From contig WGMR01000007.1 in NCBI GenBank assembly GCA_016124955.1, positions 1-32,839 on the forward strand: a DNA stretch of 32,839 bases, in the 5' to 3' direction. This document shows positions 1 to 32,839 of the stretch, one piece after another. The notes beneath the pieces are model-generated. The model had not been told where the DNA came from. It saw only the letters and a list, made by a program, of their open reading frames with translations, and did no database searches. The first letter of the stretch is position 1. Each line of letters begins with the position of its first letter. The position numbers and the translations under genes are program-made. The stretch is from Alphaproteobacteria bacterium. Lineage in GTDB: Bacteria; Pseudomonadota; Alphaproteobacteria; UBA9219; RFNS01.

Positions 1-1
1 C

Positions 2-328
2 CTGCCGGACGGCTATTGGTCGGATTACAGTTACGGCTTGCCGATCACGACCGTTCATCCGAACGATAACCGTGCGATCCATTGGGGCGCCGACGATTAC
101 GGGGTTGCGGCTGTGTACTACACGAAAAGCAGCCTTGGTTCGCATGGCCGCATGGGCAGCATGCCGAATGTTCCCGGCTATTGGGCGCATTCGCAGGAAT
201 CGTTCTACAGCGTGAACGGCGCCGTGGCGCAATGCCAATCGAATGGCCAGTGGAAGATATACAACCGCTGCTATGCAGCGACCGTGCAGGTCGGCCGTAC
301 CAGCAGGCAGATCACCAAGTGTGAATAA
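2..328 (+). CDS. Unrecognised protein, 5' end cut by window edge
   Basis: The reading frame is open from base 2 to the TAA at 326-328, so the gene begins upstream of the window; an internal TTG at 38 is not a convincing start. The visible 108 residues are rich in Gly, Tyr, Trp, Ser and Asn, with cysteines in the C-terminal third (AVAQCQSNGQW, YNRCYAA, ITKCE). This resembles an extracytoplasmic domain held by disulfides, loosely like C-terminal domains of minor pilins or adhesins, but I do not recognise a family. No membrane segment is visible in this part. The next gene downstream, on the same strand, is a secreted cysteine-rich protein, so the pair may form a small surface or secreted cluster. 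That link is inference. Confidence 0.6.
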   Translation: MPDGYWSDYSYGLPITTVHPNDNRAIHWGADDYGVAAVYYTKSSLGSHGRMGSMPNVPGYWAHSQESFYSVNGAVAQCQSNGQWKIYNRCYAATVQVGRTSRQITKCE

Positions 329-390
329 GACGAGAACCGGACGGCTTCGCGGACATGTTTGCGTTAAGTTCTTACCGCGCGCGCGTCACG

Positions 391-432
391 CGCAATAAAA
401 TTATGGTAAATTTTGTGCGCGGCGGGTTTTTT
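391..432 (+). terminator. Probable intrinsic terminator after the first gene
   Basis: A hairpin pairs CGCAATAAAATT (391-402) with AATTTTGTGCG (409-419) through a small bulge, and a run of six T lies at 427-432 after a short GCGGG stretch. It sits about 60 bases after the stop at 328, which fits termination of that gene. The gap between the stem and the T-run makes it imperfect. The rest of 329-541 shows no other gene. Confidence 0.45.
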
Positions 433-541
433 GCCGTTATTCCGCTGGACATAAAAAAGCTCTGTTCTACAACGTGATTTACGTTTGTGCGGTCATGTTT
501 GATCGGCATGCCGCGTGACGATTTTTAAAGGAGACATGGTT

Positions 542-1639
542 ATGTACACCGGTTTAAGCAGGGTCGTTGTTTTTTCCATTGTCGCCGTTCTTGCGCTTTG
601 CGCGGCGCTTGCGCTTCCCGCCCCGGCCCATGCTGGAAAAAATCCGAACCGGAATCATCACCATGACAATCATCATTATGACGACAATCTGATTTCGCGT
701 TACTTCGGCAACTATCCCTATCAGGGCGATTACCGGCTTTGCGGCCGCGGCAAGCCGGGTAAATATTCAACCGTGATTTGCCCCAAGGGCTGGCACTACC
801 AGGAGCCGCTTCGTTTCACGCATCAGAACAAGCATTTCTGCTATATCGTCGAAAACCATTCCCGGAAAACCTATTTCGTGCCCATGCGCACCAACCGGGA
901 GTGGGAAGCGTTCCGCAAGAATTGCCCGCGCGACATCGTCATCAAACCTTGTCCGACCGAGCCGCCGGATGCGATCGACGGCGTTTGCGGCACGGCGAAC
1001 GGCGAGACGCTTGAATGCGCGCCGACCGAAAACCTTTGCCAATCCGGCACGCCTTCGGCCCTGATGCCGACGGAAAACGGCTGGGCCTGGGATTGCCAGC
1101 CTTCGAACGGCGGCACGGTGGCCGGTTGCTGGGCGAACGACAAGAACCACCCGCCCGTGCAGGGCGCTTGCGGTCCGGCGAACGGCCAGACATTGAGCGC
1201 TGCGCCGGACAGCGAAAGCGCGCTGTGCAGCGGCGGCGCGGCGACAAGCGTTTCCGGCAACGGTCCGTGGAGCTGGAGTTGCATAGGCCAGCGCGGCGGC
1301 GGCGATGTGGATTGCACGGCGCCAAAGGCCGAACCGCCTCCTCCTCCTCCTCCGCAAAAGCAGACCAGCTGCACCGGCTGGCAGGGCACAGAAAACGTCT
1401 ATTACCAGAACGCCGTTTCCATGCTGCATAACGCCGCGCGGATCGGTTGGGACGCCTGCGCCGCGCTGGCACGCGCCGCTTCGCACAGCAACGCAATAGC
1501 GGGAACCTATGTTCAGGCCCAATCGCACACGAAAACCGGTGATTGCCAGGTGTGGGTCATGCCCAGTTGGGCTTATGGCGCCACGGGCCGCCCGAACAAT
1601 TGCAGCGGCTGTATCAACATGTTCTGCAAGGAACAGTAA
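542..1639 (+). CDS. Secreted Cys/Trp-repeat protein of unknown function
   Basis: I start the gene at ATG 542 because AAAGGAG (527-533) lies 8 bases before it; in-frame GTG 515 and ATG 536 are poorly placed for that site. The 365-residue product opens with a signal peptide (hydrophobic core, cleavage after PAPAHA near residue 31). A His/Asn/Asp-rich stretch follows (HHHDNHHYDD). Two imperfect modules of about 50 residues lie at about 148-198 and 209-260; both follow the pattern CG-x-ANG-x-TL, then LC-x-G, then GWAWDC or PWSWSC, then a Gly-rich turn and a final Cys. A proline run (seven Pro, near 265-271) separates them from a C-terminal Cys-rich domain ending CSGCINMFCKEQ. Repeats of this CG..NG / W-W-C type occur in secreted bacterial proteins. 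No enzyme motif is visible; a surface or binding role is inferred. Confidence 0.75.
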   Translation: MYTGLSRVVVFSIVAVLALCAALALPAPAHAGKNPNRNHHHDNHHYDDNLISRYFGNYPYQGDYRLCGRGKPGKYSTVICPKGWHYQEPLRFTHQNKHFCYIVENHSRKTYFVPMRTNREWEAFRKNCPRDIVIKPCPTEPPDAIDGVCGTANGETLECAPTENLCQSGTPSALMPTENGWAWDCQPSNGGTVAGCWANDKNHPPVQGACGPANGQTLSAAPDSESALCSGGAATSVSGNGPWSWSCIGQRGGGDVDCTAPKAEPPPPPPPQKQTSCTGWQGTENVYYQNAVSMLHNAARIGWDACAALARAASHSNAIAGTYVQAQSHTKTGDCQVWVMPSWAYGATGRPNNCSGCINMFCKEQ

Positions 1640-1661
1640 GGCGAACGCAATTTAAGACATA

Positions 1662-1694
1662 AAGGCCGGCGCCCCGTACGGGGCCGGCCTTTTT
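1662..1694 (+). terminator. Intrinsic terminator
   Basis: AAGGCCGGCGCCCC pairs with GGGGCCGGCCTT around a GTAC loop, with one CG bulge, and runs into TTTTT-GC-TTTT. It lies about 20 bases after the stop at 1639. This is a strong, G+C-rich stem with a U tract and ends the secreted-protein gene before the aldolase. Confidence 0.85.
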
Positions 1695-1742
1695 GCTTTT
1701 ACCCGGCTTGGCGGCGGGGGCGAAACGGTTTATGGCTAAGGC

Positions 1743-2399
1743 ATGCCAGATAGCCAAGCCAGCCTGCGGTGCGCGCTTATCCGCCACGCCCTCGCTCTTA
1801 ATACAAGCGGATTGAATCAGGGCACGTCGGGCAATCTTTCGGTGCGCGCGGGCAAGAAGCTTCTGATCACGCCAACCGGAATAGCTTACGAAGACCTGAA
1901 ACCCGCCGATTTGCCGCTTATGGCCATGGACGGCACATGGCAGGGCCGCTATGCGCCTTCAAGCGAATGGCAGATGCATAGCGATATTCTGCGCGCCCGC
2001 CCGGATATGAACGCGCTTGTGCATGCGCACCCCGTCTATGCCACCGCGCTCGCGATCAACCGCATGGATATACCGGCCGCGCATTACATGGTGGCGGCCG
2101 CAGGCGGCAGCAATATTCGCTGCGCGCGCTATGCCACCTATGGCAGCCCGGAGCTTGGCGCGGCGGCGTGCGAGGCGCTGGAGGGGCGCAATGCCTGTTT
2201 GCTTGCGAACCATGGCATTGTTGCGCTCGGGCAGACGCTTGAAAAGGCCATGTGGCTGGCGGTCGAGGTGGAGGCGGTGGCGCGGCAATATCTTCTGGCG
2301 CTGAGCGTGGGCAGGCCCGTATTGCTCGATGCCGCGGAAATGGCGCGCGTTCTGAAGAAGTTCGGCAATTACGGGCCGCGGAAAAAGGGCCGCACATAA
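1743..2399 (+). CDS. Class II aldolase/adducin family protein (FucA-like)
   Basis: At 218 residues this matches the usual length of L-fuculose-phosphate aldolase and its relatives, zinc enzymes that cleave or form C-C bonds in sugar phosphates, or in some branches act as dehydratases or decarboxylases. The fold signature is complete: a phosphate-binding GTSGNLSVR near residues 27-35, TPTG at 43-46, the catalytic acid E75 in SSEWQMH, zinc ligands H94 and H96 in VHAHP, and the third ligand H157 in LLANHG. These sit two residues later than E73, H92, H94 and H155 of E. coli FucA. The substrate cannot be read from sequence. The start is ATG 1743; no strong Shine-Dalgarno is visible. It stands alone between a terminator and the his promoter. 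Confidence 0.85.
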   Translation: MPDSQASLRCALIRHALALNTSGLNQGTSGNLSVRAGKKLLITPTGIAYEDLKPADLPLMAMDGTWQGRYAPSSEWQMHSDILRARPDMNALVHAHPVYATALAINRMDIPAAHYMVAAAGGSNIRCARYATYGSPELGAAACEALEGRNACLLANHGIVALGQTLEKAMWLAVEVEAVARQYLLALSVGRPVLLDAAEMARVLKKFGNYGPRKKGRT

Positions 2400-2488
2400 A
2401 CAGACCGCCCGGCCAGATATATCTAAGTCTATGATATTAAATGATATTCAACTTTGCAAGCCGCGGGGTTTTGCAAATAAAAGCATGC

Positions 2489-2518
2489 TTGACGGCGCGC
2501 CCGCCCGGCGGCTAGATT
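2489..2518 (+). promoter_or_regulatory. Putative housekeeping promoter of the his operon
   Basis: TTGACG (2489-2494) and TAGATT (2513-2518) are 18 bases apart, a good -35/-10 pair. Transcription would begin near 2525, giving a leader of about 135 bases before hisG. It is the best promoter-like pair in the 2400-2662 gap. Inferred from consensus only. Confidence 0.5.
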
Positions 2519-2535
2519 GTGCCCGCGTAATAGCA

Positions 2536-2610
2536 TGCTGGTACAGCAAACCAGCAGCGACAGGCCAGAAGCGGCGGTGCCCGGCAAGCAACGGGCGCCT
2601 TGCCGTTTTC
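2536..2610 (+). promoter_or_regulatory. Structured his leader with competing hairpins
   Basis: Three stems can form in the leader. TGCTGG (2536-2541) pairs with CCAGCA (2551-2556). GCCCG (2579-2583) pairs with CGGGC (2592-2596). CGGCAAG (2582-2588) pairs with CTTGCCG (2599-2605) and is followed by TTTT, like a weak terminator. The last two exclude each other, as in attenuators. However, the small open frame starting at ATG 2535 has no histidine codons, so a classic His leader peptide is not visible. Confidence 0.3.
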
Positions 2611-2662
2611 GGGCCCGGCGGCGGAATGAAAACGGGAACGATAGAAGGGTGTGGGGGTTGAC

Positions 2663-3556
2663 ATGGGCGAGATGAACGACAGGTTGCGGATCGCGATCCA
2701 GAAAAACGGGCGCATGGCGGAAGGCAGCATCGATCTGCTGAAGCGTTGCGGGCTGCATATTTCGTATGGCCGCAACGATCTGTATTGCCGGGTCAACGAG
2801 TTGCCGGTCGATTTGCTGCTCGCGCGCGACGACGATATTCCGAATTTCGTGCAAACCGGCATTTGCGAATTCGGCATCGTCGGCGACAATGTGCGGCGCG
2901 AATATGCGCTGAAGAACAATCTGGGCGACGAACCCGCCGCCGTCATGCCGCTGAATTTCGCAAGCTGCCGGCTTATGATCGCCGCGCCGGAAAACGGCCA
3001 CCAGATGACGCTTCGGGAATTGAACGGCAAGCGCATCGCCACTTCCCACCCCGGCTTGCTGAAGGAATTTCTGGAACGCAACAATATGGAAGCGAAGATC
3101 GTTTCCATGCGCGGCTCGGTCGAGCTGGCGCCGCGGCTGAAGCTGGCGGAAGCGATTTGCGACCTGGTTTCGACCGGGGCGACGCTGGCGGCCAACGGGC
3201 TCGCGCCCGTTACGCAGGTGTTTACGTCTGGCGCCGTGCTGATCCGCACGCCCGGCACGCTGCCGGCCGCCAAGCAGGCGATTTATGACCGGCTGGCGCA
3301 GCGTTTGCAGGGCGCGCTGACGGCGGAGCAAAGCAAATACATCATGCTCAATGCGCCCAAGGCCAGCGTCAAGGCGATCAGCGCGCTTTTGCCCGGCTGC
3401 GACGCGCCGACCGTGATCCCGCTTGAGGGGCGCGACGATATGGTGGCGCTGCACGCGGTTTGCACCAAAACGGTTTTCTGGGACATGATGGAGCGGCTCA
3501 AGGCCGCCGGGGCTTCGGGCATACTCGTGGTGCCTATCGAAAAGATGATGGCGTAG
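2663..3556 (+). CDS. hisG: ATP phosphoribosyltransferase, long form
   Basis: HisG joins ATP and PRPP to phosphoribosyl-ATP, the first and feedback-controlled step of histidine synthesis, in the cytoplasm. The 297-residue length and the C-terminal regulatory part ending in LKAAGASGILVVPIEKMM mark the long form, which carries its own ACT-like domain and does not need HisZ. The N-terminus (RLRIAIQKNGRM), the RDDDIP motif and the PRPP-binding DLVSTGATL are all present. I choose ATG 2663 with GGGGG at 2653-2657 just upstream; GTG 2651 and ATG 2672 are in-frame alternatives. It is the first gene of the his operon, and its stop abuts the hisD start. As far as I recall the family, the sequence is closer to the enterobacterial HisG type than to the short HisG/HisZ type. 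Confidence 0.96.
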   Translation: MGEMNDRLRIAIQKNGRMAEGSIDLLKRCGLHISYGRNDLYCRVNELPVDLLLARDDDIPNFVQTGICEFGIVGDNVRREYALKNNLGDEPAAVMPLNFASCRLMIAAPENGHQMTLRELNGKRIATSHPGLLKEFLERNNMEAKIVSMRGSVELAPRLKLAEAICDLVSTGATLAANGLAPVTQVFTSGAVLIRTPGTLPAAKQAIYDRLAQRLQGALTAEQSKYIMLNAPKASVKAISALLPGCDAPTVIPLEGRDDMVALHAVCTKTVFWDMMERLKAAGASGILVVPIEKMMA

Positions 3557-4879
3557 ATGAAGATTATCAACTGGAGTGAACTTGATGGCGCGGCGCGGAC
3601 GCAGGCGTTGCAGCGCCCCGCCGCCGCCACGTCCGATAATATTGCCGCTGCCGTGCGCGTGATTGTGCAAATGGTGCAGGCGGGCGGCGAACAGGCTTTG
3701 TTCGACCTGACCGAGAAATATGACGGTGTGCGGCTGCGTGCGCTGCGCGCTGATGCAGCCGAGATTGCGGCCGGCTGCGCCATGGTTCCGGCTGCGTTGC
3801 GCGCTGCGATCGATACCGCCGCCGCGAATATAGAAAAGTTCCATGCCGCGCAGAAGCCGCGGGATTACACGCTGGAGACCATGCCCGGCGTGCAGTGCAG
3901 CCAGCTTTGGCGCCCGCTTGGCTGCGCCGGGCTTTACGTGCCGGGCGGCACCGCGCCGCTGTTTTCGACCGTGTTGATGCTTGGCATCCCTGCGCAAATC
4001 GCGGGCTGCGCCGCGCGCGTGCTGTGTACGCCGCCGCAAAAAGACGGCGGCATAAACCCCGCAATTTTGTATGCCGCGCAGCGTTGCGGGATCGAAACGA
4101 TTTATAAGATAGGCGGCGCGCAGGCCATCGCCGCCATGGCCTACGGGCTTGGCGGCGTGCCGAAGGCCGACAAGGTTTTCGGGCCCGGCAACGCCTATGT
4201 GACGGCGGCCAAGCAATGGGTGGCGCAGGACCCGTCCGGCGCCGCGATCGACATGCCCGCGGGCCCGAGCGAGGTGATGGTGCTGGCCGATGGCGGCGCG
4301 GATGCGCGCTTCATCGCCGCCGATCTGCTGAGCCAGGCGGAGCACGGGCGGGATTCGCAGGTGTTTTGCTGTGTGACCGATGCGGCGCTGGCGCAGGACA
4401 TACAGCAAGCGGTGGACGCACAGCTGGCGGACTTGCCGCGCAAGGACATCGCAGCCGAAGCGCTGGCGCAAAGCCGTATCGTCGTCGTCGGCGATATGAA
4501 GGAAGCGATCGGCATCGCCAATGGCTATGGGCCGGAACATTTGATCGTTCAATGCGCGGGCGCGGAAGAAATCGTTCCGCACATCCGCAATGCCGGTTCG
4601 GTTTTCGTCGGCGCCTGGACACCCGAGGTTGTGGGCGATTACGCCAGCGGCACCAACCATGTGCTGCCGACCTATGGCGCGGCACGCGCCATAGGCGGGC
4701 TCGGCGTTGCCAGTTTCATGAAAAGCATGACGGTGCAGCAGCTGAGCCGCGAGGGGCTTGCGGCGCTCGGCCCCGTGGTGGCGACACTGGCCGAAGCCGA
4801 ACAGCTTTCGGCGCACGGGCGCGCCGTGACGATACGTTTATCCGCAGAAGGGGAAAAGCCATGCGCAAAGCGAGCGTAG
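3557..4879 (+). CDS. hisD: Histidinol dehydrogenase
   Basis: HisD oxidises L-histidinol to L-histidine in two NAD-dependent steps, the end of the pathway. The 440 residues cover the whole family length. The zinc ligands are visible at Q260 and H263 (LSQAEHG), D361 (VVGDYASG) and H420 (LSAHGRA). The catalytic pair E327-H328 lies in YGPEHLI. All are one residue later than in E. coli HisD. NAD-binding and structural motifs [15 protein letters not shown] and FGPGNAYV are intact. The ATG directly follows the hisG stop (TAG-ATG), so translation is likely coupled, and its 3' end overlaps hisB by 19 bases. Confidence 0.97.
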
Positions 4880-5448
4880 AACGCAAAACCAAGGAAACAT
4901 CGATCAAGGTCAGCGTGAACCTTGACGGCAAGGGCGCGGGCAAGATCAACACCGGCATAGGGTTTTTCGATCACATGCTGATGCAGATCGCCTGCCACGG
5001 GTTGATCGACCTGAATGTCGAGGCCAAGGGCGATTTGCACATCGATGCGCACCACACGGTTGAGGATGTCGGCATTTGTATTGGTCAGGCGCTGCGCAAG
5101 GCGTGGGGCGACCGCAAGGGCTTGGTGCGCATGGGCACGGCCTATGTTCCGCTCGATGAAGCCTTGACGCGCACGGCGATTGATCTTTCCGGGCGGCCTT
5201 ACTTCGTGTGGAACGTGGCCTTTACCGCGCCCAAGATCGGCGATTTCGATGTCGAGCTTGTGGAGGAATTCTTTAAATCGCTTTGTTTCAATGCGCAAAT
5301 AAACCTGCACATCGAAACGCTTCATGGCCGCAACAACCACCACATCGCAGAAACGTGTTTTAAATCATGCGCCCGCGCGCTGCGTGCCGCCACGGCGGTG
5401 GACCCGCGCGCCAAGGCTGCCGTGCCTTCCACCAAGGGAACGCTTTGA
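4861..5448 (+). CDS. hisB: Imidazoleglycerol-phosphate dehydratase, single-function
   Basis: This enzyme dehydrates imidazole glycerol phosphate to imidazole acetol phosphate. The 195-residue product is the dehydratase alone; the N-terminal histidinol-phosphatase domain of E. coli HisB is absent, so the phosphatase must be encoded elsewhere. The two manganese-site motifs are present, HHTVED (64-69) and NNHHIAE (158-164), as are GFFDHML and the C-terminal PSTKG. ATG 4861 has AAGGGG at 4849-4854 and overlaps the end of hisD by 19 bases, which points to coupled translation. Confidence 0.96.
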
Positions 5449-5461
5449 CCGGAGCGCGCGC

Positions 5462-6076
5462 ATGACCCAGCGTATTGCGCTTATCACCTGCTGCGGGGCC
5501 AATTTCAATTCGGTGCGCTTTGCGCTTGCGCGGCTTGGCGTGCAGACGGAAGACACGACCGACCCGGCCGCGGTCGCGGCGGCCGATAAAATCATTTTGC
5601 CCGGCGTCGGCGCCGCCGCCGTTGCCATGCAGGCGCTTGAACGCCACGGACTTGTCGATGTTTTGCGCAACAACAAAAAACCGCTTCTGGGTGTGTGCGT
5701 CGGCATGCAGGTTTTGTATGAACGGTCGGAGGAAGGCGATGTCGCCTGTCTCGGCCTGCTGCCGGGCACGGTCGCCAGATTCCCGGAAACCGGCGCGGAC
5801 GGCGCACGCTTGCGCGTGCCGCATATGGGCTGGAACAGCCTGAATATAAAGCGCGCGGGCGCGCTTCTGGACGGAATAGCGGACGGCGCATATGCCTATT
5901 TCGTGCACAGCTTCCGCGCGCCCGTTTCCGCCTTTACGATTGCCGAAAGCGATTACGGCGGGCCATTTGCCGCCGCCGTGCAGAAAGATAATTTATATGC
6001 CTGCCAGTTCCACCCGGAACGTTCGGCCGGCGTGGGCGCGCGGCTTTTGCGCAACTTTACGGAGATGCCATGCTGA
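5462..6076 (+). CDS. hisH: Imidazole glycerol phosphate synthase, glutaminase subunit
   Basis: HisH releases ammonia from glutamine and feeds it through HisF to make IGP and AICAR. The 204 residues contain the class I amidotransferase triad: C79 in GVCVGMQ, and H184 and E186 in FHPERS. The oxyanion-strand region LPGVGA and PHMGWN are present. ATG 5462 follows GGAG (5451-5454) by 7 bases. A longer open frame upstream overlaps hisB and is not the gene. The 3' end overlaps hisF by 7 bases. The wording of several motifs (AAVQKDN, QFHPERS, PHMGWN) is that of the enterobacterial HisH type. Confidence 0.96.
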
Positions 6077-6837
6077 CGCGGCGCATCATTCCCTGCCTTG
6101 ACGTTAAGGATGGCGTTGTCGTGAAGGGCATCGGTTTCCGCGACCACCGCGTTGTGGGCGATATCACCGAGCGCGCTGCGCTGTACAGCGCGCAAGGCGC
6201 GGACGAGCTTGTGTTCTATGACATCACCGCGAGCGCCGAGGGGCGCACGGTGGATTACGGCTGGGTCGAGCGCGTGGCGCGGCAGATCGACATACCCTTT
6301 TGCGTCGCGGGCGGCATCCGCAGCCTAGCGGCGGCGGAAAAAATCCTCGGGCGCGGCGCGGACAAGGTTTCGATCAATTCGCCGGCGCTGGAAAACCCCG
6401 CGCTGATCGGCGAGCTGGCGCTGCGCTTCGGGGTGCAATGCGTCGTGGTCGGGATCGACAGCAGGCAGGAAGAAGGCGGCTACCGCGTGTATCAATATAC
6501 CGGCAGCGCCGAAAAAACCCGCGATACCGCGCGTGAAACCGCCGCTTGGGCGCATGAAGCGGCCGAGCGCGGCGCGGGCGAGATCGTTTTGAACTGCATG
6601 CGCGCCGACGGGCGCAAGGACGGCTATGACATTCCGCATCTGCGCGCGGTGCGCGCGGCCGTGAACATACCGCTGGTCGCTTCGGGCGGCGCGGGCAGGC
6701 TTGAGCATTTTGCGGATGCGTTCACGCAGGCGGACGCCGATGCCGCGCTGGCCGCCAGCGTATTCCATGATAACCTGTTCACGATCGGCGAGGTGAAGGG
6801 CCATTTGCGGCGGGAAGGAATTGCGGTGCGGCTATGA
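6070..6837 (+). CDS. hisF: Imidazole glycerol phosphate synthase, cyclase subunit
   Basis: HisF is the (beta/alpha)8-barrel partner of HisH and closes the imidazole ring using ammonia from HisH. All 255 residues are present. The catalytic aspartates are D11 (PCLDVKDG) and D130 (VVVGIDS). Phosphate sites appear as AGGIRS, SINSPA, ASGGAG and AASVFH. Strand motif VFYDITAS and the GRTVDYGWV region follow the enterobacterial subtype rather than the usual alphaproteobacterial one (FLDITAS). The start overlaps the end of hisH, so the two subunits are probably made in a fixed ratio. hisA, which often lies between these genes, is missing. Confidence 0.97.
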
Positions 6838-7475
6838 GCGCGGGCGACAACAAGGGCACGGAAGGTTTTGATTGGGGCAAGATGGGCGGGCTTATTCCCG
6901 CCGTCGTGCAGGATGCGCGCACGGGCGCGGTGCTGATGCTTGGCTATATGAACCCGGATGCGTACGAAAAGACGCTTTCGACCGGGCTTGTGACTTTTTT
7001 CAGCCGCAGCCGCAACGCGCTCTGGACCAAGGGTGAAACTTCGGGCAACCACCTGCGGCTCGTGAAGATGGCGGGGGATTGCGATATGGATGCGATCCTC
7101 GTGCTGGCCGAGCCTTCCGGCTACACCTGCCATCTTGGCTTCACCAGCTGCTTCGATGCGCCCGCGCGCGAAAGCGGCGAAGCCGCGAAGGATGCGCCGT
7201 TCATGTTTTTGCGCAAGCTCGAAAGCGTGATCGCGCAGCGCGCGAACGATAAGCCGGAGGCCAGCTATACCGCCAAATTGCTGGCTTCGGGCATGCCGCG
7301 CGTGGCGCAGAAGGTGGCCGAGGAAGGCGCGGAAGCCGCGCTCGCGGCCGTGGCGGAGCCCGAGAAGCTGGCGAACGAAGCGGCGGATTTACTGTTCCAC
7401 CTTCTTGTGCTTTTGAAGGCGGGCGGAAAAAACCTGGATGAAGTGATCGCGGTTTTGCAGGCGCGGCATAAGTAG
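6834..7475 (+). CDS. hisIE: Bifunctional PRA-CH/PRA-PH fusion protein
   Basis: This enzyme performs steps two and three of the pathway: pyrophosphate removal from phosphoribosyl-ATP (C-terminal HisE) and ring opening of phosphoribosyl-AMP (N-terminal HisI). HisI covers about residues 10-105, with [18 protein letters not shown] and the metal-binding DCDMDAI and [10 protein letters not shown]. HisE covers about 120-213, with [11 protein letters not shown] and [12 protein letters not shown] followed by [14 protein letters not shown]. The fused form (213 residues) is usual in enterobacteria, while most alphaproteobacteria have separate hisI and hisE. The ATG overlaps the hisF stop (ATGA). It is the last gene of the operon. 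Confidence 0.96.
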
Positions 7476-8168
7476 CGCGCGATCAACGGAATACAATACT
7501 AAAAAATAATCAGATAACTTAGCCCGCAGGTGCAGGTTTGGGCGCGGTGTGCCAAGTGATGCGCGATTGCCGTTTTGCCGCCGAAGGTTCGTAATTCTGT
7601 TGACGCGCAAGGGTATGAGCCCAGCCACGAGGGCACCGATACCGCCAATACCCATCAGCCAGTTAACGGCGAGTGGAGCGGCAAGACCAAAGGCGCCCAT
7701 TGTTAAGCCGAGGGCAAGACCGGCAACGAAAATTGAGCCAAACAGAACCAGGCGTCCTTGCGGCGTGGAAGTGAAATAATCAAGTGAACCGAATTTTTTC
7801 TCCTTGAATTCAGTTTCGGCATACTTATTGGTGATTTGTTCGTCCTTACCAACTGATTTTTTCACATTTTTGTTCGGGCTCATCGCCTTGACAATGTTGT
7901 AGATGCCGAAGGCGAGAAGCCCCAACCCGACAACGCCAAGCAAAGCCGGTGCTACGAAAGGCAGAAAGGCGGGGAACGCAGCCGCGCCGAACATCGCTGC
8001 GGTAGAAGCAGAAGATGCAGTTACCGCTGCCGTGCCCATGCCGAAATAGGCGGCGAAAGAAGCCCCAACACCCATAACGGTTGCGGCAATGCCGTACATC
8101 CCGCGAATGCCGCGGTCGGCGGCTGTTTGATAATCGGCGGTATGTTTGACGGGTGCGGGGGTTGTCAT
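7389..8168 (-). CDS. Small multi-pass membrane protein, probable frameshift near its end
   Basis: I place the start at ATG 8168 because GGAG lies 6 bases upstream; the frame is open to 8189. A hydrophilic N-terminus (MTTPAPVKHTADYQTAADRG) is followed by several hydrophobic stretches rich in Gly and Ala, a central charged loop (SPNKNVKKSVGKDE to EFKEKKFGS) and two more membrane segments. I do not recognise a family. The intact frame continues to 7389 and overlaps the end of hisIE in antisense. That tail looks unnatural, and from about 7640 a neighbouring frame reads smoothly (ARQQNYEPSAAKRQS, then WHTAPKPAPAG) to a TAA at 7519. A single-base indel between about 7600 and 7640 would explain this. 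Codon use is more AT-rich than in the neighbouring genes. Confidence 0.6.
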   Translation of the reverse strand: MTTPAPVKHTADYQTAADRGIRGMYGIAATVMGVGASFAAYFGMGTAAVTASSASTAAMFGAAAFPAFLPFVAPALLGVVGLGLLAFGIYNIVKAMSPNKNVKKSVGKDEQITNKYAETEFKEKKFGSLDYFTSTPQGRLVLFGSIFVAGLALGLTMGAFGLAAPLAVNWLMGIGGIGALVAGLIPLRVNRITNLRRQNGNRASLGTPRPNLHLRAKLSDYFLVLYSVDRALLMPRLQNRDHFIQVFSARLQKHKKVEQ

Positions 8169-8197
8169 GTTTGCTCCGTAAAAAATCATTCTTAAAA

Positions 8198-8219
8198 TTG
8201 GTAAGCGTGACTATACCAA
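8198..8219. promoter_or_regulatory. Inverted repeat upstream of the membrane protein gene
   Basis: TTGGTA and TACCAA form an inverted repeat around 10 bases, about 30-50 bases upstream of ATG 8168. A second, shorter dyad (GGTTA-TG-TAACC, 8230-8241) lies next to it. The 8190-8313 gap is AT-rich and holds no gene. An operator is plausible but inferred only from symmetry. Confidence 0.25.
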
Positions 8220-8313
8220 ATATAGAGCAGGTTATGTAACCAATTCCTTGATGTTTTAATTTCAAGACATTAACATATTGTTTTATATAAATAATTTTTT
8301 GATAAAATGGAGG

Positions 8314-10206
8314 CTAAATTTCCACCTGCGTGCCGAGTTCGAGCACGCATTTCGGCGGGATACGATAGTAATCGGTCGCGTTCTGTGCGCTGGCTGATAG
8401 CGCGATATACAGGCGCTCCTCGATCGGGCCAAGATCGGGCATGCGCGAGGCCAGCAGCGTTTCGCGGCTTAGGAAATAGGAAATATTTTCGGGATCGACC
8501 TGCAGCCCGTGTTCGGCGCACATGCGCAGCGCCTTGGGCACGTCCGGCCTATCGAGAAAGCCGTAATGTGCCACGACGCTGTAGCAGCCGTGACCGAGAT
8601 CGGTCACCGCCACGCGTTCCTTGACCGGCCACCAGGGAATATCCTCGATTTTCAATGTCATGGCGATCACGCGTTCGTGCAGCGCCTTGTTGTGCTTGAG
8701 GTTGTAGAACAGCGCCTTGGGCATGCGCTCCACATCCGCCGTCATATAAACGGCGGTGCCGGGCGTGCGGTGGTACCCGGAAAGATTTTGCAGGAATTCC
8801 TGCATCGGCATCGCATCGCGGTATAGCTTGTTATAGAGAACGCGCCGCCCGTGCCGCCACACGGCGACCAGCGTGAACACCGTGCCGCCGACCACGAGCG
8901 GGAACCAGCCGCCTTCCGGAATTTTCATGAGCGTGGCGGTGAAGAAGGTAAAATCGAACAGCGAAAGCCCGCCGAACACCAGAACGGTTTTGCGCAGGCT
9001 CCATTTCCAGTTCAGCATCGCGACGCTGGCGACCAGAAACGAGGTGATCATGATCGTGCCGGTGGCGGCAACGCCATAGGCGGCGGCAAGTTCGCTGGAC
9101 GAACCGAAGCCCAGCACCAGCAAAATAACGCCCGACATGATCAGCCAGTTGATGCGGGGAATGTAGATCTGGCCCTGTTCGGTGGGCGAGGTATGCAAAA
9201 TCTGCATGCGCGGCAGGAAGCCGAGCAAGATCGCCTGCCGCGTCAGCGAAAATACGCCCGAGATAACGGCCTGCGAAGCGATGACGGTGGCCGCGGTGGC
9301 CAGCGCCACAAGCGGGTACAGGCCCCAATCGGGCGCCATGGCGAAGAACAGTTCGTGCGCCGCTTCGGGCTGGCGCAGCAACAAGGCCCCTTGCCCGAAA
9401 TAATTGAGCACCAGCCCCGGCAATACCAGCATCAGCCACGCGTGGCGGATCGGATCGCGGCCGAGATGGCCCATATCGGCATACAGGGCTTCAACCCCCG
9501 TCACCGCCAGCACGACAAGCCCCATGGCGAGGAACAGATGCCACGGATCAAGCACCAGAAGGCGCAGCGCGTAATAGGGGTTGATCGCGAACAGGACCTG
9601 AGGTTGCTGCACGATCTGGCTGATGCCGAGCAGACCGAGCACGATAAACCACAGCCCCATAACCGGCCCGAACCACGAACCGACGCTGTGCGTTCCCATG
9701 CGCTGGAAGGAAAACAGCGCGACCAGGATCGCAAGCACGATCGGCACCACCGCATGATCGAACACCGGCGAAATGACGCCGAGCCCTTCGACCGCGCTGA
9801 GCACCGAAATGGCGGGCGTGATCAGGCAATCGCCGAAAAACAGCGACATGCCCGCGATGGCGAGCAGCAGAAACGCCTTGCGCCGCCGCGAATCCGGCCG
9901 GATGAACTTGCCCGCCAGCACACCAAGCGCCAGCGCGCCGCCTTCGCCGTTGTTGTTGGCGCGCAGCACCAGCGTGATGTATTTGATGGTGACAGTCAGC
10001 ACCAGTGCCCAGAAAACCAGCGAAAGAATGCCGAGCACGCCGACATCGTCGATCGGCATATCGCCGATCGTGAAAACTTCGCGCATCGTATAAAGCGGGC
10101 TGGTGCCGATATCGCCATACACCACGCCGAGCGCCGCGAGGATCATGGTGCGTTTATCAGGGCGCGCTATTTTGTCGAAGCGCCTGCTGTAGCTGTTTTC
10201 GCTCAT
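8314..10206 (-). CDS. kup: Kup-family potassium uptake permease
   Basis: Kup proteins import K+ with protons across the inner membrane. The 630 residues match the family length of about 620-630. The N-terminal signature AALGVVYGDIGTSPLY (24-39) is textbook. About twelve membrane segments follow, with other family motifs such as NNNGEGG, FFGDCLITPAISVLSAVEGL, GTHSVGSWFGPVM and YFGQGALLL. The last 170 residues or so are the soluble cytoplasmic domain (ERMPKALFYNLKHNK, HYGFLDRPDVP). ATG 10206 lies 3 bases after the stop of the MarR-type gene, so the two are co-transcribed. A good Shine-Dalgarno is not obvious, which suggests coupling to the upstream gene. Confidence 0.95.
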   Translation of the reverse strand: MSENSYSRRFDKIARPDKRTMILAALGVVYGDIGTSPLYTMREVFTIGDMPIDDVGVLGILSLVFWALVLTVTIKYITLVLRANNNGEGGALALGVLAGKFIRPDSRRRKAFLLLAIAGMSLFFGDCLITPAISVLSAVEGLGVISPVFDHAVVPIVLAILVALFSFQRMGTHSVGSWFGPVMGLWFIVLGLLGISQIVQQPQVLFAINPYYALRLLVLDPWHLFLAMGLVVLAVTGVEALYADMGHLGRDPIRHAWLMLVLPGLVLNYFGQGALLLRQPEAAHELFFAMAPDWGLYPLVALATAATVIASQAVISGVFSLTRQAILLGFLPRMQILHTSPTEQGQIYIPRINWLIMSGVILLVLGFGSSSELAAAYGVAATGTIMITSFLVASVAMLNWKWSLRKTVLVFGGLSLFDFTFFTATLMKIPEGGWFPLVVGGTVFTLVAVWRHGRRVLYNKLYRDAMPMQEFLQNLSGYHRTPGTAVYMTADVERMPKALFYNLKHNKALHERVIAMTLKIEDIPWWPVKERVAVTDLGHGCYSVVAHYGFLDRPDVPKALRMCAEHGLQVDPENISYFLSRETLLASRMPDLGPIEERLYIALSASAQNATDYYRIPPKCVLELGTQVEI

Positions 10207-10209
10207 GCG

Positions 10210-10707
10210 CTAAAGGCCGGCCTTGTCATCGCCGCCTGCTGCATAGCGTACGGCATCACTCCAGCGGCGCTCAAGTTTGCGCAACATGCGGTAGGCGGTA
10301 TCGAGCGCGGCGGCGTCTTCGGGGTTATCGAGCAGCGGCTGCGCCAGCTTCTTTTCAAGTTCGCCCAGCGTCGCCAGAACCTGCCTGCCCTTGTCTGTGA
10401 GGCGCAGGCGCGCGGAGCGCTTGTCGCGTGCCGAAGCTTGCCGGTCAACATAGCCGCCGGAAACGAGGTTTTTGAGATTATAGGAAGCGTTGGAGCCGAG
10501 GTAATAGCCGCGCTCGATCAAATCGCGCACCGAGATTTCCTCGTGCCCAATATTGCACAACATCATCACCTGGACCGGGCTGATATCGGTCACGCCGCTG
10601 CGGCCCATTTCGAGCCGCACGACGTCGAGGAAACGTCTATGCATACGTTCGATCAGGACCGGAAGGTCGGTCAGCATGGCATCTTGGGAAGCGGCTGGTG
10701 TCGGCAT
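10210..10707 (-). CDS. MarR-family winged-helix regulator, LdtR-like
   Basis: This is a dimeric winged-helix DNA-binding protein of about 165 residues. The core LIERMHRRFLDVVRLEM, then ISPVQVMMLCNIG, then RDLIERGYYLGSNASYNL, KNLVSGGYVDR and DKRSARLRLTDKG follows the MarR fold: dimerisation helix, recognition helix and wing. The GYYLGSN-SYNLK recognition-helix wording matches LdtR, an alphaproteobacterial MarR regulator known for control of an L,D-transpeptidase. That match rests on my memory of the family. The frame is open to 10818, but I prefer ATG 10707, since the region above it looks like promoter DNA; ATG 10677 is also possible. It is co-transcribed with kup, so it may control K+ uptake or envelope stress as well as itself. 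Confidence 0.8.
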   Translation of the reverse strand: MPTPAASQDAMLTDLPVLIERMHRRFLDVVRLEMGRSGVTDISPVQVMMLCNIGHEEISVRDLIERGYYLGSNASYNLKNLVSGGYVDRQASARDKRSARLRLTDKGRQVLATLGELEKKLAQPLLDNPEDAAALDTAYRMLRKLERRWSDAVRYAAGGDDKAGL

Positions 10708-10726
10708 AATCTCAGCATAATATGCC
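10703..10726. promoter_or_regulatory. Dyad over the start of the MarR-type gene
   Basis: GGCATA (10703-10708) and TATGCC (10721-10726) form an inverted repeat, and within it GCATA-A-TATGC (10715-10725) is a perfect smaller palindrome. TATTAT on the minus strand inside it could be a -10 element. Regulators of this class often bind such dyads at their own promoters, so autoregulation is a reasonable guess. Confidence 0.3.
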
Positions 10727-10872
10727 CGCGCGCCAAATTCCACCACGCCAATGGGGCAAATACGCATTCTTGTGCCGTTTTGTTCGGCCCGCGCCCAATA
10801 TCGTTCCGGATGCGGCATGAAGTGGCGTTATTGGCGCTTAACCGGGCGTTTACCTTCGTTGCTGCAAAATGG

Positions 10873-10901
10873 TGGTCACGCCGGAACGCCAGTTCTATAC
10901 T
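10873..10901 (+). promoter_or_regulatory. Putative promoter of tadD
   Basis: TGGTCA (10873-10878) and TATACT (10896-10901) are 17 bases apart, about 60 bases before ATG 10964. The -10 matches consensus at five of six positions, the -35 at four of six. It lies in the 10708-10963 gap between divergent genes, which otherwise holds no gene. Confidence 0.4.
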
Positions 10902-10963
10902 TTAAAGACTCTCCTGCGGGGCGACCCTGCCCCCTTTTCCTAAAGCCCTCGAGGCCAGCGCCC

Positions 10964-12196
10964 ATGAAAGCAACCCGTCCCGCAAACGCCGTATCCATCA
11001 TGGCGCTTATGCTGGCAAGCGGGTTGCTTGCCGGTTGCGCCGACAGCCCGTGGAGCGAGAAAAACACCAGGCTGGACACCGACCCGGTGCTGCGGATCGC
11101 CGGCACCATGGAAAAGCAAGGCAACACGGCGATGGCCGCGCAGTTCTATGCCCGCGCGGCCGAACTGGACAAGGATAACCCGCGCCCGCTGATCGAATTG
11201 GCGCATATCGCGCAATCCGGCGGCGCGAACGACAGCGCGATCGAATATTACCGGAAAGCGATCGGGCTTGACGGCACCAATTATGCGGTGCGCGAAGATA
11301 TGGCGCGCCTGCTTGTGGCGCAGGGACGCGCGGCCGAAGCGCGCGACCAGTACCGTATTATCATCGATGCGACGGGGGGCGACGCAAAGACGTTTTCCGC
11401 GCTCGGTGTCGCGCTGGACATGCAGGGACTGCATGGCGAGGCGCAGGAACAATACCGCCGCGCGCTGGCCAAAGACCCGAGCAGCGGCAACACGATCAGC
11501 AACCTTGCGCATTCGCTTACGCTTTCGAACAAGCCGCGCGAAGCGATTGCACTGCTTGCGCCGCTTGTGTCCGCGCCCGGCGCTTCGCCGCTGATGAAAC
11601 AGAATTTGGCGCAGGCAAAGCTTTATGACGGCGACGATGCCGGTGCGCGCGAAACGCTGCTGGCTTCGGGCATGGCGCAGGATCAGGCGACGAAGACGAT
11701 TGCCGCATGGAACCAGGAACGCAGCGGCGGCGGCAAAACCGCGCCCGGCGCCAGCGCGGGTGAAATGCATGAATTGCCGGTGCAAGTGATCGAGCCGCGC
11801 CCCGAAAACGCCGCGCCCGTACCGCCGCCGGAAAAGCTTGTACCTGCCGTTTCCGCGCCCAAGGCGCAAGAAGCCAAGCCCACGCAGGCCGGCGCGAAAG
11901 CCGAGCGCATTGTGCCGGCGCCGAAACAGCCACCTGCGGCCAAGATTTCCGAAAGCGTTGGCGCCAGCCTCGATGCCGATCTGGGGCTGTTTAAAACCCC
12001 GGAACAGGCGGATGCACGTATCGCTGCCGCCCGCAAATCGGCCAAAAACCCCGCTATAAGTTTTACCAAGCAAGCAACGGAAGGCGGCGCGCGCGTGCTG
12101 GCGACCGGGTTCGGCACGCTTGATGATGTGCAGGATTTTTGCGATGCGCTGGAAGCCGCAAACATGACCTGCGGCCTTACGCTGGGCGGCGAATAG
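10964..12196 (+). CDS. tadD: TadD-like TPR lipoprotein with SPOR-like C-terminus
   Basis: The 410-residue product begins at ATG 10964 with a lipoprotein signal (LLAGC, lipidated C25), so it should sit at the outer membrane facing the periplasm. Residues about 40-240 form tetratricopeptide repeats (AAQFYARAAELDKDNPRP, SAIEYYRKAIGLDGTN, EAQEQYRRALAKDPSSG). A Pro/Ala-rich linker follows (about 265-325). The last 75 residues (LGLFKTPEQADARIAAARK, then GFGTLDDVQDFCDALEAA) resemble a degenerate SPOR domain. TadD proteins are TPR lipoproteins needed for secretin assembly in tad systems. Its position, converging on tadC, supports that role. The frame is open upstream to 10751, but that part has no signal peptide and overlaps promoter DNA. 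Confidence 0.8.
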   Translation: MKATRPANAVSIMALMLASGLLAGCADSPWSEKNTRLDTDPVLRIAGTMEKQGNTAMAAQFYARAAELDKDNPRPLIELAHIAQSGGANDSAIEYYRKAIGLDGTNYAVREDMARLLVAQGRAAEARDQYRIIIDATGGDAKTFSALGVALDMQGLHGEAQEQYRRALAKDPSSGNTISNLAHSLTLSNKPREAIALLAPLVSAPGASPLMKQNLAQAKLYDGDDAGARETLLASGMAQDQATKTIAAWNQERSGGGKTAPGASAGEMHELPVQVIEPRPENAAPVPPPEKLVPAVSAPKAQEAKPTQAGAKAERIVPAPKQPPAAKISESVGASLDADLGLFKTPEQADARIAAARKSAKNPAISFTKQATEGGARVLATGFGTLDDVQDFCDALEAANMTCGLTLGGE

Positions 12197-12242
12197 CGTT
12201 TCCGCGTATATAGCCGGGATTGACGAGGCGGCGCCTGCGCGG

Positions 12243-13214
12243 CTAGTTGTTTTTCCTGAATGTCTCCAGAACCCTGATGGCCGCGGGGCCGACCAGCACC
12301 ATGAACAGTGTGGGCAGGATGAAGATCATCATTGGGATGGTCAGCGTCGCGGGCAATTTGGCCGCCTTTTCTTCCGCCATCATCATGCGTTCGTCGCGCA
12401 TTTCCGCCGACAGAACGCGCAGCGCCTGCGCAAGCGGCGTGCCGAAACGTTCGGTTTGGATCAGCGTATTGACCAGCGCGAGCACGCCTTGCAGCGCGAT
12501 ACGATCCGCCATCGCCTGCAGCGCCTTGCTGCGTTCGGGCATCAGGTTCAGCTCGACGCCGGTAAGGGCAAGCTCCTCCGCCAGCTCGGGCGCCGTATTG
12601 CCGATTTCCCGCGCCACGCGATCGAGCGTGGCATCGAGCGAGAGCCCAGCTTCGGCGCAAATGACCATAAGATCGAGCGCATCAGGCATGGCGCGACGGA
12701 TGATTTCGCTGCGTTTCTTGGTTTTGGAGCGCAAAATAAAATCGGGCGCCATCCAGCCGACGAAGATCGCGCTGAGCAGGATCAGCAGTTTGACGCTGGA
12801 TTGGGCTTCGATTGTGCCGGTGACGAAAGCTGCAAAAAAGGCCGCAACGCCGAGCCCGAGCCCGACCGCGACCTTGATAAACATAAAGATAACGACGGCA
12901 TCGCGCCCGCGATAGCCGGCGCGGATCAGCTTTGTGCGCACCGCGCCAAGCACTTCATCGGTATTGAGTTGCAGCGCGCCCAGAACCTGTTTCATGAAAT
13001 CGAGCTGCCTGACGTCCGGGCGGCGGGAAGCCTTTTTCGCCGCCACGGCCTCCAGCTCCTTGCGGCGCTCGCTGATGCTCTTCAGCCGCCGCTGCAAGGG
13101 ATTGCGTTCGACGAAGGTAAACCATACGAGCGCGATCACGACCAACGCCGCGCCGCCGCCCAGCATGGCCATGGCATCGGGGTTATCGAGGTATTTTGAA
13201 AGGAATTTCGGCAT
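12243..13214 (-). CDS. tadC: Tad pilus inner-membrane platform protein TadC
   Basis: TadC is one of two GspF-type platform proteins on which the CpaF ATPase acts to assemble Flp pilin. The 323 residues show a membrane anchor near the N-terminus (LVVIALVWFTFV), a cytoplasmic linker, two membrane helices near residues 105-160, the GspF-type domain (RRAMPDALDLMVICAEAGLSL, TLIQTERFGTPLAQALRVLS, EKAAKLPATLTIPMMIFILP) and a final membrane segment. It is the last gene of the minus-strand cpa/tad operon, 30 bases after tadB, and converges on tadD with about 45 bases between stops. Confidence 0.93.
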   Translation of the reverse strand: MPKFLSKYLDNPDAMAMLGGGAALVVIALVWFTFVERNPLQRRLKSISERRKELEAVAAKKASRRPDVRQLDFMKQVLGALQLNTDEVLGAVRTKLIRAGYRGRDAVVIFMFIKVAVGLGLGVAAFFAAFVTGTIEAQSSVKLLILLSAIFVGWMAPDFILRSKTKKRSEIIRRAMPDALDLMVICAEAGLSLDATLDRVAREIGNTAPELAEELALTGVELNLMPERSKALQAMADRIALQGVLALVNTLIQTERFGTPLAQALRVLSAEMRDERMMMAEEKAAKLPATLTIPMMIFILPTLFMVLVGPAAIRVLETFRKNN

Positions 13215-13244
13215 GACGCGTTGCTCGTCTCCGCTGCTGAATGG

Positions 13245-14324
13245 CTAGAAATCGAAACGTATCATCTTGGCGATCACGCCGTGCCCGACCGCCATCAGGC
13301 CGAGACCGAAGAAAACAAGGTTGTTCCCGGCCTTGGTGGTGATGAGCGCAGAGACGTAATCGCGGCTGACGACGAACAGGATGATGAACATAACGAAAGG
13401 CAGCGCACCGATAATCATGGCGGAGGCGCGCGCTTCGGCCGACATGGCGCGGATTTTCAGCTTCAGCTGGCGGCGGCGGCGGATCAGCTCGGCCAGGTTA
13501 GCAAGCGTTTCCGCAAGGTTGCCGCCGGTTTCGCGCTGGATCGACATGGAAATGATCAGGAAGCGGAATTCCGGCGTGTTGATGCGTGCCGCCACTTCCC
13601 ACATCGCATCATCGAGGCTTTGTCCGATGCGGACGGCATCGGTTATGCGGCGGAATTCTACCCCCACCGGTTCGGGCATTTCGCGGCCCACGGCCGCCAT
13701 CGATTCGGTGACCGGCAGGCCGGAGCGCAGACCGCGGCACATGGTGTCGATCGCTTCGGGAAAATATTGCAGGAATTTCTTGACCCGCCGGTCGCCCATA
13801 AAGCCGATCACCAGATGCGGCAGCAAAACGCCGACGGCGATGCCGAACAGCGCCGAAGTACCGACGGTCTGATGCGCCACATGCTGCGTGACGAAGAAGC
13901 CTACCATGATCAGCAGGCCGGTGATCAGAAGATAGGAACCGATCGTGATTTTCTTGCCCGTACGTTCGAGCCGTGCGCGCAGTTTTTCGATGCGCGGCAA
14001 GCCGTTCTTCAAGAACTGGTCGAACATGGGAATGGCGCTGGCTTCGAAGCTGCGGCGCACCGAAAGCGGCTCTTCCCGTCTTTTGCGGTTGGGCGCGCGC
14101 TTGCCCGAAACGCGCTCGAGCCGCTTGCTGACGCTGTTATTCTTGTTCCCGCCCCCCATCATGATGAGCAGCAGAATGGCAACAACGGCGACGCCGCCGA
14201 CGATGAGCGTCAGATCGGGGCCTTGCGCAGCAGCAGCGGCGGCATTCGTGGCCGCATCGACGGCGGCTTCGCCGGCGGCAATTTTCTTCGCCACCACAGG
14301 GCCGGCTTCAGCCGCGCCGGTCAT
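13245..14324 (-). CDS. tadB: Tad pilus inner-membrane platform protein TadB
   Basis: TadB is the partner of TadC in the inner-membrane platform. The 359 residues begin with an unusual Ala-rich stretch of about 35 residues, then a membrane helix (LIVGGVAVVAILLLIMM), a basic linker, two helices near 125-170 and the GspF-type domain (FPEAIDTMCRGLRSGLPVTES, ISMSIQRETGGNLAETLANLA, MSAEARASAMIIGALPFVMF). The ATG overlaps the tadA stop by 4 bases (ATGA), so the two are translationally coupled. Confidence 0.93.
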   Translation of the reverse strand: MTGAAEAGPVVAKKIAAGEAAVDAATNAAAAAAQGPDLTLIVGGVAVVAILLLIMMGGGNKNNSVSKRLERVSGKRAPNRKRREEPLSVRRSFEASAIPMFDQFLKNGLPRIEKLRARLERTGKKITIGSYLLITGLLIMVGFFVTQHVAHQTVGTSALFGIAVGVLLPHLVIGFMGDRRVKKFLQYFPEAIDTMCRGLRSGLPVTESMAAVGREMPEPVGVEFRRITDAVRIGQSLDDAMWEVAARINTPEFRFLIISMSIQRETGGNLAETLANLAELIRRRRQLKLKIRAMSAEARASAMIIGALPFVMFIILFVVSRDYVSALITTKAGNNLVFFGLGLMAVGHGVIAKMIRFDF

Positions 14325-16027
14325 TTCCGCTCCAGCGCCGTCGGCTTCTCGGCTATCGCATCGAGAAGCTGTCGGTCGAGGTTGAAGTATTGTGCCTTGG
14401 TGAGGAAGTGCGGGCGCAGGCCGTGATTCTTGAACTCGATCAGCAATTTTCCGTCCGGTGTTTCGCCCTTCAGTTCGGTCGTGAACAGGTCTTGCATGGT
14501 GATGACATCGCCTTCCATGCCCACAATCTCGCTGATATGGGTAATGCGGCGCGACCCGTCGCGCATGCGGCTGACCTGTACGATCATATCAATGGCCGAA
14601 GCGATCTGCATGCGGATCGCGCGCGGCGGCAGGCTGACGCCGCCAAGCCCGACCATGTTTTCAAGGCGCATCAGCGCTTCGCGCGGGCGGTTGGCGTGGA
14701 CGGTGGAAAGCGAACCATCGTGGCCGGTATTCATGGCTTGCAGCATGTCGATCGCTTCGCCGCCGCGGCACTCGCCGACGATGATGCGGTCGGGGCGCAT
14801 ACGCAGGGAGTTTTTCAGCAAATCGCGGATCCCGATCTCGCCGTCGCCTTCGAGGTTGGCGGGGCGGGTTTCCAGCCGCACCACATGCGGCTGCTGCAGC
14901 TGCAGTTCGGCCGCGTCTTCGATGGTGACGATACGCTCGCCGTTGTCGATCATTTGCGACATGGCGTTAAGCAGCGTGGTTTTGCCCGAACCGGTACCGC
15001 CAGAAATGATGATATTGCAGCGCGCGCGCCCGGCGATGCGCAGCACCGTCGCCATGACGGGCGAGATGCTGCCGAACTTGATCATGGTGTCGAGCGTGAT
15101 TTTTTTCTTGGAAAATTTACGAATGGTAATGGTCGGCCCATCGATCGCCAGCGGCGGGATGATGATGTTGACGCGGCTTCCGTCCGCGAGGCGCGCATCG
15201 CACAGCGGCGAACTTTCGTCGATGCGGCGGCCCATGGCGGTCACGATGCGGGTGGCGACCGTCATGACATGGCCGTTATCGCGGAATTTCACGTTGGAAA
15301 GGGTCAGTTTGCCGCGCTCTTCCGTATAAATCTGCTTGGGGCCGTTGACCATGATTTCGGTGATGTTTTCGTCGTTCAGCAACGGTTCCAGCGGGCCGAG
15401 ACCGAGCATATCGTCGATCATGCGGACGACCAGCTCCTGCCGTTCGCCCGCGTTCAGGTGGATCTTGTTTTCGCTCAGAAGCTCGGTCACCAGATCGGTG
15501 ACGTCGCGCATCAGTTCGGCGCGGCTGACGCGCGCGGCGGCCGAACTGTCAATGCGCTGCAAAAGCAAGGGCTGGATCTTGTTCTTTGCGCTGTCGATTG
15601 AATTGTTGTTGCTGACGGCGCGGCGCTTTTCCTGCCCTTCGCTGGTCGCCACCGCGGCCAGGATCGCGGCTTCGGCCGCCGGGGCCGCGGGTCCTTCGCT
15701 GTCCTCGTCACCCTCTTCGCCCGGTACCGCAGAAGCGGCACGCGGCGATGCATCGGGGGCCGGCGCGTGGCCCGCTTCCTTGTGCGCGATCGCCAGCAGG
15801 CCGTTGACCAGCGCGGTGATAAGATCGCGCTGGTCGAGCCAGTTCAGCTCGACCTTTTTCTGGAACAGATGCTCGACCGTCAGGTCCTTGGCGGCGTGCG
15901 CGATTTCGGCGCGCGGCAGGCGCAGCGCCTTTTCAGGCGGAATGCGGGTACGCAGCGCCGGCATCAGCTCGTCGCGCAGCGTGCCGATCGTCATACCGGT
16001 TTTGCCGCCGCCGTCAGCCGGTGTCAT
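14321..16027 (-). CDS. cpaF: Tad pilus assembly ATPase CpaF/TadA with duplicated N-domain
   Basis: This secretion ATPase powers Flp pilus assembly from the cytoplasmic face. The C-terminal core holds Walker A GGTGSGKT (343-350), the Asp box IVTIEDAAEL (367-376), Walker B RIIVGECRGGEA (from 414) and the His box TGHDGSLSTVHANRP (434-448). The normal N-terminal helical domain is at about 148-215, running into GLGPLEPLL. Residues 17-81 repeat that domain: they align to 147-211 without gaps at a fixed offset of 130, sharing P, L, R-I, A-x-R, RAE, DL, E-x-L, K and LN. An acidic, Ala/Pro-rich linker (about 86-140) joins the two copies. At 568 residues it is longer than typical CpaF. It overlaps both neighbours by 4 bases. 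Confidence 0.95.
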   Translation of the reverse strand: MTPADGGGKTGMTIGTLRDELMPALRTRIPPEKALRLPRAEIAHAAKDLTVEHLFQKKVELNWLDQRDLITALVNGLLAIAHKEAGHAPAPDASPRAASAVPGEEGDEDSEGPAAPAAEAAILAAVATSEGQEKRRAVSNNNSIDSAKNKIQPLLLQRIDSSAAARVSRAELMRDVTDLVTELLSENKIHLNAGERQELVVRMIDDMLGLGPLEPLLNDENITEIMVNGPKQIYTEERGKLTLSNVKFRDNGHVMTVATRIVTAMGRRIDESSPLCDARLADGSRVNIIIPPLAIDGPTITIRKFSKKKITLDTMIKFGSISPVMATVLRIAGRARCNIIISGGTGSGKTTLLNAMSQMIDNGERIVTIEDAAELQLQQPHVVRLETRPANLEGDGEIGIRDLLKNSLRMRPDRIIVGECRGGEAIDMLQAMNTGHDGSLSTVHANRPREALMRLENMVGLGGVSLPPRAIRMQIASAIDMIVQVSRMRDGSRRITHISEIVGMEGDVITMQDLFTTELKGETPDGKLLIEFKNHGLRPHFLTKAQYFNLDRQLLDAIAEKPTALERK

Positions 16028-17235
16028 TTATCCTTGCCTCCGAGCAGCTTGCTCATGAAGCCACTTTTGCCGGTTTCCTGCTTTTTCATGCCGGTTATAT
16101 GTTCGGCGATCGCGCGGATTGCCTGCGCGCTCGGTGCCTGCGGCGTTATGGACGCAAGCGCCCGGCCGCTGTTGGCGGCATCGTTGGCCACCTTGCTGTC
16201 TTCGGGAATGACGAAGGATATTTTGTCCTGGATGCCTTTTTCGAAGGTGGCTTTATCGACCTGCGGCGGGCGGTCCTTGCCGTGGCGCGCGGTGACGATA
16301 AGCGGCGCGGTGGCGGCCGTTGCGCTTTGCGAGAGCATTTTGAGGCGCAGACAATCGCGGATTCCGAACAGCGATTGATCGCTGATCAGCAGGATGGCGT
16401 GCGCGAGGCCGAGAATGCGGCGCTGCGAGGAAACCAGGCTGCGCGGCAGATCGACGATCACGTAATCGAAGTTTTCGCGCACCTCTTTCAGAATGGCATT
16501 CAGCGCGCCGGGATCAACCGGCACCGGGTCTTCGAGATTTTCTTCGGCGCTGAGCACCGAAAGCTTGTCTTCGGCGATGATCATGGAGCTGGCGATCATC
16601 AGGCTATCGACCCGGCTCGGGGAGCTCATGATGTCGCGCGCGCCGCGCCCGGGCTCGATATCGAGCGAAAGCGCCGCCGTGCCGAATTGCAGATCAAGAT
16701 CGACCAGTGCGGTATTGAAGCCCTGCTCCTTGGCGAGAATCCACGCCATATTGACGGCGCAGGTGCTGGCACCGACGCCGCCGCGGCTGCCGATCACGAA
16801 CACGAGCCGCGCTTCCTTGGGCGCAGCCGAAGCGGATGCGCGCGGCTTTTGTGCGAGCTGCACGACCTGCGAGAGCGTATCGGGCGCGAGCGGCTTGACC
16901 ATATAATCCACGAGGCCGGTCTGGATGAAGGCGCGGTACATGCGCACATCGTTGACGCTGCCGGTGCCGATAACCTGGGCTTTCGGGCCGCACAAATTAA
17001 CGAGCCGCGCCGCCGCCGCCGGCTGATCTTCCTGGCCGTCGAAATCGACAAGCACAAGCTTGGGCGGCGTCGCTTGCTGCGCCAGCAGGCTTGCGAGCAT
17101 GTCGGGCCCGCCCGATTGCACGCAGGCTTCCGGCCAGCCTTGCTGCTTGGCCCAGGCGCGCAGCGTGGCGTTCGAATCTTCGTCGGTGACGAAAGCCATA
17201 AATTCGGGGTGGAGGATGTTTTCGCTGTCGCTCAT
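16024..17235 (-). CDS. cpaE: Tad pilus localisation ATPase CpaE/TadZ
   Basis: CpaE/TadZ is a MinD/ParA-like protein that places the pilus machine, often at a cell pole. The 403 residues contain an N-terminal receiver-like domain (about 10-130, with LVLVDFDG and VDYMVKPL) and a P-loop ATPase domain from about 143. The P-loop reads GSRGGVGAST (149-158): both lysines of the ParA form KGGVGKT are replaced by R151 and A156. TadZ proteins are known for deviant Walker boxes, so this is expected, but hydrolysis is doubtful. VDLDLQFG and YVIVDLPR mark the other nucleotide-site strands. Its stop overlaps the cpaF start (ATGA). Confidence 0.92.
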   Translation of the reverse strand: MSDSENILHPEFMAFVTDEDSNATLRAWAKQQGWPEACVQSGGPDMLASLLAQQATPPKLVLVDFDGQEDQPAAAARLVNLCGPKAQVIGTGSVNDVRMYRAFIQTGLVDYMVKPLAPDTLSQVVQLAQKPRASASAAPKEARLVFVIGSRGGVGASTCAVNMAWILAKEQGFNTALVDLDLQFGTAALSLDIEPGRGARDIMSSPSRVDSLMIASSMIIAEDKLSVLSAEENLEDPVPVDPGALNAILKEVRENFDYVIVDLPRSLVSSQRRILGLAHAILLISDQSLFGIRDCLRLKMLSQSATAATAPLIVTARHGKDRPPQVDKATFEKGIQDKISFVIPEDSKVANDAANSGRALASITPQAPSAQAIRAIAEHITGMKKQETGKSGFMSKLLGGKDK

Positions 17236-17276
17236 TTCAGTATTACGCCCTGTCTGTCGCTGTCTGGTTCATGGGG

Positions 17277-17723
17277 TTACGGGGTTTTCTCGACCGTCGG
17301 ATCCGGCAGGATCGAATTGGGCGGCGAGGTTGGGTCATGCAGGCCATAGGGCACGTCCCAGCGGTAACGCAGCACCGAATTGGCCGCCTTTTTGGCGTCG
17401 GTCGGGCCGAGCTCGCCGCCATCGATCAGATCTTCCGGGTCTTCGACCATCATGGCGAGGTTGCGCGCATTGGCGCAGCCAAGCGAGGGGATCGGCTGGT
17501 TATCGACCGGGCTGACGATATAGGTGCGCCAATCGGCACAGGTCGGCGGTACGGCGACGAACGTCCCCTCTTCCGCCGTGCTCGGCATCACCATGATGCG
17601 GTAATCCGGGTTCACGGTTTTGGTCTTCAGGCTTTCGAAGCAGCCGGAAAGCAGCATCGTTGCCGTTACCAGCGCCAGCGCGCCGAGCAGGTGATGTATG
17701 TGCTTGATCGGGGTGGTGGCCAT
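17277..17723 (-). CDS. cpaD: CpaD-type pilus lipoprotein
   Basis: CpaD is a small periplasmic or outer-membrane lipoprotein of alphaproteobacterial tad systems. The 148-residue product has a lipoprotein signal ending LLSGC (C28). The family core is recognisable in SLGCANARNLAMMVEDPEDLIDG followed by a KKAANSVLRYR segment. It is shorter than CpaD proteins I recall (about 200 residues), with a reduced middle part. GGAG overlaps the cpaC stop and lies 9 bases before ATG 17723, so it is coupled to cpaC. Position between the secretin and cpaE is the usual one. Confidence 0.88.
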   Translation of the reverse strand: MATTPIKHIHHLLGALALVTATMLLSGCFESLKTKTVNPDYRIMVMPSTAEEGTFVAVPPTCADWRTYIVSPVDNQPIPSLGCANARNLAMMVEDPEDLIDGGELGPTDAKKAANSVLRYRWDVPYGLHDPTSPPNSILPDPTVEKTP

Positions 17724-17729
17724 GGTCTT

Positions 17730-19166
17730 TTACTCCACGATAAAGCCGCCGGCCTGCACCGGGGCGGATACGGGTGGTTGCGCGGTCACAGCGGCAGCGA
17801 CGGGCGCGCCGCTCATGTTGCGCGACATCGGGTCGCTGGCGACGCGGCGCAGATCGAGCAGGCGATCGGTTTCTGTCGGCGGCGCGTAGCCGTCGGTCGG
17901 CATCGCGAGCTGCTGGGTGCTTGTGGGCTTCACGAGATAGGGCGTGACGATGATCACGAGCTCGCTTTGATCGTTCTGGAAGCTTGTGGAACGGAACAGC
18001 GCGCCGAGCACCGGCATATCGCCGAGGAAGGGAAATTTCCGCACGCTCTGGTTCTGCGAATTGGAAACCAGCCCGGCGATGGCGAAGCTCTGGCCGCTTG
18101 CGACCTCGACCGTGGTTTCGGCCCGGCGCACGCGCAGCGAGGGGATCTGCAGGTTGGCCAGAACCACCGCGCCTTCGCTCGAAAGTTCGCTCACTTCGGG
18201 CCGGACCCTGAGATTGATGCGGTTTTCGTTGACCAGTGTCGGCGTGAAAGAAAGCTTGATGCCGTAATCCTTGAACTGGACCGTCAGGGTCTGATCGTCC
18301 TGCGGCACGATGACGGGAAATTCCCCGCCCGCGAGGAAGTAGGCGGTCTGGCCCGACATCGCGGTCAGGTTCGGTTCGGCCAGAAGGCTGATCAGCCCGT
18401 CGGACGCCAGCGCATCGATGAAGCCGTTGATATCGGCATTATTGCCGTTGGCGAAGTTGAAGCCAAGCACGTTGGCTTCGTTCGGCCGCGACACGTTGAT
18501 GCCGAACGGCCCCGTGGGCACTGCCGTGGTGCCGGTGATGAGCCCGAGCGCGAAATTGTTGCCGAGCTGGAACGCATTGCTCCAGTTGATGCCGAACTGC
18601 TTGGTGACGTCGCGCGATATTTCCGCGACGCGCACGCGCAGATGGATCTGGTTGGAAGACTGAATACGCAGCCGGTCGATAATCTCGCCCTTGTCCGGGA
18701 TATAGCGCGCGGCGACGCGGTGCGCATCTTCGGCTGCGCCCGGATCGGCGACATCGCCGGTCAGCATGATGCCGTTGGGCACGGCCGCGACCTGGATGTT
18801 GTTGCCGGGCAGCAGCACATCGAGCGCGTGGTGAATATCTTCGAGGTTGAGCGTGACGCGCACCGCGCGTTCCAGCATTACGGCGCCGGCTTCGGTCACC
18901 GCCAGCAAGGTGGTTTCCCCGACCTTTTTGCCGAACACCATGACGGTGGTGGGCGACAGGACCTGGATGTCGGCGATTTCGGGATTGGCGATCGACACCG
19001 AGCCTGCCGGGTTGGCGAGCTGAAGGGTTTCGCCGCGGTCGATCATGATTTCGAGCGCGCCGCCGCGCGCCGCCATGGCCTGCCCCGGCAACGCCAGCAG
19101 CAGTGCGAAAAGCAGCGTGGCCAGCAGGGCGCCTGCGCCCTGCGGTGCGATCCGGCTTTGTTTCAT
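17730..19166 (-). CDS. cpaC: Tad pilus secretin CpaC/RcpA
   Basis: CpaC forms the outer-membrane channel through which the Flp pilus leaves the cell. I start at ATG 19166, with AGGAG 7 bases upstream, giving 478 residues; the frame is open to 19196. A signal peptide ends near LALPGQAMA. Next come a pilus-type N-domain (about 38-110, LQLANPAGSVSIANPEIADIQVLSP), a BON-like domain (NIQVAAVPNGIMLTGDVADPG) and the secretin domain in the C-terminal half (VPQDDQTLTVQFKDYGIKL, SGQSFAIAGLVSN, FPFLGDMPVLGALFR, ELVIIVTPYLVKP). It lies between cpaB and cpaD. Confidence 0.95.
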   Translation of the reverse strand: MKQSRIAPQGAGALLATLLFALLLALPGQAMAARGGALEIMIDRGETLQLANPAGSVSIANPEIADIQVLSPTTVMVFGKKVGETTLLAVTEAGAVMLERAVRVTLNLEDIHHALDVLLPGNNIQVAAVPNGIMLTGDVADPGAAEDAHRVAARYIPDKGEIIDRLRIQSSNQIHLRVRVAEISRDVTKQFGINWSNAFQLGNNFALGLITGTTAVPTGPFGINVSRPNEANVLGFNFANGNNADINGFIDALASDGLISLLAEPNLTAMSGQTAYFLAGGEFPVIVPQDDQTLTVQFKDYGIKLSFTPTLVNENRINLRVRPEVSELSSEGAVVLANLQIPSLRVRRAETTVEVASGQSFAIAGLVSNSQNQSVRKFPFLGDMPVLGALFRSTSFQNDQSELVIIVTPYLVKPTSTQQLAMPTDGYAPPTETDRLLDLRRVASDPMSRNMSGAPVAAAVTAQPPVSAPVQAGGFIVE

Positions 19167-19192
19167 CGTCTCTCTCCTCATGCCGCGCTCCG

Positions 19193-20092
19193 TCAACGCT
19201 GTTCGAATGTCATTTCGCCGGTCTCGCTGCCGCGCAGCACTTGCACCCTGCGAATAATAAGCTTGGGCGTGGGCAGAACGTTGCTGACGTCGCTATCCCA
19301 TGTACGATCCTTGCCCCCGCCCTGCAGCGCGGTTTCGGGGATCAGAAGGCCGCTGATGACATCTTCGGCGGTTTCGCCGCTTGCGTTCGCGGCTTCGCCC
19401 GCCGCCCGCTCTTCGGTCAGGACCGAGCGCAGCACAAGCGCCAGCGTGCCCCAATCAGCCATCAGCGCGACCTTTTCGGCGTCCTTCGGCGTGACTTCGA
19501 GCGTCGCGACATCGGCCAGCTTGGGCTCCTTGGCCTGATCGTCGATTTTTTGATCGAGCGCGAGCACGCGCGCGTTGGTCACAACGGTTTCGCTAAGCCG
19601 GCGCGTGGTCACGCCGCCATCGGTTTTCGGCACATCGACAAGATGCGTCAGGATTACATCGACCCGGTCGCCCGGGAATATAAGACCGGCAACGCCGGTC
19701 ACCGGTGTCAGCTTGACCGAAATGGCGCGCATGCCCGGTTGCAGAACGACGGCCAAAAAGCCCTTTTCGCCCGGGCGCAGCACGCTGTTTTTCATGACCG
19801 GCTCGCCTTCGCGCACGCCCGACCGCACGACGGTGCCGAGAAAGCTTGCGAGTTCATATTCCGTATTGGCGACCATGCTGGCGGTTTGCGCCTCGGGCGG
19901 CCATTTTTGCCACTGCAGATCGTCTTCCTTGATAAGCGTGCCCGCAGGCAGGTTGCGCGCCGCGATCATGATCTGCAACGGCTCTTCCTCGGCCACCTGC
20001 TGGGGCTGTTCGCCGCTGCCCAAAATCTTGATCGCGACCACGGCGACCACGATCAGGATCAGCGAGCCGAGTAGGACGATTCTGCGGTTCAT
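19193..20092 (-). CDS. cpaB: Flp pilus assembly protein CpaB/RcpC
   Basis: CpaB/RcpC is a periplasmic protein anchored by one N-terminal membrane helix (IVLLGSLILIVVAVVAIKIL) that works with the secretin. The 299 residues include a SAF-type domain (about 40-110, MIAARNLPAGTLIKEDDLQW, REGEPVMKNSVLRPGEKGFLA) and the RcpC domain (MRAISVKLTPVTGVAGLIFPGDRVDVILTH, with LVLRSV). ATG 20092 has AAAGGAG 8 bases upstream. The gene is 16 bases downstream of cpaA and upstream of cpaC. Confidence 0.94.
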   Translation of the reverse strand: MNRRIVLLGSLILIVVAVVAIKILGSGEQPQQVAEEEPLQIMIAARNLPAGTLIKEDDLQWQKWPPEAQTASMVANTEYELASFLGTVVRSGVREGEPVMKNSVLRPGEKGFLAVVLQPGMRAISVKLTPVTGVAGLIFPGDRVDVILTHLVDVPKTDGGVTTRRLSETVVTNARVLALDQKIDDQAKEPKLADVATLEVTPKDAEKVALMADWGTLALVLRSVLTEERAAGEAANASGETAEDVISGLLIPETALQGGGKDRTWDSDVSNVLPTPKLIIRRVQVLRGSETGEMTFEQR

Positions 20093-20108
20093 AACACGAA
20101 CTCCTTTG

Positions 20109-20615
20109 TCACAACGTGATGATGGGCCAAGCGATCATGCCCAGCGTGGCAAGACCGCCAGCGGCAATCGCCACGCCGTACGGGATCGGCACCTTGGCGA
20201 GCTGGCCCATCGAAACCTTGTTGCCGGCAATCTGCTGGCGGCGGTAAGCCAGCGCGCCCATCGAAAGCGCGAGCAGGCCGCCGGCGATGCCGGTGATGAC
20301 AAGCAGAACCCCGATATAGTTTGCGCCGGACCAAAGCGAGATTGCGGCCAGCATTTTGACGTCGCCCGCGCCCGCAAGATTGCCGGAAAACATGGCAAGG
20401 CCGATCACGAGCACGAGTCCGAACACCATAAGGTTCTGTTGCCACATGATATCACTGGGCGCCGACAGAACGAACAGCGGAAACAAAAGGATCAGGGCTG
20501 CGCAGATCGCGTTGGGAATACGGAAGCGTCGCGCATCGATCACCGCAGCGATGATGATCAGGATCGCTGCGACGAGAAGAATGGACAGATGAAAGCTTGC
20601 GAATTCCGTAATCAT
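20109..20615 (-). CDS. cpaA: Prepilin peptidase CpaA/TadV
   Basis: CpaA is an A24-family aspartic protease of the inner membrane that cuts the leader from Flp prepilins. From ATG 20615 it has 168 residues with about five or six membrane segments. The two catalytic aspartates are D27 in DARRFRIPN and D85 in the GAGD motif (82-85). The frame is open to 20657, and that upstream start cannot be excluded. Unlike bifunctional type IV prepilin peptidases, it has no methylase domain, as is usual in tad systems. It is the first gene of the cpa operon, and a CtrA-type box lies about 80 bases upstream. Confidence 0.93.
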   Translation of the reverse strand: MITEFASFHLSILLVAAILIIIAAVIDARRFRIPNAICAALILLFPLFVLSAPSDIMWQQNLMVFGLVLVIGLAMFSGNLAGAGDVKMLAAISLWSGANYIGVLLVITGIAGGLLALSMGALAYRRQQIAGNKVSMGQLAKVPIPYGVAIAAGGLATLGMIAWPIITL

Positions 20616-20696
20616 GGCTCTCGGGATTCCGGGTTGTGAAACAAGGCCTTTAAACATAGAGGCGTGATGGTTAACGACAGTGTCGCAAATTATTAC

Positions 20697-20711
20697 TTAA
20701 GAGCCAATTAA
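20697..20711 (-). promoter_or_regulatory. Perfect CtrA box upstream of cpaA
   Basis: TTAA-GAGCCAA-TTAA (followed by C) is an exact match to the full CtrA site TTAA-N7-TTAA(C). CtrA is the alphaproteobacterial cell-cycle response regulator, which activates pilin genes in Caulobacter. The site lies about 82 bases before ATG 20615 and downstream of the last flp terminator, so it would control the cpa operon rather than the pilin genes. Confidence 0.6.
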
Positions 20712-20845
20712 CGGCTCCGGCCCTTATTTTTCGGGCAATCCTGTGGCGCTTTCAGCACAGCGTTTTTAGGCAAAATTGTGCCCCCGCCACGCGCACGAAA
20801 ATTACGCCCGGGATCGAAATGACAGAGTGAAAATAAGCAGAAATG

Positions 20846-20870
20846 CAAACGGCCCGAAAGCCCGGGCCGC
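20846..20870 (-). terminator. Intrinsic terminator after the pilin gene nearest cpaA
   Basis: CGGCCCG (20850-20856) and CGGGCCG (20863-20869) form a stem around six bases. On the minus strand it is followed by TTTGCATTT. It lies about 27 bases after the flp stop at 20896 and separates the pilin from the cpa operon. No gene is seen in 20616-20845. Confidence 0.75.
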
Positions 20871-20895
20871 AAGCCTTGGCACGGGAAACCGGGCT

Positions 20896-21063
20896 TTAGC
20901 TGGAAAGCGCGTTCTTGATGGTTGTGAAGGTGTTGTTCAGCGCGGTCGCGACCTCGCCAAGGGCGGCTACGATGCCAACGGCGATAAGCGAGGCCAGCAG
21001 GCAATATTCGATTGCGCTGCCGCCATTTTCTTCCGCAATAAAACGCATGATGGCGCTTTTCAT
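20896..21063 (-). CDS. Flp-type prepilin, divergent copy
   Basis: This short gene encodes 55 residues: a basic leader (MKSAIMRFIAEENG), the class IVb prepilin motif with cleavage expected after G14 and E19-Y20 at +5/+6, and one hydrophobic helix (CLLASLIAVGIVAALG), ending TTIKNALSS. The leader would be cut by CpaA. AAGGG lies 9 bases before ATG 21063. It is the most divergent of four tandem copies: C21 replaces the glycine found in the others (EYG), and the tail lacks the Ser-rich end with added residues. It could be a minor or regulatory pilin. It has its own terminator. Confidence 0.9.
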   Translation of the reverse strand: MKSAIMRFIAEENGGSAIEYCLLASLIAVGIVAALGEVATALNNTFTTIKNALSS

Positions 21064-21171
21064 GGTTAATAACCCTTGATAATGACTAAATAAAACCGGT
21101 TTCGAAACAGAATCCGGAAACGGTTTTAGGCGCGCCGCGGGGATTTGTACAGAAGATTATGAAGCTTGGGA

Positions 21172-21212
21172 CACAAACGAAACGGGCCGGAAGGTTTCCC
21201 CGCCGGCCCGTA
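21172..21212 (-). terminator. Intrinsic terminator of the second pilin gene
   Basis: ACGGGCCGG (21182-21190) pairs with CCGGCCCGT (21203-21211). On the minus strand the stem is followed by TTCGTTTG. It lies about 40 bases after the stop at 21251. The gap 21064-21250 also carries a 16-base repeat (21224-21239) shared with the cpaA upstream region. Confidence 0.75.
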
Positions 21213-21223
21213 CGCACTAACCT

Positions 21224-21239
21224 ATTATTACTTAAGAGC
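21224..21239. repeat. 16-base repeat shared with the cpaA upstream region
   Basis: ATTATTACTTAAGAGC occurs here and, identically, at 20689-20704, where it forms the first half of the CtrA box. Here the second TTAA is not kept (TATTAG follows), so this copy is at most a half-site. It lies just after the second flp gene. Confidence 0.5.
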
Positions 21240-21250
21240 TATTAGAACTA

Positions 21251-21430
21251 TTACGAGGAAGAGGGCGCAACGAGCTTGCCCTTCACGGTCGTGAAAGTAT
21301 TGTTCAGCTCGGTGCCGACTTCGCCCAGGGCGACGACGATGGCGACCGAGATGAGCGCGGCGATCAGGCCGTATTCGATCGCGGTGGCACCGGATTCTTC
21401 TTTAACGAAACGGATCAAAAGGTTACGCAT
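21251..21430 (-). CDS. Flp-type prepilin
   Basis: The product is a 59-residue prepilin. The leader MRNLLIRFVKEESG is followed by the cleavage site ATAIEYG and the hydrophobic helix LIAALISVAIVVALG, then VGTELNNTFTTVKGKL and a Ser-rich end. I choose ATG 21430 because GGAGAG lies about 7 bases upstream; the open frame to 21472 has no such site. The mature pilin would polymerise into the bundle-forming Flp fibre. A promoter-like pair lies at 21490-21519 and a terminator follows the gene, so it is likely transcribed alone. Confidence 0.93.
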   Translation of the reverse strand: MRNLLIRFVKEESGATAIEYGLIAALISVAIVVALGEVGTELNNTFTTVKGKLVAPSSS

Positions 21431-21489
21431 AATATCTCTCCATAAAAAGTTGTTTAAATAAGCACGTTTCAATCAAGTGTGCAGGGGGG

Positions 21490-21519
21490 TTATAACCGAA
21501 AAACAGGGGGGTCCGTCAA
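21490..21519 (-). promoter_or_regulatory. Putative promoter of the second pilin gene
   Basis: On the minus strand TTGACG (21519-21514) and TTATAA (21495-21490) are 18 bases apart, about 60 bases before ATG 21430. It lies between a pilin terminator (21634-21668) and this gene, supporting independent transcription. Confidence 0.45.
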
Positions 21520-21633
21520 CGCGGTTAATACTTTCATAAAAAGATTCGTGGAAGAACAAGCGGTTGCTGTAGGCGCATTAACCGCGCGGGCGGGAAAAAT
21601 CATCAAAAACAGCGCCGGGCGGCCGTGCGCAGG

Positions 21634-21668
21634 CAAAAAAACAGGCGGCCCCCGAAGGAGCCGCCTGC
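21634..21668 (-). terminator. Intrinsic terminator of the third pilin gene
   Basis: CAGGCGGC (21642-21649) pairs with GCCGCCTG (21660-21667) and is followed on the minus strand by seven T (21641-21635). It is the clearest terminator of the pilin cluster and lies about 60 bases after the stop at 21728. Confidence 0.88.
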
Positions 21669-21727
21669 AATTTTCCAGTCCGTTCCACCAAAGGAGCGGG
21701 GCGCGGCCCGTGGGCCCGCCGCCGGTA

Positions 21728-21877
21728 TTACGAGCTCGAGCCGCCCGTCAGCTTGGTTTTCACGGTGGTGAAGGTGTTGTTCAGCTCGGTGCCGACTTCA
21801 CCGAGCACGACAACGATGGCGACCGAGATGAGCGCTGCGATCAGACCATATTCGATCGCGGTGGCACCCGTTTCTTC
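21728..21877. repeat. 150-bp direct repeat with 22199-22348
   Basis: The two segments can be aligned without gaps and differ at about five positions. They encode the mature part of two Flp pilins. The flanking intergenic DNA is not similar. This fits recent tandem duplication, or gene conversion keeping the mature pilins alike. Confidence 0.85.
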
Positions 21878-21907
21878 GCGGAGGAATCTTTGCAAAATAT
21901 GTTTCAT
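21728..21907 (-). CDS. Flp-type prepilin, near-identical to its neighbour
   Basis: The product is a 59-residue prepilin with leader MKHILQRFLREETG, then ATAIEYG, the helix LIAALISVAIVVVLG and a tail ending KTKLTGGSSS. ATG 21907 has GGGAGAG just upstream; the frame is open to 21955. From the cleavage site on, the mature pilin matches the copy at 22199-22378 residue for residue, and the DNA differs at only a handful of bases. The leaders differ, so the duplication covers the mature part, or the leaders have drifted. Confidence 0.93.
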   Translation of the reverse strand: MKHILQRFLREETGATAIEYGLIAALISVAIVVVLGEVGTELNNTFTTVKTKLTGGSSS

Positions 21908-22104
21908 GCTCTCTCTCCCTTCGAAAGTTTGGCCTTCATGTAAAATAGTGTGCACGTGGACTATAACGCAGTATGATTAAAAACCCGTGAAGCGCATGCA
22001 AGAAACCAGCCTGTAGCAAGGGTTTATGGATTGTTTGACAAAAACTTTCGGAAAATTTTCGCGGCATGTTCGCGTATATTTTTTGCCCCGATGAACCCGT
22101 ACAA

Positions 22105-22141
22105 AGCGAAACGGCGGGCCGGCATGAAGCCGGCCCGCCGC
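22105..22141 (-). terminator. Intrinsic terminator of the fourth pilin gene
   Basis: A 12-bp stem, CGGCGGGCCGGC (22112-22123) with GCCGGCCCGCCG (22129-22140), has a 5-base loop. On the minus strand it is followed by TTTCGCTTTG. It lies about 60 bases after the flp stop at 22199. Confidence 0.8.
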
Positions 22142-22198
22142 GCTTGGCGTCTCAACCATCAACGAAGGGCATGAAGCCTCTCGTCGTTATTACTCGGC

Positions 22199-22378
22199 TT
22201 ACGAGCTCGAGCCGCCCGTCAGCTTGGTCTTCACCGTGGTGAAGGTGTTGTTCAGCTCGGTACCGACTTCACCGAGCACGACAACGATGGCGACCGAGAT
22301 GAGCGCTGCGATCAGACCATATTCGATCGCGGTGGCGCCGGTTTCTTCCTTAATAAAACGAGCTAATACTGTACGCAT
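22199..22378 (-). CDS. Flp-type prepilin, first of the tandem cluster
   Basis: Reading the minus strand from ATG 22378 gives 59 residues: leader MRTVLARFIKEETG, cleavage site ATAIEYG, helix LIAALISVAIVVVLG and tail KTKLTGGSSS. A clear Shine-Dalgarno (AAGGAGAT) precedes it. It is the most upstream of the four pilin genes and nearly identical to the copy at 21728-21907. The long AT-rich gap upstream probably holds its promoter. Confidence 0.93.
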   Translation of the reverse strand: MRTVLARFIKEETGATAIEYGLIAALISVAIVVVLGEVGTELNNTFTTVKTKLTGGSSS

Positions 22379-22653
22379 GATATATCTCCTTCGTTAGATG
22401 GAACGACTGGACGCTCCAAGTAGGTTCAGATTATCCTGAAAGGCTTAAAACCGGGTAAAAAAACCAATAAGAAACAATGAGTTAATGATTGCAACTTGCG
22501 GCCAAATTCATTTTAAATTCGAACAATAACGATTGATTAGCCAAGAAATTTAACCCTAATACGGGGTTATGGGGCCGCGCCGGGGCAGGCCGCGTCAAGA
22601 AAGCGGTAAGATTTTTTCAGGGGAGCTTTCACATTTTTCGGGCGGCGGGGGCG
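22379..22653. other. Intergenic gap upstream of the pilin cluster
   Basis: No gene is seen in these 275 bases. The part next to the pilin gene (22379-22560) is AT-rich and should carry its promoter; on the minus strand TTGCAA, 18 bases, then TTATTG is a weak candidate. No full TTAA-N7-TTAA site is present. The part next to the solute-binding gene is GC-rich and has no clear terminator. Confidence 0.4.
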
Positions 22654-24474
22654 CTAGCCTTCGCGCCACCAGCTTTCGAGCACGAATCCATAAAGCGGCA
22701 TTTCGGCCGGGTGGGCGATGCCTTCCCAGCTGGCGACATAATCCACGCCCAAATAATAGAGCGGCACGGTATAGAAACCCCAGAGCAGGATGCGGTCGAG
22801 CGCGCGCGCGGCCGCAATCAGCGCGGTGCGCGAAGAGGTGAGGGGGATCGCGCGGATCAGCCGGTCAACCGCTTCGCTTTTCACGCCGGGATAATTGCGG
22901 CTGCCTTTTTGATCCGCCGCACGGCTGCCCCAATAGACCTGTTGTTCATTGCCGGGCGACAGGCTGTTGAACCAGGACACGCTTGCCATGTCGTAATCGA
23001 ACTGCGTCAGGCGCGCGGCATATTGCGCGCCGTCAGCGGTACGGACGGTCACTTTGATACCGAGCGGCGCGAGCCCGCGCGCGAAAGCAAGCGCGATTTT
23101 TTCGTCGGCCGGATCGCCGAGCAAAAGTTCGAACGCGACCGGCACGCCCTTGGGCGTGACAAGTTCGCCAAAACGCAGCGTATAGCCCGCGGCGCGCAGC
23201 TTTTCGCTTTGTTCGCGCAGTACGGGCCGCATCGCTTCCGGCCCGCCGGGATTTTCGGCGTCGCCCGGCGGAACGATGGCTTCGACCGGCAGGTTGAACA
23301 GACGCTGCGGCAAACCTTCCTGCAGCTGCGTCAGATATTTCAGTTCATTGGTGCCCGGCGTACCGGTGGCGGCAAGCGCGGAATTCGGGAAATAGCTGGC
23401 GGTGCGCTTGGCCATGCCGTAGAACAGCGCGCGGTTGACCCAGTTGAAATCGAAGGTAGAGGCGATCGCTTCCCGCAAGACCGGGTCCTGGAACAGCGGG
23501 CGGCGCAAGTTGAAAGCGAAGGCGCGCGCGACATCGGCGCGTTCGTTCTTCAGCAATTCCTGCTTGATCTTGCCCGAAGCCAGCGCGGAGGATTCGTAGG
23601 CTTCGGCCCAGCGCGCCGGATCGGTTTCCACGCGCACATCGGCTTGCCCGGCCTTGAAAGCCTGCAGCGCGACCGCGTCATCGCGGTAATAATCGAACAC
23701 GATTTTATCGAAGTTATAGAGCCCGCGATTGGCCGGCAGGTCCGCCGCCCAGTAATCGGTCACGCGTTCATAGGTGATGGAGCGCCCGGGGTCCACCGCG
23801 GCGATGCGGTATGGCCCGCTGCCCACGGGCGGGGTCAGCGTGGTGGCGTTGAAGGTTTCGCTTTGCCAGTAATGCTTGGGCAGCACCGTCATCAGGCCGA
23901 AGATCAGCGGCAATTCGCGGTCGATCTTGCCGTCCGCATCCGGCGTGAACGTGAAACGCACCGTGCTGCGATCGAGCTGTTCGGCCTTCGCGCGCGCATA
24001 ATAGGCGCGATGGTTGGGGCGGCCGAACTTGCGCAACGTTTGCCAGCTGAAGATCACGTCGGCTGCCGTCATCGGCACGCCATCGTGCCAGCGCGCGCGC
24101 TTGTCGAGGTAAATCGTCATGCTGCTGCGATCGGCCGGCACATCGACCCGCTGCGCGATCAGGCCATAGAGCGTGAAGGGCTCGTCGCGGCTCCGCGCCA
24201 TCAGCGTATCGTATATGTAGGGTATGCCCGCCGCCGCCGCGCCGCGCACGATAAAGGGGTTGAGGCTGTCGAAGCTTCCGGTCTGGGCCATGTGCAGCGT
24301 GCCGTCCTTGGGGGCATCCGGGTTCACATAGTCAAAATGCTTGAAGCCGTCCGGATATTTCGGCGCGCCGTGCATGGCGATCGCATGCGCACCCGGCGGC
24401 GCATCGGCTGCAAGCGCGGGCACGGCGAGGAACAAAGCGGCGATAAGCAGGGCTGCGAGGCGGGGAAGCTGCAT
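22654..24474 (-). CDS. YejA-like peptide ABC-transporter binding protein
   Basis: This is a family 5 extracellular solute-binding protein of 606 residues, the usual length for YejA-type proteins. These deliver oligopeptides, including microcin C in E. coli, to an inner-membrane ABC transporter. A signal peptide ends near VPALAADA. Family motifs include HAIAMHGAPKYPDGFKHFDY, VNPDAPKDGTL, FDSLNPFIVRG, EPFTLYGLIAQ, KRARWHDGVPMTAADVIFSW and VGSGPYRI. ATG 24474 is preferred over TTG 24480. It starts 15 bases after the tlyA stop, so it is likely the last gene of that operon. The permeases and ATPase (yejB/E/F) are not in the window. Confidence 0.88.
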   Translation of the reverse strand: MQLPRLAALLIAALFLAVPALAADAPPGAHAIAMHGAPKYPDGFKHFDYVNPDAPKDGTLHMAQTGSFDSLNPFIVRGAAAAGIPYIYDTLMARSRDEPFTLYGLIAQRVDVPADRSSMTIYLDKRARWHDGVPMTAADVIFSWQTLRKFGRPNHRAYYARAKAEQLDRSTVRFTFTPDADGKIDRELPLIFGLMTVLPKHYWQSETFNATTLTPPVGSGPYRIAAVDPGRSITYERVTDYWAADLPANRGLYNFDKIVFDYYRDDAVALQAFKAGQADVRVETDPARWAEAYESSALASGKIKQELLKNERADVARAFAFNLRRPLFQDPVLREAIASTFDFNWVNRALFYGMAKRTASYFPNSALAATGTPGTNELKYLTQLQEGLPQRLFNLPVEAIVPPGDAENPGGPEAMRPVLREQSEKLRAAGYTLRFGELVTPKGVPVAFELLLGDPADEKIALAFARGLAPLGIKVTVRTADGAQYAARLTQFDYDMASVSWFNSLSPGNEQQVYWGSRAADQKGSRNYPGVKSEAVDRLIRAIPLTSSRTALIAAARALDRILLWGFYTVPLYYLGVDYVASWEGIAHPAEMPLYGFVLESWWREG

Positions 24475-24489
24475 AGGCAATAAGTAATG

Positions 24490-25224
24490 CTATTTGCGCT
24501 TCGCGGCCAGCAAAAATTCCCGGTTGCCGTCGGCGCCCGTGATGGGGCTTGGAAGGATGCCGCCGACCTGCCAGCCTTGCTGGCCGAGCCAGCGCGCCAC
24601 GGTATCGCATGCGGCGGCGTGGACCGCCGTGTCGCGCACCACGCCGCCGGGGCCGATATCGGTGCGCGCTGCCTCGAATTGCGGTTTCACGAGCGCGACC
24701 AGCGCCGCGCCCGGCGCCGCCAGCGCAAGCGGCGCGGGCAGGATTTCCGCAAGCGGCATGAAACTGACATCGGCCACGACAAGCTGCGGCGCTTCGGGCA
24801 CGTGATCGCGCGTGAGTATGCGGGCGCTGGTCTTTTCGTGCAAAATTACGCGCGGATCGGCGCGCAATTTTTCGTGCAATTGATGTGTGCCGCTATCCAC
24901 CGCATAGACCCGCGCCGCGCCGCGCTGCAAGAGCACATCGGTGAAACCGCCGGTGGAGGAACCGACATCGAGGCAGACAAGGCCGGCGGGATCGACGGCA
25001 AAGTGATCGAGCGCGGCCGCGAGCTTGATGCCGCCGCGCGAAACATAGGGATGCGGCTTTTCCCGCAAATGCAGATCGTCTTCCGGCGCGACGGTTTCGG
25101 ACGGCTTGTCGATGCGGCGCGTGCCCGCAAGAACTTCGCCGGCCATGATCAGCGCGCGCGCCTTTTTTTCGTCAGCCGCCAGCCCGCGCGCTACAAGGGC
25201 GAGATCGGCGCGCTGTTTTTTCAT
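24490..25224 (-). CDS. tlyA: TlyA-family rRNA 2'-O-methyltransferase
   Basis: TlyA proteins methylate ribose 2'-OH groups of cytidines in 16S and/or 23S rRNA. The 244 residues start with an S4 RNA-binding domain (RADLALVARGLAADEKKARA, about 5-60) and the linker PYVSRGGIKL (59-68). A Rossmann methyltransferase follows, with the SAM motif DVGSSTGGFTD (86-96), VSFMPL (153-158) and the catalytic-region motif KPQFE (180-184). Some TlyA proteins were first described as hemolysins, but the methyltransferase role is better supported. It starts 5 bases after the ispA stop. Confidence 0.94.
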   Translation of the reverse strand: MKKQRADLALVARGLAADEKKARALIMAGEVLAGTRRIDKPSETVAPEDDLHLREKPHPYVSRGGIKLAAALDHFAVDPAGLVCLDVGSSTGGFTDVLLQRGAARVYAVDSGTHQLHEKLRADPRVILHEKTSARILTRDHVPEAPQLVVADVSFMPLAEILPAPLALAAPGAALVALVKPQFEAARTDIGPGGVVRDTAVHAAACDTVARWLGQQGWQVGGILPSPITGADGNREFLLAAKRK

Positions 25225-25229
25225 GCGCG

Positions 25230-26129
25230 CTATTTGCGCCGTTCCACGACGAAGCGCGCGACATCCTCGAGTGCGCCTGCGCGGCCGGAAAACACATTGA
25301 GATGCCTGATCGCCTGTTCCGACAACAGATGCGCTTGCGCCCGCGCGCGGTCGGGTCCGAGGATGGTGACGAAGGTGGCCTTGCCCGCGCCCGCGTCGCG
25401 GCCGACGGATTTTCCGGTTTCGGCTTCGGTGCCTTCGGCATCGAGCAGATCGTCGATGATCTGGAAAGCGAGGCCGAGATCGTGCGCGTAGTTGCGCAGC
25501 GCGTTATGGTTTTGTGCCGCCGCGCGCCCGAGAATGCCGCCTGCCACCGCGGAAAAGGCGATCAGATCGCCGGTTTTCATGCGCTGCAGCCGGGTGATGG
25601 CGCCGATATCGAGCGCGGTGGTTTCTGCGACGAGATCGAGCATCTGGCCGCCGACCATGCCTTGCCCGCCCGAAGCCTTGGCAAGTTCGGTCACCAGCGC
25701 GCAGCGCACATGCGGATCTTCGTGCGTCAGCGGATCGGCGAGAATTTCGAATGCCAGCGTCAGCAGCGCGTCGCCTGCAAGGATCGCGGTCGCATCGTCA
25801 TATTCCTTGTGCACGGTGGGTTTGCCGCGGCGCAGATCGCTGTTGTCCATCGCCGGCAAATCGTCGTGGATCAACGAATAGCAATGGATGCATTCGACAG
25901 CCGTCGCGGCGCGCAGGGCGCAGCTTTCGTTGACGCCGAACAGCGAGGCCGAGGACATGACAAGAAACGGGCGCAGCCGCTTGCCGCCGCCGAGCGCGCC
26001 GTAGCGCATGGCATCGAACAAACGGTTTTCCGCGAGGCCGCCCTTGGGCAGCAGGCGGTCCATCGTGCGTTCGACCGCCGCGGCGATGTCTGTCATGGCG
26101 GTTGCGAGATCGGGATGGAGCGAGGGCAT
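25230..26129 (-). CDS. ispA: Farnesyl diphosphate synthase (short-chain prenyl synthase)
   Basis: IspA condenses dimethylallyl and isopentenyl diphosphates to geranyl and farnesyl diphosphate, precursors of quinones, undecaprenyl phosphate and other isoprenoids. The 299 residues carry both Asp-rich motifs: DDLPAMD (89-95), followed by LRRGKPT, and DDLLD (226-230). GGGKRLRP (47-54) and GGQMLDL (160-166) are also present. The first motif reads NSD where DDD is common, outside the metal ligands. ATG 26129 gives a normal length; ATG 26096 is an alternative. It lies between xseB and tlyA. The dxs gene, often found here in alphaproteobacteria, is absent. Confidence 0.94.
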   Translation of the reverse strand: MPSLHPDLATAMTDIAAAVERTMDRLLPKGGLAENRLFDAMRYGALGGGKRLRPFLVMSSASLFGVNESCALRAATAVECIHCYSLIHDDLPAMDNSDLRRGKPTVHKEYDDATAILAGDALLTLAFEILADPLTHEDPHVRCALVTELAKASGGQGMVGGQMLDLVAETTALDIGAITRLQRMKTGDLIAFSAVAGGILGRAAAQNHNALRNYAHDLGLAFQIIDDLLDAEGTEAETGKSVGRDAGAGKATFVTILGPDRARAQAHLLSEQAIRHLNVFSGRAGALEDVARFVVERRK

Positions 26130-26163
26130 GGGCGGGGAACCTTCGTGCGGGGTTAGGCCGGGG

Positions 26164-26433
26164 TTATTCTTCGAACGGCGCGGCGGCGGGGCCGTTCGCC
26201 GTCAGGGCGATTTTTTCGATCTTCATGCGGGCGTCGCGCAGGCGCGCTTCGCAATGGCGTTTCAACGCGCTGCCGCGCTCATACGCGCCGATGGCGTCAT
26301 CGAGCTTCGCCTTGCCGTCTTCGAGCTGGCGCACGAGCTTATCGAGCTCGGCCATCGCTTCCTCGAAGCTTAGTTTGGCGATATCGGCCGGGATTGTCGG
26401 CTCGGCGCCTGTTTGGGCAGTGCTTTTGGGCAT
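26164..26433 (-). CDS. xseB: Exodeoxyribonuclease VII small subunit
   Basis: XseB is the small helical subunit that binds in several copies to XseA to form exonuclease VII, which degrades single-stranded DNA. The 89-residue length is normal. The motif LSFEEAMAELDKLVRQLEDGKAKLDDAI followed by YERGSALKRHCEARLRDARMKIEKI is the complete family signature, a two-helix coiled coil. xseA is not in the window. It lies 34 bases upstream of ispA on the same strand, the usual alphaproteobacterial arrangement. Confidence 0.94.
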   Translation of the reverse strand: MPKSTAQTGAEPTIPADIAKLSFEEAMAELDKLVRQLEDGKAKLDDAIGAYERGSALKRHCEARLRDARMKIEKIALTANGPAAAPFEE

Positions 26434-26480
26434 TGGGTTCCTTTACCGGCAGCGACTTTAAGCCGTTTTGCCGGCCTTGA

Positions 26481-27419
26481 TCAAGCCTTACCGGCTTCCA
26501 TCAGGCTAAGCACATGCGCGGCCGCGCTGCGCGCCAGGGCATCGATATTGTAGCCGCCTTCCAGCACCGAAACCACGCGCCCGCCGCATTGCCGCGCCGC
26601 CATGGCGCACAGCGCCCGCGTGGCGGCTGCGAAATCTTCTTCCAGCAGACTCATGCCCGCAAGCGGGTCATTGGCGTGCGCATCGAACCCGGCGGAAATG
26701 AACAGAATTTGCGGTTTCCATGCTTCAAGCGCGGGCACGGCCTGGCCTTCGATCGCGGCCATGAAGGATTTTCCCCCCGCGCCCGCAGGCAGCGGCACAT
26801 TGAGGATGTTGCCGTGCCCGCCATGTTCGTTCGCCATGCCGGTGCCGGGATAGAGCGGCGACTGGTGCGTGGAACAGAAGAAGGCGCGCGGTTCGCGTTC
26901 CGCCCATGTCTGGGTTCCGTTGCCGTGGTGCACATCGAAATCGACAAGCGCCACGCGTTCAAGTTTATGTGCGGCAAGCGCGTGCGCGGCGGCGATGGCG
27001 ATATTGTTGAAGAAACAAAAGCCCATCGGCGTTTGCGGTTCGGCATGGTGGCCGGGCGGGCGCACGACGCAAAAGGCGTTTTGAACCTCGCCCGCCATCA
27101 CGGCATCGACGGCCGCGATCCCGGCGCCTGCCGAACGCAGCATCGCCTTGCCGGAGCCGGGCGAAAGGATGGTATCGGTATCGACCGGGAAGAGATTTTT
27201 TTCCGGCACGCTTGCGAGCATGGCTTCGACATAGGCGCGGGGATGCACGCGCGCGATCTGTTCCACGCCAGCCTTGGGCGCTTCGCGCCGCGCCAGCGCC
27301 ACGAATTCCGGCCCCGCCAGCGCCGCCATCACGGCATCGTAGCGGGCGGGCTGTTCAGGGTGGCCTTGCCCGGTATCGTGGTTGTGGCAGGCATCGTGGC
27401 TGAAAAGGGCTGTTGTCAT
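26481..27419 (-). CDS. Histone-deacetylase-like zinc amidohydrolase
   Basis: The product belongs to the class II HDAC / acetoin-utilisation / acetylpolyamine amidohydrolase superfamily; the bacterial substrate is usually unknown and may be acetylated polyamines or proteins. From ATG 27419 it has 312 residues. The catalytic histidines lie in RPPGHHAE (H124, H125). The zinc ligands are D162 and H164 in DFDVHHGNGT and D246 in SAGFDAH. The transition-state tyrosine lies in EGGYNIDAL near the C-terminus. The frame extends to 27449 without a better start. It is the first gene of the minus-strand run with xseB, ispA and tlyA. Confidence 0.92.
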   Translation of the reverse strand: MTTALFSHDACHNHDTGQGHPEQPARYDAVMAALAGPEFVALARREAPKAGVEQIARVHPRAYVEAMLASVPEKNLFPVDTDTILSPGSGKAMLRSAGAGIAAVDAVMAGEVQNAFCVVRPPGHHAEPQTPMGFCFFNNIAIAAAHALAAHKLERVALVDFDVHHGNGTQTWAEREPRAFFCSTHQSPLYPGTGMANEHGGHGNILNVPLPAGAGGKSFMAAIEGQAVPALEAWKPQILFISAGFDAHANDPLAGMSLLEEDFAAATRALCAMAARQCGGRVVSVLEGGYNIDALARSAAAHVLSLMEAGKA

Positions 27420-27478
27420 GTTACCAATATTAGTTATTTCGCAGCGCACAGGGGAAAATATGTATAGGGGATGACCAG

Positions 27479-27495
27479 TTAATAACAGTTATTAA
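27479..27495. promoter_or_regulatory. Perfect palindrome in the divergent promoter region
   Basis: TTAATAAC-A-GTTATTAA is an exact 17-base dyad and extends to 23 bases with one mismatch per arm. It lies 60 bases upstream of the deacetylase-like gene and about 180 bases upstream of the Rrf2 gene. The same AT-rich gap (27420-27670) holds a second short palindrome, TCAATATTGA (27531-27540), and no gene. An operator is inferred. Confidence 0.4.
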
Positions 27496-27670
27496 ATGAA
27501 ACGCTAATAGCTTGATATCTAATAAATTGTTCAATATTGATAATGACTTAGCAACATGGCATGTAAATAGTACTTATATTGTCCTGTTTGCGTTACAATG
27601 CCCTTGTACGCCCCCGGTCTTTAAATTACCCGGGCGTTCTTCGCAGGAAAACATGAAAGGGAGCGCCGCG

Positions 27671-28123
27671 ATGCTGCGCCTGAACAAATTGACGGACTAT
27701 GCGGTCGTGCTTTTGACCACCATGAGCGCGCAGAATCGCATTACCACGGTGACAGGGCTGGCGCAATGCACGGCCATTCCCGCGCCCACGATCGCCAAGG
27801 TGCTCAAGCGGCTCGCGAAATCGGATATCGTAACAGCCCAGCGCGGCGCCGCCGGCGGTTACCGGCTTGCGCGCCCTGCCGTCTCAATCACCGTCGCCGA
27901 CATCATCACCGCGATGGACGGGCCGATCGCGCTGACCGATTGCGCCGAGGGCCACCAGAAAACCTGCGGCATGGAACATAGCTGCAGCATGCAGGGCCAC
28001 TGGAACAAGGTGAACCTTGCGATCCGCGCCGCGCTTGAAAACGTCACGCTGGCCGATATGACATCGCCCGCGCTGCGTGCGCTGCAGGTGGAAGATATGC
28101 CGCGAACCGGCGCGCAGGCGTAA
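27671..28123 (+). CDS. Rrf2-family Fe-S regulator of the SUF operon
   Basis: Rrf2 regulators such as IscR and SufR sense Fe-S cluster supply and adjust cluster-assembly genes. The 150-residue product has a winged helix (LNKLTDYAVVLLTTM, IPAPTIAKVLKRLAKSDIV, RGAAGGYRLARP) and three cysteines placed for a cluster: C91, C99 and C105, with H110 nearby. ATG 27671 has AAAGGGAG 7 bases upstream; in-frame ATG 27653 is possible, and the frame is open to 27512. It is 12 bases from sufB and surely co-transcribed, so it probably controls its own operon. The wording matches the SUF assembly regulator subfamily common in alphaproteobacteria. Confidence 0.93.
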   Translation: MLRLNKLTDYAVVLLTTMSAQNRITTVTGLAQCTAIPAPTIAKVLKRLAKSDIVTAQRGAAGGYRLARPAVSITVADIITAMDGPIALTDCAEGHQKTCGMEHSCSMQGHWNKVNLAIRAALENVTLADMTSPALRALQVEDMPRTGAQA

Positions 28124-28135
28124 GGGAACGCGCAC

Positions 28136-29632
28136 ATGTCATCGCAACCCGCCCCCCGCAACCCGGCCCCGGCGCCCGATATCAAGGCGCTGGCCGAGCA
28201 GAAATACAAGTGGGGCTTCGTCACCGAGATCGAGGCCGACCGCGCGCCCAAAGGTTTGAGCGAGGATACGGTACGCTTTATTTCCGCCAAGAAGGGCGAA
28301 CCCGCATGGCTGCTGGAATGGCGGCTGAAGGCCTTCCGCCATTGGCTGACGATGAAGGAGCCGGACTGGGCCAAGGTTAAGCACGCGCCGATCGATTATC
28401 AGGATGCCTATTATTATGCCGCGCCCAAGCAAAAGGACGGGCCGAAGAGCCTTGATGAGGTCGATCCGGAGCTTTTGAAGACCTACGAAAAGCTTGGCAT
28501 TCCGCTGCGCGAACAGGAAATGCTGGCGGGCGTGCAGCCCGCTTCCGCGCCGCCGCGCGTGGCCGTGGACGCGGTGTTCGACAGTGTTTCGGTCGCCACG
28601 ACATATAAAGAGACACTGGCGGCAGAGGGGATCGTTTTCTGCTCGATCGCCGAGGCGGTGCGCGAACACCCCGAGCTGGTGCAGCGCTATCTCGGCACCG
28701 TCGTTCCGGCGGGCGACAATTTCTTCGCCGCGCTCAACAGCGCGGTATTCACGGACGGCTCGTTCGTTTATATCCCCCGCGGCGTGCGTTGCCCGATGGA
28801 GCTTTCGACCTATTTTCGTATCAATGCCGCCAACACCGGGCAGTTCGAGCGTACGCTGATCATCGCCGCCGAAGCCAGCCATGTTTCATACCTTGAAGGC
28901 TGCACCGCGCCCAAGCGCGACGAAAACCAGCTGCATGCCGCGGTGGTGGAGCTGGTCGCGCTCGACGACGCGCAGATCAAATATTCGACCGTGCAGAACT
29001 GGTACCCCGGCGACGAAAACGGGAAGGGCGGCATTTACAACTTCGTTACCAAGCGCGGCGACTGCCGCGGGCGCAATTCCAAAATTTCCTGGACCCAGGT
29101 GGAAACCGGCTCGGCCATCACCTGGAAATACCCTTCTTGCGTGCTGCGCGGCGATAATTCGGTGGGCGAATTTTATTCGGTCGCCATCACCAACAATTTC
29201 CAGCAAGCCGATACCGGCACCAAGATGATCCATATCGGCAAAAACACGCGCTCGACCATCGTATCCAAGGGCATTTCGGCAGGGCGCGCCGACAACACCT
29301 ATCGCGGGCTGGTGAAGATCATGCGCACCGCGCACGGCGCGCGCAACCACACGCAATGCGACAGCTTGCTTATCGGCGACCGTTGCGGCGCGCACACCGT
29401 GCCCTATATAGAGCAACGCAACCCGAGCGCCAGCGTCGAGCACGAAGCGACCACGGCCAAGATCAGCGAAGACCAGCTTTTTTATTGCCGCCAGCGCGGG
29501 CTTACGGCCGAAGAGTCGGTCGCGCTGATCGTCAACGGGTTTTGCAAGGAAGTGCTGGCCGTGCTGCCGATGGAATTCGCGGTCGAGGCGCAGAAATTGG
29601 TTGGCATCAGTCTGGAAGGAAGTGTCGGATAA
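28136..29632 (+). CDS. sufB: Fe-S cluster scaffold protein SufB
   Basis: SufB is the scaffold subunit of the SufBCD complex on which Fe-S clusters are built, receiving sulfur from SufS. The 498 residues are full length for SufB. Core motifs are [11 protein letters not shown] near the N-terminus, [47 protein letters not shown], and the C-terminal [24 protein letters not shown], which holds the cysteine equivalent to C405 of E. coli SufB. AAGGGAA precedes ATG 28136 by 8 bases. sufC starts one base after its stop. Confidence 0.97.
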
Positions 29633-29633
29633 T

Positions 29634-30410
29634 ATGCTTGAGATCAAGAATTTACACGCCGCCGTTGACGGCAAGCAGATTTTGAAGGGGCTGGACCTGG
29701 CCGTGCCCTTGGGCGAGGTGCATGCAATCATGGGCCCGAACGGGGCCGGGAAATCCACGCTTTCCTATGTGCTGGCGGGGCGCGAGGGCTATGACGTGAG
29801 CGAAGGCAGCGTGCGCTTCAACGGCGCCGATTTGCTCGCGCTTGAACCGGAAGCGCGGGCGGCTTTGGGCCTGTTCCTTGCGTTCCAGTACCCCGTTGAA
29901 ATCCCGGGCGTCAGCAACACCGTGTTCATGAAAACCGCGCTGAATGCCGTGCGCCGGGCGCGCGGGCAGGATGCGCTCGATGCCATGCAATTCCTCAAGC
30001 TGGTGCGGGAAAAGGCCGGGCTGCTCGGGATCGGCGAAGACATGCTGAAGCGCGCGGTCAATGCCGGTTTTTCGGGCGGCGAGAAGAAGCGCAACGAGGT
30101 TCTGCAAATGGCGCTGCTGGAGCCTGCCTTGTGCGTGCTCGATGAAACCGACAGCGGGCTCGATATCGATGCGCTGCGAATCGTGGCCGACGGCGTCAAC
30201 GCGCTGCGCGCCGAAAGCGCGGGCGGCAAGGTCCGTGCCATGCTGGTAATCACGCATTACCAGCGCCTGCTCGATTACATCAAGCCCGACCGCGTGCATG
30301 TGCTGGCGGACGGGCGCATCGCGCGTTCGGGCGGGCCCGAACTGGCGGCGCAGCTGGAAGCGGAAGGCTATGGCGCGCTGGCGGACAAAAGCGGAGGCAA
30401 GGCGGCATGA
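29634..30410 (+). CDS. sufC: SUF complex ATPase SufC
   Basis: SufC is the ABC-type ATPase that drives conformational change in SufBCD during cluster assembly. From ATG 29634 it has 258 residues. Walker A is GPNGAGKST (34-42), the signature is FSGGEKKRNE (146-155), as usual for SufC, and Walker B with D-loop is LCVLDETDSGLD (166-177). The H-loop is VITHYQR. The start follows the sufB stop by one base, and the stop overlaps the next start (ATGA). Confidence 0.97.
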   Translation: MLEIKNLHAAVDGKQILKGLDLAVPLGEVHAIMGPNGAGKSTLSYVLAGREGYDVSEGSVRFNGADLLALEPEARAALGLFLAFQYPVEIPGVSNTVFMKTALNAVRRARGQDALDAMQFLKLVREKAGLLGIGEDMLKRAVNAGFSGGEKKRNEVLQMALLEPALCVLDETDSGLDIDALRIVADGVNALRAESAGGKVRAMLVITHYQRLLDYIKPDRVHVLADGRIARSGGPELAAQLEAEGYGALADKSGGKAA

Positions 30411-31111
30411 CGCTGGCGGGGGGCGAAAAAATCACGCATCTGGTTGCGCTGGACTGGAACGGCACGCTGCTGGCCGACGCGCGCATCATTTTCGCCTGCA
30501 CCAACCATATTTTGCAGGTGATGGGCTACGACACGATCGATTTTGCGACCTACCGCAACGCCTATGACATTCCGATCGACCGGTTTTACGCCAATATCGG
30601 CGTGGGCGCGGATGTGTTCCACACCCGCACCGATATCACCTATACGTTGTTCCACGACACTTACGAAAGCATGGCGCAATCGGCGCGGCTGCGCCGCGGC
30701 GCGCGCGAGCTGCTTGGGCTTTTGAAAAAGCGCGGCATGCATGCGGTTGTGCTGAGCAACCACAATGTGCCGGATATCGAGCGGCATATCGAACGGCTCG
30801 GTCTGGACGGCGCCATTACAGCCGTGCTGGCGCATGAAGAGCGCAGCATGAAGACGCGCCGCCGCCGCAAGGCCGAATTGCTGTCCGATTTCATCGCGCA
30901 TCACCGCATTGCGCCGGAAAATGTGATGGTTGTGGGCGACAGCCATGAAGAAACCCAGATCGCGCACGATCTTTCGCTGACCGGGGTCGCGATCACCGAC
31001 GGGCATGTTTCGACCCCGCGGCTCAAGGCGGCCAAACCGCACTACCTGATCAACCATTTGCGCGAAATGGAAAGCGTGATGGATGCGCACGGTTTCGGGG
31101 GGGTGCGCTGA
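30407..31111 (+). CDS. HAD-superfamily hydrolase inside the suf operon
   Basis: The 234-residue product has the haloacid dehalogenase fold: motif I LDWNGTLL with the nucleophile D16, a helical cap (about 25-95), motif II VVLSN (S117), a basic stretch with candidate motif III lysines (KTRRRRK, 149-155) and motif IV VVGDSHEE (D178, E182). The usual second aspartate of motif I (DxD) is N18 here. That residue normally serves as acid/base in phosphatases, so activity or substrate type may differ. Closest general description is a phosphoglycolate-phosphatase-like HAD protein. It overlaps sufC by 4 bases and sufD by 1 base, so it is coupled to both. HAD proteins are not standard SUF components. Confidence 0.85.
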   Translation: MTLAGGEKITHLVALDWNGTLLADARIIFACTNHILQVMGYDTIDFATYRNAYDIPIDRFYANIGVGADVFHTRTDITYTLFHDTYESMAQSARLRRGARELLGLLKKRGMHAVVLSNHNVPDIERHIERLGLDGAITAVLAHEERSMKTRRRRKAELLSDFIAHHRIAPENVMVVGDSHEETQIAHDLSLTGVAITDGHVSTPRLKAAKPHYLINHLREMESVMDAHGFGGVR

Positions 31112-32220
31112 TGCTGCAGCAATGGATCGAACGGGCCGCCGGCGAACGGGAAGCGTGGAAATACACCACGCTGAAGCCGCTTGCCGCCGAAACATACCGC
31201 GCCGCGCCGCCGCCGCGCGCAAGCATCGACCGGTTGCCCAGCATTATGCCCGACGCAGCCGACCGGCACCGGCTCGTATTCGTGGACGGGTATTTGCAAA
31301 AGGCGCTGTGCCTGCTTGGCGGGCTGCCCGAAAACATTATCAGCGGCGATACCGACAGCGGCTATGATATTTCCCTTAGCAAGGAAACCTGCCTTGCGGT
31401 TGCGCCGCTCGAACTTATTCATGTCGCGACCGCCGATGACGGGCCGCGCACCGGCAATACCGAAATGCGCATCCGGCTCGGGGCTTCCGGGCGGCTGACC
31501 CTGATCGAACATCATCTATCGTTGGGCGGTTCGCCCTATGTTGCGCTGCGCGAGAACAAGATCATTCTCGGTGACCACGCCAAGCTCGTGCATGTGCGGC
31601 TGCAGGGTATGGATACGGCGCACACGCAGCTGACGCATAGCGAGATCGCCGTGGCAAGCGGCGCGTTCTATGACCAGTTTGCGCTTACGACCGGCGCGGG
31701 GCTTAGCCGCCATGAAGTGCGCGTGCAGCTGTGCGGCACCGGCGCGCAGACGCGGCTTGCGGGCATGATGCTGCTGCGCGGCCGCCAGCATGCCGACACA
31801 ACAACCCTGATCGAGCATCTTGCACCCGCAACCTCGAGCCGCGAAGTGTACCGCACCGTGCTTGACGGCAGCGCGCGCGGCGTGTTCCAGGGCAAGATCC
31901 TTGTGGCGCCGGGCGCACAAAAGACCGACGGCCACCAGCTAAGCCGCGCCCTGATGCTTTCCGGAACCGCCGAGATGAACGCGAAGCCGGAGCTTGAGAT
32001 TTATGCCGACGACGTGAAGTGCAGCCACGGCGCGACGGTGGGCCAGATCGACGAAACCGCGCTTTTCTATTTGCGCAGCCGCGGCATTCCCGCGCCGGAC
32101 GCGCGCGCGCTTCTGGTGCGCGGGTTTGTCAGCGAACTGATCGATGAAGCGGCGTTGCCGGTGGTGCGCGAAGAATTGCATGCCCGTGTCGGCAGCTGGC
32201 TGGAAGGAGCGGGATCATGA
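31111..32220 (+). CDS. sufD: Fe-S cluster assembly protein SufD
   Basis: SufD is the SufB paralogue that pairs with it and SufC and supports iron entry. The 369 residues begin with a short N-terminal domain (WIERAAGEREAWKYTTLK) and continue as the right-handed beta-helix. The family signature LEIYADDVKCSHGATVGQID, followed by LFYLRSRGI, holds the conserved Cys and His near the C-terminus. Its ATG overlaps the HAD stop by one base (TGATG) and its stop overlaps the sufS start. Confidence 0.95.
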   Translation: MLQQWIERAAGEREAWKYTTLKPLAAETYRAAPPPRASIDRLPSIMPDAADRHRLVFVDGYLQKALCLLGGLPENIISGDTDSGYDISLSKETCLAVAPLELIHVATADDGPRTGNTEMRIRLGASGRLTLIEHHLSLGGSPYVALRENKIILGDHAKLVHVRLQGMDTAHTQLTHSEIAVASGAFYDQFALTTGAGLSRHEVRVQLCGTGAQTRLAGMMLLRGRQHADTTTLIEHLAPATSSREVYRTVLDGSARGVFQGKILVAPGAQKTDGHQLSRALMLSGTAEMNAKPELEIYADDVKCSHGATVGQIDETALFYLRSRGIPAPDARALLVRGFVSELIDEAALPVVREELHARVGSWLEGAGS

Positions 32221-32839
32221 CGGCGGGCAGCAGACAAAACAAGGCGTCGGAGTTGTTCGCCTGCGCGGCGCCGCAGACCTATGATGTCGAGCGCATTCGC
32301 GCCGATTTCCCGATTTTGAATGAGCGCGTGCATGGGCGCCCGCTCGCTTACCTCGATAGCGCCGCTTCGGCGCAGCGCCCGCGGCAAGTTCTGGAGGCGA
32401 TGACGCGTTTTTACGAACGCGACTACGCCAATATCCACCGCGGCGTACACGAACTTTCGCTGCGCGCGACGCAAAAATATGAAGACGCGCGCGAAAGCGT
32501 GCGCCGTTTTCTGAACGCGGGCGCGGCCGAAGAAATTATCTTCACCCGCAACGCGACCGAAAGCATCAATCTTGTGGCCGCATCCTTCGGGCACGCTTTC
32601 TTCAAACCGGGCGACGAGGTTGTGGTGACCGAGCTGGAGCACCACGCCAATATCGTGCCCTGGCAACTGCTTGAACGGCAAATCGGCATACGGGTCGTGC
32701 CCGTGCGCATTTCCGACGCGGGCGAGGTAAGTGCGGAAGATATCGCCGCCGCCTGCACCGGAAAAACCAGAATGGTGGCGGTTGCGCACGTATCGAACGC
32801 GCTCGGCACCATTTTGCCGGTGGCCGATATCGTGCGCGC
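32217..32839 (+). CDS. sufS: Cysteine desulfurase SufS, 3' end beyond window
   Basis: SufS is a PLP enzyme that takes sulfur from cysteine and passes it to SufB through SufE or SufU. The frame starts at ATG 32217, overlapping the sufD stop by 4 bases, and stays open to the window end (207 codons). Visible motifs are IRADFPIL, YLDSAASAQRP, IHRGVHELS, FTRNATESINLVA, ELEHHANIVPWQ with the PLP-stacking histidine, and HVSNALGTILPV. The PLP lysine and active cysteine lie beyond the window. It has an N-terminal extension of about 20 residues before the family core. Confidence 0.95.
   Translation, partial: MTAGSRQNKASELFACAAPQTYDVERIRADFPILNERVHGRPLAYLDSAASAQRPRQVLEAMTRFYERDYANIHRGVHELSLRATQKYEDARESVRRFLNAGAAEEIIFTRNATESINLVAASFGHAFFKPGDEVVVTELEHHANIVPWQLLERQIGIRVVPVRISDAGEVSAEDIAAACTGKTRMVAVAHVSNALGTILPVADIVR

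Follow-up and report, generated by a model that had tools for sequence, protein, structure and literature searches.

The window, a stretch of alphaproteobacterial DNA of 32,839 nucleotides analysed at its full length, carries on its minus strand a gene for a 568-residue protein (14321–16027) that we identify as CpaF/TadA, the motor ATPase of the Tad pilus. This protein is encoded alongside CpaE/TadZ, two T2SSF platform proteins, a secretin, CpaB, CpaD, a prepilin peptidase and Flp pilins, all read from the same strand. Upstream of cpaF lie cpaE/tadZ (16024–17235), which codes for a receiver-like part and a ParA/MinD-like ATPase (Pfam AAA_31, E = 6.3e-14; weak match to Response_reg), cpaD (17277–17723; Pfam Pilus_CpaD), the rcpA/cpaC secretin gene (17730–19196; Pfam Secretin), rcpC/cpaB (19193–20092; NCBIfam TIGR03177, E = 2.7e-58) and the prepilin peptidase gene cpaA/tadV (20109–20657; Pfam Peptidase_A24). 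Downstream follow the genes for the platform proteins TadB (13245–14324; Pfam T2SSF, E = 1.7e-27) and TadC (12243–13214; Pfam T2SSF, E = 6e-15). The cpaF frame overlaps with both cpaE and tadB by four bases, and its ATG overlaps the stop codon of cpaE. Four small, consecutive genes for Flp-type pilins (20896–21063, 21251–21472, 21728–21955 and 22199–22378) are found upstream of the prepilin peptidase gene, and at least two of the four encode nearly identical mature parts. The TadB protein of the window begins with about 35 additional Ala-rich residues that are missing from most of its relatives in our alignment.

The assignment of the ATPase relies on a match to Pfam T2SSE (E = 7.6e-67), on the alignment of residues 115–558 with the bundle, the N-terminal domain (NTD) and the ATPase domain of a solved CpaF (9e24, E = 5.8e-153), and on the catalytic motifs, which include the Walker A sequence GGTGSGKT (residues 343–350; 14978–15001) and the invariant columns. 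The score against the NCBIfam TadA-family model TIGR03819 (340) stays under the cut-off of that model (373). By comparison with solved CpaF, with the internal alignment and with an AlphaFold2 model, residues 142–208 (15404–15604) are the canonical three-helix bundle (3HB), which runs into the sequence GLGPLEPLL as described in the initial annotation. This bundle is followed by NTD2 (about residues 209–306; 15110–15403; boundary approximate and inferred) and by the C-terminal ATPase domain (about residues 307–568; 14324–15109; boundary also approximate). The region ahead of the canonical bundle contains a second candidate 3HB (residues 12–84; 15776–15994), henceforth copy 1, joined to the canonical bundle (copy 2) by an acidic linker rich in Ala and Pro (residues 85–141; 15605–15775), with a net charge of −7 across 58 residues. 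None of the Pfam and NCBIfam models searched matches copy 1.

The initial annotation had proposed from inspection that residues 17–81 and 147–211 form a gapless repeat at an offset of 130 with about 18 identities, and that the first copy is an extra element carried on an acidic Ala/Pro linker. Direct alignment returned exactly 18 identities and zero gaps, and the composition of the linker is as described. The span originally given for the duplication (15610–15980) does cover copy 1 plus the linker, but copy 1 proper occupies about 15776–15994. Within CpaF the best ungapped segment pairs residues 13–84 with 143–214, again at offset 130, and all other internal offsets score 39 or less. The Smith–Waterman score of the two copies (BLOSUM62) is 96, compared to a mean of 24.8 (s.d. 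4.5) and a maximum of 50 in 5000 shuffles. When a profile built from 22 first copies of diverse relatives was compared by hhalign with one built from 12 canonical CpaF bundles, 71 columns aligned without a gap (probability 98.6%, E = 5.1e-16). This comparison had been named beforehand as one that could overturn the duplication, and it came out significant. A profile trained exclusively on second copies also picks up the first copies of the window protein and of many relatives, with E-values from about 1e-5 to 1e-10. A two-sequence BLASTP search with the two copies returned no alignment, but we set this result aside in view of the contrary evidence from direct alignment, profiles and structure.

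To examine the fold of this region we relied on an AlphaFold2 model of full-length CpaF calculated with 50 homologues (mean pLDDT 86.5). The helices of copy 1 (residues 14–28, 31–34, 39–57 and 63–84; pLDDT 91–98) and those of copy 2 (one ending at residue 158, then 161–164, 169–186 and 193–208) match in order, with equivalent helices 130 residues apart. The structure prediction, which could have separated residues 1–85 from 147–211, is thus in line with a shared fold. Of the extension as a whole, residues 11–90 are predicted to be folded (pLDDT 81–98), and only residues 1–10 and 91–127 fall below 50; from residue 120 onward the linker is modelled as a helix that continues into copy 2. Folded alone, copy 1 reached a pLDDT of 95.9. 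A Foldseek search with this isolated model ranked solved CpaF bundles at the top (probability 0.99, TM 0.65 to 8rjf), with an E-value that is weak for so short a bundle (0.2). Superposition on the 3HB of 8rkd (residues 80–148) gave 2.6 Å over 69 residues and a VIA Z of 8.4, a value that other helical proteins approach as well. Since structural scores of such short bundles are weak, the claim of homology is carried by the sequence evidence, with which the structure agrees: the model indicates that copy 1 shares the fold of the solved CpaF bundle.

Helical bundles easily look alike, and a VIA Z of 8.4 by itself would be a poor argument against copy 1 being an unrelated bundle that merely resembles copy 2. 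We consider this explanation very improbable in view of the alignment and profile statistics, the single offset that relates all helices, and the identification of CpaF as the best Foldseek match. Chance similarity was also considered and was ruled out by the alignment score, the profile E-values and the matching helices. Judged on sequence, copy 1 is a genuine extra 3HB that is homologous to the canonical bundle.

We then asked how widespread this architecture is, as the initial annotation had suggested doing. Among 289 genomes sampled evenly across the Alphaproteobacteria, 133 contain a CpaF-like match, and in 36 genomes the first-copy profile matches at least twice within one CpaF frame. 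The named relatives in the comparison were Sneathiella, Kordiimonas, Kiloniellales, Sphingomonadales and Amaricoccus; Sneathiella and Kordiimonas are examples of culturable, non-pathogenic bacteria whose CpaF carries both bundles. Of 110 CpaF proteins examined, 109 had a usable core, and 43 of these, from about 29 families, carry copy 1 (two more are weak), although the true share is likely lower because the examined set is biased to the sequences nearest the window protein. Presence and absence are sharply split, with E-values below 1e-3, and mostly far lower, or no match at all. Every complete CpaF examined from the order of the window genome contains copy 1; in the Caulobacter-like branch none of 39 does. 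Outside this branch most CpaFs carry copy 1; it seems to be missing from several small groups. The reported duplication is real, and it is not peculiar to this genome. A search across the phylum, for which the make-up of the sample outside the class is not stated, returned matches solely in the class of the window genome.

On a tree computed from the CpaF core with the bundle excluded, the presence of copy 1 requires seven changes, compared to about 34 with shuffled labels, and a second tree with outgroups agrees. A single gain followed by several losses fits this tree, and a single origin is likely, with modest tree support. Sequence identity speaks less clearly for one origin, as first copies from different lineages are no closer to each other (22%) than to second copies (22–23%). 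We examined recent or repeated duplication as an alternative and rejected it, since the two copies of one protein (23.0% identity) are no closer to each other than copy 1 is to copy 2 of other lineages (22.2%). Copy 1 resembles the second copies of double proteins (22% identity) more than the bundles of single ones (16%), which is what an origin within the double branch would predict. In leave-lineage-out scoring, aimed at the question of a single origin, the first-copy matrix gave the higher score for 83 of 86 first copies, but that matrix is also softer, and a preference for it does not distinguish one origin from several. Together these data portray the double-3HB architecture as old and widespread, present in many alphaproteobacterial families.

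Two genomes encode both forms, G091 (locus L167 with and L223 without copy 1) and G312 (L178 with and L235 without). Because some related lineages do without it, copy 1 cannot be essential to the Tad motor, and its role must be dispensable. The survey also turned up two further arrangements. One CpaF (L148, G123:C25) contains three 3HBs, namely residues 31–97, residues 99–167 and the canonical bundle. Another, from Armatimonadetes CG2_30_59_28 (L108:3210–5201, plus strand), has both the bundle and NTD2 duplicated ahead of the normal unit, and this looks like an independent event.

We also compared the constraint on the three regions of the protein. In the order of the window genome the mean pN/pS rises from 0.16 in the core to 0.37 in copy 2 and 0.58 in copy 1, which points to purifying selection on copy 1 that is weaker than on copy 2 and the most relaxed of the three. 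First copies align without gaps across orders, and among 87 double proteins the conserved residues of copy 1 are R39, A43, L61, N62, R67, L69 and L73 (window numbering). We consider it improbable that the extra bundle is a by-product of duplication that does little and was kept by chance. Its faster evolution relative to copy 2 and its absence from several lineages of the double group would fit this explanation, but its persistence in about 29 families, the gap-free conservation, pN/pS below 1 and the retention of R39, L61 and R67 speak against drift. R39 was also considered as a companion feature of the double form and was dismissed; it is kept even where copy 1 is absent and thus marks only the lineage.

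The two copies have diverged in specific ways. The acidic residues of copy 2 equivalent to positions 30, 56, 65 and 76 are strongly conserved but mostly not retained in copy 1, and copy 1 carries less negative charge (net −1.1 on average, versus −4.4 for copy 2). The hinge motif DDMLGLGPL, strongly conserved in copy 2, is mostly missing from copy 1, while the helix-3 stretch LN-L-[DE]QRDLVT is retained. With its acidic face and hinge lost, copy 1 would not simply repeat the job of copy 2. The linkers of double proteins are rich in Ala, Pro and Glu and vary in length from 13 to 126 residues (median 36). A separate feature emerged from the first 60 residues of CpaF: an FG[KR] motif, often MFGKR or MFGRR and sometimes repeated, occurs in 53 of 66 single-3HB alphaproteobacterial CpaFs (L035, L182, L052 and L054 among the examples) and in 23 of 78 double ones, with an expectation from shuffling of about 1.2–1.4. 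None of 16 CpaFs from the order of the window genome contains it. This is possibly a binding motif in the disordered CpaF N-terminus.

What the extra bundle may do can be framed by studies on Caulobacter CpaF. The six bundles of this hexamer stick out from its top and shift during the nucleotide cycle (PMC12019362, PMC11300603). The hinge glycines are essential, and truncation of the disordered N-terminus alters pilus dynamics (PMC12019362, PMC11300603). A lower-confidence model places an acidic face of the 3HB next to basic helices in the platform proteins CpaG and CpaH (PMC12019362, PMC11300603). The initial annotation had referred to N-domain contacts with platform proteins or TadZ; such contacts derive from AlphaFold models, with lower confidence for those between 3HB and platform (PMC12019362).

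Our preferred reading, to which we assign a probability of roughly 0.55, is that the first 85 or so residues are a 3HB that arose by an old tandem duplication of the N-terminal bundle within the cpaF gene and has since diverged to serve as an arm for docking or regulation. Homology, predicted fold, distribution and purifying selection are established by the data above; from these we infer the position in the hexamer, the docking and the effect on dynamics. With two bundles per subunit the hexamer would hold twelve. By analogy to the solved Caulobacter hexamer, the six canonical bundles would form the membrane-facing rim, and the six extra ones would be suspended from them by flexible acidic linkers. 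Most simply, the second bundle, placed where Caulobacter has a disordered N-terminus, would act as a tethered arm on that side of the hexamer. There it would contact a neighbouring part on the membrane side (the CpaE/TadZ ring or the platform of TadB and TadC) and tune motor engagement or pilus dynamics, as the N-terminal region whose place it takes is indicated to do in Caulobacter. We regard docking or regulation by such an arm at the membrane-facing rim as the most likely role.

A narrower proposal, that the extra bundle is specifically a docking module for CpaE/TadZ that ties the motor to a polar or membrane anchor ring, appears to us possible though rather unlikely. CpaE dimers surround CpaF in situ, and AlphaFold3 predicts a contact between the two proteins (PMC13170226); cpaE is also located directly upstream of cpaF. 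Moreover, one relative (L082:2661–4892, plus strand, JAJXWQ010000018.1) encodes, directly after a secretin gene, a single 743-residue frame in which a ParA/CpaE-like ATPase domain is fused to the N-terminus of CpaF, which suggests that CpaE and this terminus are close together. However, the single-bundle CpaF of Caulobacter is likewise placed with CpaE, and the partial co-evolution signal between copy 1 and CpaE dropped to 0.06 in a set of 54 loci. In the same set the partial distance correlation of copy 1 with TadB is 0.15–0.19 (standard error 0.08), compared to 0.23 for the secretin control with copy 2, so these values do not single out a partner. An earlier run with 23 loci had given higher correlations of copy 1 with both CpaE and TadB, which shrank with 54 loci and the secretin control.

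Alternatively, the extra bundle could pack on the canonical bundle or on that of a neighbouring subunit to form a second tier of the hexamer with altered stability or rim diameter. The common fold of both copies and the lower acidity of copy 1, which would ease packing against copy 2, are compatible with this idea, as is the observation that movement of the 3HB sets the pore size in Caulobacter (PMC12019362). We judge it to be slightly less probable still than specific docking to CpaE, since linkers that range from 13 to 126 residues are ill suited to fixed packing, and the single-chain model shows no readable contact of copy 1. The preferred reading, that of a tethered arm, can also be extended. 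Tentatively, a large branch of alphaproteobacterial Tad motors may represent a fourth, so far undescribed architecture, in which a second tier of six (in one case twelve) extra 3HBs on flexible tethers would bind a partner of its own and thereby control how far the pilus extends or retracts.

One and the same ATPase both extends and retracts Tad pili, and how it does so is an open question. The N-terminal region of CpaF is a proposed control element, and the N-termini of alphaproteobacterial CpaFs have been classified as disordered. Our survey suggests that a large share of these proteins instead begins with a folded, duplicated bundle. Duplication as such is ordinary; this one is of interest because it is widespread and affects the region proposed to control pilus direction. 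Motors with one and with two bundles, sometimes encoded in the same genome, constitute a natural set for testing the role of the N-terminus directly.

Published CpaF proteins are grouped into class I (minimal), class II (with an intrinsically disordered region, IDR) and class III (with an FHA domain), and alphaproteobacterial CpaFs are described as almost exclusively class II, with disordered N-termini (PMC12019362). This scheme lists no class with two 3HBs, and the window protein fits none of the three. The initial annotation knew of no described case, and we found no description of a double-bundle CpaF in the open-licence literature. Class I proteins such as Aggregatibacter TadA (3HB-NTD-CAD) have the core domains in common with the window protein but lack an N-terminal extension, whereas 141 residues precede the canonical bundle of the latter. 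The archaellum ATPase FlaI follows a homologous 3HB-NTD-CAD plan with a small additional folded N-terminal part, and no duplication of its bundle is described in that source (PMC12019362); the sequence match between FlaI and CpaF is limited to the core. Class III proteins (FHA-IDR-3HB-NTD-CAD) likewise begin with an additional folded domain that is attached through a linker. Their extra domain has the FHA fold, whereas that of the window protein, which gave no FHA match, is all-helical and homologous to the 3HB. The closest comparison is with the class II protein of Caulobacter crescentus (8rjf, 8rkd, 9e24; Yen et al. 2025, PMC12019362), which has the same 3HB, NTD2, ATPase domain and operon partners. 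Residues 1–79 of that protein are disordered (NTD0/IDR), while the window CpaF, with residues 11–90 of its extension predicted to be folded, appears to carry a second 3HB in their place.
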